64,000 nt of DNA. It comes from Lysobacter niastensis (GTDB lineage: Bacteria > Pseudomonadota > Gammaproteobacteria > Xanthomonadales > Xanthomonadaceae). The position numbers were made by a program, and so were the translations under genes. The notes beneath the pieces were generated by a model. It ran no database searches. It worked only from the letters and a program-made list of their open reading frames with translations, and was not told where the DNA came from. Shown here piece after piece: positions 1 through 64,000 of this stretch. Within the stretch, counting starts at the first letter, position 1, and each line of letters starts with the position of its first letter. The stretch is taken from positions 186,001 through 250,000 of the forward strand of contig NZ_JADLZT010000002.1 of the NCBI RefSeq assembly GCF_015453285.1, given 5' to 3'.

Positions 1-216
1 TGGAGCGTCGAGGCCGGCGTGCGCGCTGCGCTCACCCCGAACTTCGAGGGCTACGCCCTGGCCGGTTACGAGGACTACGACCACGGCATCGACGGCGAGT
101 TTTACGGCCGCCTCGGCGCGCAGGTGAAGTTCAACCAGACCTGGGGCATCTCCGGCGACGTCAAGTTCGTCGACAGCGATACCCAGTACTTCATCGGTCC
201 GCGCGTCAGCTTCTGA
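1..216 (+). CDS. Outer-membrane beta-barrel protein, C-terminal part
   Basis: The frame is open from the window edge, so only the last 71 residues are visible. They alternate polar and aromatic/hydrophobic residues as in transmembrane beta strands and end in Val-Ser-Phe, the terminal aromatic that BAM recognises in outer-membrane proteins. The last ~40 residues resemble the end of the next gene (LGAQVKFNQTWG here, LGGQFKFNPTWG there), so the two are probably tandem paralogues. The stop is followed by a strong intrinsic terminator. The N-terminus, signal peptide and full length are outside the window. Function beyond being a small barrel cannot be given. Confidence 0.8.
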   Translation, partial: WSVEAGVRAALTPNFEGYALAGYEDYDHGIDGEFYGRLGAQVKFNQTWGISGDVKFVDSDTQYFIGPRVSF

Positions 217-264
217 TACGCACCGACGCTTCGCGATTTCTCTCTCTCCCCCGAATCGCGATGC

Positions 265-295
265 AGAGCCCGGCTTCGGCCGGGCTCTTTTTTTT
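265..295 (+). terminator. Intrinsic terminator after the first barrel gene
   Basis: A 10-bp stem (AGAGCCCGGC pairing with GCCGGGCTCT) with a TTCG tetraloop is followed by a run of seven more T. It lies about 50 bases after the stop and separates the two barrel genes into distinct transcription units. Confidence 0.92.
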
Positions 296-414
296 GTACC
301 GATACCGCAGACGGCATGCCGCCGATTGATCCAGAATGGGCGCGCCGGCCTTGCCGCCGGCCGCCGCTGCAGCGGATCGCGCACGGCGCGCCACCACAGA
401 ATCCAGGGGACACG

Positions 415-1053
415 ATGAAGAAGCACCTTGCGCTGGCCGTCGCGCTGGCAGTCGCACCGTTTGCCGTGTACGCCGACGAGATCAGCTACACCTACGTCGA
501 AGGCGGCTACGCGCAGCTGAACCAGGACGCTCCGCTGATCGAGAATGGCGTCGAACTCGACGACATCGAGGCGGCGGGCTTCTTCATCGGCGGATCGGCC
601 GCGGTGAGCGACGACTTCCACGTGTTCGGCGGCTACCGCAGCGGCAACGACGACGTGCGCGTCACCGTGTTCGGCGTGGACGCCGGCGACATCGATACCG
701 ACCTGAGCCAGTTCAACATCGGCTTCGGTTACCACCACAGCATCAGCGACCGCACCGACCTGGTGACCGAGCTGAGCTACATCAGCACCGAGGTCGATGC
801 CGAAGGCGGCGGTGAAAGCAGCAGCAGCGACGGCGACGACGTCCGCGTCTCGGTTGGCGTTCGCCACATGATGGCCGACAGCTTCGAAGGCTGGATCAAG
901 GGCCATTACAGCGACGGCGATTTCTACGACGGCACCTTCAGCGCCAGCCTCGGTGGCCAGTTCAAGTTCAACCCGACCTGGGGCGTCGTCGGTGAGCTGG
1001 AGTTCGGCGACGACACGTCGATTTTCACGATCGGCGCGCGCGCGAGCTTCTGA
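415..1053 (+). CDS. Outer-membrane beta-barrel protein (212 aa)
   Basis: The ATG at 415 is chosen because it opens a clear Sec signal peptide (MKKHLALAVALAVAPFAVYA, likely cleaved before Asp21) and has AGGGG five bases upstream; the longer frame upstream is not signal-like. The mature ~192 residues are rich in Asp, Gly, Tyr and Phe with alternating strand patterns (for example FHVFGGYRSG and FNIGFGYHHSI) and end in Ala-Ser-Phe, so it should insert into the outer membrane as a small barrel of about eight strands. A Ser/Gly/Asp-rich stretch around residues 135-145 is a likely surface loop. It is similar at its C-terminus to the truncated gene before it and has its own terminator. Substrate or role unknown. 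Confidence 0.85.
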   Translation: MKKHLALAVALAVAPFAVYADEISYTYVEGGYAQLNQDAPLIENGVELDDIEAAGFFIGGSAAVSDDFHVFGGYRSGNDDVRVTVFGVDAGDIDTDLSQFNIGFGYHHSISDRTDLVTELSYISTEVDAEGGGESSSSDGDDVRVSVGVRHMMADSFEGWIKGHYSDGDFYDGTFSASLGGQFKFNPTWGVVGELEFGDDTSIFTIGARASF

Positions 1054-1068
1054 GCGACGCGGGCAAGT

Positions 1069-1102
1069 AAAAAAAAGCCCGGCAAATGCCGGGCTTTTTT
1101 TT
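1069..1102. terminator. Bidirectional intrinsic terminator between barrel gene and gpsA
   Basis: A GCCCGGC/GCCGGGC stem with an AAAT loop is flanked by A-run on the left and T-run on the right, so it can stop transcription of the plus-strand barrel gene and of the minus-strand rhodanese-secB-gpsA run, which converge here. Confidence 0.92.
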
Positions 1103-1121
1103 GTGGCCAGATGCGGCCGGA

Positions 1122-2150
1122 TCAACCGAACAGGCCGCTCGGATATTCCGGCTTCTGCTCGCGCGCCATCAGCAGGCGCAGGCCTTCGGCGGGGGTGATC
1201 TCGCCATGCAGCACCTGCTGCACGGCGCTGGAGATCGGCAGTTCGACGCCGTTGCGCTGCGCCTGGCGCATCACCTCGTCGACGGTCTGCACCGATTCGA
1301 CCACCTGGCCGATCTCGCGCACCGCGTCCTCGATCGACTGGCCACGGCCGAGCGCCAAGCCGAGACGACGGTTGCGCGACAGGTCGCCGGTGCAGGTCAG
1401 CACCAGATCGCCGAGCCCGGCCAAGCCCATCAGCGTCTCGGCCTTGCCGCCGATGGCGTGGTTGAGCCGCAGCATCTCGTTGAGTCCGCGCGTGATCAGG
1501 CCGGCGCGTGCGTTGAGGCCGAGCTGCATGCCGTCGGCGACGCCGGTGGCGACCGCCAATACGTTCTTCATCGCGCCGCCGAGTTCGGCGCCGAGCATGT
1601 CGTTGCCGGTGTAGGCGCGGAACGCGGGGCCGTGCAGCACATCGGCGACGAGCTTGGCGAAGTCGCCTTCGCAACCGTGCACGGTGAGCGCGGTGGGCAG
1701 CCCCTGCGCCACTTCCTTGGCGAACGAAGGCCCGGTGACGACGGCCAGCGGCACGTCCTCGCCCAGTACTTCCTCGGCGACTTCGTGCAGGAAGCGGCCG
1801 CTTCCGGGCTCGAAGCCCTTGGTCGCCCAGGCCACGCCGGCCCCCGCGGGACGGTGCGGTGCAAGGTCGCGCAGGGTTTCGGCGAACGCATGCGACGGCA
1901 CCACCACCAGCACCAGGCCGGCGTCCTTCAGGGCGCCGGCGAAGTCGGTGGTGGCGCGCAGCGATGCGGGCAGCGCGATATCCGGCAGGTAGCGCGGATT
2001 CTCATGGCGCTGATCGATGGCCGCGACGATGTTGGCGTCGCGGCCCCACAGCACGGTGGGATGACCGTGCCGTGCGATCAGGGCCGCCAGCGCGGTGCCC
2101 CAGGAGCCCGCGCCGAGTACGGCCACCTTCACGGGTGCAGTCGCTTCCAT
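1122..2150 (-). CDS. gpsA: NAD(P)H-dependent glycerol-3-phosphate dehydrogenase
   Basis: Cytosolic enzyme that reduces dihydroxyacetone phosphate to sn-glycerol 3-phosphate, the backbone for phospholipid synthesis. The 342-residue length fits the family (330-350). The Rossmann dinucleotide motif GAGSWG is at residues 13-18, followed by the family stretch ENPRYLP, the ATKGFE segment, GPSFAKEV and the conserved [13 protein letters not shown] region containing the catalytic lysine. It starts only ten bases after the secB stop, so the two are cotranscribed, with the membrane rhodanese upstream. The 3' end runs into the bidirectional terminator. Confidence 0.97.
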
Positions 2151-2160
2151 GCGGAGGCGA

Positions 2161-2685
2161 TCAGGCGTTGCCGGCGGTCTCGGCGTCGGCCAGCTGGCCC
2201 TGCTGCGAGCGCTGGCGCAGGCCTTCGGCGTAGAGCGCGTCGAAGTTGATCGGCTGCAGGAAGAACGGCGGGAAGCCGCCGGCCTGGATCAGGTCGCTGA
2301 CGAGCTGGCGCGCGTAGGGATACAGCACGTTCGGGCAATGGGTGCCGAGCATGACGTCGAGCGTCTGCGCGTCGAAACCGGCCAGGCCGAACACGCCGGC
2401 CTGCTTCACTTCGACCAGGTACATCGACTTGTCGCCGGCGTTGCAGGTCAGGGTGATGCCGAGCACGACTTCGTAGGCGTTGTCGTTGAGACGCTGAACG
2501 CTCTGGTTGAGGTTCATCTGCAGCTGCGGCTGCATCTGCTCGTTGAACACCGCCGGAGCGCCGGGCACTTCGAAGGAAACGTCCTTGACGTAGATCTTCT
2601 CGACGGTGAATGCCGGGCCGGTGGCTTCAGGCGTGGCGGCAGCGCCGTTGACGTTTTCTTCGGACATCTCTCTGACTCCAGGCAA
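2161..2685 (-). CDS. secB: Protein-export chaperone SecB
   Basis: Homotetrameric cytosolic chaperone that holds precursor proteins unfolded and hands them to SecA. The 174-residue protein has the SecB core from about residue 20: [19 protein letters not shown], then [12 protein letters not shown], the [11 protein letters not shown] strand, and the C-terminal [20 protein letters not shown] with [16 protein letters not shown] short Ala/Glu-rich N-terminal extension and a Gln-rich tail are variable parts. The acidic N-terminus [11 protein letters not shown] is typical for this group. It sits between a membrane rhodanese and gpsA, an order common in this family of bacteria; the glutaredoxin gene often found here is absent. 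Confidence 0.97.
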
Positions 2686-2817
2686 ATACGGAAAGGTTTC
2701 GATTATGGCACGCAGCGTTGCGGCGGCCGTCCATTCAGAAAAGCGCGGTCCAGCGCGTCGTGCGGCTGTTTCGCGATCCCCTCATGGACTCAGTTGGGGC
2801 ACCTCGGCGGCGATCAA

Positions 2818-2841
2818 GGAGCCCGGCGCACACCGGGCTCC
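2818..2841 (-). terminator. Hairpin between rhodanese and secB
   Basis: A perfect 9-bp stem GGAGCCCGG/CCGGGCTCC with a six-base loop lies 13 bases after the rhodanese stop. There is no T-run after it on the minus strand, so it is at most a weak or attenuating terminator, or an mRNA-stabilising hairpin. Confidence 0.4.
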
Positions 2842-2853
2842 GGCCAACCGGAT

Positions 2854-3291
2854 TCAGGCGCGACCCTTCACCAACGGCAGGTCGGCCTGCTGCCAGGCTT
2901 GGACGCCGCCCTCGAGCCAGTAGACCTTCTCGAAGCCGGCCTTCTTCAGGCGCTTGGCGGCATCGCCCGAGGCCTGGCCGTTGCGGCAGACGACCACCAC
3001 CGGCAGCGATTTGGCGCTGGCGAGCAGCTTGTTTTCCGGGTCGAACTGGCTGGGCTGCACCGACTTGCTGCCGGCGATGTGGCCCTTCTCGAAATCGCCG
3101 CTCGCCGACAGGTCGACGACCAGCGCGTTGTCGCGGTTGATCAGGCCGGTCAGCTCGGCCGGGCGCAGGGCCTTGTAGCCACGGAACAGGCGCGCGATCT
3201 CGGTATAGACCAGGGCCACGGTCAGACCGGCCAGGGCCAGCGAGAGATAGAGATGGCGCTCGGCGAAAGCCAGCAGGTCTTGAAGGGTCAC
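2854..3291 (-). CDS. Membrane-anchored rhodanese-like protein
   Basis: 145 residues with one N-terminal membrane segment (about residues 15-32, LYLSLALAGLTVALVY) and a single rhodanese domain from about residue 45. The catalytic-loop cysteine is Cys102 in VVVVCRNGQAS, and the fold landmarks VVDLSASGDFEKGHIAGS and VYWLEGGVQAW are present. Such single-domain rhodaneses bind or transfer sulfane sulfur; the physiological acceptor is not known. The order rhodanese-secB-gpsA on one strand suggests a shared transcript. The start is the first Met before the membrane segment. Confidence 0.9.
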   Translation of the reverse strand: MTLQDLLAFAERHLYLSLALAGLTVALVYTEIARLFRGYKALRPAELTGLINRDNALVVDLSASGDFEKGHIAGSKSVQPSQFDPENKLLASAKSLPVVVVCRNGQASGDAAKRLKKAGFEKVYWLEGGVQAWQQADLPLVKGRA

Positions 3292-3369
3292 GGCGTCACG
3301 GCTGCGGAAACGGGGGCGGGATTGTCGCCCAGTGCCCGCGGCGGCGCAAAAGGCGCGCCGTCGGAAGGC

Positions 3370-3801
3370 TTACTGGCCAGCCCAGAGATCGGGCAGGCCG
3401 CTGGTCACCCACCAGGTCTTGGCCTCGGCGTCCCAGCGCCAGACCTCCCGGTAGCGCACGGTGCGCTCGGCCTGCGTGTAGCGGTTGATCACGCCGATCT
3501 CGATGTCGCGGGCGGCCTGGCCGCCCTTGAGGTCGACGCTGGCGCCGCGGTCGCGGTACGAGGAGATCTGCACCTGGCGGTAGCGCTCGAAATCCAGGTC
3601 GGACACCGGGCGTTCGGCGCGGATCTTCGGGTCGACCAGGTTCCAGGCGCCCTCGAAATCGCCCCAGCGCACCGCGCCCGAGAAGTCGTACTGCAGCCGG
3701 GTCAGGGCATCGGACTTGCGCCCGGCGACCGCCGAGCCGGCCAGCACCAGCAGGCACAGCAACACGACGAACCTGCGCAACGCAGGGGTCAACAGGCGCA
3801 T
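3370..3801 (-). CDS. Exported protein of unknown function (143 aa)
   Basis: The first ~26 residues form a Sec signal peptide (basic MRLLTPALRR, then a Leu/Val-rich core ending GSAVAG). The remaining ~115 residues contain no motif I recognise; they are mixed alpha/beta in look, with many Arg, Asp and Trp (YREVWRWDAEAKTWWVTSG), resembling small periplasmic proteins of the SnoaL/NTF2-like size class, but this is a guess. It precedes the rhodanese-secB-gpsA run by 78 bases on the same strand and may be cotranscribed. No lipobox. Confidence 0.75.
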   Translation of the reverse strand: MRLLTPALRRFVVLLCLLVLAGSAVAGRKSDALTRLQYDFSGAVRWGDFEGAWNLVDPKIRAERPVSDLDFERYRQVQISSYRDRGASVDLKGGQAARDIEIGVINRYTQAERTVRYREVWRWDAEAKTWWVTSGLPDLWAGQ

Positions 3802-3839
3802 GGCGGTATCCGAATGGACAAGGTCAGCGCCATCCTAGC

Positions 3840-4298
3840 TCAGGCCTTGGCGATGGCCACGTAACGCGCGGTGAACTCGGTCGCAATGCCGCCATCGGGC
3901 AACAGCGCCCGCGCGACCAGGCTGGTACGGGCACGGCCGCGCTCGCGCAGGGTGGCGATGAAGCCGGGCCAGCCCGCGTCCGGCGCCAGTTCGGCATGGA
4001 CCTCGAGATCGCCGAACAGCGGCGCGAGGTAGCGGATCTGGCTGTCGGCGACGAACACCTCGGCCTGCAACCCGGCCGCCTCGACATGCAGCGACACCAG
4101 TCCCCACGAGGCCAGCGTCATCATCGACGCCAGGCTGCCGCCGAACGCGCAGCCTTTGTCGTTGACGTGCAGTGCCAGCGGCGCGCGCAGTTGCAGGCGG
4201 TGGCCGTCATACCCGGCGATTTCGACCTGCATCGCCGCTACCGGCGGCATCGACTGGTAATGATGGTGGAGGCGTTCGAGGGCGTCTTCGTGGGTCAT
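3840..4298 (-). CDS. YiiD_C-type hotdog thioesterase
   Basis: 152 residues from the ATG at 4298; the longer upstream frame is Arg-rich and runs back over hemD, so it is rejected. The sequence fits the YiiD C-terminal thioesterase-like family: an N-terminal helix, then LHVNDKGCAFGGSLASMMTLASWGLVSL, which has the Asn-Asp-x-Gly-x-Ala-Phe-Gly-Gly-Ser signature of the hotdog central helix, and later strands SQIRYLAPLFGDLEVHAEL. Family members are predicted acyl-CoA thioesterases; the substrate is unknown. It is divergent from hemD, with only 50 bases between the starts. Confidence 0.85.
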   Translation of the reverse strand: MTHEDALERLHHHYQSMPPVAAMQVEIAGYDGHRLQLRAPLALHVNDKGCAFGGSLASMMTLASWGLVSLHVEAAGLQAEVFVADSQIRYLAPLFGDLEVHAELAPDAGWPGFIATLRERGRARTSLVARALLPDGGIATEFTARYVAIAKA

Positions 4299-4348
4299 GC
4301 GGCCGGGACATCGCTGGGGAAGTCGCACGGGGCGGCTATGCTGGAGGC

Positions 4349-5113
4349 ATGCAGGCCCGCGTGACGACACAGCACGGATGGTACGTGATCTCGCTGCGAC
4401 CGAGCGGCGGGCACGATGCGATGCGCCGCGCGGCGGCACGCCACGGCGCCGGCCTGATCGCGCTGTCGCCGTGGAGACTGCAACACCGCGACGGCCCCGC
4501 CGACATCGCGGCACTCGGCACAGCGCTCGCGGCGCCCAAGGTCATCTTCACCAGTCCCAATGCGGTCGCCGCCGCGCGGTCGTTGCGGCCATTGCAAGCA
4601 CTCTCAGGCCAGCAGTGGTTCGCCGTCGGCGCCGGCACCGCTGCGGCGCTGCGGCGCGCCGGCATTCGCGACGTGCACGCCCCACAACGCATGGACAGCG
4701 AAGGCCTGCTCGACCTGCCCGGGCTGTCCGGTCTCGACGGCATCGATGTCGGCTTCGTCAGCGCGCCTGGCGGACGCGGCGTGCTGGTGCCATCGCTGCA
4801 GGCGCGCGGTGCGCGCGTCCACCGCGCCGACGTTTACGAGCGCGTCGCGGTGCCGCCCTCGCCGCAGGCCGTGGCGCGACTGCAGTCCCTGCCCGCGCCC
4901 GCCGTGCTGGCGTTGTCGAGCGGCGAGGCCTTGCAACACCTGGTCGATACGCTGCCTGCCGTGGCCCTGGCTGCGCTGCGCCAGGCGACCGTCGCCGCGG
5001 CCAGCGATCGCCTGGCCGGCCTGGCGCGCGAACTCGGATTCCAGCGGGTCGTGCTCGCGCGCGGCCCGCGTCCGGCCGACCTCGTCGCGGCGGCGGCCAG
5101 TACCCGGACGTGA
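4349..5113 (+). CDS. hemD: Uroporphyrinogen-III synthase
   Basis: Catalyses cyclisation and D-ring inversion of hydroxymethylbilane to uroporphyrinogen III in tetrapyrrole synthesis. 254 residues in the two-domain HemD layout; visible landmarks are VIFTSPNAV (about residue 65), WFAVGAGTAAALRRAG, the second-domain DVYERVAVPP and the LALSSGEALQHL segment. HemD is poorly conserved in sequence, but the downstream hemX and hemY make the call firm. The ATG at 4349 has GGAGG just upstream (spacing is short). The stop TGA overlaps a possible GTG start for hemX. hemC is not adjacent. Confidence 0.93.
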   Translation: MQARVTTQHGWYVISLRPSGGHDAMRRAAARHGAGLIALSPWRLQHRDGPADIAALGTALAAPKVIFTSPNAVAAARSLRPLQALSGQQWFAVGAGTAAALRRAGIRDVHAPQRMDSEGLLDLPGLSGLDGIDVGFVSAPGGRGVLVPSLQARGARVHRADVYERVAVPPSPQAVARLQSLPAPAVLALSSGEALQHLVDTLPAVALAALRQATVAAASDRLAGLARELGFQRVVLARGPRPADLVAAAASTRT

Positions 5114-5133
5114 CCACGGTCGCATCCGGTAGC

Positions 5134-6150
5134 ATGGGCCCGTCCCGCTCCCCACGTGATGCCGTGTCCACGACACCCGACCCGACCGCTGCGAACGCTT
5201 CGGCCTCTTCCTCGCGCCGCTCCGGTGCGGGGCTGTGGCTGATCCTTCTGGTGCTGCTTGCCGGCGCCGGATTCTGGGGATGGAAGCAATGGCAGTCGCG
5301 CCACCAGCGCGAAACCGCAGAAGCCGACATCGAGCAGCAACTGGGCGCGATCGACCAGCGCATAGAAGCCCTCCGCCGCGATCAGCGCGCGCAAGGGCAG
5401 CGCCTGCAGCAGGCCGACGCCACCAACCGCGTCGTGCGTGACGAACTGCTCGGCATCGGCCAGCGCGCGGCGCTGGTCGAGGACACGGTCAACAAGCTGT
5501 CCGATCCCGACCGCCATGGCGCACAGGCGCTGCGGCTGGACGAGACCGAACTGCTGCTGACGATGGCGCAGCAGCGTCTGGCGATCGCCGGCGATCTCGA
5601 CGGCGCGCGGCGTGCCTACGTGCTGGCCGGACAGGTGCTCGACGGCGTCGACGATCCGGCCTACCTCAGCCTGCGGCAGACGCTGCAGCAGGAACGCGCC
5701 GGACTGGACGCACTCGGCAGCGAACCGCGCGTGCAGGCGATGGCGGAACTGGATGCCTTCGCGCGGGAAGTAAGCGCCGCACCCCAGCAACCGGCCACGA
5801 CCGTGCCTGCGCAGGCGCCCTGGTGGCGCCGTGCGTTCGGCAGCCTGATCGACGTTCGCCCCAGTGATCGCGCCGTCGCGGTGCAGCCTGCCGACCGCAT
5901 TGCCGCGGTGGCGGGCCTGCAACTGGAGATTTCCCTCGCCCGTGCCGCGGCCGAGCGTCGCGACGACGAGGGGTTTCGCGCCGCGCTCGGCCGCGCCGAT
6001 GGCTGGCTGACCCGGCTGTCGCCCGAGTCGCCGGAGCTGCAGCGCCAGCGCGCGCGCCTGAAATCGATCGCAGCGCGACCGCTTTCACTGACGATTCCGA
6101 CCCTGGGAAGCACACTGCAGCAGCTGCGCCAGTTGCGCGCGGCCCACTGA
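5134..6150 (+). CDS. hemX: HemX-family membrane protein
   Basis: Bitopic inner-membrane protein of the hemCDXY cluster; often labelled uroporphyrinogen-III C-methyltransferase, but no methyltransferase motif is visible. From the ATG at 5134 it has 338 residues: a Ser/Thr/Ala/Pro-rich cytoplasmic start, one membrane segment (AGLWLILLVLLAGAGFWGW), a Gln/Arg-rich coiled coil (QQLGAIDQRIEALRRDQRAQ onward), then a helical periplasmic part with the conserved LRLDETELLLTMAQQRLAIAG. The start is uncertain: GTG at 5110 overlaps the hemD stop and GTG at 5164 also fits. It ends ten bases before hemY. Confidence 0.9.
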   Translation: MGPSRSPRDAVSTTPDPTAANASASSSRRSGAGLWLILLVLLAGAGFWGWKQWQSRHQRETAEADIEQQLGAIDQRIEALRRDQRAQGQRLQQADATNRVVRDELLGIGQRAALVEDTVNKLSDPDRHGAQALRLDETELLLTMAQQRLAIAGDLDGARRAYVLAGQVLDGVDDPAYLSLRQTLQQERAGLDALGSEPRVQAMAELDAFAREVSAAPQQPATTVPAQAPWWRRAFGSLIDVRPSDRAVAVQPADRIAAVAGLQLEISLARAAAERRDDEGFRAALGRADGWLTRLSPESPELQRQRARLKSIAARPLSLTIPTLGSTLQQLRQLRAAH

Positions 6151-6160
6151 CGGAGGCTGC

Positions 6161-7411
6161 ATGAACCTCTTCCGCAACCTGCTGTTCTGGATCGTGCTGG
6201 CGCTGGCCGGTGCCCTGCTGGCGCAGTTGCTGCTGCAGGACCCGGGTTATGTGCTGGTCCGCTACGGCGGCAACGACTACACCACCAACGTACCCAAGGC
6301 GTTCGCGCTGGTACTGGCCGCGGCGGTCGTTGCATGGCTGCTGTGGAAAGTCTTGAGCCTCCCGTTCGTCGCGCTGCGCCGCCACCGCAAGAAGCAGGCG
6401 CGCGCACGCCTGGTCGACGGATTGGATGCCCTGCACCAGGGCCAGTACAGCCGCGCCGAAAAGCAGCTGGCACTGGCTGCCGAGCAACGCGACGTCGCCA
6501 CCGTCGCGCGCGTCGGCGCAGTGCAGGCGGCGCTGGCACGTGGCGACGACGCCGGTGTGCAACGCCAGCTCGATGCGCTTTCCCGTGATTCCGCTTCGGC
6601 GCATGCGGTCGCCGCTGCCGAGGCCGCGCTGGCGCAGGGCCGTGCCGCCGATGCGCTGGCCGCACTCGATGTGCCTGCTGCCTCGCCGCTGCCTCCGCGC
6701 GGACTGGCGCTGCGCGCACAGGCGCTGGCCGCGCTCGGCCGCGCCGACGAGGCGTATGGCCTGCTCGGCGCGCTGCGTCAGCAGCAGGCGCTGCCGGCCG
6801 CGCGCCTGACCGAACTGGAAGCGCAATGGGCCGCAGCGTCGCTGCGCCAGGCCGCCGATGCCAACGTGCTCGCCGACCGCTGGGAGGCGCTGCCGAAACC
6901 GCTGCGCAACGATCCCGCCTCGGTGGCCGCCTACGCCGAACGCGCCGCCGCGATGCGCTGGGAAGAAGCGGCCGCGCGCAGCATCGAGCAGGCACTGGAC
7001 TCGCGCTGGGACGAATCGCTCGCCGCACTCTATGGCCGCCTGCCGATCGGCCGCCTCGATTCGCGCCGCGCCAATGCCGAGCGCTGGCTGCAGGCGCACC
7101 CGGGCAGCCCTGCGCTGCTGGTGACGCTGGCGCAGCTCGCACGCGCGCAGGGGCAGTCGTCGCAGGCGGAGAGCTTCCTGCATCGCGCGGTCGCGCAGGG
7201 CGCGCACAGCGAGGCCTGGGAAGAACTCGGCCACGTCTTCGCCCAGGCCGGCGACCAGGCCAATGCCCGCCTGTGCTACCTCAACGCGCTGCGCGCCGCG
7301 CGTGGCGAAGCGACGCAGGAACTGCCGGGGCGCGACCTGCGCCAGAAGATCTTCGACGAAGCCGTCGTCGAAGAACGCGACGAGCACGGCGTGCCGCGAC
7401 TGCGCGGCTGA
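6161..7411 (+). CDS. hemY: HemY-family membrane TPR protein
   Basis: 416 residues. Two N-terminal membrane helices (about 5-24 and 44-64) flank the conserved DPGYVLVRYGGNDYTTN, the signature of the HemY N-terminal domain. The rest is a long run of Ala/Leu/Arg-rich helical repeats of TPR type (for example LVTLAQLARAQGQSSQAESF and EELGHVFAQAGDQANARLCY). Despite its name this is not protoporphyrinogen oxidase; it is a membrane TPR protein linked genetically to heme synthesis. AGGC lies before the ATG, ten bases after hemX. Its TGA overlaps the ATG of the GNAT gene that follows. Confidence 0.93.
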   Translation: MNLFRNLLFWIVLALAGALLAQLLLQDPGYVLVRYGGNDYTTNVPKAFALVLAAAVVAWLLWKVLSLPFVALRRHRKKQARARLVDGLDALHQGQYSRAEKQLALAAEQRDVATVARVGAVQAALARGDDAGVQRQLDALSRDSASAHAVAAAEAALAQGRAADALAALDVPAASPLPPRGLALRAQALAALGRADEAYGLLGALRQQQALPAARLTELEAQWAAASLRQAADANVLADRWEALPKPLRNDPASVAAYAERAAAMRWEEAAARSIEQALDSRWDESLAALYGRLPIGRLDSRRANAERWLQAHPGSPALLVTLAQLARAQGQSSQAESFLHRAVAQGAHSEAWEELGHVFAQAGDQANARLCYLNALRAARGEATQELPGRDLRQKIFDEAVVEERDEHGVPRLRG

Positions 7412-7884
7412 TGCGGCACGTCGCGCCGCTCGACCCGGACGCTCCGGCTGCGCGGGCACTGATCGGCGGCCTCAACGCGCACCTGTCGGCGCTGTACGGA
7501 ATGCAACGCGATCTCGAGCGCGGCGTCGCGGCATTGAAGCAGGCCGGCGTCTGTTTCCTCGGCGCGTTCGTGGCCGGCCAGCCGGTCGCCTGCGGCGCGG
7601 TGCGGATGCGCGACGACGACGGCACCTACGGCGAGATCAAGTCGGTATTCGTCGTGCCGGAGCATCGCGGCCAGGGACATTCGCGGGCGATCATGCATGC
7701 GCTGGAAGCACACCTGATCGAGCGCCGCATCGACCTCGCACGCCTGATGACCGGCACCGCGCAACCCGAGGCCATCGCGTTGTACACGCGGCTGGGCTAC
7801 GCGCTGCGTTCGCCTTACGGCGTTCACACCGCCGACGAGGCGACGGTGTTCATGGAGAAGCGGCTGGTTAGACCCTGCCGCTGA
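7411..7884 (+). CDS. GNAT-family N-acetyltransferase
   Basis: 157 residues. The ATG overlaps the hemY stop (ATGA), so translation is probably coupled. GNAT landmarks are in order: strand GAFVAGQPVACGAVRM, then EIKSVFVVPEHRGQGHSRAIM, which contains the acetyl-CoA-binding R/Q-x-x-G-x-G/A loop as RGQGHS, and ALYTRLGYALRSPYG near the end, the usual C-terminal beta-bulge region. The acceptor substrate is unknown. The 3' end overlaps the convergent DUF4349 gene by 17 bases. Confidence 0.9.
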   Translation: MRHVAPLDPDAPAARALIGGLNAHLSALYGMQRDLERGVAALKQAGVCFLGAFVAGQPVACGAVRMRDDDGTYGEIKSVFVVPEHRGQGHSRAIMHALEAHLIERRIDLARLMTGTAQPEAIALYTRLGYALRSPYGVHTADEATVFMEKRLVRPCR

Positions 7885-8812
7885 TCACCTCGCGCTTGAC
7901 GCCCCGCCACAGGCGCACGCCTGCGACGAGCCCCGCCAACACCAGCCACAGCGGCCACAGCGTCGCCAGCGCGACCAGGACGGCGAGCAGGCCGTGCCAG
8001 CCCGTGCTGAGCGAATGTCCGAGACGGGTGAAGAAGCCAGGCTGATCGCGATGCAGTGCGTCGTCGAGGTCCGGCTGCTGGGTGCGGGTCACCTTCTGTG
8101 CCTGATGCATCGACAGCTCGATGGTCGCCAAGGCGATGCGGTCCTCGAGTTGTCGGGTCACGAGGGTGGCTTCGTCGCGCTGGGCCTGGGCATCGGCCAC
8201 TGCTTCTACGGCGTGGACCTTCGCCCCCGTCTTGCCGGGCTCGGCCGCTACCGTCGTCAGGGCCTGCTGCGCCTGCTGCTGGCGCAGGTAGGCCAGTTGC
8301 TGGGCCATCAGCTCAAGCTGGGCATCGACGGCCCGACGATCCAGGAACTCGACGTGGCGCGACAGCGCACGCATGAACTCCTGCGCACGCTCGCTGGGTA
8401 TGCGCACCTGCAGGTCGCCGCGGGTGGTGTAACTGGACAGCTCGATGCGCCAGCCATCGCCGCTATCGCGCTGGCGCGTGTCCTCGATCTCGTTGCGGAT
8501 GTCGTTGCGGGCGACATAGCCCCCCAGGCGTGCGACGAGATCTTCGATCTCCAGCGCCGAACGGAACACATCCTGCACGCGGAACTCGACGCGGGCCGTG
8601 CGGATGAAGCGCCTGTCCGCGGAGCCCTGCGTCAGCACCGCCGACGCCAGCTGCGAAGCGGCGTCGGGAGCGGGCGCGCCAGCGGAAGGGGCCGCGGCCG
8701 GCGATTCCGCCGCAGACTGGGACATGGCGTCGGCTGCCTCCTTGTTGCTGCAGGCTGTCGCAAACAGCAGCAATCCGCAGGCGAGCGTGCCCGTCCAGGT
8801 CCTGACTCCCAT
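7868..8812 (-). CDS. DUF4349 lipoprotein
   Basis: 314 residues from the ATG at 8812, which has AGGAGG at good spacing. The signal peptide ends in a lipobox with Cys21 (LLFATAC), so the protein is a lipoprotein. After an Ala/Ser/Pro linker comes the DUF4349 domain (from about residue 60: FIRTARVEFRVQDVFRSALE, with GGYVARNDI), a helical central coiled region (QAQRDEATLVTRQLEDRIAL) and a C-terminal membrane helix (LAVLVALATLWPLWLVLAGL) followed by a basic tail. Function of the family is not established. It converges on the GNAT gene. Confidence 0.9.
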   Translation of the reverse strand: MGVRTWTGTLACGLLLFATACSNKEAADAMSQSAAESPAAAPSAGAPAPDAASQLASAVLTQGSADRRFIRTARVEFRVQDVFRSALEIEDLVARLGGYVARNDIRNEIEDTRQRDSGDGWRIELSSYTTRGDLQVRIPSERAQEFMRALSRHVEFLDRRAVDAQLELMAQQLAYLRQQQAQQALTTVAAEPGKTGAKVHAVEAVADAQAQRDEATLVTRQLEDRIALATIELSMHQAQKVTRTQQPDLDDALHRDQPGFFTRLGHSLSTGWHGLLAVLVALATLWPLWLVLAGLVAGVRLWRGVKREVISGRV

Positions 8813-8918
8813 CCCCACCTCCTGTGTGCGGTCGCGGGCCGAACCCCCTTCAGCCACCGCGCCGTGCCGGTGGACTGTATAGCAGGCCGTCAGGGATGCG
8901 GGCGATCGCGCGGCGCGA

Positions 8919-10196
8919 TCAACGCTCCAGGATCGCCACCACGCCCATGCCGCCGGCGGTGCAGATCGACACCAGGCAGCGGCCGCCGCCACGCTGCTTC
9001 AGCTCCTTCGCCGCGGTGGCGACAATGCGCGCACCGGTCGCGGCGAACGGATGGCCGGCAGCGAGCGAGGAGCCGTTCGGATTGATCTTGGCGACGTCGA
9101 TGCGGCCCATCGGCGCGTCGAGGCCGAGACGGTTCTTGCAGTACTCCTCGCTCTCCCACGCGCGCAGCGTGCACAGCACCTGCGCGGCGAAGGCTTCGTG
9201 GATCTCGTAGAAGTCGAAGTCCTGCAGCGTCAGGCCGTTGCGCGCGAGCATCTCCGGCACCGCGACGGTTGGCGCCATCAGCAGGCCTTCGCCGTGGACG
9301 AAGTCGACCGCCGCGACGTGCGCATCGCGCAGGTAGCAGAGCACTTCGTGGCCGCGCGAGCGCGCCCATTCGTCCGATGCCAGCAGGCAGGCGGATGCGC
9401 CATCGGTCAGCGGCGTGGAATTGGCCGCGGTCAGCGTGCCGCGTCCGGAAGTCTTGTCGAACGCGGGCTTCAGCGAGGCCAGCTTCTCCAGCGTGCTGTC
9501 GGGGCGCAGGATGTTGTCGCGGGCCACGCCGCGGAAGCTCACCACCAGGTCGTCGAAGAAGCCGCGGTCGTAGGCGGCGGCGAGCTTCTTGTGCGAGGAC
9601 AGCGCCCACTCGTCCTGCGAGTCGCGCGAGATGTTCCACTGCTTGGCCATGTCCTCGCAGTGGTCGCCCATCGATTTGCCGGTACGCGGTTCGGCCACAC
9701 CCGGGAACTCGGGCTTCAGCTCGCGGAAATGGAAACCCTTGAACGCAGCCAGCTTGTCGCGCGGCGTCTTGGCGCGGGCGGCTTCGAGGAGGCGGCGGCG
9801 CAGCTTCTGGCCGTAGACGATCGGCACGTCGGACGTCGTATCGGAACCGCCGCCGATGCCGACCTCGATCTGGCCGGTCGCGATCTTGTTGCCGATGTGC
9901 ACGATCGAGTCGAGCGAGGTGCCGCAGGCGCGCTGCAGCGTGATGCCCGGCGTCAGCGGCGACAGGCCCGAGGACAGGGCGGCCTCGCGGCCGAGGTTCC
10001 AGTCGCTGGAGTGCTTGATGACCGCGCCCATCGCCACTTCGCCGAGCTGCTGGCCGTGCAGGCCGTACTTCTCGACCAGGGCACCCAGGGTCCGGACCGA
10101 CATGCCGAGGTTGCCGACATCCGCATAGGCCGTGTTCTGGCGGCAAAACGGAATGCGGACGCCGCCTAGCACGGCGACGGGACGGGCTGGACGCAT
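8919..10196 (-). CDS. Acetyl-CoA C-acyltransferase (thiolase, FadI-like)
   Basis: 425 residues from ATG 10196; the upstream frame extension is Arg/Ser-rich and not thiolase-like. Thiolase hallmarks: nucleophilic cysteine in LQRACGTSLDS (about residue 93), the NSTPLTDGASACLL segment, FYEIHEAFAAQVL with the His, GHPFAATGAR, and the second catalytic cysteine in SICTAGGMG near the end. The order and details are closest to the FadI/trifunctional-beta type, which cleaves 3-ketoacyl-CoA in beta-oxidation, though a biosynthetic direction cannot be excluded. No fadJ-like partner is adjacent. It is divergent from the 301-residue gene. Confidence 0.93.
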   Translation of the reverse strand: MRPARPVAVLGGVRIPFCRQNTAYADVGNLGMSVRTLGALVEKYGLHGQQLGEVAMGAVIKHSSDWNLGREAALSSGLSPLTPGITLQRACGTSLDSIVHIGNKIATGQIEVGIGGGSDTTSDVPIVYGQKLRRRLLEAARAKTPRDKLAAFKGFHFRELKPEFPGVAEPRTGKSMGDHCEDMAKQWNISRDSQDEWALSSHKKLAAAYDRGFFDDLVVSFRGVARDNILRPDSTLEKLASLKPAFDKTSGRGTLTAANSTPLTDGASACLLASDEWARSRGHEVLCYLRDAHVAAVDFVHGEGLLMAPTVAVPEMLARNGLTLQDFDFYEIHEAFAAQVLCTLRAWESEEYCKNRLGLDAPMGRIDVAKINPNGSSLAAGHPFAATGARIVATAAKELKQRGGGRCLVSICTAGGMGVVAILER

Positions 10197-10305
10197 CAGT
10201 GCACCTCGAAGGAACCTGGGGGAGTTGCCGGGACCGTAACGACCGCCGGGCATAATGGACGAAGTGTAGCGCCGCCTTCGCGAGCGACCAAACGCCACCG
10301 TATCC

Positions 10306-11211
10306 ATGAGCTTCGCCGACAGCACCGCCCCCGCCCCGACCGCCACGCTGCACGTGCTCGGCGCCCTCGCGCTCGAGCTGCGCGGTGACGCGCCGGTCGA
10401 CCGCCACGCCCTGTCGCAGGGCGAGGTTGGCGCGCTTGCGGCGCTGATCGCCCGCGATCTTGCCGGCTTCGCGCCGGAAGCCTCCTCGCTGGACCTGGTC
10501 ACGGTGGGTGCCCACTACGACCCGGTCGAGCTGCTCCGCCCGGGCTGGCCGCTGCACCGCGAGCTGGACCAGCTGGCGGCACGCGCCCCGGGTCGGACCG
10601 AGGCGCGGGTCATCGCCTTCGGCGCCCACGAGGAGCGCCTGCCGGGCACTCTCACCCCCTCGCCCGACTACGCCGGTGGCCCGCTGCGGCTGGTGCCGTT
10701 CGTGCTCGGCGGCAACGCCGAGGCCGCCGCCCGAGTCGGCGATGTGTTCGAGCGCGAACTGCTCGAGCGCGGCATGGCCGGCGCCGACACCGCGCTCGCC
10801 GCGCAGGAGGCGTTCGGCCTGCGAGTCGAGCATGCGCGCTACCTGACGGTGCACGACCTCGCCGCGATGATGGCGATGCAGTACGACCACGCCGGCCTTT
10901 CGCCGCTGTGGCCGCTGCTGGAAACCGCGTTGCTGCAACCCGAGGGCGAGGAATGGCTGGACGCGCCGCCCGAGCCGCTGGTGCACTACGTCGCCGGCGA
11001 GGCACGCATTGCGATGTTCGAGCCACGCGCATGGAAGGCCCGCTACGCCACCGAGGCGCCCTGCGACACCGCCGAATGCCGGGAGAAGCTGGAGCGCCAG
11101 CACCAGCACTTCCAGGCCCGCCAGCGGCAGATCGCCGCGGTGCTCGGCGCGCACGGGATCCCAGTGAACTTCGTGCACGCGATCGACGACAACCGGGCCG
11201 TGCTGGATTGA
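10306..11211 (+). CDS. Conserved-looking protein of unknown function (301 aa)
   Basis: No family recognised. The protein lacks a signal peptide and membrane segments and is acidic and Ala/Leu-rich, probably cytosolic. A Leu-rich central helix region (AAQEAFGLRVEHARYLTVHD) and a C-terminal charged segment with two Cys (APCDTAECREKLERQHQHFQ) are the only notable features. The ATG at 10306 lacks a convincing ribosome site. Its stop overlaps the TTG start of the tyrosine phosphatase, so the two are probably translated together, which may hint at a shared job. It faces away from the thiolase gene. Confidence 0.8.
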   Translation: MSFADSTAPAPTATLHVLGALALELRGDAPVDRHALSQGEVGALAALIARDLAGFAPEASSLDLVTVGAHYDPVELLRPGWPLHRELDQLAARAPGRTEARVIAFGAHEERLPGTLTPSPDYAGGPLRLVPFVLGGNAEAAARVGDVFERELLERGMAGADTALAAQEAFGLRVEHARYLTVHDLAAMMAMQYDHAGLSPLWPLLETALLQPEGEEWLDAPPEPLVHYVAGEARIAMFEPRAWKARYATEAPCDTAECREKLERQHQHFQARQRQIAAVLGAHGIPVNFVHAIDDNRAVLD

Positions 11212-11531
11212 CCAACGTCCTCTTCATCTGCAGCCAGAACCGGCTGCGCAGCCCGACTGCGGAACAGGTGTTCGCCGAATGGCCGGGCGTCGAGACCGCG
11301 TCGGCCGGGATCAATGTCGGCGCCGACAACCCGGTCACGCCGGAACTGCTGCAGTGGGCCGACCTGATCTTCGTGATGGAACGCGCGCACCGCTCGAAGC
11401 TGTCGGCGCGCTTCCAGCCGCACCTTGCCGGCAAGCGCATCGTCTGCCTCGACATCCCCGATGATTACGAGTTCATGGACGCGGAACTGGTCCGGCTGCT
11501 CGAAAGCAAGGTGCCGCGGCACCTGCGCTGA
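11208..11531 (+). CDS. Short low-molecular-weight protein tyrosine phosphatase-like protein
   Basis: 107 residues beginning TTG-ACC-AAC; the TTG overlaps the preceding TGA and is the only start that keeps strand one (MTNVLFICSQNRLRSPTAEQ). The P-loop Cys-x5-Arg is complete (Cys8 to Arg14, followed by Ser15) as in low-molecular-weight tyrosine phosphatases. The protein is shorter than the classical ~150-residue enzymes and the usual DPY loop is replaced by LDIPDDYEFMD, matching the predicted phosphatase group COG4551. Likely cytosolic; target unknown. Rare start codon and overlap suggest coupled, low-level translation. Confidence 0.85.
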   Translation: MTNVLFICSQNRLRSPTAEQVFAEWPGVETASAGINVGADNPVTPELLQWADLIFVMERAHRSKLSARFQPHLAGKRIVCLDIPDDYEFMDAELVRLLESKVPRHLR

Positions 11532-11543
11532 CCGCCCGTTGCG

Positions 11544-12044
11544 TCACTTCGAACGATCGAACTCCGCCTCGCGGATGGCATAGCCCGCATCGACCATCCC
11601 CAGCGCGTCGTAGGTGCGGTGGGCGTTGTCGTTGTCGCGCTCGACATACAGGCGCAGGCCAACCACACCGCGTGTGCCGCGAGCGAGCGTCTCGACGTGC
11701 CGGTACAGCGCGGCGAACACGCCGCGGCGGCGGTGCTCGGGCGGCACGTACACGCTCTGGATCCACCACCACTCGCCGTCGCGCCAGTCGCTCCATTCGC
11801 GCGTCAGCATCAGCGTGCCGACCGGCGCCGCGATCGTTTCGCGGCCGGCGACGCCGGCTTCGTCCATCGCGATGAAGTAGCGCGCCCTGGCCGGATCGGC
11901 GATGCCTGCGGCGACGCCCCGGCGTACCGTGCCGGGATCGAGCCGCTTGTGCTCGGTCTCCCACGCCATCGCTTCCGCCCACACCGCAAGCATCTCGGTG
12001 TCGTGGGCGTGGGCTTCGCGGATGCGCAAATGAGTGGTGGTCAT
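11544..12044 (-). CDS. GNAT-family N-acetyltransferase
   Basis: 166 residues. The ATG at 12044 is preferred because AGG lies nine bases upstream; an ATG three codons earlier has that AGG directly against it. GNAT landmarks: LRIREAHAHDTEMLAVWAEA at the start, WWWIQSVYVPPEHRRRGVFA with the RRRGVF acetyl-CoA loop, and a C-terminal GLRLYVERDNDNAHRTYDAL, where Asn-x-x-A-x-x-x-Y is typical. Acceptor unknown. It is convergent with the phosphatase gene and downstream of the repeat pair. Confidence 0.9.
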   Translation of the reverse strand: MTTTHLRIREAHAHDTEMLAVWAEAMAWETEHKRLDPGTVRRGVAAGIADPARARYFIAMDEAGVAGRETIAAPVGTLMLTREWSDWRDGEWWWIQSVYVPPEHRRRGVFAALYRHVETLARGTRGVVGLRLYVERDNDNAHRTYDALGMVDAGYAIREAEFDRSK

Positions 12045-12077
12045 GGACGACATCCTGGTGTTTCACGCTGGGTAGCC

Positions 12078-12232
12078 CGCTCATCCTTCGACTTCGGCGC
12101 TTCGCACCTACGCTCAGGACGAACGGTGAAACGGCTGGTCGCACAGTGCGAGCTGCCGCAGCCTGCAAGTATTGCCGCAAACCAGCACCGTTCGTCCTGA
12201 GCGTAGCGCAGCGGAGTCGAAGGATGAGCGGG
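12078..12232. repeat. Inverted pair of a dispersed intergenic repeat
   Basis: Two arms, at 12078-12127 and 12187-12231, are reverse complements apart from a 5-6 base difference in the middle. Each holds the core TCCTTCGACT...CTCAGGACGAAC on one strand (CGTCCTGAGCGTAGCG on the other). This resembles a short motif often seen scattered between genes in many proteobacterial genomes. The arms are separated by about 59 bases and together could fold into a long hairpin between the GNAT and sodC genes. The flanking ORFs crossing them are spurious. Confidence 0.75.
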
Positions 12233-12246
12233 TGGCGAGAACCGCA

Positions 12247-12798
12247 TCACTGCGTGACAGTGATGACCCCGCATGCCACGCGCCCGCCGGCATTGCCGGT
12301 CGGCTGCGTCTTGTAGTCGTCCGGCGAGGCGTGGACGATCACCGCCTTGCCTGCCACGTCGTTGGCTGCACCTCCGCCGAGCGTCACGCCCTGGGCATGC
12401 ACGCTGACCTTCGCGATGCCATCGGCGTTGGCGCTGATGTTGTCCATGTCGCCGCCGTGGTGCGCACCGCTGTCGACCTTGCCGTGCGGTGCACCGGCCG
12501 GATTGAAATGCCCACCGGCGCTGCTGGCATCGGCCGCGCTGCAGTCACCCTTCTCGTGGATGTGGATCGCATGCACGCTGTTCGGTGCCAGGCCGCCGAT
12601 TTCGCCGGTGAGATGCACGCCATCGCCCATCGGCTTCACGGTGAGCCGTCCGCTGACCAGGCTGGCCGACGCGGAGGAGAGGTTGACGACAGCGGCCTTG
12701 GCGGTCGAAGCAGCGGGCGGCGGCGCCTTGGTCTTGGGCGCGGAACTGCAGGCGGACAGGGCCAGGATCGTGGCGGCGGCGAGCAGTGCGGTCTTCAT
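12247..12798 (-). CDS. sodC: Lipoprotein Cu/Zn superoxide dismutase family protein
   Basis: 183 residues from ATG 12798 with AGGAG upstream. A lipoprotein signal (ILALSAC) is followed by an Ala/Pro/Lys linker and the Cu/Zn SOD beta barrel. Metal-site features are all present: HAIHIHEKGDC (two Cu ligands and the first disulfide Cys), GGHFNP with PHG, HHGGDMDN, and VIVHASPDDYKTQPTGNAGG with the last Cu His, then GRVACG carrying the active-site Arg and second Cys. It would convert superoxide to peroxide in the periplasm, anchored by lipid. It appears to be a single-gene unit, divergent from nothing nearby. Confidence 0.93.
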   Translation of the reverse strand: MKTALLAAATILALSACSSAPKTKAPPPAASTAKAAVVNLSSASASLVSGRLTVKPMGDGVHLTGEIGGLAPNSVHAIHIHEKGDCSAADASSAGGHFNPAGAPHGKVDSGAHHGGDMDNISANADGIAKVSVHAQGVTLGGGAANDVAGKAVIVHASPDDYKTQPTGNAGGRVACGVITVTQ

Positions 12799-12894
12799 CC
12801 GGGATCTCCTTGTGTCCGGCAATGCCTATCGGTTCGGTATACCTGATCGCGAGCGCGCAGGTTATTCCCGTCGTGGTCACACGGCGGTGAACAG

Positions 12895-14314
<1,420 letters not shown>

Positions 14315-14325
<11 letters not shown>

Positions 14326-15370
14326 GCGCGATGCCTCCTTCGTCCTGCAGCGCCAGCGGCAGCAGCAGCGTGAATACCGTGTGTCCCGGCCGCGAGCGAT
14401 AGGCCAGCGAGCCGCGGTGCTCGCGCGCGACCTGCTGCGCCAGCGCTAGACCGAGACCACTGCCCTCGGCGCGGCCCGACACCAGCGGCAGGAACAGCTG
14501 TTCGGCCAGTGCATCCGGCACGCCGCGCCCGTCGTCGACGATCTCCAGCCGCAGCGCGATCGGATGCACGACGTCGGCGATGCGCACTGCGTGCTCGGCG
14601 CGCGTGCGCAGCGTGATGTGGGTCGCGCCGGCTTCGATGGCGTTTCGCACCAGGTTCCACACTGCCTGCATCAGGCGATCGGCATCGCCGTCGAACTCGG
14701 GCAGGCTCGGGTCGTAATCGCGTAGCAGGCGCACAGCCCACCCGGCCTCGCTCTCGGCCAACCGCAACACGCGTTCGAGCACGGCATGGATGTTCAGCGA
14801 TGCATGCGCGCGCGGCGGCGCCGGCGTCAGCAACTGGTCGACGAGTGCGGTGAGGCGCTCGACTTCGCTGCCGATCATCGACACGAGTTCGCGCGCATCG
14901 CCGCCGTCGCGGTCGACGCGGCGCGCGAGCAGTTGCGCGGCGCCCTTCAAGCCAGCCAGCGGATTGCGCAGTTCGTGTGCCAGCCCTTTCAGCGAGGCCG
15001 ACAGCGCGGACGGAAGCAACAGAGCCGGGTCGTCGCCGGGGAACTCGTCGACCGGATGAGCTTCCATCAGCCAGCCGCCGTCCTCGCGCCGGCTCAGCCA
15101 CAGGTCGGCGAAGCATTCCTCGCCATCGCTGTAGCGCAACCGGCAGCGGCGCAGCCGCAACGGCGCGCTGCCGTCGGAGGCGCGGGCCAGCGCCTCGGCC
15201 AGGCGGCCGTCGCCGGAATCCAGCCCGGCCAGTGGCCAGCCGAGCAGGCGCCGGGCGCTGACGCCGAGCCAGCGCGAAAAAGCGGTGTTGCAGCCCGCGA
15301 TCACACCCTGACCGTCACTCCAGGCCAGCGGCGTGGTCAGGGTGTCGGCATCGGGCGCGAGCGCGGTCAT
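14315..15370 (-). CDS. ntrB: Nitrogen sensor kinase/phosphatase NR(II)
   Basis: 351 residues from ATG 15370. An N-terminal PAS-like part (QGVIAGCNTAFSRWLGVSAR) is followed by the H-box GLAHELRNPLAGLKGAAQLL (His132), N-box LVRNAIEAGA, and DDGRGVP and GSGLGLALAQ of the ATPase domain. No membrane segments, as expected for the cytosolic PII-controlled kinase. The start is fixed by an NtrC-type dyad ending directly at the ATG; the longer upstream frame crosses it. GlnK in this window is the likely PII partner. ntrC follows with an 11-base overlap. Confidence 0.96.
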
Positions 15371-15387
15371 TGCACCATCGTAGTGCA
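15371..15387 (-). promoter_or_regulatory. NtrC-binding dyad at the ntrB start
   Basis: Minus-strand sequence TGCACTACGATGGTGCA is a 17-bp near-perfect match to the enteric NtrC consensus (TGCAC-N7-GTGCA). It lies immediately upstream of the ntrB ATG, over the place where a ribosome site would be. In enteric bacteria NtrC represses its own glnL promoter from a similar site, so autorepression is the simplest reading. Confidence 0.8.
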
Positions 15388-16004
15388 AAGAACCGTGAGC
15401 GCGGCGCTGTACCGCCCCTTTTGGCACCAACTGGATGCATGGCGCCATCAGCGCTGGTCTCGTGAACTCTCCCCGGTCGCGCAGGGTCGGTCCTGCCCGG
15501 CCGTTCCGTGTCCGGCCGCGAGGACGCCCGCGATGCCGGCCGCCCCCCTGCTGCACGACCATCCGGCGATCCGCATCAGGCCCAGCGCCGGAATTGGCGG
15601 CTTGCATCAGGTGGTGGCCACGGCACGATGCGGGCGTCGACGCTCTCTACGGCTTGGACGAACTCGGCGTCGTGCTTGAGTTGAATCTCGACGGTATTGC
15701 GACCTACAGCGCCGGCATCACCCGCACCGCCGCACAGTCGATCGCAACGGGGTGACCTTCACGCGTGCGCCGCTCGTTGACGAGACGGCGCGACGCAAGC
15801 CTGCTTCGACGAAGCATCGCGGAACTGCTGAGGAGGTTGCAGCCGAGGCGAAATGTCCGCACCTCCGTTCGCGTACATCGACGTGAACGCGCTGCTGGAG
15901 ACCTCACCATCCGGAACGATGACCGGCGCGCGCCGCCTGTTCATTCCATTGAACACGCGTGCGTACAACAATTCTTACACGACGCGTGTCGTAACTTGCG
16001 TCAA
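15388..16004. other. 617-bp stretch between ntrB and the glycosyltransferase
   Basis: No convincing gene seen. Frames through it are short and low-scoring; the longest plus-strand candidate (15435-15755) has an Arg/Pro-rich start and a more protein-like end (YGLDELGVVLELNLDGIATY) that I cannot match to any family and that lacks a ribosome site. The last ~60 bases before the glycosyltransferase are AT-richer and probably hold its promoter. It must also contain the ntrB promoter on the other strand. Confidence 0.4.
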
Positions 16005-17063
16005 ATGCGAATCGCACAAATCTCCCCGCTCTACGAAGCCGTGCCGCCGCTGCTGTACGGCGGCACCGAACGCGTCGTCGCTTACCTGACCGATGCATTG
16101 GTGGACGCCGGGCATGACGTGACGTTGTTCGCGTCGGCCGACACGCGCACCCGCGCGACGCTGGTGCCGATGCGCGACCAGGCGATCCGGCTCGATCCCG
16201 CACCACTCAAGTCCGACCTCGCCGCGCACCTTACGCTGCTGCACGACGTACGCAGGCGCGCCGATGAGTTCGACATGCTGCACTTCCATGTCGATCTTCT
16301 GCACTACCCGTTCTTCGAGAACTGCTGCGGCAAGACCGTCACCACGTTGCACGGCCGCCTGGACCTGAAGGACCTGCCACAGGCCTATCGGCGCTGGCGC
16401 AAGTTCCCGCTGGTGTCCATCTCCGACAAGCAGCGCAAGCCGCTCGGCGAGGTCAACTGGGTCGGCACGATCCACCATGGCCTGCCATCGGATCTGCTGA
16501 GCTACTCGCCGAGGCCGGCCGGGGGCTATCTCGCTTTCCTGGGCCGCATTTCCCCCGAGAAGCGGGTCGATCGCGCGATCTCCATCGCGCGCCAGGCCGG
16601 GCTGCCGCTGCGCATCGCGGCCAAGGTCGATGCGGTCGACAAGGCGTATTTCCACAATGAGATCGAGCCACTGCTCGACGGCGACGGCATCGAGTACATC
16701 GGCGAGATCTCCGATGAGGAGAAGAGCGAGTTCCTCGGCAACGCGCTGGCGCTGCTGTTTCCGATCGACTGGCCCGAACCGTTCGGACTGGTGATGATCG
16801 AGGCGATGGCCTGCGGCACGCCGGTGGTGGCCTGGAACTGCGGGTCGGTGCCGGAGGTGATCGAACCGGGCGTGACCGGCTGCATCGTCGAATCCGTCCA
16901 GCAGGCGGTTGACGCGCTGCCGGGCATGCTGGCACTCAGTCGCCACGCCGTCCGCGAGCGCTTCGAGCGTCGCTTCACGGCGGAGGTCATGGCGGCTTCC
17001 TATGTCGATGTCTACCGGCATCTTTTGCGGCAGGAAGATGCCGCGCAGCGCATGATCGCCTGA
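16005..17063 (+). CDS. Family 4 glycosyltransferase
   Basis: 352 residues from ATG 16005; the earlier in-frame extension is not conserved in character. GT-B fold landmarks: the N-terminal MRIAQISPLYEAVPPLLYGG acceptor loop, DMLHFHVDLLHYP, then in the C-terminal half GYLAFLGRISPEKRVDRAI and WPEPFGLVMIEAMACGTPVV with the Glu-x7-Glu nucleotide-sugar motif, and NCGSVPEVIEPGVTG. No membrane segment. The sugar donor and acceptor are unknown. The debranching-like gene starts ten bases after the stop, so the two are an operon and probably act on the same glucan or glycoside. Confidence 0.93.
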   Translation: MRIAQISPLYEAVPPLLYGGTERVVAYLTDALVDAGHDVTLFASADTRTRATLVPMRDQAIRLDPAPLKSDLAAHLTLLHDVRRRADEFDMLHFHVDLLHYPFFENCCGKTVTTLHGRLDLKDLPQAYRRWRKFPLVSISDKQRKPLGEVNWVGTIHHGLPSDLLSYSPRPAGGYLAFLGRISPEKRVDRAISIARQAGLPLRIAAKVDAVDKAYFHNEIEPLLDGDGIEYIGEISDEEKSEFLGNALALLFPIDWPEPFGLVMIEAMACGTPVVAWNCGSVPEVIEPGVTGCIVESVQQAVDALPGMLALSRHAVRERFERRFTAEVMAASYVDVYRHLLRQEDAAQRMIA

Positions 17064-17073
17064 GCCCACGGAC

Positions 17074-19191
17074 ATGGATCCGGCCGCCTCCGCGTCATTG
17101 AACACCAGCTACGTTCTGAAGGATGGCGACAGCTTCCTGATCGCAAACCGCTTGGGCGACGTCGAGGGCGGTGCCGACGGCCAGTTCCACAACGACACGC
17201 GCATCCTCTCGCGCTTCCGGGTCCTGCTCGGCGACAGCGCTCCGATGCTGCTCAGCTCCTATGTCACCCGCGACAACGTCTTCTTCGTCGCGCACCTGAC
17301 CAACCGCCAGCTGCCTCCGCTGGGCAACAACGCCAGCTTTGGCCAGGGCCTGGTGTACCTCAAGCGCATGCGCTTCCTGCATGGCGACCGCCTGTACGAA
17401 CGGCTGCTGCTCGCGAACTACGGCACTGTGCCGGCATTCGTTCCGCTGGTGCTCGAGATCGAGGCGGACTTCAGCGACATGTTCGAGGTGCGCGGCAGCA
17501 AGCGTTCGCGCCGTGGCGACACGATGCCGGTGGAACTGTTCGAGCATGGCCAGACGTTCCGCTATCGCGGCCTCGACGCCGAGCTGCGCAGCTCGTCCGT
17601 GGCGTTCTCGGCCGCGCCGCACCAGGCTTCGGAGCATCGTGTCGAGTTCCAGGTGGAACTTGCCGCCGGTGGCCGCGAGGTCTTCTACGTCGAGGTCGGT
17701 GCGGAGATGGCCCTGCCTTCGCGCGAACGGTTTCGCAGCGCGGCTGCGCTGGCGCGCTCGCGGATGCGGCGGCGTGCACGCAGCAGCGCGCGCCTCCGCA
17801 GCTCGGGTCCATTGTTCAACGCATGGATGGATCGCTCGCGCGCCGACCTGGCGATGCTCACCAGCGAACTGGAAACCGGACCTTATCCTTACGCCGGCGT
17901 GCCGTGGTTTTCGACACCGTTCGGCCGCGACGCCGTGATCACGGCGCTGCAGACGCTGTGGCTCGATCCGGCGTTGGCACGCGGCGTGCTGAAGTTCCTG
18001 GCTAGCCACCAGGCGCAGGAGGAGTCGGCGTTCATGGACTCCTCGCCGGGCAAGATCATGCACGAGACGCGCAAGGGCGAGATGTCCACGCTCGGCGAGT
18101 TGCCGTTCGGCCGCTATTACGGCGGCGTCGACACCACGCCGCTGTTCGTCGGACTGGCCGGTGCTTTCCTGCAGCGCACGGGCGACGTGGCCTTCATCGA
18201 TTCGATCTGGCCGGCACTGATCGCCGCGACGGGATGGATCGAACGCGTCTGCGATGCGAACCGCCACGGCTTCCTCGATTACCAGCGCGGCCAGGAAAGT
18301 GGACTGGCGAACCAGGGCTGGAAGGACAGCTCCGATTCGGTGTTCCATGCCGACGGCCGGCCGCCGCAGGGCGCGATCGCGCTGGTCGAAGTGCAGGGTT
18401 ATGTGTTCGCGGCGCTCAGGGCGATGGCCAGCATGGCCAGCCTGCGAGGGGACGAGGCCGCGTCGTTGCGGTGGCTGGAACGCGCCGAACGCATCCGCGT
18501 CGAGGTCGAGCGCCGCTACTGGATGCCGGATCGCGGGTTCTATGGCATCGCCATCGATGCGGCCGGCGAGTTGTGCGCCGTGCGCTCAAGCAATGCCGGG
18601 CATCTGCTCTACAGCGGCCTGCCGGAATCATCGCGCGCGGCGCAGGTCACGCAGCAACTGCTGGACGCACCGTTCTTCAACGGATGGGGCATCCGCACGC
18701 TGGCGCAGGGAGAGACGCACTTCAACCCGATGTCGTACCACAACGGCTCGGTCTGGCCGCACGATTCGGCGCTGTGCGCGGCCGGCATCGCTGCCTACGG
18801 CGAGCGCCAGGCGGCCACACGACTGCTGCGCGGTGCGTTCGAGTCGGCGGTGCATTTCGACATGCGGCTTCCGGAGTTGTTCTGCGGATTCCCGCGCACG
18901 CCGGGCAGCGCGCCGGTGGCCTACCCGGTGGCGTGCCTGCCGCAGGCCTGGGCGGCCGGTTCGGCCTTCATGCTGGTGCAGGCATGCCTGGGCATCGCCA
19001 TCGACGGGCGCAACGGCGAGGTCGCGATCGAGCGCCCGCAGTTGCCGGTCGGCATCGACGAGGTCGTGGTGCGGCATGTGCCGATCGGCGAATACCGGAT
19101 CCATCTGGTGCTGAAGCGGCTCAACGATCGCGTCGGCGTGTTCGTCGAAGGCCGCGACGCCTGCCGCGTGCCGGTGCGCATCCGCGCCTGA
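17074..19191 (+). CDS. Amylo-alpha-1,6-glucosidase (glycogen debranching) family protein
   Basis: 705 residues. The N-terminal third is the bis-type GDE N-terminal domain (SYVLKDGDSFLIANRLGDVE, FHNDTRILSRFRVLLGDSAP). From about residue 260 an alpha/alpha barrel follows with PYAGVPWFSTPFGRDAVITA, GWKDSSDSVFHADGRPPQG and SYHNGSVWPHDSALCAAGIA, all typical of this glucosidase group. Predicted to hydrolyse alpha-1,6 branches of glycogen-like glucans or a related oligosaccharide; no signal peptide, so cytosolic. The partner is the GT4 gene ten bases upstream. No glgABC or malto-enzyme genes are nearby, so glycogen as the true substrate is not proven. Confidence 0.92.
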   Translation: MDPAASASLNTSYVLKDGDSFLIANRLGDVEGGADGQFHNDTRILSRFRVLLGDSAPMLLSSYVTRDNVFFVAHLTNRQLPPLGNNASFGQGLVYLKRMRFLHGDRLYERLLLANYGTVPAFVPLVLEIEADFSDMFEVRGSKRSRRGDTMPVELFEHGQTFRYRGLDAELRSSSVAFSAAPHQASEHRVEFQVELAAGGREVFYVEVGAEMALPSRERFRSAAALARSRMRRRARSSARLRSSGPLFNAWMDRSRADLAMLTSELETGPYPYAGVPWFSTPFGRDAVITALQTLWLDPALARGVLKFLASHQAQEESAFMDSSPGKIMHETRKGEMSTLGELPFGRYYGGVDTTPLFVGLAGAFLQRTGDVAFIDSIWPALIAATGWIERVCDANRHGFLDYQRGQESGLANQGWKDSSDSVFHADGRPPQGAIALVEVQGYVFAALRAMASMASLRGDEAASLRWLERAERIRVEVERRYWMPDRGFYGIAIDAAGELCAVRSSNAGHLLYSGLPESSRAAQVTQQLLDAPFFNGWGIRTLAQGETHFNPMSYHNGSVWPHDSALCAAGIAAYGERQAATRLLRGAFESAVHFDMRLPELFCGFPRTPGSAPVAYPVACLPQAWAAGSAFMLVQACLGIAIDGRNGEVAIERPQLPVGIDEVVVRHVPIGEYRIHLVLKRLNDRVGVFVEGRDACRVPVRIRA

Positions 19192-19194
19192 GGC

Positions 19195-20106
19195 TCAGCC
19201 GCCGACCAGCAACCTGTCGAGCACGCCCGCCGCGCGCATGCGCGTGCGCCACCAGTCCAGCGCGGCACCAGTTTCGTCGCTGCGCCACGCGAGGTAGAAC
19301 GTCTCCGGCGGCTTGGGCTCCTCTACCTTGCGCTCGACCAGCAGGCCGGCGTCGATGCCGGTCCGCGCATAGGGCTCGGGCAGGAAGCCGAATCCGGTGC
19401 CAGCCACCTGATAGGCGTATTTGGTGCGCATGTCCGGCACGGTCAGCGCGTCCTGCCCGAACAGCATGCCGACCGTGCGCGTGGGCAGATTGCGTGCCGA
19501 ATCGGCCACGGCGATCGCGCGGTGTGCGCGCAGGTCGGCCTTGCCCAGCACTTTCTTGCCCTTTGCCAGCGGGTGCGACGGTGCCACCGCGAACACGAAC
19601 GGCACGGTCCCGATCGGCTCGGCGATGTAGCCGCCGCCCGATGGCCCCTCGCCGGCCGCACCGACGAGCAGGTCCACGCGCCGGTCGAGCAGCGCTTCCC
19701 AGGTTCCTGAAAGGGCTTCGCTGGCGATGCGCAGCCGGGTCTGGTCGGCGACGGCATAGAACTCGGCGATGTCCGGCAACAATCCCTGGGCCGACAGCAT
19801 CGAATCCATCCCGATCGCGAACTCGGTTTCCCAGCCGGAGGCCACGCGCCGCACGCGCTGTTCGAGATCCTGAGCCGCCTTCAGCAGGTAGCGGCCTTCC
19901 TTGAGCAGTTCCTGCCCGGCCTGTGTCAGCGCGACGCGCGGCCCGAGCCGCTCGAACAACTGGACGCCGAGCTCCTCTTCCAGCTTGGACACGACGTAGG
20001 AAATCGTCGACGGCACGCGATACAGCTCCTTCGCTGCACCCGCGAACGAGCCGCGCCGGTCGATGGCGTCGAGAACCTGCAGGGCGTCGAGACTGATCCG
20101 GAGCAT
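19195..20106 (-). CDS. LysR-family transcriptional regulator
   Basis: 303 residues. The N-terminal winged helix-turn-helix is clear (LDALQVLDAIDRRGSFAGAA, then YRVPSTISYVVSKLEEELGV and LFERLGPRVALTQAG). The remaining ~210 residues form the effector-binding domain (FAIGMDSMLSAQGLLPDIAEF; RRVDLLVGAAGEGPSG). It is transcribed away from the pirin-doxX pair with a 153-base AT-richer region between, the standard arrangement for a LysR protein controlling its neighbour. The inducer is unknown. Its stop is four bases from the debranching gene stop. Confidence 0.95.
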   Translation of the reverse strand: MLRISLDALQVLDAIDRRGSFAGAAKELYRVPSTISYVVSKLEEELGVQLFERLGPRVALTQAGQELLKEGRYLLKAAQDLEQRVRRVASGWETEFAIGMDSMLSAQGLLPDIAEFYAVADQTRLRIASEALSGTWEALLDRRVDLLVGAAGEGPSGGGYIAEPIGTVPFVFAVAPSHPLAKGKKVLGKADLRAHRAIAVADSARNLPTRTVGMLFGQDALTVPDMRTKYAYQVAGTGFGFLPEPYARTGIDAGLLVERKVEEPKPPETFYLAWRSDETGAALDWWRTRMRAAGVLDRLLVGG

Positions 20107-20259
20107 TCGATTTTTTCGATGATAGGACGGGAATCTTTCCGTTTTTCAAAGGCTTCCGGTGCGCGGATACTGCGCGTCAACCGAAAGGCAGCCAGTTTTT
20201 ACCGCTGACCAGCCACACGGCCAAACCATCGAAATATTCGCACATATAGGAGCGCCATC

Positions 20260-20967
20260 ATGCTTCAGGTTCGCAAGAGCGACGAGCGCGGGCTGGCCAA
20301 CCACGGCTGGCTGAACTCCCGCCACAGCTTCTCCTTCGCCGAGTACATGGACCCCAACCACGTCCACTTCGGCCCGCTGCGCGTGATCAACGAGGACCGC
20401 GTCGCGCCGGCCCAGGGCTTCGGCACGCACGGCCACCAGGACATGGAGATCATCTCCTACGTGCTCGGCGGTGCGCTGGAGCACAAGGACAGCCTGGGCA
20501 CCGGCTCGGTGATCCGCTACGGCGACGTGCAGCGCATGAGCGCCGGCACCGGCGTGCGCCACAGCGAGTTCAACCACTCGCGCAGCGAGCCCGTGCACTT
20601 CCTGCAGATCTGGATCATCCCGTCGCAGCGCGGCATCGCGCCGAGCTACGAGGAGAAGCACTTCGCGACGGAAACCAAGCGTGGACAGCTGCGCCTGATC
20701 GGTTCGCCCGACGGCCGCGACGGCTCGGTACTGATCCACCAGGACGCGTGGCTCTATGCCTCGATCCTCGATGGCGAGGACCGCGTCGCACACGCGCTGC
20801 AGGCCGGGCGCGGCGCTTACGTGCATGTCGTACGCGGCAACGTCACGGTCAACGGCATCGCGCTGTCCGGCGGTGACGCACTGAAGATCAGCGACGAGGC
20901 GCAGGTCACGCTGGCCGGCGCGCAGGACGCTGAAGTGCTGCTGTTCGACCTCCCCCTCGAATTCTGA
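20260..20967 (+). CDS. Pirin-family bicupin protein
   Basis: 235 residues. The N-terminal cupin has the pirin metal motif: GFGTHGHQDMEIISYVLGG (His-x-His, then Glu) with RYGDVQRMSAGTGVRHSEFN bearing another His, plus the family start ERGLANHGWLNSRHSFSF. The C-terminal cupin lacks metal ligands, as in YhhW/YhaK types. Some relatives have quercetin dioxygenase activity; others act as regulators, so the role is open. A good AGGAG lies eight bases before the ATG. doxX follows 25 bases later; the LysR gene is divergent and probably the regulator. Confidence 0.94.
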   Translation: MLQVRKSDERGLANHGWLNSRHSFSFAEYMDPNHVHFGPLRVINEDRVAPAQGFGTHGHQDMEIISYVLGGALEHKDSLGTGSVIRYGDVQRMSAGTGVRHSEFNHSRSEPVHFLQIWIIPSQRGIAPSYEEKHFATETKRGQLRLIGSPDGRDGSVLIHQDAWLYASILDGEDRVAHALQAGRGAYVHVVRGNVTVNGIALSGGDALKISDEAQVTLAGAQDAEVLLFDLPLEF

Positions 20968-20992
20968 TCCACCACTTTCTCAGGCACCCACC

Positions 20993-21388
20993 ATGAATAC
21001 CCAAAGCAATAACCAGACTCCCCTGTTCGCCATCGGCCGCGCCCTGCTCGGTGCGCTGTTCCTGGTCTCCGGCATCGGCAAGATCTTCGGCTTCGCCGGC
21101 GTCGCCGGCTGGATGGCGAGTGCCGGGCTGCCGTTCGCTTCCGCTTTCCTCGTGGCGACGATCGCCATCGAAGTGATCGGCGGCCTGCTGCTGATCATCG
21201 GCTGGCAGTCCCGCTGGGCGGCACTGGCCCTGGCCGCCTTCCTGGTGCCGGTCACCGCGGTCTTCCACGGTTTCTGGAGCGCGGACGATGCGCACTTCCA
21301 GGAGCAGCTCACTGCCTTCCTGAAGAACGCGGCGATCCTCGGCGGCATGCTGCTGGTGTTCGAGCGCGGCATCCGCAAGCCGCAATAA
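20993..21388 (+). CDS. DoxX-family membrane protein
   Basis: 131 residues with four predicted membrane helices (LFAIGRALLGALFLVSGIGK; FASAFLVATIAIEVIGGLLL; ALALAAFLVPVTAVFHGF; the last in ILGGMLLVFERG). The GRALLGALFLVSGIGKIFG start is the DoxX signature. Family members are small inner-membrane proteins, some tied to thiosulfate:quinone oxidoreductase or redox stress. Pairing with a pirin gene under a LysR protein is common and suggests a redox or quinone response. A perfect-stem terminator follows the stop. Confidence 0.93.
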   Translation: MNTQSNNQTPLFAIGRALLGALFLVSGIGKIFGFAGVAGWMASAGLPFASAFLVATIAIEVIGGLLLIIGWQSRWAALALAAFLVPVTAVFHGFWSADDAHFQEQLTAFLKNAAILGGMLLVFERGIRKPQ

Positions 21389-21407
21389 GCCGGCACCAAT
21401 CGTGCCA

Positions 21408-21443
21408 ATGCCGCCATCGGCTTACCGATGGCGGCATCGTTTT
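21408..21443 (+). terminator. Intrinsic terminator of pirin-doxX
   Basis: A perfect 13-bp stem (ATGCCGCCATCGG with CCGATGGCGGCAT) and a CTTA loop, then CGTTTTC. It begins 19 bases after the doxX stop. Confidence 0.85.
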
Positions 21444-21485
21444 CTCGCACGCCGGTGCAATCCCTCGCGCGGACCAACCGATAGT

Positions 21486-21666
21486 CTGCGGCAGTGGGAG
21501 AAGCCTTTCTCATGACGCCGGCACACCGCCGGCCGCCTCGTTGAATGCATCCGCCTTCCGGCATGGGCCGCACGCGGATGCGACGCATGCCGTTGTCTCC
21601 GATCGGCGGCATGCGACCTGTCGCTGCCCGGATCCCCCTCCCCCTCCCCGGGCAGCGGCTTTTTTC
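21486..21666 (+). ncRNA. Candidate small RNA with three hairpins and C-rich terminator loop
   Basis: Between the doxX terminator and a minus-strand gene lies plus-strand sequence that folds as successive hairpins: GCATCCGC/GCGGATGC (21547-21581), GCATGCCG/CGGCATGC (21585-21614), and CGCTGCCCGG/CCGGGCAGCG (21622-21657) followed by GCTTTTTT. The last loop is C-rich (ATCCCCCTCCCCCTCC), the anti-Shine-Dalgarno-like type used by several known sRNAs. A GATAGT element at 21480 could be a -10 box, with a poor -35. There is no plausible coding frame on this strand here, and the doxX transcript already has its own terminator. The 5' end is a guess. It could instead be a second terminator plus unrelated repeats. 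Confidence 0.5.
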
Positions 21667-21922
21667 AGCGCACGCCCGACAGCAGCGCGATGACGCCTGC
21701 CAGCGCGGCAAGCCCGGTCATCTCGACCAGGATCGACGCCCAGTGAGCGGTGTCATCGAGGTCACGGAAGCCCGTATCGGGAAATCGTCCGAACGTCACG
21801 GCGCGCCAGATCGCCCAGCCGATCGACCAGCCGACCGTCCTGACCAGGAACTCCCAGCCGAGCCACCACAGCGCACGGGCGATCCACAGCACCGGGCGAA
21901 TCAGATCAACGGCATCCAGCAT
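21665..21922 (-). CDS. Small membrane protein of unknown function (85 aa)
   Basis: Two hydrophobic segments (Trp/Ile-rich VLWIARALWWLGWEFLV and the C-terminal ASILVEMTGLAALAGVIALL) separated by a charged loop with FGRFPDTGFRDLDDTAHW. Not recognised. It is on the same strand as, and 36 bases after, the 76-residue gene, and with the next gene upstream may form a short operon of envelope proteins. Coding status rests on hydrophobic patterning only. Confidence 0.6.
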   Translation of the reverse strand: MLDAVDLIRPVLWIARALWWLGWEFLVRTVGWSIGWAIWRAVTFGRFPDTGFRDLDDTAHWASILVEMTGLAALAGVIALLSGVR

Positions 21923-21958
21923 GCGAGCCCCGAGATTGGGAGGGTGAACTGTCGCGAG

Positions 21959-22189
21959 TCAGTCTCCGCCACCGCCGCCATCCGATCCGCCGCCATCGCA
22001 GCTGCCGGAATCGGACGATGTATCGGAGCAGCTGGAGCTGTCCGACGCCATCCATGACGATGCTCCGTCGCCGAAATGTCCCGGGTCACCCTGCGACGTT
22101 CCGCCGCGCGATGAGTAGTTGCGCCACCAGTGCGCGAGCACGGCCACGATGACCAGGGCTGCTGCGATCAGGGTTGCAAGCAGGATCAT
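21959..22189 (-). CDS. Small membrane protein with Ser/Asp/Gly-rich tail (76 aa)
   Basis: An N-terminal membrane helix (MILLATLIAAALVIVAVLAHWW) is followed by a polar segment and a striking low-complexity tail, SSCSDTSSDSGSCDGGGSDG then GGGGD, with two Cys. Short bacterial membrane proteins ending in Gly/Ser/Cys-rich tails are known but of unknown role. The ATG at 22189 is six bases after the stop of the upstream secreted protein, so they are cotranscribed. Not recognised further. Confidence 0.7.
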   Translation of the reverse strand: MILLATLIAAALVIVAVLAHWWRNYSSRGGTSQGDPGHFGDGASSWMASDSSSCSDTSSDSGSCDGGGSDGGGGGD

Positions 22190-22195
22190 TGCTGT

Positions 22196-22735
22196 CTACC
22201 TCACCACGAACGAGGTGTGCAGGGGAATCGCGACCCCGCGCACGCGATCCTTGACCGTCACGTCAACCTTCCACGTACCACGTGGATCGGACGGCTCGGC
22301 GACGTACTTCAGCGATGCCGTGGACAGGAACACGCTCGTCGGTGTGGTGCTGAGATTGCCGTTGAAGCACGGCATGTCGCGCTCTTCGACGGAGGGCTTT
22401 CCATCAGGTCGCGAGACCACGAAATCGCAGGCGACGTCGACCATGCCGGCTTCGTCGACCTTCGGGTTGGCAAGGAAGGTCAGGATGTAGAGCTCGCCGC
22501 CTTCGGACACTTCGGTTGCGGTGCTGAAATGCGGCACGGTCTCCGGCGGGGTGTTCCACTTTTCCTGCCAGTCCTGGTCCGGAGTCACCAGCAGTGTGGC
22601 GCTGAAGCCGTCCTTCGATTTCGACGCTGACGTCTCGGGCAATGCGTTTCCTTCCATGTCGCGCCAGCCGCTTTGCGCGGACGCCGTCAGCGAGAACAGC
22701 AGCAACGCGCAAGCCGTGATGTAGCGATGCCTCAT
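22196..22735 (-). CDS. Exported protein of unknown function (179 aa)
   Basis: A Sec signal peptide (MRHRYITACALLLFSLTASA, cleavage before Gln21) then a mature protein with a predicted beta-sandwich look and two Cys (VACDFVV and DMPCFNG) that could form a disulfide. The end (TWKVDVTVKDRVRGVAIPLH) resembles domains that bind or present ligands, but no family is recognised. It leads a run of three short genes on the minus strand; the next ATG is only six bases after its stop. Confidence 0.75.
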   Translation of the reverse strand: MRHRYITACALLLFSLTASAQSGWRDMEGNALPETSASKSKDGFSATLLVTPDQDWQEKWNTPPETVPHFSTATEVSEGGELYILTFLANPKVDEAGMVDVACDFVVSRPDGKPSVEERDMPCFNGNLSTTPTSVFLSTASLKYVAEPSDPRGTWKVDVTVKDRVRGVAIPLHTSFVVR

Positions 22736-22776
22736 GCATCCTCCCTGGATGAGGCCGCGAGTGTGCGGCCCGACAG

Positions 22777-23118
22777 TCAGCCGCGACGGTACAGCAGCGT
22801 TCGATTGGCGGCAAAGGGCGGCATCAGCACGGCGTCGCGCCAGGCGGCGGTGGCCGGGAAGGCCGCGATCATGGCGCGCTCGAACACCTCGAAGCCGGGC
22901 TGCTCCTCGCTGATGGTGATGCGTTGCCCGGCCGCGACGAACTCGAGGAAGGCTTCATCCGTGGTGCACCGATCGGCTTTGCAGCCCCATATCTCCGCGA
23001 CGGATTGCCACGCGACATGACCGTCGCCGGCACTGAAGCCAATGGCGGTGAGCACGATGGCCGGACGCGCTGACGATCTGCGCGAAAGCCAGTCGAACAG
23101 GTTCGTGATCGTGCCCAT
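22777..23118 (-). CDS. Protein of unknown function (113 aa)
   Basis: The protein-like part begins MGTITNLFDWLSRRSSARPA at 23118; an ATG at 23271 in the same frame would add 51 residues, and neither has a clear ribosome site. The body has WQSVAEIWGCKADRCTTDEA with two Cys and a hydrophobic VLTAIGFSAGDG segment. No family recognised and no signal peptide from this start. It is divergent from the barrel gene, so the intervening ~260 bases would carry both promoters. Confidence 0.55.
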   Translation of the reverse strand: MGTITNLFDWLSRRSSARPAIVLTAIGFSAGDGHVAWQSVAEIWGCKADRCTTDEAFLEFVAAGQRITISEEQPGFEVFERAMIAAFPATAAWRDAVLMPPFAANRTLLYRRG

Positions 23119-23376
23119 GGACTGAAGATACACGGTCGATCCCGCTTCGCCGACGCCCTCGATAGCGGCACGCGCCGCGCATGCCCGTACGAACTCCACA
23201 CCGGACAATTGTTCCGTTCGCGGGATTCTTTGTGTCCGATATCCGCCATTGGGTGCACTCGTGTTGGCCATACACAGGGATGGCAGCGACGGAAGTCCAG
23301 GCATCGTGCCGGGGCCCGCCGCGCGGCCTGCAGATCTCCCTCCCCCCTCTGCAGTCGTTTGAAGGACCCAAAAGCA

Positions 23377-23910
23377 ATGAGCAAGAACAAGCTGCTGTCC
23401 AGCGCACTTCTGGCCGCCGTCCTCGGCGCCTCCGCGCTTTCCGCCCAGGCTGCCGACAAGGGCTTCTACGCCGGTGCCGGCGTCGGCCAGTCGTTCGTCG
23501 ACGAACAGGCTTACGACGACGAGGACACCGCGTTTTCGGTGTTCGGTGGCTACCAGTTCAATCGCTACTTCGGCCTGGAAGCCGGCTACGCCGACTTCGG
23601 CAAGATCGAGCCGCAAGGCGCCGGCCGCGCGCTCGAAGCCGATAGCGCCTACCTGACCGCGGTCGGCACGCTGCCGATCACCGAGAAGTTCTCGGCCTAC
23701 GCGAAGGCCGGCTTTCACGCCTGGAATCTCGACGACGCGATTCCGGGCCTGACCGGCACCAACGACGACAGCGGCACCGATCCGACCTACGGCGTCGGCG
23801 TGCAGTACCGCCTCACCGACCAGGTCGCGCTGCGCGGCGAGTACAGCCGCTTCGAGATCGAAGACCTGGATCAGGACCTGGCCCAGGTGCAGGTGCGCTT
23901 CGACTTCTGA
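23377..23910 (+). CDS. Outer-membrane beta-barrel protein (OmpA-like, 177 aa)
   Basis: ATG 23377 opens a signal peptide (MSKNKLLSSALLAAVLGASA, ending SAQA before Ala26). The mature part is an eight-strand barrel of the OmpA membrane-domain/OmpW-like type: GFYAGAGVGQSFVDEQ, FSVFGGYQFNRYFGLEAGYA, YLTAVGTLPITEKFSAYAKA, GVGVQYRLTDQVALRGEYS, and a final VRFDF with the terminal Phe. No periplasmic peptidoglycan-binding domain. It is a single-gene unit with its own terminator. Different in sequence from the barrels at the window start. Confidence 0.9.
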   Translation: MSKNKLLSSALLAAVLGASALSAQAADKGFYAGAGVGQSFVDEQAYDDEDTAFSVFGGYQFNRYFGLEAGYADFGKIEPQGAGRALEADSAYLTAVGTLPITEKFSAYAKAGFHAWNLDDAIPGLTGTNDDSGTDPTYGVGVQYRLTDQVALRGEYSRFEIEDLDQDLAQVQVRFDF

Positions 23911-23955
23911 TCGTCGCGTAGTGACGTTGCGCCGGATGCGCAACGGGAAGAAACG

Positions 23956-23987
23956 AAAGCCGCCGGTGATGAGCCGGCGGTTTTTTT
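23956..23987 (+). terminator. Intrinsic terminator of the OmpA-like gene
   Basis: CCGCCGG/CCGGCGG stem with a TGATGAG loop followed by seven T, about 45 bases after the stop. Confidence 0.9.
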
Positions 23988-24050
23988 CATGCCCTTGCAG
24001 TGCAGCGATACCTGCACATGGGCGTCGCCGTGAAGCCAGCGGCATGCTCT

Positions 24051-24117
24051 CTCCCTTCGCCTTTGGCGAAAGGGGGTGCCGAGGGACGTTTGCGCGCCAT
24101 TGGCGCGCGTCCCGAGG
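24051..24117. repeat. Paired hairpins in the 326-bp gap before the DedA gene
   Basis: Two adjacent inverted repeats: CCCTTCGCC-TTT-GGCGAAAGGG (24053-24074) and a longer one in which GAGGGACG...GCGCGCC pairs across ATT with GGCGCGC-GTCCC (24082-24114). Layout and base content resemble REP-type intergenic elements of xanthomonads. The remainder of the gap (24118-24236) shows no gene. Confidence 0.55.
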
Positions 24118-24236
24118 AACGCCGTCGGGCTGCGCCCGGCAGCCGGACGGCTTGGTGAGGGGTTGGCTTTTCAGCGGCGAAGAAGAAGCATCTTCCCGCC
24201 CGCAGCAGAACAAGCAGCGAGACAGCGCTCGCGGGA

Positions 24237-25166
24237 TCATCCCGCCTGTGACGACAACGCCACCGCGCGGCCGGCATCGCGCCACGCGGTAAAGCCGCCG
24301 GCCAGCGGACGCACGCGGCCAAAGCCGCGCTTCTGCAGTTCGCGCGCCAGTACGGCGGCCGACAGCTCGTTCGGGCAATCGCAGTAGATGATCACCTGCT
24401 CCTGCGCGGCGAGCTCGACATCACGCACCGAATTGACGAACACGGCACCCGGAATCCAGCCGGTGCGCTCGCGCTGATCGGCCGCACGCACGTCGAGGAT
24501 CAGCGGCGAACCGCCGTTCTCGATCATCTCGTGCAGTTCGTCGGGCGTGATCCGCGCCATGCGCAACTGGCGCAATACGCGATGACGGTTGAGCCACTTC
24601 CACAGGACGAAGCCAACGATCGCCACCAGCACCAGCATCAGCCCGTAGCGGCCGAGCTCGTCGAGCTGCAACAGCACGCTGCCGACGACATCCTTGAATG
24701 CCACGCCAATCGCCACCGCCAGGCCCGACCACAGCACCGCACCGATGCCGTCGAACAGCAGGAACCTGCGCGTGCTGACGCCGGTCTCGCCGGCCATCGT
24801 GGTGGCGACCGCGGCGAAACCGGGAACGAATTTGGCGACGGTCAGGGACACGGGCCCCCAGCGGCCGTAGATGCCTCGCGTACGCAGCACGCAGGAATCG
24901 GGCGACAGCGACAGCTTGCACATCAGCCGCACCAGCCGGGCACCCAGCCTGCGGCCGCCGATGAACCAGAACCAGTCGGCGGCGACCGCCGCAGCCGTCG
25001 CCACTGCCAGGATCGGCAGGACGCTCTCGCCGGCCTGCGCCGCCATCGACGTGGTGACGATGATCGGCGGATAGGCGGGCACCGGAATGCCGCCCTGATC
25101 GAAGAACACGCTCACGGCCACCACGAGCAGGCCGTAGGTCGCGATCAGGTACAGCAGCGTGTCCAT
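24237..25166 (-). CDS. DedA-family membrane protein fused to a rhodanese domain
   Basis: 309 residues from ATG 25166. Residues 1 to about 195 form a DedA/SNARE-associated-like membrane domain (GLLVVAVSVFFDQGGIPVPA with the acidic/Pro-rich re-entrant loop, then LTVAKFVPGFAAVATTMAGE, which has the conserved Lys-Phe-x-Pro-Gly). A basic linker leads to a rhodanese domain: ITPDELHEMIENGGSPLILD, RERTGWIPGAVFVN, and the active-site loop VIIYCDCPNELSAA with Cys. DedA proteins act in membrane lipid (undecaprenyl phosphate or phospholipid) transport; the reason for the rhodanese is unknown. It lies downstream of amtB on the same strand but 132 bases away. Confidence 0.92.
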   Translation of the reverse strand: MDTLLYLIATYGLLVVAVSVFFDQGGIPVPAYPPIIVTTSMAAQAGESVLPILAVATAAAVAADWFWFIGGRRLGARLVRLMCKLSLSPDSCVLRTRGIYGRWGPVSLTVAKFVPGFAAVATTMAGETGVSTRRFLLFDGIGAVLWSGLAVAIGVAFKDVVGSVLLQLDELGRYGLMLVLVAIVGFVLWKWLNRHRVLRQLRMARITPDELHEMIENGGSPLILDVRAADQRERTGWIPGAVFVNSVRDVELAAQEQVIIYCDCPNELSAAVLARELQKRGFGRVRPLAGGFTAWRDAGRAVALSSQAG

Positions 25167-25298
25167 GGCGTGGGGAGACCAGCGGAGCCGGGGTTGCCAT
25201 GATACGGCGGCCTTGCGCGGCAGGCATCGCCACTGCCGCGCCACAGCGTTCCACTCGTCCGACGCGTGTGCCCGGCCGCCCGGGCACACGCTCCCCGA

Positions 25299-26654
25299 TC
25301 AGCTTTCGTACGCGGATTCACCGTGCGAGGTGATGTCCAGTCCCTCGCGCTCGGAATCCTCGGCCACGCGCAGGCCGACCACCGCCCTGACGACGAGGAA
25401 CGCGATGACCGATACGACCGCCGACCAGACCACGGTGACGCCCACGCTCAACGCCTGCACACCGAGCTGGTGCGCGATCGAGAAGTCGGCGGCGCCGGTG
25501 CCGCCCAGCGAGGGCGCGGTGAACACGCCGGTCAGCAGCGCCCCGATGATGCCGCCCAGACCGTGCACGCCGAACACGTCGAGCGCGTCGTCGGCGCGCA
25601 GCAGGCGCTTGAGCCCGGTTACGCCCCACACGCACAGCGCGCCTGCCGTGCCGCCGATCGCGATCGCGCCGAGCGGCCCAACCGTGCCGCAGGCCGGCGT
25701 GATCGCGACCAATCCCGCAACGACACCGGAGGCGCCGCCGAGCATCGACGGCTTGCCTTTCACCACCGCCTCCACGAGGCTCCACGCCAGCGCCGCCGCC
25801 GCGGTGGCGAGCAGCGTGTTGAGGAAGGCCAATGCCGCGCCTGCGGTGGCCTCGAGGTTGGAGCCCGCATTGAAGCCGAACCAGCCCACCCACAGCAGCG
25901 ACGCGCCGATCATCGTGAAGGTGACGTTGTGCGGCTTGAGCGCCTCGCGCCCGTAGCCGATGCGTCGCCCGACCAGGTACGCACCGACCAGCCCGGCGAC
26001 GCCGGCGTTGATGTGCACCACGGTGCCGCCGGCAAAGTCGATCGCGCCCTTCGCGAACAGCCAGCCGTCGGGCCCGTACCAGACCATGTGCGCGATCGGC
26101 AGGTAGGCGAAGGTGAACCACAACACCGAGAACAGCAGCACGGCGCGGAACTTGATGCGCTCGGCGAACGCGCCAACGATCAGCGCGCCGGTGATGCCGG
26201 CGAACGTCGACTGGAATGCGACGAAGACGTACTCCGGCAGCGAGACGCCTGCGGTGAACGTGGCCGACAGCGTCTCCTTCGTCACGCCAGAAAGGAACAG
26301 CTTGTCGAACGTACCGATGAACGCACCACCCCCACCGAACGCCAGTGTGTAGCCGTACGCCACCCACAGCAGCACGATCAGCGAGAACACCGCCAGCACC
26401 TGCATCAGCACCGACAGCACGTTCTTGCTGCGCACCAGGCCGCCGTAGAACAAGGCCAAGCCCGGCACCGTCATCAGCAGCACCAGCAGCGTCGAGGTCA
26501 GCATCCAGGCGACGTCGCCCTTGTCGACGATCGGTGCGGCCGCTTCCTGTGCGCCCGCGCTGCCCGCAAGCAGGGCCATCGCTGGCCCCGGCGCCAGCGC
26601 CAGTGTTCGCAGCATCCGCTCACGTGAGCGGGATCGGATCATGGTCGTTTTCAT
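25299..26654 (-). CDS. amtB: Ammonium transporter AmtB
   Basis: 451 residues. ATG 26654 has GAGAGA at good spacing; an in-frame GTG overlapping the glnK stop is an alternative. A cleavable N-terminal leader (LLAGSAGAQ) and eleven membrane helices follow. Pore histidines are visible as GGTVVHINAGVAG and FGVHGLGGIIGALLTG, and the family stretch FYGGLVRSKNVLSVLMQ is intact. It conducts ammonium across the inner membrane and is blocked by unmodified GlnK, encoded directly upstream. A TorF-like porin leads the same operon. Confidence 0.97.
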   Translation of the reverse strand: MKTTMIRSRSRERMLRTLALAPGPAMALLAGSAGAQEAAAPIVDKGDVAWMLTSTLLVLLMTVPGLALFYGGLVRSKNVLSVLMQVLAVFSLIVLLWVAYGYTLAFGGGGAFIGTFDKLFLSGVTKETLSATFTAGVSLPEYVFVAFQSTFAGITGALIVGAFAERIKFRAVLLFSVLWFTFAYLPIAHMVWYGPDGWLFAKGAIDFAGGTVVHINAGVAGLVGAYLVGRRIGYGREALKPHNVTFTMIGASLLWVGWFGFNAGSNLEATAGAALAFLNTLLATAAAALAWSLVEAVVKGKPSMLGGASGVVAGLVAITPACGTVGPLGAIAIGGTAGALCVWGVTGLKRLLRADDALDVFGVHGLGGIIGALLTGVFTAPSLGGTGAADFSIAHQLGVQALSVGVTVVWSAVVSVIAFLVVRAVVGLRVAEDSEREGLDITSHGESAYES

Positions 26655-26674
26655 GGTTCTCTCTCGCGTGAGGG

Positions 26675-27013
26675 TCACAGGGCGTCGTCGTCGAGTTCAC
26701 CGGTGCGGATGCGCACCGTGCGCTCGAGCGACTGCACGAAGATCTTTCCGTCGCCGACCTTGCCGGTGCGCGCGGCGTTCTGCAGCGCTTCCAGCGCGGC
26801 ATCCAGCGAAGCCACCGGCACGGCGCACTCGACCTTGAGCTTGGGCAGGAAGTCGACGACATACTCGGCACCGCGGTACAGCTCGGTGTGGCCCTTCTGG
26901 CGCCCGAAACCCTTTACTTCGGTGACGGTGATGCCGGACACGCCGACATCGGTGAGCGCTTCCCTCACCTCGTCGAGCTTGAACGGCCTGATGATCGCGG
27001 TGATCAGTTTCAT
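26675..27013 (-). CDS. glnK: PII signal protein GlnK
   Basis: 112 residues, the standard PII length: MKLITAIIRPFKLDEVREAL, the T-loop GFGRQKGHTELYRGAEYVVD with the uridylylation Tyr51 in GAEYVVD, and the C-terminal DGKIFVQSLERTVRIRTGE. It senses 2-oxoglutarate and ATP/ADP, binds AmtB, and feeds signals to NtrB. glnK is assigned rather than glnB because it directly precedes amtB. The porin gene ends 30 bases upstream. Confidence 0.96.
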   Translation of the reverse strand: MKLITAIIRPFKLDEVREALTDVGVSGITVTEVKGFGRQKGHTELYRGAEYVVDFLPKLKVECAVPVASLDAALEALQNAARTGKVGDGKIFVQSLERTVRIRTGELDDDAL

Positions 27014-27043
27014 CTCGCAGCTCCGTAAGGTTGAAGGGAATAG

Positions 27044-27802
27044 CTAGAAGGCTTTGGTCAACGTGAGCACGACTGCATCGCCACCGATGTCATTGCCGTG
27101 CGTGTTCGTGTAGAGCGCTTCGTCGGCATCGGTGTCGGTATAGGCCAGCGCGGCGGAGAAGCCGCCGTCGAACGCCTTGGTGACGCCGAGCTTCCAGTCG
27201 GCGTACTCGAAGGCCTCGTTGTTCTCGATCCACTGCTTGCCGGCATGGGCGTTGAGCGTCCAGCTGGGGACGAACTCCCAGTTCACGGCCGCGTCGAGAT
27301 AGCCGCTGCCATCGGAGTCGGCGTAGCCGAACAGATCGGTGAGTGCGTAGGAGTACTTGGCTGTGAACACACCGGCGCTGATGCCGAAGTAGAGCTCGGC
27401 CGTGTCGGCGCTGTTGAAGCCGGAAGGAAAGTCGCCCGGATACCAGTAGTACAGCGCGCCGACATCGAAGCCGACACTGTCGGTGAACCTGCCGCGGTAG
27501 CCGCCGTAGACGTCGAGCTCTAGACTGCTGGAGATCGGTGCGGCGGGAGTCGACATGTCCGACAGCCAGCTGATGTTGCTGCCCCAGCTGCCGATGTACA
27601 GGCCATTGTCGGCGGCGTACTCGATGCCGCCCTGCAACGCGGGGTCCTGGTCGTTCTGCGAGATGCCGCGAAAGATGTAATCGCTGGTCAGCGCCAGCGA
27701 GCCGGACGTGCCGGCGTGTGCCCCCGATGCGGCCAGCACCAGCGGCAGGGCGAAAGCAATGCGTGTGAGCGTGGTTCGAACGGCAACGGCTGGATGCGTC
27801 AT
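27044..27802 (-). CDS. TorF-family putative porin
   Basis: 252 residues from ATG 27802 (an ATG six codons earlier is also preceded by a good GGAGGGG). A signal peptide ends ASGAHA. The mature protein matches the TIGR02001/TorF outer-membrane family: GSLALTSDYIFRGISQNDQD, LQGGIEYAADNGLYIGSWGS, DVGALYYWYPGDFPSG and a terminal VLTLTKAF with the C-terminal Phe. It begins a porin-glnK-amtB operon, so it probably lets ammonium or small amino-nitrogen compounds through the outer membrane; that is inference from position. I found no convincing NtrC or sigma-54 site upstream. Confidence 0.9.
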   Translation of the reverse strand: MTHPAVAVRTTLTRIAFALPLVLAASGAHAGTSGSLALTSDYIFRGISQNDQDPALQGGIEYAADNGLYIGSWGSNISWLSDMSTPAAPISSSLELDVYGGYRGRFTDSVGFDVGALYYWYPGDFPSGFNSADTAELYFGISAGVFTAKYSYALTDLFGYADSDGSGYLDAAVNWEFVPSWTLNAHAGKQWIENNEAFEYADWKLGVTKAFDGGFSAALAYTDTDADEALYTNTHGNDIGGDAVVLTLTKAF

Positions 27803-27952
27803 GACACAGGCCTCTCTCATGTGGTTGGCCCCTCCCCGGTCATTGGCTTCGTCGTATTGCCCGCGCGGCGGACACGGAACCAGGCACGCCGAATGGCGAC
27901 GCCGTGTTCAGGTGTACTTGGTGTCGACTGCGCGTTGTCGCGTGATGCGTCC

Positions 27953-28111
27953 CGCAGGGATGGCCGCGGCTGGACGTGGTGCGCGCTCGCAGGGATGGCC
28001 GCGAGGCGTGGGAAGTGCGCGTCCGCGGCGGTTCGCGGAGCGATTGCAGGTCGCGCTTCGCAGGGCTGGCCACGAAGCGGAGGTGACGCGCGCGCCGCAG
28101 GGTTGGCCGCG
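27953..28111. repeat. Degenerate ~36-bp tandem repeat between porin and glnA
   Basis: Four copies of CGCAGGGNTGGCCNCG start at 27953, 27988, 28059 and 28096 (spacings 35, 71 and 37), so the period is about 36 with one copy eroded. The copies vary at single bases (GAT, GCT, GTT). The whole 428-bp gap has no credible gene; the rest is GC-rich sequence plus the hairpin at 28201. Confidence 0.7.
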
Positions 28112-28200
28112 GGGCGGTGTTGCTGTTGAGCCTTTGCTTGCTTCGCAGCGGCAGGAACGTCGGGGGCTTTGACTTCGCCGCTATCGGTCGCGGCGAGCGC

Positions 28201-28240
28201 CCTCACCCCAACCCCTCTCCCGCAGGCGGGAGAGGGGCTT
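28201..28240. repeat. Recurring CCCCTCTCCC hairpin element (copy 1)
   Basis: CCCCTCTCCCGC pairs with GCGGGAGAGGGG across a tight loop, preceded by CCTCACCCCAA. A second copy with the same flanks is at 37764. It sits nine bases after the glnA stop and may end that transcript, although no T-run follows on the minus strand. Confidence 0.75.
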
Positions 28241-28248
28241 TTGGAGCA

Positions 28249-29658
28249 TCAGACCGTGTAGTACATCTGGTACTCGAGCGGATGCGTCGCGGCGCGGAAG
28301 CGGGTCACTTCCTGCATCTTCAGCGCGATGTAGCCGTCGATGAAGTCGTCGGTGAACACGCCGCCGGCCTTGAGGAAGTCGCGATCCTTGTCGAGGGCTT
28401 CCAGCGCCTGGTCGAGGCTGTGGCACACGGTCGGGATGTTCTTCTCTTCTTCCGGCGGCAGGTCGTACAGGTCCTTGTCGCTCGGTGCACCCGGGTCGAT
28501 CTGGTTCTTGATGCCGTCCAGGCCGGCCATCATCAGCGCGGCGAAGGTCAGGTAGCCCGACTGGATCGGATCCGGGAAGCGGATCTCGATGCGGCGTGCC
28601 TTCGGGTTCGACACGAACGGAATGCGGCAGCTGGCCGAACGGTTGCGGGCCGAGTAGGCCAGCATCACCGGAGCCTCGTAGCCCGGCACCAGGCGCTTGT
28701 AGCTGTTGGTGCCCGAGTTGGTGAACGCGTTCAGCGCGCGGGCGTGCTTGAAGATGCCGCCGATGTACCACAGCGCCATCTGCGACAGGCCGCCGTAGCC
28801 GTCACCGGTGAACAGGTTGACGCCGCCCTTGGACAGCGACTGGTGCACGTGCATGCCGCTGCCGTTGTCGCCGACGATCGGCTTGGGCATGAAGGTCGCG
28901 GTCTTGCCGTTGCGGTGGGCGACGTTCTTGATGATGTACTTCATCGTCATCAGCTCGTCGGCCTTCTTGACCAGCGAGTTGAACTTGGTGCCGATCTCGC
29001 ACTGGCCGGCGTTGGCCACTTCATGGTGGTGGACTTCCACTTCCATGCCGACCTGCTCCAGCGTCTTGCACATCTCGGCGCGGATGTCGTGCAGCGAGTC
29101 CAGCGGAGCGACCGGGAAGTAGCCGCCCTTCACCATCGGACGGTAGCCGGTGTTGCCGCCGTCGTATTCGCGGCCGGAGTTCCAATGCGCTTCTTCCGAG
29201 TCGATGTGGAAGAAGGTGTGGCCCATTTCATTGGCGAAGCGGACCGAGTCGAAGATGAAGAACTCGGGCTCCGGACCGAAGAAGGCCTGGTCGGCGATGC
29301 CGCTGGACTTCAGGAACGCCTCGGCGCGCTTGGCGACGCCGCGCGGGTCGCGCGAGTAGGCCTGCATGGTGGCCGGATCGAGGATGTCGCAGGTCAGCAC
29401 CACGGTCGGATCGGCGGTGAACGGATCCAGGAACGCGGTCGACGCGTCGGGCAGCAGCACCATGTCGGACTCGTTGATGCCCTTCCAGCCGCTGATCGAC
29501 GAGCCGTCGAACATCTTGCCGTCCTCGAACAGGCTCGGCTCGACGATCGACTTCGGGAAGGTCACGTGGTGCTGCACGCCGCGCATGTCGACGAAGCGCA
29601 GGTCGACGAACTCGACCTTGTGGTCCTTGATGAGCTTTTCTACGTGTTCGAGGGACAT
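28249..29658 (-). CDS. glnA: Glutamine synthetase type I
   Basis: Dodecameric cytosolic enzyme making glutamine from glutamate, ammonium and ATP. 469 residues from ATG 29658. The beta-Grasp start ([20 protein letters not shown]) and [16 protein letters not shown] are followed by active-site stretches [35 protein letters not shown]-like [28 protein letters not shown] and the adenylylation site [10 protein letters not shown] (Tyr398), so it should be controlled by GlnE. A sigma-54 promoter and NtrC sites lie upstream. Downstream is a hairpin element. Confidence 0.98.
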
Positions 29659-29696
29659 GGGCGGAGGCCTGGGTGGTGAAGGATGCCTCCTATCTA

Positions 29697-29711
29697 GCAA
29701 GCCGCGTGCCA
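29697..29711 (-). promoter_or_regulatory. Sigma-54 (-24/-12) promoter of glnA
   Basis: Minus-strand TGGCACGCGGCTTGC matches the sigma-54 consensus TGGCAC-N5-TTGC at every fixed position. The start of transcription would be near 29685, giving a leader of about 27 bases before the glnA ATG. Fits activation by NtrC. Confidence 0.9.
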
Positions 29712-29784
29712 ACTTTCTTGGCTTTGTAACTGTTTGATTGAAAAGGAGACAACCCGGTGTACCTCACGCCTTCGCCAAGTCTTG

Positions 29785-29819
29785 CGCACCATAACGGTGC
29801 AATGCGCGATTCTGGTGCG
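29785..29819 (-). promoter_or_regulatory. Two NtrC-type sites upstream of glnA
   Basis: Site 1 (29785-29801) has GCACC-ATAAC-GGTGC, a near-perfect dyad; site 2 (29803-29819) is weaker, TGCGC-N7-GTGCG. Measured from the inferred start at 29685, site 1 is centred at about -108, the same place as one of the enhancer sites of enteric glnA. The two centres are 18 bp apart, closer than the ~32 bp seen in E. coli. Confidence 0.8.
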
Positions 29820-29897
29820 GTCTAAACGACGCATGTTCGGGCGGCCCGCCCGGCGCAGCTTGCAGGGAGGGCCCCCACCCGGTAGACCAGCCCCCCT

Positions 29898-29924
29898 GCG
29901 CGGCTCCCACACGGGGAGCCGCGC
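29898..29924 (-). terminator. Hairpin abutting the SphA-like gene stop
   Basis: A perfect 11-bp stem GCGCGGCTCCC/GGGAGCCGCGC with a five-base loop begins at the base after the stop codon. No T-run follows, so it is a weak terminator or a 3'-end protector. Confidence 0.5.
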
Positions 29925-30881
29925 TCAGAACGTGACCATCGCCGTGACCATCAGCGGGTCGCCCTCGATGCGGTTCTTCACGTCGAACTCCTGCAGCCAC
30001 CGCGCGGCGAACTCCACCTGTCCGCCCTTCCAGTGCTTGGTGTAGTTGACCGTGGGGCCCAGCGCGAACGCGCGCCCCTTGAAGCCGTTGAGACGATCGG
30101 CCGTCGGACCGTCGTCGTCCTCGATCTGCTCGATCCAGCCGCCGATGCCGCCGACGCCCCAGCCGTTGGCGAAGCGCTTGATCAGCTGCGCGTCGAGGCG
30201 GAACACAGTGCCGTTCTCGTAGTCGGTCGCGTCGTTCTTCGTGTAGATGTCGAAGGCGCCGAGCACGCTGAACTCCAGTGTTCCCTTCTGCATCAGCTGC
30301 GTGTAGCCCACCGTCGGCGAGAACGTCCAGTTGTTGAGGCTGAGGTTGGCCAACCGGTTCGCGTCGTAGCTTCCCCAGTCGGTGTACACGTACAGCGCCA
30401 GCGACATGTGGTGGGTCTTGTCAAAGTGGTAGCTGGCGATCACCGGCGCAAAGAACGGATCGAACAGACCCCATCCGTCCTCGTCGCTGACCCGTCCAGT
30501 GCGTGGCCCAAGCGAGACATTGGCGTCCACTTCCACGTTCGCCAGCGGCAATGCGCCCATCGAGGCGAAGTTCCAGCGGCCTTCACCGGTGTCCCAGACG
30601 TACACGCCGGTCAACGACAGCATGTCGAACGTCGCATCCACGCCCAGCGACACCACGTTGTTCAACGGCACTTCGCGCGAACCGCCGATGTCGCCCGAGT
30701 AATGGACGTAGCCCACTCCGGCCGTGAACCCCGGTGCCGGCGGTATGACGCCGGCGTAGGAGGTGATGTTGGTGCCGGTGATCGTGCGGCCGAGCGCGCC
30801 TTCGACGGCATGCGCCGGCATTGCGACCGCCAGCGATGCGGCCAGCCCCAGCAGGCCGGTGTGCAGGAGTACATGCTTCAT
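29925..30881 (-). CDS. SphA-family (COG4313-like) outer-membrane transporter
   Basis: 318 residues. The signal peptide is MKHVLLHTGLLGLAASLAVA then MPAHA. The mature protein has the look of the phenol-degradation 'meta'/SphA barrel family: TSYAGVIPPAPGFTAGVGYV, YHFDKTHHMSLALYVYTDWG, NWTFSPTVGYTQLMQKGTLE, GWGVGGIGGWIEQIEDDDGP, and a terminal MVTF with aromatic C-end. Family members are putative channels for hydrophobic or aromatic compounds. It is last of four same-strand genes encoding exported proteins and starts 26 bases after the 854-residue gene, so cotranscription is likely. Substrate unknown. Confidence 0.85.
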   Translation of the reverse strand: MKHVLLHTGLLGLAASLAVAMPAHAVEGALGRTITGTNITSYAGVIPPAPGFTAGVGYVHYSGDIGGSREVPLNNVVSLGVDATFDMLSLTGVYVWDTGEGRWNFASMGALPLANVEVDANVSLGPRTGRVSDEDGWGLFDPFFAPVIASYHFDKTHHMSLALYVYTDWGSYDANRLANLSLNNWTFSPTVGYTQLMQKGTLEFSVLGAFDIYTKNDATDYENGTVFRLDAQLIKRFANGWGVGGIGGWIEQIEDDDGPTADRLNGFKGRAFALGPTVNYTKHWKGGQVEFAARWLQEFDVKNRIEGDPLMVTAMVTF

Positions 30882-30907
30882 CGCCTGGAGTCCTCTCTCT
30901 TTGCCGG

Positions 30908-33472
30908 TCAGCGTCGGCGGAATCCGCCACCGCCGCGCATCCCACCACCCATGCTCGGACGGAATCCACCGGCGGGTCGGTTGTAACCACCGGCCGGACG
31001 CTGCGGCGGCGGCCGCGATGAACGTTCGAAGCCACTGCCGCCCTGGATGCGCTCGTTGCCGCGTTCGCGCGCGAAGCGGTCCTGGTCGAGGTTGTGGGTC
31101 TGTCCGGACAGGTCCTGCGAACGTGCATTGCGATCGGGCTTGTCGACCTGGCTCCAGTTGCCGTCGTCGTACTTGTAGACGTTGCCGTCCTTGCCTGCGT
31201 AGATGTTGTCGTTGACCTCGACGACGCCGCCCTTGTGCATCGTCCCGGTGTCGGCGTTGTAATGGAAACCGGCGGCGCCGCGTGCATCGACGCGCTCGCC
31301 CTGGCTGTTGAACGCACCCGCACCGGCCGCGCCTTCCGGTCCGGCCACCGCGCCTCCTGCCTTCTGCGTCACGCGGCCGGTGTCGGTGTTGATGGTGGTC
31401 CGCCGCCCGCCGGCTGCGGCCTGCCCGGTGTACGGATTGACTGCCACGCCGCCGCTGCCGGCGACGACACGCCCGGTCTGCGGGTTGTAGCGGATGCCTT
31501 GCGCACCAGCGCGCGTGGTGCCGGTGTAGATGTTGGTGTTCACACCCGCACGGCCGACACCGCGGCCACCCGTGGCTTCGTTGTAGAAGCCACCACGACC
31601 GGCGCGGCCGACGTTGCCGGTCCAGGGATTCGCCCATGCCGCTGCGGTGCCGCGCACGGCGGCGTTGCCCCAGTGGCCATAGACGTTCCAGGCAGCGGCG
31701 CCGCCGCCCCACCAACCCCACGGATAGGCCGGGCCGTACCACGGCCCCCACCACGGGCTGTACGGGCCGTACCAGCCGCCATACCAGCCCCAGCCCCAGC
31801 CGAAAGACCAGCCGACCCAGGCATTCCAGCCGAAGTACACGCCCATGCCGTAGGTCGGCGGGCAGCCGTACCAGTACGCGCCGACCCACGGCGTGCAGGT
31901 GTAGCCGGTGCCATAGACGACCACGTCGTCACTCACGACCGTGCCGTAGTAGCCGGGCGTGTATCCGACATAGACGTCGTCGCCGTACTCGCCGTACACG
32001 CGCACGTAGGTGACGTAGTGCAGCGGCGAACTGGTCGGGATCGAATAGATCTCCGCCGGCACGCTGGTGGCCACCTGCCACGGCCCGGTGGCGGCCTTGG
32101 CGGTGAACCAGACGCCCTTGTCGACCGCATAGAAGCTGTCCGCCGCGACGCGGATCACCGGGACCGGCGTGTTGATGGCGTACTGGAGCTGCGTGCCGCC
32201 GATCGGCTGGAACTGGGGCGCGCCGTCGTACTGCACGCTCAGCTTCGCCTCCTTGCGGTTGACGGTGGCGGTCTGCGGAATGCCGTTGGCGATCAGCGCC
32301 TCCTTCGACTCCGGCGTGTTCGGGATCGATGCGAGCACGCCGCTCTTCGGGCTCTCCGGCGGGATCTTCGCGAAGTCTCCCGGCAGCCTCGAAGGCGCGA
32401 CATAGCTCCACGGGCCCTTGCTGCCCGGCGCGGTGAACCAGCGCCCGGACACCAGCACGTACCACGCATTGTTATTGCCGCCATCGACGATCACGTCGGC
32501 TCCGGTGTTGTCGACGTAGCTCAGCTTGGTGCCGGGGATGTCGACGAACTGCGGCTCGCCCTGCACCGAGATCAGCTCTGCCGCCTTGGTGCGTACGTAG
32601 ATGTCGGGCACGCGGCCGGCGGCGAAGTCCTGCTTGAGCGCATCGGGCTGCTGGTCGAGCGCGTCGACCTGCTTGCTGGCGACCGCCTGGTCCTTCGCCT
32701 TGACCAGCGCCGGATCGGGATTTGCCACCTGCGTCCACGGGCCATCCAGGCTCGCCGCACCGGCCCAGTGTCCGCCGACCACGGTGTAGAACTTGCCGTC
32801 CTTCTGCAGCAACAGCGAGCGCGTGTTGATCACGCGCTGCACGCCGCCGACGCCGCTCGGCTTCAGCGCGGGCTGGCCATCCACCAGCACGAGCACCGCC
32901 GGAGCGGTACTGAAGATGATGTCGGGTGCCTCGTTGCGCACCGGCAGCGACTGCGGCTTCGCCGCATCGACCTGGGCGATCGCCATCGCCGACTCGAGCT
33001 GGTCCAGCGAAATGGTCAGCGTCGACTTCTGCTTCATCTGCTCGCGTGCCAGCTCCAGGTACTCCGCCTGTTTCGCGGTCGCGGTCGGGAAGCTTGCGCT
33101 GGGCAGCTCGATATCGGTCAGCACCACCGCGCGTGCGTCCTTGTCGACCTGGGTGCGTGCCTGGAACTGCACGACGCCGAAGTCGCTCGTGTCCTGCGCC
33201 TTGCCATCCGGCCCGCTGCGGGTGCCGGTCTTCACCGACATCGCGAAGCGCCCCTTGAGCTGGTTGCCTTCCCAGCTCTCGAACTGCGGCTGGTGCACGC
33301 TGAAGTTCGTGCCGCGGACGGTGAACTGGCGCGGGAACGGTCGCGCATCGATGTTGACCGCGCTGGCGGCCGCATCCTGGCCTGCCGCGATTACGGCGCC
33401 TGTAACACCTCCTGCCATTGCCAGCACCAGCAGTGGAACGGCCAGCAATGAAAAGCGTGATTGGCTGCGCAT
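30908..33472 (-). CDS. Large exported protein with aromatic- and Gly/Arg-rich segments (854 aa)
   Basis: Signal peptide at the N-terminus (LLAVPLLVLAMAGGVTGAVI). Residues ~35-510 are a globular region with repeated short motifs of the kind VVGGHWAGAASLDGPWTQV, WYVLVSGRWFTAPGSKGPWS and AVDKGVWFTAKAATGPWQVA, i.e. three W-F/G-x-GPW repeats. Then YSIPTSSPLHYVTYVRVYGE and YVGYTPGYYGTVV lead into a Trp/Gly/Tyr-rich stretch (WSFGWGWGWYGGWYGPYSPW) and an Asn/Gly/Arg-rich tail ending in MGGGMRGGGGFRRR. Proteins with this YVTYVRVYG-type core are annotated as carbohydrate-binding family V/XII-like, with no experimental role that I know of. It lies between the Asn-repeat protein and the SphA-like barrel. 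Confidence 0.85.
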   Translation of the reverse strand: MRSQSRFSLLAVPLLVLAMAGGVTGAVIAAGQDAAASAVNIDARPFPRQFTVRGTNFSVHQPQFESWEGNQLKGRFAMSVKTGTRSGPDGKAQDTSDFGVVQFQARTQVDKDARAVVLTDIELPSASFPTATAKQAEYLELAREQMKQKSTLTISLDQLESAMAIAQVDAAKPQSLPVRNEAPDIIFSTAPAVLVLVDGQPALKPSGVGGVQRVINTRSLLLQKDGKFYTVVGGHWAGAASLDGPWTQVANPDPALVKAKDQAVASKQVDALDQQPDALKQDFAAGRVPDIYVRTKAAELISVQGEPQFVDIPGTKLSYVDNTGADVIVDGGNNNAWYVLVSGRWFTAPGSKGPWSYVAPSRLPGDFAKIPPESPKSGVLASIPNTPESKEALIANGIPQTATVNRKEAKLSVQYDGAPQFQPIGGTQLQYAINTPVPVIRVAADSFYAVDKGVWFTAKAATGPWQVATSVPAEIYSIPTSSPLHYVTYVRVYGEYGDDVYVGYTPGYYGTVVSDDVVVYGTGYTCTPWVGAYWYGCPPTYGMGVYFGWNAWVGWSFGWGWGWYGGWYGPYSPWWGPWYGPAYPWGWWGGGAAAWNVYGHWGNAAVRGTAAAWANPWTGNVGRAGRGGFYNEATGGRGVGRAGVNTNIYTGTTRAGAQGIRYNPQTGRVVAGSGGVAVNPYTGQAAAGGRRTTINTDTGRVTQKAGGAVAGPEGAAGAGAFNSQGERVDARGAAGFHYNADTGTMHKGGVVEVNDNIYAGKDGNVYKYDDGNWSQVDKPDRNARSQDLSGQTHNLDQDRFARERGNERIQGGSGFERSSRPPPQRPAGGYNRPAGGFRPSMGGGMRGGGGFRRR

Positions 33473-33560
33473 GGAGACCTCGATGCGAACGATGCGGACT
33501 TTCCGTCAGCACCGGCCGCGGACCACGCACTGCGCGCCGCGGCCGGAACCGTTGCCGTGA

Positions 33561-34097
33561 TCACGGCGCGTTGACCACCACGTACTGGACCTGCGTGCCG
33601 GCGTACTGCGGCTGGTACCAGGTGCTGCCGCACTGCTGGTAGGCGATGCCGTTCACCACCGTGCTCACGCAACTGGGCGGCACGGAGTACACGATCGAGC
33701 CGATCGCAGCCGCGGTAACGGCTACGGCGGTCGTGACGGCCGCAGCGGCAGCGACTGGATGGTCGTCCCAGCCGTGGTTCCAGCCATTGTCGACGTCGAT
33801 GTCGACTTCGTTGTGGATGTTGACGTCTCGGTTGATGTTGGTATTCCGGTTGACGTTGGTATTGCGGTTGACGTTCGTGGTGTTGCGATTGACGTTGGAA
33901 CGATTGGCCTGGCCGCCACCGGACGGGCGGCTGGCCGCCGCCTGTCCACCACCGCCGCGCGCGGCGCCCGCATGGTTGACGCTCGTGCGCGCGCCACCGC
34001 GTGCCTCGGCATCGCCGCTCAGCGCAAGCAGACCCGCGGTGCCAGCGACGAAACCGGCGACCAGACCCAGCACCGGAATGCAGTAACGAATGTTCAT
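33561..34097 (-). CDS. Exported Asn/Arg-repeat protein (178 aa)
   Basis: N-terminal signal/anchor (YCIPVLGLVAGFVAGTAGLL) then a Gly/Ala/Ser linker and a repeat run of Asn-Val-Asn-Arg-Asn-Thr units (about residues 68-90, for example NVNRNTNVNRNTNINRD), an acidic HNEVDIDVDNGWNHGW, a hydrophobic Ala/Val/Thr segment that may cross a membrane, and a C-terminal domain with two Cys (PPSCVSTVVNGIAYQQCGST) and YQPQYAGTQVQYVVV. The C-terminal motif resembles small exported proteins found beside the large protein downstream. Its ATG overlaps the DUF2092 stop. Function unknown. Confidence 0.8.
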   Translation of the reverse strand: MNIRYCIPVLGLVAGFVAGTAGLLALSGDAEARGGARTSVNHAGAARGGGGQAAASRPSGGGQANRSNVNRNTTNVNRNTNVNRNTNINRDVNIHNEVDIDVDNGWNHGWDDHPVAAAAAVTTAVAVTAAAIGSIVYSVPPSCVSTVVNGIAYQQCGSTWYQPQYAGTQVQYVVVNAP

Positions 34098-34882
34098 GGC
34101 TTGCCCTCCTCGTCACCGGCGGCCGGCACATCCACTGCGACCAGTTGGATCCGCTTGGCGTCCTTGGGCGGCGTGAACGTGAAATTGGCATCGCTGAGCG
34201 ACGGACTGGTGTTCCAGGTCAGCGTCGACGCGTATTGCGGGTGCGTCGGGTCGTCGGTGGTGGTGATCACCAGCCGGCGCGGCAACGGCTTGCTGCCAGC
34301 CTCGATCCAGACCTGCCAGTCCACGCCCTCCTGGCGGAACGCGTATTGCTCGGTGACGGTGCCACCGATGCGCGCGGGACCGACGAAGGTGGCCGACTTC
34401 AACGCCGAGGTGGGCGCGCGTTCGGTACCCCACAGGAACAGGTCCGCCAATGGAAACTCGATGTCGTACCGGTCGGCAGCGACGCCGAGCAGTTCCTTGA
34501 TCGTCGGCGGCGCGTCGACGGTCGCGTAGTAATTGTTCTTGCTGCCGTACACGGTCAACGACTTGCCGTCGTAGAACAGCTGGCGCTCCTTGCGATCGGT
34601 CTTGATATCCATGTGCAGGCCGTTCGGCGTCCGCACCTTGTAATCGACGGTGCCCGGGAACTGCAGCTTCTCGCCGTCCTCCATGACGAGGTCGAGTGTC
34701 GAGTCGCCGTGCACGGTGAATGTCTTGAGACTGCGCAGGTACTTGCCCATCGCATCGAGCGCGGCCAGTGCCTTGGGTTCGACCGTCGCTGTCGACGTCG
34801 ATGCCGATGCGTCCTGCGCATGGACGGCGGGCGCGGCCAGCAACGCCGCGCACAGCGCCAGGGTGAGTGGGGTGGAATGCAT
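34094..34882 (-). CDS. DUF2092 exported protein
   Basis: 262 residues. The ATG at 34882 opens a signal peptide (MHSTPLTLALCAALLAAPAV then HAQ). The body matches DUF2092: ALAALDAMGKYLRSLKTFTV, DYKVRTPNGLHMDIKTDRKE, QLFYDGKSLTVYGSKNNYYA, and a C-terminal lipoprotein-carrier-like half (LPRRLVITTTDDPTHPQYAS). The fold is expected to resemble LolA/LolB-type periplasmic carriers, so it may bind a hydrophobic ligand, which is inference. It is first of the four-gene set; its stop overlaps the next start by four bases. Confidence 0.9.
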   Translation of the reverse strand: MHSTPLTLALCAALLAAPAVHAQDASASTSTATVEPKALAALDAMGKYLRSLKTFTVHGDSTLDLVMEDGEKLQFPGTVDYKVRTPNGLHMDIKTDRKERQLFYDGKSLTVYGSKNNYYATVDAPPTIKELLGVAADRYDIEFPLADLFLWGTERAPTSALKSATFVGPARIGGTVTEQYAFRQEGVDWQVWIEAGSKPLPRRLVITTTDDPTHPQYASTLTWNTSPSLSDANFTFTPPKDAKRIQLVAVDVPAAGDEEGKP

Positions 34883-35332
34883 GGCGGTGGCTCTCCTCAA
34901 ACGACGATGGTCCAAGGTGCCCGGTGGATGCCGGAGTGCCGCGGGGGCGATCCGGTAGTGCGGCGCGATCGTCTGCTCGCGCCGTGTGCGCCGGGGGATG
35001 CGCTGCACAGCGTTCGCGCATGGCGCACGCACTGCGTCGAGGCAATCGGCGACATGGTTGCCCGAGCGGGCGCCACTCCCTTCACCTCCGCTGCACGCCC
35101 ATCCCTGGCGTCCCCGGCCGCCGATCGGCCGCGTGCCAACGCGCGCCGCCACCGACGAACCTTCACCGGCGAGCGCCGCCTTGCGCGTTCGTTGCTTGGA
35201 GTAACATTCGTGAAAGCCCTGTCGATAGGGCGTGAAGCGCGCGGCAAAGCCGCCCAGGCGGCCTTGCGAAGCCGCGGGGCGTATTCAGCCGAGTCGTCGC
35301 GCACTGCTTCCATTCAACGCGACGCATACCGC
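34883..35332. other. 450-bp divergent intergenic region
   Basis: Separates the DUF2092 operon (minus) from uppP (plus) and must carry both promoters. I see no gene in it; frames crossing it are Arg/Pro-rich GC shadows. A small hairpin, CCCTGTCGATAGGG, lies at 35217-35230, just after an AT-richer patch (GGAGTAACATTCGTGAAA) that could belong to the uppP promoter. No clear -35/-10 pair was found. Confidence 0.4.
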
Positions 35333-36187
35333 ATGACCGATCTCATCGCCGCGCTGCTGCTCGGCATCATCGAAGGCATCACCGAGTTCCTGCCGATCTC
35401 CAGCACCGGCCACCTGCTGATCGCCGAGCGCTGGCTCGGTCATCGCTCCGATCTGTTCAACATCTCGATCCAGGCCGGCGCGATCCTCGCGGTCGTGCTG
35501 ATCTACCGCCAGCGGCTGTGGGACCTGGCGATGTCGTTCACCGGCCGTCCGGCGCCCGCCGAGCACAGCCCGGCGCACATCGCCCTGACCGTGCCGGAGG
35601 AGCGCGACTACACGTTCAAGCTCGCGGCTGCGTTCGGCGTCACGGCCGTGCTGGGCGTGGTGGTGAAGAAGCTGGGCTTCGAGCTGCCCGACCAGGTCAC
35701 TCCGATCGCATGGGCGCTGGTGCTGGGCGGCGTGTGGATGATCGCGGCAGAACATTTCGCCGCCAAGCGCGCCGCCGTGATGGGAGAGCGCACCCGGATC
35801 ACCTGGACCGTGGCGATCCTGGTCGGCATCGCGCAGGTCGTCGCCGGCGTGTTCCCAGGCACCTCACGGTCGGGCGCGACGATCTTCATCGCGTTACTGG
35901 CCGGCACGACCTCGCGCGCCGCCGCGGCGGAGTTCACGTTCCTGGTGGGCATTCCGACCATGTTCGCCGCGACCGCCTACGAGCTGCTCGACGTGGTGCG
36001 CAGCGGCGAAGCGGCACACGAGGACTGGACCGCGCTCGCGGTGGCCTTCGCCGCTTCGACGATCACGGCCTTCATCGCCGTGAAGTGGCTGCTGCGCTAC
36101 ATCCAGACGCACCGTTTCACCGTGTTCGCGATCTATCGCTTCTTCCTCGGCGCGGCATTGCTGCTGCTGGTACCGGCGGGCAGCTGA
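35333..36187 (+). CDS. uppP: Undecaprenyl-diphosphatase
   Basis: Integral inner-membrane enzyme that dephosphorylates undecaprenyl diphosphate so the carrier can be reused in peptidoglycan and O-antigen synthesis; overproduction gives bacitracin resistance. 284 residues with the BacA signatures LLGIIEGITEFLPISSTGHL (residues 9-28) and VFPGTSRSGATI (about residue 180), the two (E/Q)-x-x-x-E and PGxSRSxxT motifs. Seven or eight membrane helices. ATG 35333 lies inside a longer frame whose upstream part is Arg-rich and not UppP-like. A lipoprotein gene follows after 76 bases. Confidence 0.97.
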   Translation: MTDLIAALLLGIIEGITEFLPISSTGHLLIAERWLGHRSDLFNISIQAGAILAVVLIYRQRLWDLAMSFTGRPAPAEHSPAHIALTVPEERDYTFKLAAAFGVTAVLGVVVKKLGFELPDQVTPIAWALVLGGVWMIAAEHFAAKRAAVMGERTRITWTVAILVGIAQVVAGVFPGTSRSGATIFIALLAGTTSRAAAAEFTFLVGIPTMFAATAYELLDVVRSGEAAHEDWTALAVAFAASTITAFIAVKWLLRYIQTHRFTVFAIYRFFLGAALLLLVPAGS

Positions 36188-36263
36188 ACCACAAACTCCG
36201 GCACGACCGCGTCCCGACGCCGGCGCCGATACACTCCGGACCGGCTTCCCCGGGAGAAAGGAC

Positions 36264-37070
36264 ATGAAGCGGCTCGCGTTGCTGACCCTTCCGCTGGCTC
36301 TGGCGGCCTGCGCCAAGCCGGTGCACGACACGGACACGCCGCCTGCACCGGCAGCTGCAGCTGCGACGGCCGATGCCACCCTGCTCGGCGGCTACCACTG
36401 GAAGCTCGCCAACGCGGTCGACGCGCAGGGCCGGCGCATCGACGCCCTGTTCGTCAGGGCCGAACGTCCGGTGCAACTCGACTTCTCCGACGGACGTATC
36501 AGCGTGACCAACACATGCAATCGCATGGGCGGTGCCTACACGCTCGAAGGCGGACGACTGGCGATCCCGCGCATGGCCTCGACGATGATGGCGTGCGCCG
36601 ATCCGAAGCTGATGGCGCTCGACAGGGAGGTCGGCATGCGCCTGGAGTCGCCGCAGGCACTGGCCGTTCAACGCGGCGATGTTCCGCAGCTGACCCTGAC
36701 CTCGGCCAGCGGCGATGCGTTGACGTTCAACGGCGAGGCGACTGCGCAGACGCGCTACGGCGGCGCGGGCGAAACGGTGTTCATGGAAGTGGCGGCACAG
36801 CGCAAGCCGTGCAGCCACCCGCTGATCCGCGACATGCAGTGCCTGCAGGTGAGGGACGTGCACTACGACGAGCGTGGGCTGAAGACCGGCACGCCCGGAC
36901 CGTGGCAGCCGCTGTACCAGGAGATCGAGGGGTACGAGCACACCGATGGCGTGCGCAACGTGTTGCGGCTGAAGCGCTACGATGTGCGCAACCCGCCAGC
37001 CGACGCATCCTCGGTGGCCTACGTGCTCGACATGGTCGTGGAGTCGGAGACGGTCCGCGAAGGCAAGTAA
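36264..37070 (+). CDS. META and DUF4377 domain lipoprotein
   Basis: 268 residues with AGAAAGG before the ATG. The lipobox is LALAAC (Cys16). Residues ~40-150 form a META (HslJ-like) domain, with LGGYHWKLANAVDAQGRRID, VTNTCNRMGGAYTLEGGRLA and STMMACADPKLMALDREVG. From ~170 a DUF4377 domain follows: FMEVAAQRKPCSHPLIRDMQ, CLQVRDVHYDERGL, WQPLYQEIEGYEHTDGVRNV and LRLKRYDVRNPPADASS. This two-domain lipoprotein layout is known in several proteobacteria; function is undefined, possibly envelope stress or motility-related as for HslJ. Transcribed alone or with uppP. Confidence 0.92.
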   Translation: MKRLALLTLPLALAACAKPVHDTDTPPAPAAAAATADATLLGGYHWKLANAVDAQGRRIDALFVRAERPVQLDFSDGRISVTNTCNRMGGAYTLEGGRLAIPRMASTMMACADPKLMALDREVGMRLESPQALAVQRGDVPQLTLTSASGDALTFNGEATAQTRYGGAGETVFMEVAAQRKPCSHPLIRDMQCLQVRDVHYDERGLKTGTPGPWQPLYQEIEGYEHTDGVRNVLRLKRYDVRNPPADASSVAYVLDMVVESETVREGK

Positions 37071-37113
37071 TCGCGGTGCCTGAAGCCGGAAGCCCAGCTC
37101 GTCGACGCTGGGC

Positions 37114-37740
37114 TCAGTCCTTCACTGCCGGGTTGAGCGAGTAGGTGCCGTGGATCGCCGCCTCGGCCAGCACATGCCCGTGCATGGCTGCGAACACGTC
37201 GGCGGCGCTGAACTTCTCCGGCAGCGGCAGGCGCTCGACGTCGAGCGCAAACAGGCGGAAGAAGTAACGGTGCAGGCGCAGGTCGTTGGGCGGCGGGAAC
37301 GGGCCGTCGTAGCCCTGCCAGTCGCCCGACATCGATGCATCGCCTGCGAACCAGCCGGTGTAGTCGTTCAGGCCCTGGCGCGAACCTGCCGGACCCGACG
37401 GATTGCGCTTGCCGTGAGGCACCACGCCATCGCTGCAGCTGCCGGCGGCGATCTCGCGCACGGCGGCGCCAATGTCGGCCACGGCCCAGTGCACGAAATC
37501 GCAGCGCGGCTGGTCGGACGGGATCAGCACGCCCTCCTTGCCGACCATCTCGGGCACCGTCGGCACATCGGGATCGATGCACAGCAGCGCGAACGACTTC
37601 GTACCGTCCGGTACGCCATCCCACGCCAGGTGTGGATTGCGGTTCGGTGCGAAACCGAAGCCGTCGGCCGTGGCCTGGCCGGCGGCGAACTCGGCCGGAA
37701 TGCGGTGGCGATGTTCGAAGCTGTCACTGCGGATCTGCAT
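37114..37740 (-). CDS. PEBP-family (YbhB/YbcL-like) protein
   Basis: 208 residues from ATG 37740. Phosphatidylethanolamine-binding-protein features: NPHLAWDGVPDGTKSFALLC with IDPDVP (the conserved ligand-site Asp-Pro-Asp), FVHWAVADI with the His, and DYTGWFAGD, GYDGPFPPPND, LRLHRYFFRLFALD toward the end, where GPxPP-x-x-x-x-HRY is the family hallmark. No signal peptide. Bacterial members have no settled function; kinase-regulation and lipid-binding roles are proposed. It converges on the META/DUF4377 gene. Confidence 0.93.
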   Translation of the reverse strand: MQIRSDSFEHRHRIPAEFAAGQATADGFGFAPNRNPHLAWDGVPDGTKSFALLCIDPDVPTVPEMVGKEGVLIPSDQPRCDFVHWAVADIGAAVREIAAGSCSDGVVPHGKRNPSGPAGSRQGLNDYTGWFAGDASMSGDWQGYDGPFPPPNDLRLHRYFFRLFALDVERLPLPEKFSAADVFAAMHGHVLAEAAIHGTYSLNPAVKD

Positions 37741-37763
37741 TGCGATCTCCGACGATGGAACTA

Positions 37764-37800
37764 CCTCACACCAACCCCTCTCCCGGTGGGAGAGGGGCTT
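37764..37800. repeat. Recurring CCCCTCTCCC hairpin element (copy 2)
   Basis: CCTCACACCAACCCCTCTCC with the matching GGGAGAGGGGCTT arm, the same element as at 28201 with a shorter loop. It sits between the TPR-sulfotransferase stop and the PEBP start. Confidence 0.75.
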
Positions 37801-37804
37801 CACG

Positions 37805-39877
37805 TCAAGCGGCCGGATAGCCCATGCGCTGCGCCACCGGGGACAGCAGCGCGAATGCCTCGGCCAGCGGGCCGGCGTACTTGCGCCAGTGGCCGGGCTC
37901 GAAGCGCTGCGGACCGAGCGCCTGCTGCGGCGCGGCGGCGATGCTGATCTGCAGCGCATCGGCGATGGCCTGGCCGATACCCATCGGCTGGTCGGCGATC
38001 TCGTCGAGCTTGATCAGGCGGTGCGGGTACAGGTTCTGCTCGTGCAGGTCGGCGAGCTGCTCCAGCGACTGCGCCATCCAGCGTGCGGCGACCACCGGCG
38101 ATTCCAGCGCGAACGGCGCAGGCGCACCGAAGGCGAGCCAGTCCAGCAGCATGTCGCGCGGATCGCGGATCACCGCCATCAGCACCGCGTCGCCCAGATG
38201 CGGGCGCAGCGCGCGCAACATCGCGTTGTCCCAGAACAGCAGCCAGTCGAAGATGTTGCCGTCCTGGATCTCGCGCGACGGCAGCAGGTCGCGCCACTGC
38301 GAGACCAGGGCTTCGCCGTCGGCCGCGCCCGAATCGAGCATGGTCACGGTGTCGTAGCGCTGGAACAGGTCGTTCGGCGGCCTCGAGGCGAAACGGTCGG
38401 CGCGCAGCGGCCCGGCGGCCATGTCGAAGGTGACCGCGACGCGTTCGACCAGCGAACCGGGCAGGCCCCACAGCAGCAGCACGCCCTTCGGCGCGTCCGA
38501 CAACGGCGCCAGCTCCGGCCAGTCGCCGGTGCGGGTGCTGGTCGGCGGCAGCGGCAGACGGTTCGGTGCCGCTTCGGCCTGCAACTCGACCCACGTTTCC
38601 GCGGCGGCGGCGTGGTGCCCGGCGTTGTCGAGCACGCGGCCGAGCAACTGGCGCAGGTTGCGCTTGACGGCTGCGTCCGGTGCGCGGCTGATCAGGCTTT
38701 CGACGCGGCTCACGGCACCTTCCGGATCGCGCTGCATCAGGTGGTCGACCACGCGCATCTCGGCCTGGGTGTGGCCCGGCTCGAGTTCGGTGATGCGCCA
38801 GGCGATCGCTTCGGCCTGCTCTGCCTCGCCCGCCTGCTGGTGGATCGTCGCCATCGCCTGCATGGCCTGGATCGATTCCGGCATCGCCTGCAGCCAGCGC
38901 TCGACCACGTTGCGGGCACCGGCTTCGGCAAACGGCTCGAACAGCAGGCGCGCGTGCCACAGGTCGGCGGCCTGCGGATGCTCGGTCAGCGCGGTATCGA
39001 GCGTGTCGCGCGCTTCGTCCTCGGCACCGAGACGGCGCCAGGCCTCGCACAGCGCGACCACCGGACGACGGGCCTCAGGCTGCGCCGCGAATGCCGGACG
39101 CAGCACCGCCAGCGCACGCTCGTTGCGGCCGGCGGCGAGTTCGAGCTCACCCACGACCACCTGCAGGGCCGGCGTCGCATGACCGCCTTCGAGCAGCGGC
39201 GCGAGTTCGTCCGCGGCTTCGGCGGGGCGGCCTTGGCGCGCGACGATGTCGGCGACCAGCGCGCGCAGCGGACGCGAGGACGGATTGGCTTCGAGCAGAC
39301 GGCGGAACGCCTGCTCGGCGAAGGCCAGGTGGCCCTTGGCGAGGTAGGCGAAGCCGAGCGAGTGACGCAGCTGCGCGTCGTCCGGCGCACGCTCGGCGGC
39401 GCGGCTGAGGATGCCCAGCGCCTTGTCGGCATCGCCGCGGCGCAACGCGAGCGTGCCTTCGACGGCGGACACGTGCGGATGATCCGGCGCGATGCGCGAA
39501 GCGATGCGGACGATACGCTCGGCTTCGTCGAGGTCGCCGCGGCCCAGCGCCAGCTGCGCCTGCACGATGTAGGCGGGGAACTGGTTCGGATCGAGACCCA
39601 CGGCGCGGGCAAGCGCGGCCTGGGCTTCGTCGAGCTGGCGCTCCTGCAGCAGCAGGCCGGCACGTTCCAGGTGCAGGTTGGCATCGTCCGGCGCCAGGGC
39701 GATGGCCTGGTCGATGGCGGCGACGGAGCCCTCGCGGTCGCCATCCAGGCGCAGTGCCGCGGCCAGCAGGCGGTGCGAGGTGGCATCTTCTGGCTGGGCG
39801 GCGACGGCCTCGCGCGCGGCGGCCAGCGCTTCGGAGGCGGCACCACGACGCAGGGCGTCGATAATCGGTTGATACAT
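37805..39877 (-). CDS. TPR protein with C-terminal sulfotransferase-like domain (690 aa)
   Basis: Residues 1 to about 430 are consecutive tetratricopeptide-like helical repeats (for example SHRLLAAALRLDGDREGSVA, NLHLERAGLLLQERQLDEAQ, VEGTLALRRGDADKALGILS). The last ~220 residues form a sulfotransferase-like domain: GVLLLWGLPGSLVERVAVTF in place of the PAPS-binding loop, DAVLMAVIRDPRDMLLDWLA matching the RDPRD motif, and RFEPGHWRKYAGPL matching the usual W-R-x-Y end. The 5' loop lacks the normal P-loop-like basic residues (xPKSGT), so PAPS use is uncertain. Probably cytosolic. It starts 81 bases after the YheT-like gene. Confidence 0.9.
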   Translation of the reverse strand: MYQPIIDALRRGAASEALAAAREAVAAQPEDATSHRLLAAALRLDGDREGSVAAIDQAIALAPDDANLHLERAGLLLQERQLDEAQAALARAVGLDPNQFPAYIVQAQLALGRGDLDEAERIVRIASRIAPDHPHVSAVEGTLALRRGDADKALGILSRAAERAPDDAQLRHSLGFAYLAKGHLAFAEQAFRRLLEANPSSRPLRALVADIVARQGRPAEAADELAPLLEGGHATPALQVVVGELELAAGRNERALAVLRPAFAAQPEARRPVVALCEAWRRLGAEDEARDTLDTALTEHPQAADLWHARLLFEPFAEAGARNVVERWLQAMPESIQAMQAMATIHQQAGEAEQAEAIAWRITELEPGHTQAEMRVVDHLMQRDPEGAVSRVESLISRAPDAAVKRNLRQLLGRVLDNAGHHAAAAETWVELQAEAAPNRLPLPPTSTRTGDWPELAPLSDAPKGVLLLWGLPGSLVERVAVTFDMAAGPLRADRFASRPPNDLFQRYDTVTMLDSGAADGEALVSQWRDLLPSREIQDGNIFDWLLFWDNAMLRALRPHLGDAVLMAVIRDPRDMLLDWLAFGAPAPFALESPVVAARWMAQSLEQLADLHEQNLYPHRLIKLDEIADQPMGIGQAIADALQISIAAAPQQALGPQRFEPGHWRKYAGPLAEAFALLSPVAQRMGYPAA

Positions 39878-39958
39878 GGACGGCTCGAAATACGGACGAA
39901 ACCGCGATTGTAGCGGTGCCGTGCAGCCGCTGCGGAGGTTCCGGAGCCCGCGCCCTGC

Positions 39959-40963
39959 TCAGCCGGCCGCGTCTTCCATGCGTTGGGCGATCCAGCGCTC
40001 GGCGAAACCGTCCAGGCGGGCGCTTTCCAGGAATCCGCAGTGGCCGCCCCACGGCGAGATCTCCAGCCGCGCCGATTCGGGCAGTCGCAGCGCGCGGAAT
40101 GCGTCGACCGGAATCACCGGGTCGTCCTGTGCCATCAGGATGCTGGCCGGCACCTGCAGCCCGGCCAGGCGTTCGCCGGCGATCGAATACCCGTCGAAGT
40201 AGCGCTCCAGCGAGCCGAAATCGGTGTGGCGCTCGACCATCCACTGGGTCAGCGGCCGCATGCGCAGGCCCAGGACACGGTCGTCGAATGCGTGCGTCTG
40301 CGGGAACAGTTCGCGCTTGCGGACCAGCGAGGCCCGCCATTTGCGCTCGAAATACCACATGTAGACGGCCAGCCCCTGCTCCATCGCGTCCATCGTCCGC
40401 GAGGGGTCGAGCACCGGGCAGACCGCGGCGACATGCGCCAACGCCAGGCCAGCGCCAGGTGCGCGCAATGCCAGGCGCAGCGCGAAATTGCCGCCGAGCG
40501 AATAGCCCGCCACCGACATCGGCCGGTCCGGGAAGCGCCGGGCGACATCGCAGGCCGCATGGACGACCTCGTCGATGCGGTTGGAGTGGAACAGACCCTC
40601 GTTCAGGTCGTGGGTGTCGCCGTGGTCGCGGAAGTTCAGCCGGAACACGTCGAAGCCACGCTGCAGCAGCTGCGCCGCGGTCAGGCGCATGTAGCTGGAA
40701 TCGACGCTGCCCTCCCAGCCGTGCAGCAGCAGCACCATGCCGCGCGCGTTGGTGCCGGGGACGGTGCTGTGCAGACCCTGCAGGCGGACGCCATCGCCGC
40801 CATCGATCAGGTACGGCCGGGTCACGGCGCCCAGGCGGCCGAGGATGCGCTCGCCGTGGCGGCGCCGCAGCAGGCTGGTGCCCAGCAGCGACTGCACGTG
40901 CGGATTGCGCAGCCAACGCGGCGGACGGTAGTCGGCGGCGGTCAGCGTGCCCGGATTCACCAT
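39959..40963 (-). CDS. yheT: YheT-type alpha/beta hydrolase
   Basis: 334 residues from ATG 40963. The family start YRPPRWLRNPHVQSLLGTSL is present, followed by VLLLHGWEGSVDSSYMR (oxyanion region), the nucleophile elbow GYSLGGN with Ser155, FRLNFRDHGDTHDLNEGLFH typical of the COG0429 group, and the acid and base in MAQDDPVIP and WGGHCGF. Predicted carboxylester hydrolase; the natural substrate is not known. No signal peptide. It lies between the PlsC acyltransferase and the TPR-sulfotransferase, all on the minus strand, with gaps of 61 and 81 bases. Confidence 0.92.
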   Translation of the reverse strand: MVNPGTLTAADYRPPRWLRNPHVQSLLGTSLLRRRHGERILGRLGAVTRPYLIDGGDGVRLQGLHSTVPGTNARGMVLLLHGWEGSVDSSYMRLTAAQLLQRGFDVFRLNFRDHGDTHDLNEGLFHSNRIDEVVHAACDVARRFPDRPMSVAGYSLGGNFALRLALRAPGAGLALAHVAAVCPVLDPSRTMDAMEQGLAVYMWYFERKWRASLVRKRELFPQTHAFDDRVLGLRMRPLTQWMVERHTDFGSLERYFDGYSIAGERLAGLQVPASILMAQDDPVIPVDAFRALRLPESARLEISPWGGHCGFLESARLDGFAERWIAQRMEDAAG

Positions 40964-41024
40964 GGGCGGGACGATAGCCCGTGAAATTCGAGTGGTCGCA
41001 CTAGCCAACGCCCGGTCCCCACAG

Positions 41025-41831
41025 TCAGCTGGTCATTGCCTCGACGATGCGCTGGCGGGCCAGCTCGGCGATGCGGCGGCGGCCATCGGTCTCGCCGGGC
41101 ATGATCGGTTCGAGGAAATGGATCTCGGCGAGGCGCTGCGGTTCTCCGAGCAGTCGCACGAAATTGCCCATGAAGCTCTCGCCCTTCTGGAACGCGACCA
41201 CCTGCTGTGCGTTGCCGTCCTGGCCGTAGCGCAGCGCGACCGGCTGTACCGGCACACCGGCCTCGACCGCGGCCAGGAAGATGCGCGCATGGAACGGGCC
41301 GATCTCGCCGCCACCCCGCGTGCCGCCCTCGGGGAACACGCCGACCGAACGGCCATTGCGCAGCCGCGCCAGCATTTCGTGCAGCACACCGCCGAGCGAT
41401 TCGGTGCTGCCGCGGTGATGGAAGATCGTCTCGCCGCGCGCGGCCAGCCAGCCGACGACGGGCCAGCTCTCGATTTCGCGCTTGGCGACGAAGCCCATCA
41501 TGCGCTGGCTGTGCAGCGTCTCGATGTCGATCCAGCTGACGTGGTTGGCGACGAACATCGCCGCACCCGGCAGCGGCTCGCCGTAACGGCGCAGGCGGAA
41601 GCCGAACACGCGCAGGAGTCCGGCCGACCAGGCGCGGATGGCGCGGTGCTCCAGGGTCTCGTTGCCGACGCGCAGGTTGCGCGTGACCGGCGTGGTCAGC
41701 AGCAGCGTCAGCGGCAGGTCGATGACGACATGCCACAGCAGCAGCGGGACACGGATCAGGTAGCGGAGCGCGCGCGCGACCGGCGCGTCGGCATGCGCGG
41801 TCGCGCCGGTGTGGGGTGACGGCGCATTCAT
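41025..41831 (-). CDS. 1-acylglycerol-3-phosphate acyltransferase (PlsC family)
   Basis: 268 residues from ATG 41831. A membrane segment (RVPLLLWHVVIDLPLTLLLT) is followed by the acyltransferase motifs NHVSWID (His-x4-Asp, His96 and Asp101) and FPEGGTR (residues 165-171; most members have FPEGTR, here with one extra Gly), and the later PVQPVALRY. It would acylate lysophosphatidate or a related lysolipid at the inner membrane. An additional upstream Met 16 codons earlier is less likely. The hotdog thioesterase gene ends 44 bases upstream, so these two acyl-handling genes are probably cotranscribed. Confidence 0.92.
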   Translation of the reverse strand: MNAPSPHTGATAHADAPVARALRYLIRVPLLLWHVVIDLPLTLLLTTPVTRNLRVGNETLEHRAIRAWSAGLLRVFGFRLRRYGEPLPGAAMFVANHVSWIDIETLHSQRMMGFVAKREIESWPVVGWLAARGETIFHHRGSTESLGGVLHEMLARLRNGRSVGVFPEGGTRGGGEIGPFHARIFLAAVEAGVPVQPVALRYGQDGNAQQVVAFQKGESFMGNFVRLLGEPQRLAEIHFLEPIMPGETDGRRRIAELARQRIVEAMTS

Positions 41832-41875
41832 TGCGGAAACGATACCGAAGCGCCGGGCGACCGGCCAGCGCGGAA

Positions 41876-42325
41876 TCATGGACGCGGCATGACCGCGAGG
41901 GTCAGGCGCGAGATGCAGACCATGCGGCCGCGTTCATCCTCGATGCGGATCTCCCAGACCTGGGTGCGGCCACCGACGTGCAGCGGCCGCGCGGTGCCGG
42001 TGACGATGCCTTCGCGCGCGCCGCGCAGGTGGTTGGCATTGATCTCGATACCGACGCAGATCTCGTCTTCGCGGATGCAGAGCATCCCGGACATGCTGCC
42101 GAGCGTCTCGGCCAGCAGCACGGAGGCGCCGCCGTGGAGCAGCCCGTACGGCTGCCGGGTGCGAGCGTCGACCGGCATGGTGGCGCGCAGGTAGTCGGGG
42201 CCGATCTCGGTGAAGGCGATGCCGAGCGCTTCCATGGCCGTGCCCTTGGCCATCGCATTGACCGCGTCGAGCGTGGTGGGACGGAACAGCGGCTGGGCCG
42301 CGTCGGGGGGAGTCGTCGTGGTCAT
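41876..42325 (-). CDS. Hotdog-fold thioesterase (PaaI/MenI-like)
   Basis: 149 residues. The conserved stretch YGLLHGGASVLLAETLGSMS carries the LHGG motif and the catalytic acidic residue of the 4HBT-II/PaaI type; GIEINANHLRGAREGIVTGT and GRTQVWEIRIEDERGRMVCI complete the fold. It fits the acyl-CoA thioesterases of the 1,4-dihydroxy-2-naphthoyl-CoA (MenI-like) or YdiI/YbdB class, but the substrate cannot be read from sequence. First of the thioesterase-PlsC-YheT-TPR run on the minus strand. The 5' side faces the end of the small-protein array. Confidence 0.9.
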   Translation of the reverse strand: MTTTTPPDAAQPLFRPTTLDAVNAMAKGTAMEALGIAFTEIGPDYLRATMPVDARTRQPYGLLHGGASVLLAETLGSMSGMLCIREDEICVGIEINANHLRGAREGIVTGTARPLHVGGRTQVWEIRIEDERGRMVCISRLTLAVMPRP

Positions 42326-42433
42326 CGCGCCACGATAGCGGAGGCTGCCGGCCGATGCATTCGATGATTCATCCAGTATGGCCTTCGTGCTGCCAATTGC
42401 GATGAATGACCGTTAACAGGTGGGCATCGTCCA

Positions 42434-42493
42434 ACAAGAAAGATCCCCGCGGCCGACGCGCCTGAAGCCGGGGTGGCGCGTCGGACCGCGGGG
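42434..42493 (-). terminator. Long-stem terminator of the small-protein array
   Basis: CCCCGCGGCCGACGCGCC (42445-42462) pairs with 42475-42493 over 18 bp with one bulge; on the minus strand the stem is followed by ATCTTTCTTGTT. It lies 18 bases after the last small gene. Confidence 0.8.
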
Positions 42494-42510
42494 CGGAGGA
42501 ACTGGTCGGA

Positions 42511-42705
42511 TCAGGCGCAGCGGAAGCGGATCTGCGCCCAGTCGGTGGTGTAGCGGCGGGTGCAGCCATAACCGCTGCTCCGGCCGTAGCCGATGCCGAA
42601 GTCACGTTCGCGGCGAACCAGGCGGTCGGCAGCCGGGGCGTTGACCGGGGCGCGAGCGGGAAGCGGCTGGACGGTGGACAGTTCGGTGCGGAGCAGGGCG
42701 TTCAT
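42511..42705 (-). CDS. Small basic protein of a tandem paralogous array, copy 1 (64 aa)
   Basis: Third gene in transcription order. A variable, Pro/Ala-rich N-terminal half (MNALLRTELSTVQPLPARAP) precedes a near-invariant 34-residue end (RRERDFGIGYGRSSGYGCTR then RYTTDWAQIRFRCA). AAGGA lies seven bases before the ATG, the same spacing as in the other two copies, which supports coding. No signal peptide or membrane helix; strongly basic. No family recognised. Its coding and flanking sequence is almost identical to the neighbour's over ~120 bases, at an offset of exactly 270, showing a recent duplication. Confidence 0.8.
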   Translation of the reverse strand: MNALLRTELSTVQPLPARAPVNAPAADRLVRRERDFGIGYGRSSGYGCTRRYTTDWAQIRFRCA

Positions 42706-42780
42706 GGCGAAATCCTTGGGGCCCTCGGGCCGGTGTTTCAGAGATCCGCCGGACGGCTGGATCTCAGGAGTTGAAGCGGA

Positions 42781-42972
42781 TCAGGCGCAACGGAAGCGGG
42801 TCTGGGCCCAGTCGCTGGTGTAGCGGCGGGTGCAGCCATAACCGCTGCTGCGGCCGTAGCCGATGCCGAAGTCACGTTCGCGGCGAACCAGGCGGTTGGC
42901 GGCCGGGGCAGCCGGGGCGCGGGCCGGAAGCGGCTTGGCGTTGAAGAGATTGGTGAGGAGCGAGGCGTTCAT
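42781..42972 (-). CDS. Small basic protein of a tandem paralogous array, copy 2 (63 aa)
   Basis: Middle gene. MNASLLTNLFNAKPLPARAP, then the same core as copy 1 (RRERDFGIGYGRSSGYGCTR and RYTSDWAQTRFRCA, differing from copy 1 at only two residues). AAGGA precedes the ATG by seven bases. Two Cys, one near the middle of the core and one before the final Ala. Gaps to the neighbours are 75 and 55 bases. Function unknown; the conserved Arg/aromatic/Gly core could bind nucleic acid or be a peptide precursor, but nothing in sight decides this. Confidence 0.8.
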   Translation of the reverse strand: MNASLLTNLFNAKPLPARAPAAPAANRLVRRERDFGIGYGRSSGYGCTRRYTSDWAQTRFRCA

Positions 42973-43027
42973 GTCGGGATCCTTGGGGGGAGAGGACGCA
43001 GGGACGAAGATGTGTGGGGTTGCGGAC

Positions 43028-43222
43028 TCAGACGCAGCGGAAACGCGCGGGGGCCCACTGGTCGGTGTAGCGGCGCTGGCTGGCATAGCCACTGCTGTTG
43101 CCATAGCCGACGCCGAAATCGCGTTCGCGATGGACGTGGCGGACCGGGGAAGCAGCCACTGCCGCGGCTACCGCGCGACTCGGGCTGGAGTTGGTCGACT
43201 GCAGGTTGCGGGAGGCGTTCAT
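43028..43222 (-). CDS. Small basic protein of a tandem paralogous array, copy 3 (64 aa)
   Basis: First gene in transcription order and the most diverged. Ser/Ala-rich N-terminus (MNASRNLQSTNSSPSRAVAA), then HRERDFGVGYGNSSGYASQR and RYTDQWAPARFRCV. It keeps RERDFG-x-GYG-x-SSGY, RRYT, W-A and RFRC but lacks the internal Cys, so only the C-terminal Cys is invariant. AGGA precedes the ATG by seven bases. A longer in-frame extension upstream crosses the 73-bp repeats and is rejected. The promoter would lie in the AT-richer 43225-43330 stretch. Confidence 0.8.
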   Translation of the reverse strand: MNASRNLQSTNSSPSRAVAAAVAASPVRHVHRERDFGVGYGNSSGYASQRRYTDQWAPARFRCV

Positions 43223-43415
43223 GGTGGTGTCCTGGCGGGGTGTGAACTGGTGTGTTGGTAAAGTACAACACCACTTCGATATTGACATGGGCCGGAAGTC
43301 ACCCCACCGAAGTACTAGTCCTGATTCTGGTCGGCGGGGCGGGCACAACATCGGAACACCCATAGAGATGGGCCCCAAGGGCAATCGGTTGCCATGACTG
43401 ACGACAGGGGGTGAG

Positions 43416-43693
43416 GCGAGCCACTGGCTCGCGCATCGCCGAACGCCGCCGCGCCATGCGCGGTGGCCGGGAAAAAGGCGGAGCCGCCTGCGAGCCACTG
43501 GCTCGCGCCCCGCCGAACGCCACCGCCACGCGCGGTGGCCGGGAAAAAGGCGGAGCCGCCTGCGAGCCACTGGCTCGCGCCCTGCCGAACGCCGCCGCGC
43601 CATGCGCGGTGGCCGGGAAAGGGCGATGCTGCTTGCGAGCCACTGGCTCGCGCCACGCCGAACGCCGCCGCGCCATGCGCGGTGGCCGGGGAA
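43416..43693. repeat. Four tandem copies of a ~73-bp hairpin-rich repeat
   Basis: Copies begin at 43416, 43490, 43562 and 43635 (periods 74, 72, 73). Each holds three inverted repeats: GCGAGCCACTGGCTCGC, a CCGC.GCGCCATGCGCGG dyad, and GGCGGAGCCGCC (the last lost or changed in copy 4). Copies differ at a few positions. The 553-bp gap between the small-protein array and the phospholipase gene otherwise has no gene; frames through the repeat on both strands are artefacts of its period. Confidence 0.9.
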
Positions 43694-43775
43694 GGATCTG
43701 GGCGGAATGCGTGCTTTCGGGACGCGGGCGGCGCCCGGCCTCACGTCGCGGCTGAAGCCGCTCCCACTACAGCGA

Positions 43776-45773
43776 TCAGAGGATCGGTGCCAGTCCCGCG
43801 CCGAAGGCGGTGAAGATGCGCGTGGTCAGGCCCTTGAGGCCGAGGTCGACTTCGGGGAAGTCGCCGACCGGGCGGTAGCAGGCACGAAAGCCAGGATCGC
43901 TCGGCAGCAACGGCTGCGGGCACGCCGGTCCCGGCACGAACTCGTAGCTGGTGGCATAGCGCACCGGCCAGAAGTCGAACACCGGCATCGCCTCGAACAT
44001 CTTGCCGACCGAGTAGTCCAGCCCCGAGAACACCGGCGGCTTGTCGCGCCGCGCGATGACCCACGAATTGGCCGGTGCGATGTCGCGGTGGATGCTCGCC
44101 GCCAGGGCCTTGGCGAAGGTCTCGTCCTCGATCACGACCGCGCTTTCGGTGTTGTAGTGGTCGCCGCGCGGGTCGAAGTTGTGCGTACCGACGACGCCGA
44201 TGCGCTCGTCGATCACCAGCGACTTGGCGTGCATGCCGATGCGCACGCCGGCACGCTTCAGCGGCACCGGCCAGTTGGCCTTGCTCGAGCCCGCGCGCAG
44301 CACCGTGCCCTCGCGCGACAGCGCGCGGCGGTAGTGGTCGCGGCCGACCACGCTGCGCCGGTCGTACTGCTGGCGCAGCTCGCGATGCGTCTGCTGCCGC
44401 GATTCCTGCGACAGTTCCTGCGAGAGTTCCTGCGCCTCCACGGAAGCCTCGGCCGCGGGCGGCTCGGGTTCCGGCAGCGGCGCCCCGGTGGCGGCGATGT
44501 CGATCGGCGCGTCGAGCGGGAACGGCTTGTACTCGAAGATGTTGAAGCCGAATTCGCGCAGGTAGCGGCGCTTGTACTTGTAGGACAGCGCGTAGGCGAT
44601 GAAGGCGTCGGTCGCGGCGAGGCTGTTGGTGGAAATGATCACGCGCGGGCGGTTGGGACGCTGGCGCAGTTGCCGGAACATGTCCTGCGCGGCGTCCGAC
44701 AGCACCAGGTAAGGCGTCTGCATCAGCACTTCCTGCTGCGCCGACTCGATCAGCCCGCGCAGCGAATCCGACGCCACCGCCGCGCTCTGCGCATCGGCGC
44801 GATGCTTCTCGGGCGTGTCGGAGATGTAGCGCACCTCACCGACCTGCAGAGCATGATCGGCGAGGCGGCTGCGCACCAGCGTGGCGTCGTCGGCGTCCCG
44901 GCGCATCGCCTCGGCGCGCTGCGGCCGCTCGAACGTCAGCTGCGGCAGCGGCGGCACGCCGTTCTTCAGCAGGCTGCCGCCGACGTCGGTCAGGCGTTCG
45001 GCCGGCACGCTGCGACGGTCGTTCCAGAACAGCGTGAAGTCCGCCGCCATTTCGTGCGCCACCGGGCCGGCGACGAGCAGGTCGCGGTCGCGGAAGTTGT
45101 ACTCGTCGTCCCAGTCGTAATAGTCGTCCTGGTAGTTGCGGCCGCCGGTGATGCCTACCGCACCGTCGACCAGCATCAGCTTGGTGTGCATGCGCTGGTT
45201 GAGGCGGCTCCAGCAGCACACCACCGCCCACGCATATTGCGGGTAGGTGATGCGTGCGCGTCCGAGCACGGGGCTGTACAGGCGCATCTCGAAGTTCGCG
45301 TGCGCGGCGGACACCGCGGCCAGCGTGTCGACATGCTTGAGCGCGGACAACTGGTCGATCAGCAGGCGCACCCGCACCCCGCGGCGGGCGGCGCTCAACA
45401 GTTCGTCGAGCACGAGCCGGCCGGCGTCGTCCTCGTCGAAGATGTAGGTCTGGACATCGATCGTGGTGGTGGCGCTGCGGATCAGGTTGATGCGCGCCAG
45501 CAGCGCATCCGGGCCACGGTCGATGATCAGCGCGTAGTGCCGGGGCGCCTCCGGAGTGGATTCGGCGAAGGCCCGGGCGGCGAGTTCGCGCAGCGGCGAA
45601 GGCCGGGCACAGGCGTCGGGTTCGTGGCAATCGATCTGCTGCGAACGCGCCTGCGCGACCAGTTCGGTGGCGCGGTCGCGCTTCGCGTTCGAGAACGACG
45701 CGCAACCGGACACGGCCAGCAGCGCGACCGCCGCCACGACGGCGCGCGCGGTTGGGCCCCACCTCCCGCTCAC
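43776..45773 (-). CDS. Phospholipase D-family lipoprotein (cardiolipin synthase-like)
   Basis: 665 residues starting with GTG that overlaps the YceI stop (GTGA), with AGGAGG upstream. The signal peptide ends in a lipobox, VSGC (Cys24). Two HKD motifs are complete: MHTKLMLVDGAVGITGGRN (His196) and MHAKSLVIDERIGVVGTHNF (about residue 514), so both halves of the PLD active site are present. A Gln/Glu-rich insert (SQELSQESRQQTHRELRQQY) separates the halves. The group includes ClsC-type cardiolipin synthases and phospholipase-like lipoproteins; the reaction cannot be fixed here. Last gene of a SixA-YceI-PLD operon. Confidence 0.92.
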   Translation of the reverse strand: MSGRWGPTARAVVAAVALLAVSGCASFSNAKRDRATELVAQARSQQIDCHEPDACARPSPLRELAARAFAESTPEAPRHYALIIDRGPDALLARINLIRSATTTIDVQTYIFDEDDAGRLVLDELLSAARRGVRVRLLIDQLSALKHVDTLAAVSAAHANFEMRLYSPVLGRARITYPQYAWAVVCCWSRLNQRMHTKLMLVDGAVGITGGRNYQDDYYDWDDEYNFRDRDLLVAGPVAHEMAADFTLFWNDRRSVPAERLTDVGGSLLKNGVPPLPQLTFERPQRAEAMRRDADDATLVRSRLADHALQVGEVRYISDTPEKHRADAQSAAVASDSLRGLIESAQQEVLMQTPYLVLSDAAQDMFRQLRQRPNRPRVIISTNSLAATDAFIAYALSYKYKRRYLREFGFNIFEYKPFPLDAPIDIAATGAPLPEPEPPAAEASVEAQELSQELSQESRQQTHRELRQQYDRRSVVGRDHYRRALSREGTVLRAGSSKANWPVPLKRAGVRIGMHAKSLVIDERIGVVGTHNFDPRGDHYNTESAVVIEDETFAKALAASIHRDIAPANSWVIARRDKPPVFSGLDYSVGKMFEAMPVFDFWPVRYATSYEFVPGPACPQPLLPSDPGFRACYRPVGDFPEVDLGLKGLTTRIFTAFGAGLAPIL

Positions 45774-46342
45774 GGCGCCTCCTGCCTCACCCGCACCCGC
45801 ATCGTGAAGCGGACGCGATCGGTCAGCGCGAACTGCCAGCCGTCGAGGGCGTAATCGTTGCGGCGCACGCTGCCGTAGGCGACGACATCGCAGTCGCGGC
45901 CGGGACGGGCACAGGTGGCCGGCATCACATTGAAGGTTTCGACGCGGCTGATGCCGTGCATGGTCAGGCGGCCGCGCAGTCGGCCGCCTTCGGTCGCCAG
46001 GGCGGCCGGATGCGGATCGGACAGGAACTCCACGACCGGGAAACGCGCCGCATCGAAGAAGCGCTCGCCGCGCGCCATGTGGGTATAGCGCTCGGAATTG
46101 CCGACCACGAGCGAATCGACCGCCAGCACGATATGCACCTGGTGGCGTCCGTCCGGCAGCACCCGCAACTCGCCGTCATAACGCGGGAACACGCCGAGCA
46201 CGCGCTGTCCCCAGCGCGTGCGCATCTCGAAGTTGAACAGGGTGTGGGCCGGATCGAAATGGGACGTTGCGGTCTGCGCGATTCCGGTTCCGGCCAGCAG
46301 GCACAGCACCGACAAGGCGATCAGCCGCAGCTTCGCCCTCAC
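45770..46342 (-). CDS. YceI-family periplasmic protein
   Basis: 190 residues from a GTG start that overlaps the SixA stop. Signal peptide LIALSVLCLLAGTGIAQ. Mature protein has YceI landmarks: SHFDPAHTLFNFEMRTRWGQ, GVFPRYDGELRV, ERFFDAARFPVVEFLSDPHP, LTMHGISRVETFNV and SVRRNDYALDGWQFALTDRV, where RxDYG is the usual motif (here RNDYA). YceI proteins bind polyisoprenoids in a lipocalin-like barrel. A Cys pair (ATCARPGRDCDV) may form a disulfide. Both ends overlap neighbouring genes by four bases, indicating coupled translation. Confidence 0.9.
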   Translation of the reverse strand: MRAKLRLIALSVLCLLAGTGIAQTATSHFDPAHTLFNFEMRTRWGQRVLGVFPRYDGELRVLPDGRHQVHIVLAVDSLVVGNSERYTHMARGERFFDAARFPVVEFLSDPHPAALATEGGRLRGRLTMHGISRVETFNVMPATCARPGRDCDVVAYGSVRRNDYALDGWQFALTDRVRFTMRVRVRQEAP

Positions 46343-46815
46343 GGCCACCAGAAGGCGCTGAGCTGCGCCACGCCCGGCTCCAGGCTCGTCCCGCCCGGCA
46401 CCGACAGCACGGCGATGCCGCCCGGCGGCATGCCGCGGTAGTCGCCGGACTGGCCGCTGTGCAGCAACGCTGCCAGCCGCTCCATGCCCGGATTGTGGCC
46501 GACCAGCATCAGCCGCTCGACCTCGGGGTGGGTGTCGGCGATGGCGATCAGCGTGCCCGGGGTGGCGTCGTAGATGGCCGGCTCGATGCGCTGGTCGACG
46601 TAGCCGATCGCGCCCAGCACTGCCTCCAGCGTCTCGCGCGTGCGCCGCGACGGCGAGCACAGGATGCAGTCGGGGACCAGCTTGTTCTCGGCAAGCCATC
46701 GGCCGGCGGCCTCCGCTTCAGCCAGCCCTTCAGCCGACAGCGGGCGGTCAAGGTCGGCCTGGCCGTTTCCGGCGGGCTCAGCATGGGCATGGCGCAGCAG
46801 GATCAGTTCACGCAT
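46339..46815 (-). CDS. sixA: SixA-type histidine phosphatase
   Basis: 158 residues. The histidine-phosphatase RHG motif appears as ELILLRHAHAEP (RHA, as in SixA), with the second site His in MLVGHNPGMERL and CSPSRRTRETLEAVLG in between. SixA-type proteins dephosphorylate phosphohistidines such as those of Hpt domains or PTS-Ntr components; a hybrid kinase with an Hpt domain is encoded 8 kb away in this window, but no link is shown. First gene of the overlapping SixA-YceI-PLD operon. The ParA gene lies 65 bases upstream. Confidence 0.9.
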   Translation of the reverse strand: MRELILLRHAHAEPAGNGQADLDRPLSAEGLAEAEAAGRWLAENKLVPDCILCSPSRRTRETLEAVLGAIGYVDQRIEPAIYDATPGTLIAIADTHPEVERLMLVGHNPGMERLAALLHSGQSGDYRGMPPGGIAVLSVPGGTSLEPGVAQLSAFWWP

Positions 46816-46880
46816 TCGCGTACGGCCTCGTCGTCGTTGCGCCATTTTATCGGCTGGGATGCCCTGTGGATCAGCCTTTG

Positions 46881-47513
46881 TCAGGCCTTGCGCAGCCACT
46901 TCAGCAAGGGCTGCCAATCGTCCTGGTGCTCTCGCACCTGCGCCGAGTGGTAGTCGAACAGGCTTTTGCCCAGCGCGGTCAGCATCACGTAGGCCTGGCT
47001 GTCGCGCAGCTGCGACACCACCGGATAGGGCCACGCCTTGAGCAGCTCGACCGTCTGCTGCGAGGCGTTGGTCCACGGCTTGAGCTTGTTGCCGACCAGG
47101 CCGACGCGCAGCTCGCCCTTGCGAACGCGGGCGTGCCGGGCCAGCGTGTCCAGGAACGGCACGGTCGCCTCGATATCCAGCACCGACGGCTGTACCGGCA
47201 CCACCACCGCGTCGGCGATCTCGAGGAAGTGTTCGAGGTCGCCCGCCATCGCGCCGGCCGGCGCGTCGATCACCAGGCGCTGGGTGTCTTCGGGCAGGCC
47301 CTTGACCCACGCCTTGCGGCGTGTGCCGTCGAGCGGCAGCACCGCCGTTTGCATGCCGGCGCGGCGCTGCGCCCAGCGCGTCGAGGAACCCTGCGGGTCG
47401 GCATCGACCAGGGCGGTGTTCAGCCCGTCCACTGCCGACTGCGCCGCGAGATGGGTGGCGATCGTGGTCTTGCCCACGCCCCCCTTGGAACTGGCCACCA
47501 GCACGGTCTTCAT
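46881..47513 (-). CDS. Orphan ParA-family ATPase
   Basis: 210 residues. The deviant Walker A box KGGVGKTT is at residues 10-17 (signature Lys10), followed by [38 protein letters not shown] (Walker A' and B) and [20 protein letters not shown]. Small ParA/MinD-type ATPases of this size act in plasmid or chromosome segregation or in positioning protein cargo on the nucleoid. No parB and no parS site are adjacent, so cargo positioning or a stand-alone role is more likely than partition. GGAG lies before the ATG. Confidence 0.9.
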
Positions 47514-47576
47514 GCGAGCTCCTTCCAGACGGAGCCTGCAGCCTACACCCGGTTCGTGCAGGCGGTCACCACGGCC

Positions 47577-48713
47577 TCAATGTCCCGGCATGCGGTGGCC
47601 GGTGATCACCAGGGCGCGCTCACCGGGTGCCCGCGGCAGCCAGTCCGGTGGCGCCTGCGTCAGTCCCTCGCGTGCCAGCAGCGATTGCAGCGCCCCAACC
47701 TCGCCCTGCGCCCACGTCGAACGCACGAATGCCAGATCCTGCCCCACTCGCGCATAACCCTCTGTTCGCAGCCACAGGAACTGCCGGTACTGCTCGCGCC
47801 AGGCCGTATTCGCCGGCGTCCCGGCGGTCATCTGGACGATGCCGCCCAGTGCGAAGCCGCGATCGAGCATGTCGCTTGCGCTTGCCAGTTGCGTCAGCAC
47901 GGCCCGGCAATCGCCCGACGTGGCCGCGTCGATGCGCGGATTGCCCCAGCAGAGCCTTGCGAGCGGAGCGTAGTAGGGGGCCGCGAGGGCCGCAGCCACG
48001 GCGGCGACGTTGAGGACCCGCACGTCGTCATCGCTTGGCGGGCGCTTCAGTTCCAGCTGCTGCCGCTGCGCCTCGGCCACCGCCTGGCTCCTCGGGGGAA
48101 TGGGCAGATCGCGGACGGCCTGCCACAGCATGGACACGGTCTCTTCGCGGTGGTTGTCATGATGGGACGCCTGCGCAGCGAGGGTCAGGTATTCGGCCGC
48201 CGCGGCCATGTCGTCCCGCATCACGGCGCCATCCATCGCCAGCAGCCAGGTCGCGGCGTTGTGCGGATCCAGCCGCTGCAACGTCGCCTGCGTCGCGGCG
48301 CTGTCGCAGGAGGACGCCGCCAACGCGCAGTACTTGGTCAGGTGCCAGGCAGCCAGCGCGTTGTCGGGGTGTTCGCGCAGCAACTGCGCCAGCCGCTCGT
48401 ACGGGGAGCCGCCTTCATCACCGGACAACAGCGTCGCGGCAAGGCGATCGTTCACATCGCCGCTCTGCCACAGCCGCTGCAGGTACTGGCGACGTGCGGA
48501 CGCCATCGCCAGTTGCCACTGCTCCGCCTCGGCATGCGTCGATGCGCGAGCCGGCCGCGTGCCCGCATGCGTCGCCGCGGCCGAGGCCGCAGCGGCGGGC
48601 ACCGTGTTCGTCGGATTCCCTGATGCGACGGCGCCTTCCTGTCCGGGCACGCGCTGGCATCCGGCTGACAACGCCGCGACAAGAAGACCCACTACCACCC
48701 ATTCCCTGGCCAT
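47577..48713 (-). CDS. Lipoprotein of unknown function (378 aa)
   Basis: Signal peptide with lipobox LSAGC (Cys19) then an Ala/Thr-rich linker. The mature part is almost all helical, with TPR-like units (YERLAQLLREHPDNALAAWH; DPHNAATWLLAMDGAVMRDD; AAEYLTLAAQASHHDNHREE) and several Cys. Not recognised as a named family; related proteins in xanthomonads are simply annotated as hypothetical. The start at ATG 48713 is chosen for the signal peptide. It is divergent from the AAA ATPase gene by about 160 bases. Confidence 0.8.
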   Translation of the reverse strand: MAREWVVVGLLVAALSAGCQRVPGQEGAVASGNPTNTVPAAAASAAATHAGTRPARASTHAEAEQWQLAMASARRQYLQRLWQSGDVNDRLAATLLSGDEGGSPYERLAQLLREHPDNALAAWHLTKYCALAASSCDSAATQATLQRLDPHNAATWLLAMDGAVMRDDMAAAAEYLTLAAQASHHDNHREETVSMLWQAVRDLPIPPRSQAVAEAQRQQLELKRPPSDDDVRVLNVAAVAAALAAPYYAPLARLCWGNPRIDAATSGDCRAVLTQLASASDMLDRGFALGGIVQMTAGTPANTAWREQYRQFLWLRTEGYARVGQDLAFVRSTWAQGEVGALQSLLAREGLTQAPPDWLPRAPGERALVITGHRMPGH

Positions 48714-48874
48714 CGCGCCCCCGCTCCATGCATCCCCTGCCCAGCCTACCGTCACTCGCGCCCGCAGGCGTGACCCGTCGCGGCGGCGATCCTGAGCAGC
48801 CACGGCGGTCCTCACCGCCGATCGCATTGCCTATCATCGCGACACGAACATGTCCGACACGGATGCCCGGCCCC

Positions 48875-50362
48875 ATGAGTGAACTGCAGGACCTGACGGC
48901 GCTGATCCGCGCCAACACTCCGCTCATCGTCATCGAGACCCGCGACGAGGCGCGTGTGGTCGAGCTGTTCCGCCAAGCGCTGATGCACGTGTGGCGCGCC
49001 CTGCACCGCTGGTCGATCACCGAGGGCCTGCGCCGCATCGACCTCGACCGCGAGGACGAAGCGGATGTCGCGCCGGACGCGACCACCACGCTGCAGTCCA
49101 TCCGCGATGCCACCCAGCGCGGCATCTACCTGCTGCTCGATTTCCACCCCTACTTGGGCTACGCCAGCACGCAGCGCATGCTGCGCGACATCCTCCAGCG
49201 CCGCGACTGCCAGCCGCATGTGCTGGTGCTGGTCGGACACAAGGTGGAGCTGCCGCCGGAACTCGATTCGCTGGCCGTGCGCTACACGCCGCGGATGCCC
49301 GACGCCAATGCCCTGCTCAAGCTGGTGCGCGAGGAAGCGGAAAACTACGCCCGCGAGAACGGCGGACGGCGTGTGGAGGTCGATGGCGAAGCAGTGCAGC
49401 AGATCGTGCGCAACCTGCGCGGGCTGGACCCGATCGACGCGCGCCGGATCGCGCGCCACCTGATCTTCGACGACGGTGCGCTCGGGCCGTCCGACCTGCC
49501 GCAACTGGCCAAGCTGAAGTTCGAGCTGCTCAACCGCAGCGGCCACCTGCATTACGAGTACGACAGCGCGCGCATGGACGACGTCGCCGGTGCACGCAGG
49601 TTCAAGCGCTGGATCGAGCAGCGCCGCGCGGTGTTCGTCAGCGGCGAAGCGCCGGCCGGCCTCGATCCGCCCAAGGGCGTGCTGCTGCTGGGCGTGCAGG
49701 GCTGCGGCAAGTCGATGCTGGCCAAGGCGGTCGCCGCCGGTTTCGGCGTGCCGCTGGTGCGGCTCGACTTCGGCACGCTCTACGACAAGTTCCACGGCGA
49801 GACCGAAAGGAACCTGCGCGCGGCGCTGGGCTCGGCCGAACAGCTGGAGCCCTGCGTGCTGTGGATCGACGAGATCGAGAAAGGCCTGGCCGGTGACGGC
49901 GGCGACAGCGACGGGGGCGTGTCGCGCCGCGTGCTGGGCTACCTGCTGACCTGGATGGCGGAGCGGAAGTCGCGCGTGTTCCTGGTCGCCACCGCCAACC
50001 AGATCGACGCGCTGCCGCCGGAGCTGCTGCGCAAGGGTCGCTTCGACGAGATCTTCTTCGTGGACTTGCCAGCAGGCGACGCCCGCGAACAACTGTTCGC
50101 GCTGCACCTGAAAAAGCGTGCGCTGGATCCGGCGCGATTCGACCTGCCGGCATTGGCCGCCGCCAGCGAAGGCTTTTCCGGCGCCGAGATCGAACAGGCC
50201 ATCGTCGCCGCACTCTACGCCGCGCATGCGGCGCAGACCCCGCTCGGCGATTTCACGCTGCGTGCCGAACTGAAGCAGACGCGGCCGTTGTCGGTGCTGA
50301 TGGGCGAGCAGGTGCAGGCGTTGCGCGAATGGGCGCTATCGCGAACGGTGCCCGCGGACTAG
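48875..50362 (+). CDS. AAA-family ATPase (Ycf46-like)
   Basis: 495 residues from the ATG at 48875 (an ATG four codons earlier is possible). The N-terminal ~240 residues are a Ycf46-type domain (LTALIRANTPLIVIETRDEA, IYLLLDFHPYLGY). The AAA module has Walker A GVQGCGKSMLAKAVA at about 273-281, Walker B CVLWIDEIEKG near 327, the arginine-finger stretch LRKGRFDEIFFVDLPAGDAR, and sensor-type SEGFSGAEIEQAIVAALYAA. Similar to cyanobacterial Ycf46 and to cell-division-cycle-like ATPases; client unknown. It overlaps the convergent TPR-oxygenase gene by four bases. Confidence 0.92.
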   Translation: MSELQDLTALIRANTPLIVIETRDEARVVELFRQALMHVWRALHRWSITEGLRRIDLDREDEADVAPDATTTLQSIRDATQRGIYLLLDFHPYLGYASTQRMLRDILQRRDCQPHVLVLVGHKVELPPELDSLAVRYTPRMPDANALLKLVREEAENYARENGGRRVEVDGEAVQQIVRNLRGLDPIDARRIARHLIFDDGALGPSDLPQLAKLKFELLNRSGHLHYEYDSARMDDVAGARRFKRWIEQRRAVFVSGEAPAGLDPPKGVLLLGVQGCGKSMLAKAVAAGFGVPLVRLDFGTLYDKFHGETERNLRAALGSAEQLEPCVLWIDEIEKGLAGDGGDSDGGVSRRVLGYLLTWMAERKSRVFLVATANQIDALPPELLRKGRFDEIFFVDLPAGDAREQLFALHLKKRALDPARFDLPALAAASEGFSGAEIEQAIVAALYAAHAAQTPLGDFTLRAELKQTRPLSVLMGEQVQALREWALSRTVPAD

Positions 50363-51987
50363 ATCGCCGCCAGATCGAACGAGACGCTGATGCGCTCGCC
50401 CGCACCGTGATACGGCAGCGTGCGGTGGAACAGGTAGGACGGAAACAACAGCAGCGTACCGACGTGCGGACGGACGCGATGCAGCGCGTCGGGCCAGAAC
50501 GGCAGGTTGGCGTACGGACGTCCGAACTCGATCCAGCCTGCATGGCCCGGATCGTCGTCGCGGATCGCCGCGGGCAGTTCGACGTAGTAGGCGCCCGACA
50601 GCCACGAGTCCTCGTGGATGTGCGTGTCGATGTAGCCCTGCTCGGCAGCCTGCGTCGCCCACACGTGCAGACGGTACCGCTGCGGTACGTTGCGCAGGAA
50701 CAGGTCGTCGCGCGCCGCGGCCGATTCGCGGCAGCGTGCGATGAAGGCGTCGATCGTCTCGCGCAGGCGCTGTTCGAATCCGATGATCGCCTCGGTGCGG
50801 TCGGCCAGCAGGTCGCCGCTGAGATAGGCCTTTCTTGCCGCCAATCCGGCGGGCTCCCAGCGCTGCTGGCTGTGGCGGCGGATGTCGCCGGCGAGCGCCG
50901 CGTGGAAGGCATCTGCACTGGCGAAGCCGGGTGGCGCTGGCAACTCGATCGCATGCACATGGCGATGCAGGCCGAGCCGTTCGCTGGCACCGCGCACGTC
51001 GCCGGACGCGGCCAGCGCCAGGCCGAGATGGGCAATCGCGCGCTGGTCGGCCGGCCGGTCCTGCAGCATGGCATCGAGCGCATGCTCCGCCGCAGCCGGC
51101 TGGCGGTCGTGCAACAACGCGATGCCGTGCTGGCGTCGCAGTTCGGGCGTCACCACGCCGGACGACAGCGCGCGCTCGTAGGTCGCGACGGCCTGCGCGG
51201 CATCGCCGTTGAGCAGCAGCTGCTCGCCGAGCGTATCGACGTTGTCCGGGTCGCGCGGTGCCAGCTGCACGGCGCGCAGCGCATGCTCCTGCGCGCGTTG
51301 CGACTGGCCGAGCTTGCGCAACAGGATCGCGGCGTTGCGGTGCGCATCGGCCATCTGCGGATCGAGCTGCAACGCGCGTTCGGCGAAACGCAGGCCCTCC
51401 TGCAGCGATTCGCGATCGAACAGGTTCGACAGCAGCGCTGCCAGCGCCTGGTGTGCGCTTGCGTCGGGCCGCAACTGCAGCGCGTTTCGCGCCGCCGCGA
51501 TCGCCTGCGGGTAGTCCTGCAGGCGGCCGTGCGCCGCGGCTAGATTGTTCCAGGCCTCGATCCAGCGTGGATCGCATTGCGTGGCCGCGGCGAATCCGGT
51601 CACGGCGTCGTCGAACTCGCCGGCGACGAAGGCGGCGGTGGCGAAGCGGAAGGCCGCGCGCGCCTCCCCGGGCAGCGCCTGCATCGCGATGCGCAAGTGC
51701 GGGAGCGCCGCAGCGGCGTCACCCGCCTGGAGGAGCACCGTGCCGAGATCCAGCCGTGCGGCGGCATCGCCGGCGCGCAACGCCACCGACCGTTCGAGTG
51801 CGTCGCGGCATCCGCCCACGTCGCCCAGCGCCTGCCTGGCCATGGCGAGCATGCGCCACGCGTCGAACGTGTCCGGCGCCTCGTGCAACAGCGCTTCGCA
51901 TTCGGCACGAGCCTGCTGTGGCTGGTTCTGCTGCAGCGCCGTCCAGGCCCGTGCCAGCCGTTGCCTGAGATCGGCCGGCATCGTCAC
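50359..51987 (-). CDS. TPR protein with C-terminal 2OG-Fe(II) oxygenase domain
   Basis: 542 residues. Residues ~1-270 are TPR repeats (ARAWTALQQNQPQQARAECE, AFDAWRMLAMARQALGDVGG-like units, AWNNLAAAHGRLQDYPQAIA). From about 330 comes a putative 2OG-Fe(II) oxygenase of the PF13759 type: YIDTHIHEDSWLSGAYYVEL supplies the first His, LLLFPSYLFHRTLPYHG the distal His, and ERISVSFDL the 2OG-binding Arg. The substrate is unknown; TPRs suggest a protein target. It overlaps by four bases with the 2OG oxygenase gene upstream, so the pair forms one unit. Confidence 0.9.
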   Translation of the reverse strand: MTMPADLRQRLARAWTALQQNQPQQARAECEALLHEAPDTFDAWRMLAMARQALGDVGGCRDALERSVALRAGDAAARLDLGTVLLQAGDAAAALPHLRIAMQALPGEARAAFRFATAAFVAGEFDDAVTGFAAATQCDPRWIEAWNNLAAAHGRLQDYPQAIAAARNALQLRPDASAHQALAALLSNLFDRESLQEGLRFAERALQLDPQMADAHRNAAILLRKLGQSQRAQEHALRAVQLAPRDPDNVDTLGEQLLLNGDAAQAVATYERALSSGVVTPELRRQHGIALLHDRQPAAAEHALDAMLQDRPADQRAIAHLGLALAASGDVRGASERLGLHRHVHAIELPAPPGFASADAFHAALAGDIRRHSQQRWEPAGLAARKAYLSGDLLADRTEAIIGFEQRLRETIDAFIARCRESAAARDDLFLRNVPQRYRLHVWATQAAEQGYIDTHIHEDSWLSGAYYVELPAAIRDDDPGHAGWIEFGRPYANLPFWPDALHRVRPHVGTLLLFPSYLFHRTLPYHGAGERISVSFDLAAI

Positions 51988-52706
51988 GTCAGGAACCAGC
52001 CGGTGATGGCGAGGCGGTCATGCTGCGCCCAGGGCGCCACCATCGACACCGTGTGTCCGGCCGGTACGGCGAACAGCGACAGCGTGTTCCAGCGCGGCAG
52101 GAACGTGTCGGCCACCTGGCCGTCCTTGTCGATGAACTGCAGCAGCCCGCCCCAATCCGCCTCCCATTCGCGGCTGAGGTTGAGCACGTACGCGTACAGG
52201 CGCCCTTCGCTCAGCTCCTCGTCGGTGTGGAAGCGCAGGAAATGCCCGGGACGGTAGCGCGTGGCCTGCGCGTTGACGCGGCGGATGCGCGCATCGCCAG
52301 TCAGTGCGCGCACGAAGGCGATGTAGTCGGGCGAGTTGAACAGCTCCAGCACGCGATGCAGCACCAGCCCGGGATCGCGTCCCTCCTGGTAGGCCGTAAC
52401 CATCATGTAGCTGTCATAGGCGAAGCGGAACTCGCCCTGGCCGGTCAGGGCATTGAGACGGGCGCCCGCCGCGGTCTGCGCCAGCAGCGCAGCACGGATG
52501 CCTTCGTCCATCGCCGCGTAGGTGTCATGGCCGATCGTGCGCGCGCCGGATCCATCGCGAAGCGCGAGCGTCCATGGGACCTCGCGCTCGAGGCAATCAC
52601 GCAATCGTTCCGCCGCGGCAGGCTGCAGGTAGTCCGCGATCTGCACGCGACCATCGCGCTGCAGCCGCTCGCGCCAGAAGGCGGGATCGATGCGCTCGCT
52701 GATCAT
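51984..52706 (-). CDS. 2OG-Fe(II) oxygenase (prolyl-hydroxylase type)
   Basis: 240 residues. The double-stranded beta-helix metal triad is clear: His160 and Asp162 in LRFHTDEE, and His218 in VPAGHTVSMV, with Arg231 near the 2OG site. The conserved cupin strand LYAYVLNLSREWEADWGGLL is also present. Prolyl-4-hydroxylase-like enzymes of this length hydroxylate peptides or small molecules; the target is unknown. The stop overlaps the start of the TPR-oxygenase gene (ATGA). Its ATG is four bases after the gamma-glutamyltransferase stop region begins on the other side, so all three are one transcript. Confidence 0.92.
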   Translation of the reverse strand: MISERIDPAFWRERLQRDGRVQIADYLQPAAAERLRDCLEREVPWTLALRDGSGARTIGHDTYAAMDEGIRAALLAQTAAGARLNALTGQGEFRFAYDSYMMVTAYQEGRDPGLVLHRVLELFNSPDYIAFVRALTGDARIRRVNAQATRYRPGHFLRFHTDEELSEGRLYAYVLNLSREWEADWGGLLQFIDKDGQVADTFLPRWNTLSLFAVPAGHTVSMVAPWAQHDRLAITGWFLT

Positions 52707-52709
52707 CGG

Positions 52710-54425
52710 TCAGTAACCGGCGGCCTGCCCGTCCTTGCGCGACTCGCTGGCGCCGACGTAGCCGCCGTTCGGGTTGACCATGATCGCCTGGTAGCCGCCG
52801 TAGGGGCCGTCCGCGAAGCGCACGCTGTGGCCCTTGCGCATCAGCGCGCGCACGGTCTCGTACGGATAGCCGGATTCCAGATCGAGCTCGCCGCCGTCGC
52901 TCATCGCCTTCGCCTGGCCGTCCGGCTCGGTCGAACCGTCGTGCTGGATGCGCGGCGCGTCGCCGGCTTCCTGCAGGTTCATGCCGAAGTCGATCAGGTT
53001 CATCAGGATCTGTGCGTGGCCCTGCGGCTGCATCGCACCGCCCATCACGCCGAAGCTGAGCCACGGCTGGCCGGACTTGGTGACGAAGGCCGGGATGATG
53101 GTGTGGAACGGACGCTTGCCCGGCGCGAAGGAGTTGGGATGGCCCTCCTTCAGAACGAACTGCTCGCCGCGGTCCTGGAAGATGAAGCCCAGGCCCGGGG
53201 GCGCCATGCCGCTGCCCATGCCGCGGTAGTTGGACTGGATCAGCGAGACCATCATCCCGTCTGCATCGGCGACGGTCATGTAGATCGTGTCGCCTTCGTT
53301 GAGCTGCGGGATCACGCCCGGCTCGACCGCCTTGGCGGCGCGGTCCATCGAGATCAGCTTGCCGCGCTCGCGCGCGTATTCCTTCGACACCAGCTTCGCC
53401 ACCGGCGTCCTGTAGAAATCCGGATCGGCGTAGGACGCGGCGCGGTCGGCGAAGGCGAGCTTCTTGGCCTCGGTGAACAGGTGCACGTGTTCGGGGCTGC
53501 CGAAGCCGTACTTCTTCAGGTCGTAGGGTTCGAGCAGGTTGAGGATCTGCAGCGCGGCGATGCCCTGGCCGTTCGGCGGCAGCTCCCACACGTCGTAGCC
53601 GCGATAGTTGGTGCTGACCGGCTCGACCCATTCGCCGGTGTGGGCGGCCATGTCCTCGTAGCTGAGGAAGCCGCCGTTGGCCTTGAAGTAGGCGTCGATC
53701 GTGCGGGCGATGTCGCCCTTGTAGAACGCGTCGCGGCCGCCCTGGGCGATCTTCTCCAGCGTGTTGGCGAGGTTCGGGTTCTTCCACATCTCGCCGGTGC
53801 GCGGGCCACGTCGCTTGCCGTCGCCATCACCGGCGACGGTGAACTGCTCGGTGAAGCCCGGCCATTTCGACAGCGTCGGCACACTGCGATCCCAGTAATA
53901 GGCGATCACTTCATGCACCGGATGGCCTTCGCGGGCGTAGCGGATCGCCGGAGCGAGGTCGTCGGCGATGGGCTTGCGGCCGAAGCGGCCGTGCAATGCG
54001 AACCAGGCATCGACCGCGCCCGGCACCGTCACCGGCAGCGGGCCGTGCGGCGGGATTTCAGTCAGGCTGCGGCGCTGGAACTCGGCCAGCGACAGCGACT
54101 TCGGCGAACGGCCGGAACCGTTGTAGCCATAGAGCTTCTTCGACTTCGGATCCCAGACGATCGCGAACAGGTCGCCGCCGACGCCGTTGCCGGTCGGCTC
54201 CATCAGTCCGAGCGCGGCATTGGCCGCGATCGCGGCGTCGACCGCGCTGCCGCCCTGCTTCATCACGTCGAGCGCGATCTGCGTGGCCAGCGGATGCGAG
54301 GTCGCGGCGATGGCATGCGGGGCATAGACCTCGCTGCGGGTTGCGAACGGCTTGCCGGTGATGCGGTCGGCACACATGGCGGTCAGGGGCAGGGTGAGAA
54401 GAACGGCGGCGAACAGCGATCGCAT
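52710..54425 (-). CDS. ggt: Gamma-glutamyltransferase
   Basis: 571 residues with a signal peptide (MRSLFAAVLLTLPLTAMCAD). Family landmarks: SHPLATQIALDVMKQGGSAV, AALGLMEPTGNGVGGDLFAI, YGYNGSGRSPKSLSL, the maturation and nucleophile Thr in LNEGDTIYMTVADADG (about residue 375), and GSGMAPPGLGFIFQDRGEQF, LSFGVMGGAMQPQGHAQIL near the end. It should self-cleave into two subunits and transfer or hydrolyse the gamma-glutamyl group of glutathione in the periplasm. The common TTH before the active Thr is TIY here. The downstream genes are the two oxygenases. Confidence 0.95.
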   Translation of the reverse strand: MRSLFAAVLLTLPLTAMCADRITGKPFATRSEVYAPHAIAATSHPLATQIALDVMKQGGSAVDAAIAANAALGLMEPTGNGVGGDLFAIVWDPKSKKLYGYNGSGRSPKSLSLAEFQRRSLTEIPPHGPLPVTVPGAVDAWFALHGRFGRKPIADDLAPAIRYAREGHPVHEVIAYYWDRSVPTLSKWPGFTEQFTVAGDGDGKRRGPRTGEMWKNPNLANTLEKIAQGGRDAFYKGDIARTIDAYFKANGGFLSYEDMAAHTGEWVEPVSTNYRGYDVWELPPNGQGIAALQILNLLEPYDLKKYGFGSPEHVHLFTEAKKLAFADRAASYADPDFYRTPVAKLVSKEYARERGKLISMDRAAKAVEPGVIPQLNEGDTIYMTVADADGMMVSLIQSNYRGMGSGMAPPGLGFIFQDRGEQFVLKEGHPNSFAPGKRPFHTIIPAFVTKSGQPWLSFGVMGGAMQPQGHAQILMNLIDFGMNLQEAGDAPRIQHDGSTEPDGQAKAMSDGGELDLESGYPYETVRALMRKGHSVRFADGPYGGYQAIMVNPNGGYVGASESRKDGQAAGY

Positions 54426-54500
54426 TGACTCGGGTTCCGCAAAGGTAAACCCGCATCCTAGCGCGAGGCTGCGGGCCGATGCCCCCGCCGGTGGTCACGC

Positions 54501-57401
54501 TCAGGACGCCTGGCGTTCCATCCACTGCCGTACGCGCGCAGCCGCCGCTTCGAGATCCTCGGCCAACTCCGGTACCGCGTCCCAGCTGCCCTTGCGTCCG
54601 GCCGCCTCCAGCGCGCTGGCGGCCTCGGCCAGCTGCATCGTGCCGACCAGGCGCGCGGCGCCTTTGATCTTGTGTGCCTGACGGGAGATTTCGCTCAGGT
54701 CGGCCTTCGCCAGCGCCTTGCGCAGCATCGCCAGGTCCTGCGCCATGGCGCCGATGAAGTCATCCATGACCGCGCGCGTTTCTTCCGGCGAGCCTCCGGT
54801 GAGTGCGGCGAGCTGCGTTTCGTCCAGCACCTGCGATGCCGCCGATGGTGGAGCCTCCGCGATCGCCGCCGTGTCCGGTTCCGTTGCGGCGGTATGCGGC
54901 AGCCAGCGATGCAGGCAGGCGGCCAGCTCCAGCACCGGGACCGGCTTGAACAGGCAGTCGTCCATGCCGGCGGCCAGGCACCGCTCGGCCTCGCCCTTCA
55001 TCGCCGAGGCGGTCAGCGCGACGATCGGCGTATGCGGCCGGTTCTGCTGCGCCTCGATCGCGCGGATCCTACCCGCCAGCTGGTAGCCGTCGAGCCCGGG
55101 CATGTGCACGTCGGTCAGCACCAGCGCGTAGCGGCCGCTGCGCCAGAGCTCCAGCCCGGTCGGTCCATCCTCCGCGGTCTCGCAGGCGAATCCGGCCAGC
55201 GCCAATTGCCGCGAGATCACCATGCGATTGGTGGGATGGTCGTCTATCAGCAGCAGCAGCGTCCCGGCCGATTCGGCTTCGGCCACGCTGGGGGCGGTAC
55301 GCTCCGGCAACGGTGGGGCGTGCGTGGCGTCTTGCGTCACCTGCACCTCTTCGCGCGGCGCGTGTGGCAGGCGCAGGGTCAGGCGGATGGCAGTGCCGCG
55401 CCCGGGCGCGCTGTCCATGTCGATGTTGCCGCCCATCAGCTCGGCCAGGCGCCGGCAGATCGCCAGTCCGAGGCCGGTCCCGCCGTAGCGCCGGGTGGTG
55501 TCGCTGTCCGCCTGCGAGAACGGTTCGAACAATCGCAGCCGCTGCTCCGGAGTGATGCCGATGCCGGTGTCGCGCACGCTCAGGCGCAACAGGTCGCTGC
55601 CGGCCTGGGCGTCCGGTTCGCCGACCCGCTCCAGCGTCACGTCGACGCGGCCGCGTTCGGTGAACTTGATCGCGTTCGACAGGAAGTTGGCCAGGATCTG
55701 CCGCAGCCGCAGCGGGTCGACGCGGTAGGCCGGCGCCAATCGCGCGCCGATGTTGGTTTCCAGCACCAGACCCTTGCTCGATGCCGCACCGGCATAGCTG
55801 GCGGTCACGTCGCGCACCAGCTGGCCCAGTTCGATGGCAGCCGGAGCGAGTTCCAGTCGGCCGGCCTCGATCTTCGAGAAGTCCAGGATGTCGCCGATGA
55901 TGCGCAGCAGCGCCTCGGCCGAGGCTTGGATCACGTGGAGCGCGCTGCGCTGCTCGTGGTCCAGCCGGCTGTGCGACAGCACTTCGACCATGCCGGTGAC
56001 GCCGATCATCGGCGTGCGGATCTCGTGGCTCATCGTCGCCAGGAAGGACGACTTGGCCTCGCTGGCCGCACGTGCCCGCAACTCGCTTTCCCGCAGGTCG
56101 CGCTCCAGCTGTTTTTGTTCGGTCAGGTCGATAGCGACGGCGATCACGCCAGCCTGGCGTCCGCGCTCGTCCTGGAACGCCGACAAGGCCATCCATACCG
56201 GTACCGGGTCCCCGTCCTTGCGCACCAGGCGCCATTCGGCCGGCGCCTGGCGCAACGCCGCGAGCTCGAACACCGCATGCCAGTCCGGCGGCACGCGGCG
56301 GCCCAGCGCGGACTCGAGCATCGACACGGTCGCCTCGATCTGCCCCGCGGTGGCCAGCGGTGGCGCATCGTCCGGCAGCGGCGGATCGTTGTAGCGCATG
56401 AACTTGCCCAGCACCTCGTCGGCACGCCAGCCCAGCAGCTGTTCGGCGAACGGGTTGAACACGATCCACCGCCCCTGGTCGTCGATCGCCATGACCGCGG
56501 CCTGCGCCGCCGACAGCAGCGAGCTCAGGAAATGCTCGCGGCGCTCGAGCTCGCCGCGCACGCGCTCGTTGCTGGCCAGTTGCTCGGTCAACTCGATTTC
56601 GAACGCGCGTACCTCGCTGCGCATGCGAATGAAGCCTTCCATCACCTGGCCCAGCTCCCCATGCGGCCGGTACGAGGGTTCGGCGGTGTACTCGTGGCGG
56701 CGCATGCTTTCGGCCAGGCCCGCCAGGCTTTCGATGCCGCGATAGGCGTTGCGCAGGATGTGGTTCGCGACCAGGGCGACGATCAGCAGCGTCAGCGCGG
56801 ACAGTGCAATGCGAAACGCGCTGAACCGCTCCTGCCGCGACAGGTTGCGCTGCACCACCTGCTCCGCTTCCACCAGTTGCTGGTCGGACAGTTGCTTGAG
56901 GCTGTCGATGACCGGGTCGACTGCGGGATACAGGCGGTCGTTGGCGAATACCTGGAGGGCTTCCGTGTCGCGCGAGGCGAGGATGCGGCGCAGTTCCCCG
57001 GCGGCAGCGTCGGCACGCTCGCGCGAGCGCTGCGCCTGCGCGAACAGGATCTGCTCGGCCGGTGCGCGCGGCATCCGCTCCAGCTCGTGCCAGGTGGTGT
57101 CGATGCGCTTTGTCGCGGCGTCGAGCGTGACGAGACCGCGATCCCACGTCATCAATCCGCTGCGGACACGGAAGGTCGTGTCGACCACGTCCAGGCCGTA
57201 GGCGTCGGACACGATGCTGATCCTGCGCAGGGTCAGCAGCGCATCGTCCTTCACCGCATGCAACGCCTGCCGGCTGCGCGACTGTCCGATCTCGTCGAGC
57301 ACGACCACGCAGATGCCGGTGAACAGGAACAGCGCGAACACGGCCCAGACCTTGCGCCGGAAACTCCACTCGGTGATGTGCAGGTTCATCCTGCCGCTCA
57401 C
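54501..57401 (-). CDS. Hybrid sensor histidine kinase with REC and Hpt domains (966 aa)
   Basis: Starts with GTG overlapping the stop of the EAL gene; an ATG at 57389 lacks a usable ribosome site. Order: membrane helix 1 (residues ~17-36), a periplasmic four-helix-type sensor, helix 2 (~196-216), HAMP-like and coiled-coil linker, PAS (~295-425), HisKA with MSHEIRTPM (His459), HATPase_c (N578, DTGIGI 611-616, GTGLGLAI), receiver (Asp764 in VLTDVHMPGL) and Hpt (His910 in RQAHKIKGAARL). A complete multistep phosphorelay module in the inner membrane. The likely output partner is the overlapping REC-EAL regulator. Confidence 0.95.
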   Translation of the reverse strand: MSGRMNLHITEWSFRRKVWAVFALFLFTGICVVVLDEIGQSRSRQALHAVKDDALLTLRRISIVSDAYGLDVVDTTFRVRSGLMTWDRGLVTLDAATKRIDTTWHELERMPRAPAEQILFAQAQRSRERADAAAGELRRILASRDTEALQVFANDRLYPAVDPVIDSLKQLSDQQLVEAEQVVQRNLSRQERFSAFRIALSALTLLIVALVANHILRNAYRGIESLAGLAESMRRHEYTAEPSYRPHGELGQVMEGFIRMRSEVRAFEIELTEQLASNERVRGELERREHFLSSLLSAAQAAVMAIDDQGRWIVFNPFAEQLLGWRADEVLGKFMRYNDPPLPDDAPPLATAGQIEATVSMLESALGRRVPPDWHAVFELAALRQAPAEWRLVRKDGDPVPVWMALSAFQDERGRQAGVIAVAIDLTEQKQLERDLRESELRARAASEAKSSFLATMSHEIRTPMIGVTGMVEVLSHSRLDHEQRSALHVIQASAEALLRIIGDILDFSKIEAGRLELAPAAIELGQLVRDVTASYAGAASSKGLVLETNIGARLAPAYRVDPLRLRQILANFLSNAIKFTERGRVDVTLERVGEPDAQAGSDLLRLSVRDTGIGITPEQRLRLFEPFSQADSDTTRRYGGTGLGLAICRRLAELMGGNIDMDSAPGRGTAIRLTLRLPHAPREEVQVTQDATHAPPLPERTAPSVAEAESAGTLLLLIDDHPTNRMVISRQLALAGFACETAEDGPTGLELWRSGRYALVLTDVHMPGLDGYQLAGRIRAIEAQQNRPHTPIVALTASAMKGEAERCLAAGMDDCLFKPVPVLELAACLHRWLPHTAATEPDTAAIAEAPPSAASQVLDETQLAALTGGSPEETRAVMDDFIGAMAQDLAMLRKALAKADLSEISRQAHKIKGAARLVGTMQLAEAASALEAAGRKGSWDAVPELAEDLEAAAARVRQWMERQAS

Positions 57402-58594
57402 ATCTCCGGACTTCGCCAGCGCGAGACCACGCCGGTGAGTTCAGTGCCGATGACCGGCGCCGAGATCAGGTAGCCCTGCGCCATGCCGCAGTCCATCTCG
57501 GCCAGCATCTGCCATTCGTCCAGCGTTTCCACGCCTTCGGCGACGACCTCGAGTTCCAGCTTGCGGGCAAGGTCGAGGCTGGCTTCGATGACGGCACGCT
57601 TGCGCGGCTGGTCGCGCGCGCCGGCGACGAAGCCCTGGTCGATCTTCAGTTCGGTGAAAGGAATCTGCGACAGCTGCGCCAGCGAGGAATAGCCTGTGCC
57701 GAAGTCGTCGATCGACAGACCGAAGCCCTTCAGGCGCAGTCGCGCCAGCACGCTCAGGCCGCTCGCCGCATCGGACATCACCGAACTCTCGGTGAGTTCG
57801 AGCACGACTTCGCCGGGGTCCACGCCCTGCGATTCCACGATCTTCTGGTAGCGATCGGCAGCGCCCGCATCGGTCAATGTCGATGGCGAGACGTTGACGG
57901 AAAGGTTCAGGTGCAGGCCCTGATCGTCCCAGTCGTGCTTCCACCGGCACGCATGCGTGAGGATGTGGTCGGTCAGCGTGTCGACCAGGCCCTCGCGTTC
58001 CACCACCGGGATGAAGCGCGATGGCTGCACCATCGTTCCATCAGGACGGCGCCAGCGCGCCAGTGCCTCCACGCCGACCACCTTGCCGCTGCCGAACCGC
58101 GCCTGCGGCTGGAACCACGGCATGATCTCGCCGGCGGTCAACGCCTCGCGCACCGTGGCGACGGCGACCTCGATCGCACTGTCGACCGGAAGCTCCTCGA
58201 CGCGATCATCGAAGGCGGCCAGTGCGTGCGCCAGCTTGTCGCGCGTCAGCGGTTTCTCGACGCAGCCCAGCACGTGCAGGCCGTAGGCACGAGCCATCGT
58301 CTGCACCGCGATCAGCAGCGCCGGATCGAGCGCGCTGACCACCAGCACCGAACGCGCCAGCTGGCTCTTGGAGAGGCGGCCGATGAACTCGATGCCGTCC
58401 ATGCCGGGCATGTCGAGATCGACCATGACGACGTCGACCGGCGCGCTGCGCCGCTCGAGCTGATACAGGGCACTGCCGCCATCGGCAGCCTGGCCGATCT
58501 GCGAGACGCCCAGCTCCGACAGCAGCCGCATTGCCATGCGGCGCTGGAAGCCGTGGTCCTCGACCACCATGACGCTGAGTGTCGACGTGGACAT
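57398..58594 (-). CDS. Response regulator with EAL phosphodiesterase domain
   Basis: 398 residues from ATG 58594. A receiver domain (acidic VEDHG 11-15, phosphoacceptor Asp59 in VMVDLDMPG, Lys114) is followed by an EAL domain with all signature residues in place: VVGVEALARWRRPDG (176-178), NLSVNVSPSTL, ELTESSVM, SIDDFGTGYSSLAQL, TELKIDQGFV, EVVAEGVETLDEW and AQGYLISAP. An active c-di-GMP-specific phosphodiesterase is predicted, switched by phosphorylation. Its stop overlaps the start of the hybrid kinase gene, so kinase and regulator are made together. Confidence 0.95.
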   Translation of the reverse strand: MSTSTLSVMVVEDHGFQRRMAMRLLSELGVSQIGQAADGGSALYQLERRSAPVDVVMVDLDMPGMDGIEFIGRLSKSQLARSVLVVSALDPALLIAVQTMARAYGLHVLGCVEKPLTRDKLAHALAAFDDRVEELPVDSAIEVAVATVREALTAGEIMPWFQPQARFGSGKVVGVEALARWRRPDGTMVQPSRFIPVVEREGLVDTLTDHILTHACRWKHDWDDQGLHLNLSVNVSPSTLTDAGAADRYQKIVESQGVDPGEVVLELTESSVMSDAASGLSVLARLRLKGFGLSIDDFGTGYSSLAQLSQIPFTELKIDQGFVAGARDQPRKRAVIEASLDLARKLELEVVAEGVETLDEWQMLAEMDCGMAQGYLISAPVIGTELTGVVSRWRSPEM

Positions 58595-58787
58595 CCGTTC
58601 ACCGTTGCGGGTGCGCGGTATGACAGTCCGTGGCGCCAACGCGCCGGGACCATTCCCCCGCGTGGCACGGCCACTCTAGCCGCGTGCGATCTACAACGGC
58701 AACGGCGCCGACGGGCGGTCGCGATGAACGCGCCCGTCGTTAAGGCCTGTTAACGCCGGGACAAGTCCTGGCGCCGTAACAATCGCA

Positions 58788-59417
58788 TCAAGGCCAGGCT
58801 GGCGGATTCTCCGCCCAGGCGGCATGCACTTCCGTGAGCGAAGCACGCTCGTCATCGCGCCAGGCCGGCAGCAGCTGTGCGAAACGATCGGCCGACCGCC
58901 ATTGCTGCGGTTCGCTGCGCACGGCGGCGCCGTACCACTGCACGGCCTCTTCCTTGCGGCCCAGCGTCCACAGCGCCAGCGCGAACGTCGGCGGCATCCA
59001 CGAGGCGGTCACGCCACGCGTGGTCAGCAGCTTGCGCCACTGGTCCAACGCCGCGGCATCGTCGCCCGAGCGGTACAGGTCCCAGCCGTAGTTCCACACC
59101 ACGGCACGCCAGACGCCATCGCTGCTGTCGATGCCGGACAGCGCGCGCGCGTAGAGCTGGCGGCCGAGATCGACACGCCCCGCTTCCATCGCCAGATGCG
59201 CAAGCTGCGCGGCGGCGTTGTCGGCGTTGTTGTCGCGCTCGACCATCTTGGCGAGCTTCTGCATCGCAGCTTCGCCGGTCTCCTTCACCGCGACCACGGG
59301 CCGGGTCGCGTTCGAATCGGCGTCGAAATAGAACTCCGCCGGCTTCGGCAGCGACTGCGACTGCGCGGTACCGGCCACGGCGAGCAGCGCCGCGAACAAA
59401 AGGCTGTGCTTGAACAT
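58788..59417 (-). CDS. Exported TPR protein of unknown function (209 aa)
   Basis: From ATG 59417. Signal peptide MFKHSLLFAALLAVAGTAQS. The mature protein is helical: AAMQKLAKMVERDNNADNAA, AQLAHLAMEAGRVDLGRQLY and FALALWTLGRKEEAVQWYGA are TPR-like units. Similar short exported TPR proteins are common beside TonB-receptor clusters in xanthomonads. It lies upstream of the EAL regulator and downstream of the hexosaminidase on the same strand, but gaps of 158 and 193 bases argue for separate transcripts. Confidence 0.8.
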   Translation of the reverse strand: MFKHSLLFAALLAVAGTAQSQSLPKPAEFYFDADSNATRPVVAVKETGEAAMQKLAKMVERDNNADNAAAQLAHLAMEAGRVDLGRQLYARALSGIDSSDGVWRAVVWNYGWDLYRSGDDAAALDQWRKLLTTRGVTASWMPPTFALALWTLGRKEEAVQWYGAAVRSEPQQWRSADRFAQLLPAWRDDERASLTEVHAAWAENPPAWP

Positions 59418-59511
59418 TGGTGAATCCCCCTGTGCCACGAGCCCAATGCTACCGCTTCAGGCCTTGCCTGGCATGGCCGCTCGCGGGTGCGGAGCGGCCG
59501 TCGATGCCGTC

Positions 59512-59545
59512 CCGCCCCGGGCCGCTCCCCAACGGCCCGGGACGG
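59512..59545 (-). terminator. GC-rich hairpin downstream of the hexosaminidase
   Basis: A 13-bp stem (CCGCCCCGGGCCG with CGGCCCGGGACGG, one G-T pair) with an eight-base loop, 31 bases after the stop. No T-run, so it is a probable but weak terminator. Confidence 0.45.
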
Positions 59546-59575
59546 TGCGGCGGCCCGCGAGGGCCAACCGTTGGA

Positions 59576-61939
59576 TCAGTTCGCCCCGGTGACTTCCGCC
59601 TTGGGGAGCAGGGTCACCTGGTCGATGACCCACATCGGGTTGTACTCGCCGCTGGCGAAGGTGAAGCAGAGGTCGTGGCGCCCGGTCTGCGGAGGCAGCG
59701 CCGCCTGCAGCACCGTCAGTCCGTCGGACTTGCGCGCCGGCGCCAGCGGCAGCGTCGCCACCGGAGCACCCTCGCAGCCGTCGACGCGGACCTCGAGCGC
59801 GCCACCCTCGACCTTGGCCGGGCGCGTGACCACCAGCCGCGCGTCCTTCCACAGCTGGAAGTTGTGCGGCAGCTGGCCGACGCGGACCTCCAGCGTGGCG
59901 ATGCCGTCGAGTTCGGCGCCGTCGTAGACCCAGCACGGGTCGAAGACGTCGGCCAGCAGGAGGGAACGCTCGCCGCCAGGCTGGGCCGGGGCATCGTCCT
60001 CCATGCGCAGGGCCAGACCCTTCTTGCATGAACGCAGCGCGTGGCTGCCGCGCGCACGGAGGTTGTGCGCATCGACATTGAAGCTGCGCGTGGCCGCAAG
60101 TGGCACGCCATCGGCGAAGGCGTTGGCCTTGATCGTGGCCGGCAGCGGCACCGTCAGCGGCTGCGTGTATGCCTGGGATGCCGGCGTCGGCTCGCTGCCG
60201 TCGGTGGTGTAGCGCAACTCGCCGAACCCGGTCTGGTTGGCCAGTGTGACGGTGGCGCCAGCCGCCGCCGGCTGCGCTGCGAAGCGCACGGCAAACGCGC
60301 TGTCGGCGGCATGGAAACCTGTCGAGCGGTAGCGCGCCATCTCGGCCGGCATGCGCTTCAGGAAATCATTCCAGTCGTGGCGCGCGGCCGGCGTCCAGGT
60401 GTTCTCGGCCAGCGCAGCGGCACGCGGGAACAACGCACGCTGCACGCGGTCGTTGGTGCGCTGGTGCTCGGTCCACAGGTTGGCCTGCGCGCCGAGCACG
60501 TGGTGCACCTGGGCCTGGTCGATCTGCGGCGGAATGACCGGGTATTCGTAGACGCTCTTCAGCGCGAACACGTCGAGGCGACCCGGCGTTTCGTCGGCGG
60601 CATCGCTCTGGATGTGGTCGAAGTAGAGGTCGGGCGCCGGCGCGAGCACCACGTCGTGGCCTGCGCGCGTGGCTTCGATCGCTCCCTGCGTGCCGCGCCA
60701 CGACATCACCGTCGCATCGGCGGGCGGCCCGCCTTCGAGGATCTCGTCCCAGCCAATCAGGCGGCGGCCCTTGGATTCGATGTATTTGCCGAGGCGACCC
60801 ATGAACCAGCTCTGCAGCTGCATGTCGTCCTTCAGGCCGAGCGCTTTGCGCTTGGCCTGCACGGCGGCGGACTGCTGCCACTGATCCTTGGCGGCTTCGT
60901 CGCCGCCGAGGTGGATGTACTTCGACGGGAACAGCTCCATCATTTCGCCGAGCACGTTCTCGAGGAAGGTGAAGGTGCTGTCGTCGACGTTGAACAGCCA
61001 GGTGTGCACGCCCCAGTCAGGAGACACCGGCGGCGCCTTGCCGGTCACGCCGAGCTGCGGATACGCCGCGATCGCGGCCTGAGCGTGGCCGGGCAGGTCG
61101 AGCTCCGGCACCACGGTGATGTAGCGCTGCGCCGCGTACTGCACGACGTCGCGGATCTCGTCCTGCGTGTAGAACGCGCAGTACGGCTTGGGCTGGCCTT
61201 TCTCGTCTCGTCCTGCCGCGCCGGCGGGAATGCGGCATCCACCGACTTCCGTCAGCTTCGGGTACTGGCGGATCTGGATGCGCCAGCCCTGGTCGTCGGT
61301 CAGGTGCCAATGGAAGGTGTTGAGCTTGTGCAGCGCCATCTGGTCGAGCAGCGCCTTCACCTCGTCGACGCTGCGGAAGTGGCGCGCGACGTCGAGCATC
61401 AACCCGCGCCAGACGAAGCGCGGCGCGTCGTCGATGCGCTGCGCGGCGATGCGGGCGTCGCCGCGACCGCCGTCGGCGGTGGCGAGCTGCCACAGCGTCA
61501 CCGCGCCGTAGAACAGTCCGGCCGGCGCACGCGCACTGATCGTGGCGCCCTGCGCGGTGATGTCGAGCGTGTAGGCCTCGTCGCTGGCGAAAGACGCCTT
61601 CGGGTCGAGATTGAAGCGGATCGCGCCGTCGCCGCCGGCGGTGCCGATCTGCGGCTGCAGGCCGCGCGCCTGCTGCAGGCGCGTGGCGAAATCGCGCGCG
61701 ATGCGGGTGACCTCGGCGTCGCCACCCGGCACCTGCAGGTGCGTGGCAGCGCCCAGCACGAACTCGCCGGAGCGCGGCTCGACCTTGGCCGGACGCGGGA
61801 TCACCGGCGTCGCCATGACAGGCCCTGCGGTTGCCGGCGCGGCGGACGCTGCGCTGGCCGCCTGCGGACCCTGGCATGCACACAGGAGGGCGGTCAGCAA
61901 TGCCGCGCCGGTGGAAGCGATGACGCTTTGCGGTTTCAT
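59576..61939 (-). CDS. GH20 beta-N-acetylhexosaminidase
   Basis: 787 residues from ATG 61939 (GAGG upstream). The N-terminus is a signal peptide with a Cys-rich lipobox-like end (LLCAC). Then the GH20 pre-domain and the catalytic barrel (from about residue 172): RFVWRGLMLDVARHFRSVDE, FHWHLTDDQGWRIQIRQYPK, VVPELDLPGHAQAAIAAYP, and the catalytic Asp-Glu in YIHLGGDEAA (347-348). A C-terminal beta domain follows from ~570 (LRYTTDGSEPTPASQAYTQP). Acts on non-reducing GlcNAc residues of chito-oligosaccharides or peptidoglycan fragments in the envelope. The TonB receptor gene just upstream fits the uptake step. Confidence 0.95.
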   Translation of the reverse strand: MKPQSVIASTGAALLTALLCACQGPQAASAASAAPATAGPVMATPVIPRPAKVEPRSGEFVLGAATHLQVPGGDAEVTRIARDFATRLQQARGLQPQIGTAGGDGAIRFNLDPKASFASDEAYTLDITAQGATISARAPAGLFYGAVTLWQLATADGGRGDARIAAQRIDDAPRFVWRGLMLDVARHFRSVDEVKALLDQMALHKLNTFHWHLTDDQGWRIQIRQYPKLTEVGGCRIPAGAAGRDEKGQPKPYCAFYTQDEIRDVVQYAAQRYITVVPELDLPGHAQAAIAAYPQLGVTGKAPPVSPDWGVHTWLFNVDDSTFTFLENVLGEMMELFPSKYIHLGGDEAAKDQWQQSAAVQAKRKALGLKDDMQLQSWFMGRLGKYIESKGRRLIGWDEILEGGPPADATVMSWRGTQGAIEATRAGHDVVLAPAPDLYFDHIQSDAADETPGRLDVFALKSVYEYPVIPPQIDQAQVHHVLGAQANLWTEHQRTNDRVQRALFPRAAALAENTWTPAARHDWNDFLKRMPAEMARYRSTGFHAADSAFAVRFAAQPAAAGATVTLANQTGFGELRYTTDGSEPTPASQAYTQPLTVPLPATIKANAFADGVPLAATRSFNVDAHNLRARGSHALRSCKKGLALRMEDDAPAQPGGERSLLLADVFDPCWVYDGAELDGIATLEVRVGQLPHNFQLWKDARLVVTRPAKVEGGALEVRVDGCEGAPVATLPLAPARKSDGLTVLQAALPPQTGRHDLCFTFASGEYNPMWVIDQVTLLPKAEVTGAN

Positions 61940-61982
61940 CAAGGGCCTCGTCACGGGATCGGAGCCCGGCACGCGCCGGGCC

Positions 61983-62015
61983 AAAACAGGCGGGCCCGGA
62001 ATGACCGGGCCCGCC
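61983..62015 (-). terminator. Terminator of the TonB receptor gene
   Basis: On the minus strand GGCGGGCCCGG pairs with CCGGGCCCGCC (11 bp, five-base loop) followed by TGTTTTGG. It is 48 bases after the receptor stop and before the hexosaminidase start, so the hexosaminidase has its own promoter or depends on readthrough. Confidence 0.8.
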
Positions 62016-62063
62016 TTACCTCACTACGTTACTGCACCGTCATCCGCGATCAGAAGTTGATCG

Positions 62064-64000
62064 TCAGAAATTGAACCGGAAGTTCAGGTAGTACTGGCGG
62101 CCGTTCTCGTAGATCGAGCGCGGACGCTCCTTCGACTCGGCGAAGTACTTGGTCTTCGGGTTGTTGAGGTTCATCGCGTCCAGCGTCAACGAGTAGTTGT
62201 CGTTGATCTTCCAGCCGAACGATGCCGACACGTTGTCGATGTCGTCCTGCCAGAACGCGGAAGCACGATCCAGGCCGCTGAAGAACTCGGAGCGGTAGGT
62301 GTAGTTCACGCGCGCGTTGAACATCTGGTTCTCGAACCACACGCCGACGTTGTAGGTGTTCTCCGAGGTGCCCAGCATCGGCAGGCCGTCGTCGGTGTCG
62401 CCTTCAGCGTAGGTGTAGTTGGCGAACGCGCCGAAGTACTCGCCGAAGGTGCCTTCCCACGCCAGCTCGACGCCGTTGACCTCGGCGTGCGAGTTCACCG
62501 GCACGACCAGGTCATACGGAACCATCGCGCCCGGAGCCGGGTGCAGCGAGTCGATCGTCAGGTATTCCTGGCGCTCGCGGTCCAGCGACACGTAGTTGTC
62601 GATGTCCATGCTGAACACGCCAGCCGAGAACAGCGAGCGCGGTGCGTAGTACCACTCCACCGTCGCATCGAGGTTGGTCGACAGGATCGGCTCGAGGTTC
62701 GGGTTGCCGCCGGTGCCGCTGCCGACGCCGTTGACGGTCGCCGGAGGCAGCAGGCTCACCGATCCGGCGAGGGCCGAGAAGTCCGGGCGGGTCAGCGTGC
62801 GCGAGGCCGCCAGGCGCAGCACCAGTTCGTCGGTCAGGTCGACCTTCAGGTTGGCGCTGGGCAGGAAGTCGCGGTACGTGTTCTTGGTCAGCACGGTCTT
62901 GTACGGACCGAACAGCGAGGTCGTGATCGCGCCCGGATCGGTGGCGCTGGCATTGACGTAGTTGGTGACCTCTTCCTCCGTCTGCACGTAGCGCATGCCG
63001 ACGTTACCCGTCCACTTCTCGCCCGAGAAGTTCAGCTGCACGTAGCCGGCCGAACTGGTTTCCTCCAGGCCGTACGCACCCGGGAAGAAGAAGCGCGTGA
63101 CCGGGTTGCGGTTGGTGAAGCGGTTGAAGTCGGCCAGCTGCTCCATCGAGTGGAACCAGATGTTGCGCGGGAAGTTGCCGCCAATGCCGTCGGCGAAGTC
63201 GCTCGGATAGTTCTGGAAGCCCTGCGGGAAGTTGGCCGGATCGAACGGCGACTGCGAGCCGGGCGGGCAGGACGGATCGACCTGACCGTTGACGAGGCAG
63301 GCCGGGCCCTGGGCGGTGACCTGGTCCAGGTTGCGCTTGTGCTTGGCCTGGCGGACGCCGAACTCAACCGAGTTCAGCAGGCCACCGTCGACGAACCACT
63401 GACCGTCGACCTGGCCCCAGTCTTCCTCGTCGACCACGTCGATGTCCTGGAAGCCGAAGATCCAGTCGAGGCGGTAGTCGACATTGGGCGTGCCCGGAAC
63501 GGAGGTGTTGGCCGAGCCGAGGTTCCAGTCGGCCGCGCCGACGCCGTGCATCGACCAGCCAGCGCCGGTGCCCAGGCCCGTATCCCACTCGGCAACGTCC
63601 TGGGTCGGCGTCTTGCCGTGGCCTTCGGAGGTGCCGGCCTGGGCGGTGAAGCGCAGGCTCTCGCTGACATCCCACTTGCCGCCGAGGCTGAAGAACTCGG
63701 TGTTCGACTTGGCGCGCGGACGCGAGATTTCGTCGTAGATGCCGTATTGGCGGGTCGGATCGGCGGTGAAGTTGGCCTGCACCAGGGTGTTGTCACGGAC
63801 CACGTAGCCCGGGTCAGGCGCCTGGCCGGCGCCCTGGCCGAGGATGCGCGCGCCCCACAGCATGTAGTTGCGGTTGTAGTTGTCGGCCTTCATGTCGGAG
63901 CGGAAGTAATTCGCTTCCAGCTCGATCGTGTCGGTCGGCTTCCACTGCGCGGTGATCATGCCGCCGGTGCGCTTGCGCTCCTGCTCGAACAGCGCAGAAC
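62064..64000 (-). CDS. TonB-dependent receptor, C-terminal part (barrel)
   Basis: The frame is open at the window end, so the N-terminal signal, TonB box and plug are not visible; at least 645 residues are seen. The visible part is the outer-membrane barrel with alternating aromatic strands (NVGMRYVQTEEEVTNYVNAS, FGAFANYTYAEGDTDDGLPM, VGVWFENQMFNARVNYTYRS) and ends RQYYLNFRFNF with the terminal Phe. The SRTLTRPDFSALAGS stretch is typical of the xanthomonad/Caulobacter TonB-receptor group. Beside a GH20 enzyme it most likely imports GlcNAc or chito-oligosaccharides; that part is inference. Confidence 0.93.
   Translation of the reverse strand, partial: SALFEQERKRTGGMITAQWKPTDTIELEANYFRSDMKADNYNRNYMLWGARILGQGAGQAPDPGYVVRDNTLVQANFTADPTRQYGIYDEISRPRAKSNTEFFSLGGKWDVSESLRFTAQAGTSEGHGKTPTQDVAEWDTGLGTGAGWSMHGVGAADWNLGSANTSVPGTPNVDYRLDWIFGFQDIDVVDEEDWGQVDGQWFVDGGLLNSVEFGVRQAKHKRNLDQVTAQGPACLVNGQVDPSCPPGSQSPFDPANFPQGFQNYPSDFADGIGGNFPRNIWFHSMEQLADFNRFTNRNPVTRFFFPGAYGLEETSSAGYVQLNFSGEKWTGNVGMRYVQTEEEVTNYVNASATDPGAITTSLFGPYKTVLTKNTYRDFLPSANLKVDLTDELVLRLAASRTLTRPDFSALAGSVSLLPPATVNGVGSGTGGNPNLEPILSTNLDATVEWYYAPRSLFSAGVFSMDIDNYVSLDRERQEYLTIDSLHPAPGAMVPYDLVVPVNSHAEVNGVELAWEGTFGEYFGAFANYTYAEGDTDDGLPMLGTSENTYNVGVWFENQMFNARVNYTYRSEFFSGLDRASAFWQDDIDNVSASFGWKINDNYSLTLDAMNLNNPKTKYFAESKERPRSIYENGRQYYLNFRFNF

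Follow-up and report, generated by a model that had tools for sequence, protein, structure and literature searches.

A conserved C-terminal tail in a tandem array of small basic proteins and in a DUF1232 protein of the Lysobacter lineage

The small-gene array and its neighbourhood

We analyzed a stretch of 64,000 nucleotides (hereafter the window) of Lysobacter niastensis contig NZ_JADLZT010000002.1, whose minus strand carries three tandem small ORFs for proteins of 64, 63 and 64 aa, each followed by TGA. Gene 3, the promoter-proximal one, occupies positions 43031-43222 (43028..43222 with its stop codon), gene 2 positions 42784-42972 (42781..42972) and gene 1 positions 42514-42705 (42511..42705); a profile of their common core matched them with E values of 1.0e-23, 4.0e-22 and 2.0e-22, respectively. 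Each ATG is preceded at a distance of 7 nt by an AGGA ribosome site (43230..43233, 42980..42983 and 42713..42716 for genes 3, 2 and 1, all on the minus strand), and the three products have in common a C-terminal core of roughly 34 residues, RERDFG-x-GYG-x-SSGY...RRYT...RFRC. The paralogous three-gene array with equal ribosome-site spacing that had been proposed from the letters of this DNA (the original prediction) was therefore confirmed.

Genes 1 and 2 are 83% identical. The near-identity claimed for them holds over 120 bases at an offset of 270, of which 115 match, but not over the whole gene-1 frame, where an ungapped comparison gave only 137 of 195. In a tree of 30 genes, many forks of which were weak, genes 1 and 2 appeared as sisters with 100/100 support, and sister copies were also found within two other loci, L110 (100/99) and L113 (99/94), suggesting that copies have repeatedly been duplicated or homogenised within lineages. 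The comparison of copy numbers revealed two array copies in each of the 7 congeners in the sample, compared with three in the window. The proposal that the array is still expanding therefore needs qualification, since gene conversion would look identical; the pair is the result of lineage-specific duplication or gene conversion. Two further members had been missed by the original prediction: a fourth small-gene copy, dispersed on another contig of the same genome, and a DUF1232 protein that ends in the same tail.

Downstream of gene 1, a hairpin at 42445..42493 (minus strand; -42.3 kcal/mol, z -4.42) is a probable terminator. The hairpin behind the proposed single long terminator is thus real, but a pattern scan reported no terminator-like site, its loop limit being 8 and this loop 12, and hairpins 3' of the relatives (53 of 77) were about as common as at random positions within those loci (137 of 219), that is, barely above chance. 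With regard to stop codons, TAG ended 1 of the 112 small genes vs 61 of 313 pooled comparison genes (Fisher p 4e-8); this apparent avoidance was dropped because the contrast was driven by the PLD gene (31 of 61), and yceI had no TAG in 54 genes.

The array is flanked by genes for a PLD-domain protein (PF13091, PF00614; 43776..45773) and a PaaI-like 4HBT thioesterase (41876..42325), the latter next to a PlsC-like acyltransferase gene (PF01553; 41025..41879), all on the minus strand. Counted over the window and 79 further loci (80 together), these three neighbours were present in 61, 67 and 60 loci, respectively, an alpha/beta hydrolase in 58, YceI in 54 and DUF1232 in 17, and the usual order was yceI-PLD-(small genes)-4HBT-acyltransferase. 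Some loci were cut at contig ends, parts were inverted in L127, L130, L135 and L149, and the small gene of L155 had the opposite orientation. The five conserved neighbours tested were lipid- and envelope-type genes. Where a DUF1232 gene was present, it preceded the 4HBT gene in 9 loci, followed it in 7, and in L137, in which 4HBT was not found, stood between the PLD and acyltransferase genes; 14 of the 17 loci also held a small gene, and L137, L153 and L159 held none. Sixty loci had both PLD and 4HBT genes, with one small gene in 32, two in 21, three in 5 and none in 2. We also picked 12 genomes that were matchless in a single-sequence search with the small protein. All 12 proved to contain the PLD protein, and in the ten loci whose fetched stretch included both PLD and 4HBT (L211-L219, L221) the two genes adjoined each other with no core match between them. 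The interval that separates the PLD gene from the promoter-like element contains a tandem repeat at 43416-43690 with a 72-bp unit (3.8 copies, 90% matches); its unit opens with the palindrome-like GCGAGCCACTGGCTCGC and is REP-like.

A conserved element upstream of the array

Two sequence blocks precede gene 3 on the minus strand. Block B, GGTGTTGTACTTTACCAACACACC (43249..43272), consists of an inverted repeat, GGTGT-N14-ACACC, around a -10-like TAnnnT (43260-43265), and block A, GGTGACTTCCGGCCCATG (43286..43303), lies 5' of it, at a distance of 15-18 nt in 69 of 71 distinct sequences. Allowing at most 3 mismatches of 17, block B was found in 71 of 77 loci vs none of 77 reversed regions, all of which had at least 5 mismatches, and 5 of 1,540 shuffled regions had at most 4. 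This stricter count was used because at 6 mismatches, which 72 of 77 loci satisfied, shuffled regions also passed in 121 of 1,540 cases. The inverted repeat and the TAnnnT were nearly invariant across loci, and from its sequence block B might be a -10 region under an operator. Block B was absent from L098, L121, L128, L129, L134 and L164, and also from L036 and L043.

In the L. niastensis genome, block B had one exact site and four others at 3 mismatches, the reversed control pattern giving 2 matches. Block A had its only exact copy here; at up to 3 mismatches it gave 34 matches vs 27 for the reversed control, so it is not specific alone and names no regulon. Relatives of block B were also observed 5' of a small gene in two other families (L204, L205 and L206), in stretches with no PLD or 4HBT match; in one further genome from these families (L203) such a relative was looked for and not found. 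The joint occurrence in other families and contexts suggests that element and gene are inherited as a unit.

A sigma-70 consensus scan detected no site. An RNA element was considered and rejected: Rfam had no match in the window, and the 5' region 43223-43275 folded no better than its shuffles (z -0.15). In addition, the variants of the inverted repeat were non-compensating by eye, and the element was therefore read as DNA. A conserved uORF was likewise rejected, since the element was read in three different frames among relatives and is hence non-coding.

Occurrence and conservation of the tail

Single-sequence search gave matches in 129 of 197 genomes of the family, representing 39 of 54 genera, and the core profile matched 61 of 397 genomes in a sample of the order, four of them belonging to two other families; both counts include DUF1232 tails. 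In class and phylum samples of 369 and 398 genomes, only the window's own genome matched (none of the 368 and 397 others at E<=0.001), these samples containing few other genomes of the same order (at least 4 and 9) and about 18-20 candidates being scored per genome, so that weak matches may have been missed. Within these genome samples, the small-protein family appeared only inside one order. A scan of named genomes, which demanded the pattern G[VIT]GYGxSSGY, yielded 187 relatives, the best 80 of which (79 loci) were kept and came mostly from Lysobacter, Luteimonas, Vulcaniibacterium, Thermomonas, Arenimonas and unplaced bins. The plasmids searched gave no match. A tblastn match (E 5e-3) was found in DQ115827.1 (L223, 1-1547), labelled Cyanobacteria phage AS-1 contig_20; with a GC content of 71% and a small-protein relative behind a block B-like element, it is probably a mislabelled bacterial contig. 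JABFVP010000569.1 (L095), binned as Cupriavidus, holds a Lysobacter-type locus with its neighbours and is probably mis-binned.

The claim that these proteins belong to no known family was upheld in the collections searched. The three window genes matched 0 Pfam families at E<=10, and 100 relatives gave a best E of 0.011 (one member) with no DUF1232 match at E<=0.1. NCBIfam had no match for the small proteins, and PHROGs (best E 0.14) and PDB sequences (best E 0.55) nothing convincing; the open-licence literature contained nothing on the family or motif, and no paper with its motif strings. The small proteins of the window thus belong to a conserved and widespread family that has a promoter-like element of its own and lies outside the curated models searched (Pfam and NCBIfam); its lineage counts antibiotic-producing soil bacteria (Lysobacter) among its members.

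Conservation was analyzed in 112 small genes from 77 loci and in 17 DUF1232 carriers. Counted from the C-terminus, position -4 was Phe in 107 of the small proteins and in all carriers, and position -3 was Arg in 104 of the small proteins. Position -2 was Cys in 66 of them, Phe in 31, Val in 9, Met in 3, Leu in 2 and Ile in 1, and Phe (16) or Val (1) in the carriers, so that each of the 112 small proteins and 17 carriers had Cys or a hydrophobic residue there. The last residue was free (A, R, G, C, V and others), with Ala in 72 of 112, and the Arg and aromatic positions of the tail were conserved. Of 129 small and DUF1232 frames, 128 ended with the core (two distant relatives extended 1-2 residues beyond it), and the distance from GYGxSSGY to the C-terminus was 18 residues in 100 of 127 proteins. 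Because the scan required GYGxSSGY, its invariance among the 79 named loci partly reflects how these were chosen; the secondary copies and the genome profile search are free of this bias, and the secondary copies include the variants GYGRSHGY and GIRYGGSSGY.

Two supposed hallmarks did not survive this comparison. First, the C-terminal Cys is neither single nor invariant: the products of genes 1 and 2 both contain an additional Cys, and at position -2 Cys is one of several tolerated non-polar residues, which argues against a catalytic or linked Cys and removes it as an argument for function. Second, size is not fixed, the relatives having a median length of 63 aa and a range of 50-86 aa, apart from one 108-aa row with a doubtful start call (start codons were assigned by rule and are incorrect in some cases, namely L098, L105 and one in L166).

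The proposal of a functional peptide itself was supported by the cross-species analysis of selection. In three groups of 6, 8 and 6 orthologues, pooled pN/pS was 0.20, 0.23 and 0.33 for the core vs 0.64, 0.74 and 1.06 for the N-terminus. Purifying selection acts on the core and far more weakly on the N-terminus. When paralogues and distant pairs were included (4,104 of 4,186 pairs), the core gave a median dN/dS of 0.57, a far weaker signal, with values below 0.5 in only 40% of pairs. Synonymous change in the core was low; a constraint at the RNA level was not adopted, as the core codons are mainly AGC, GGC, CGC and TAC and codon bias could explain it.

This distribution of constraint bears on the proposal of a secreted precursor, or more generally of a RiPP-like modified peptide, which we consider highly improbable. 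Small size, tandem copies and the near-terminal Cys in 66 of 112 relatives would fit such a peptide, but a variable N-terminus with a conserved C-terminus is the inverse of the conservation found in RiPP precursors, and the Cys is dispensable. Moreover, only 2 of 111 small proteins had a hydrophobic, signal-like stretch (Kyte-Doolittle >1.6 over 15 residues; no membrane-like stretch in 109), and none of the five neighbours tested encodes a maturation enzyme.

The same core also ends a DUF1232 (PF06803) protein of about 203 aa. Two carriers of this type scored 34.3 and 35.4 bits against PF06803 (gathering cut-off 23), a model of 37 positions whose match leaves the tail uncovered. In the L. niastensis genome, the tail-bearing DUF1232 gene (L053, contig C15) lies between prfB and recJ, on a different contig from the array, and among 119 genomes of the family, alignments of the DUF1232 query ran through the tail (query residue >=205 of 209) in 51. 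Two adjacent tailless DUF1232-like paralogues were observed on contig C1 of the same genome (about 555734-557170, L054), and their ends, LFRVG and LFYVH, are faintly tail-like. A third type of carrier, of about 80-92 aa (L036, L043 and L098, dispersed copies), has a different N-terminus resembling L[AV]xxxGLxAP, and its gene precedes that of a large regulator by about 400 bases; in L098, the one scanned, this regulator has AAA_16, TPR and LuxR-type domains. Thus, at least three kinds of N-terminal part precede the tail: a variable leader (about 25-30 aa), the longer N-terminus beside the LuxR/AAA regulator and the helical DUF1232 body.

A shared tail raises the question of whether the small proteins act in trans as mimics, regulating the DUF1232 protein through competition with its tail. 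The presence of both genes in the L. niastensis genome and in 14 of 80 clusters would agree with this. However, small genes were present in four genomes with no match to the DUF1232 query (G013, G020, G026 and G046), which makes it unlikely that the small proteins are solely DUF1232 regulators; in three others (G015, G090 and G116), the only DUF1232 matches ended before the tail. The structural model of the carrier, in which tail confidence is low, also predicted no docking of the tail on its own body. On balance, regulation by mimicry seems quite unlikely.

Possible functions of the tail

Structure prediction gave no confident fold for the tail in either type of protein. AlphaFold2 modelled the small protein (100 sequences) with a pLDDT of 59.8 and a pTM of 0.14, and the DUF1232 carrier as a helical body with a pLDDT of about 80-89 in most blocks and values below 50 for tail residues 177-192 and 200-203; the latter model was based on a thin alignment of 17 sequences, and one of five models was clearly best. 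Comparison of the DUF1232 model gave a best E of 0.64 with Foldseek, and with VIA a best Z of 6.2 (3.9 A over 108 residues), which is in the common range for helical bundles.

Shared as it is with the C-terminus of a larger protein, the conserved tail has the appearance of a reusable tag for binding. We tentatively propose, with a probability of about 0.4, that it is an intrinsically disordered C-terminal docking motif, approximately R-x-R-D-F-G-x-G-Y-G-x-S-S-G-Y-x5-Y-x3-W-x4-F-[RK]-hydrophobic-x-COOH, and that the array genes encode minimal carriers of it. The tail would dock on one conserved cytosolic partner, either a protein or an RNA-protein complex, and the alternation of Phe at -4 and a hydrophobic residue at -2 at a free C-terminus would suit beta-strand addition. 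The small proteins might occupy or recruit this partner in bulk, and the DUF1232 protein might reach it through the same tail. Bulk supply could come from a putative dedicated, regulated promoter and from codon usage: the array leans 0.06 bits per codon toward ribosomal-region genes, a value reached by 3 of 95 background chunks, compared with a median of 0.09 for the ribosomal-region genes left out singly (genes called by a simple rule), although gene 3 alone had no such bias (-0.068). As expected of a docking peptide, the segment terminates carriers that are unrelated to one another. However, a foldless prediction is no proof of binding, and a degron, an RNA-binding segment or a tunnel peptide might also be found on three carriers.

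Direct binding of nucleic acids by small RNA-chaperone-like proteins, whose Arg/Gly/Tyr-rich tail would contact RNA or DNA and may autoregulate the genes through the upstream element, is possible but rather doubtful. The small proteins are basic (median pI 10.87, charge +5.3) and conserve Arg and aromatic residues, and block B, which has no second site below 3 mismatches in the genome, is found together with the gene in other families. On the other hand, no convincing similarity to nucleic-acid-binding families of Pfam was found, and positions -2 and -4 point to contact through the C-terminus and not to an effect of charge.

The strict C-terminal position, the hydrophobic -2 residue and the frequent terminal Ala would also be compatible with an adaptor-free degron or localisation signal that directs its carrier to a protease or to a particular place in the cell. 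Yet the last residue is free, and a degron requires far fewer than the roughly 34 residues, including an internal GxGYGxSSGY, that are conserved here. We therefore regard this explanation as unlikely.

Finally, the tail might fill the ribosomal exit tunnel at the stop codon and slow termination, which would make the small genes self-contained translation brakes and equip the DUF1232 protein with such a brake at its C-terminus. The tunnel holds a length similar to that of the conserved C-terminal part, and such a brake would fit the free N-terminus and the near-fixed distance to the stop. The choice of stop codons gave it no support, and no constant downstream gene was found, this being 4HBT, DUF1232 or the LuxR/AAA regulator, with no PLD or 4HBT match in L203-L206. 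A tunnel peptide appears very unlikely, and the least likely beside direct nucleic-acid binding and a degron. Translation arrest peptides, as described in PMC10987492, are likewise small ORFs with a conserved C-terminal part, but the present genes differ from them in the variable downstream gene, the tandem copies and the occurrence of the same tail on a 203-aa protein.

Returning to the docking motif, the closest relationship is with the DUF1232/YkvA-like proteins, whose member of about 203 aa in this lineage ends in the same tail, whereas the small proteins have no DUF1232 domain. The common tail therefore merges two puzzles, the small proteins and the DUF1232 protein, into a single testable question, namely what binds the tail. 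In general character, and with no sequence similarity claimed, it resembles the SSB tail, the FtsZ C-terminal peptide and encapsulin cargo tags, which are also disordered, conserved C-terminal segments carried by otherwise different proteins. Unlike in those systems, much of the present family consists of little beyond the tail, encoded in tandem copies.
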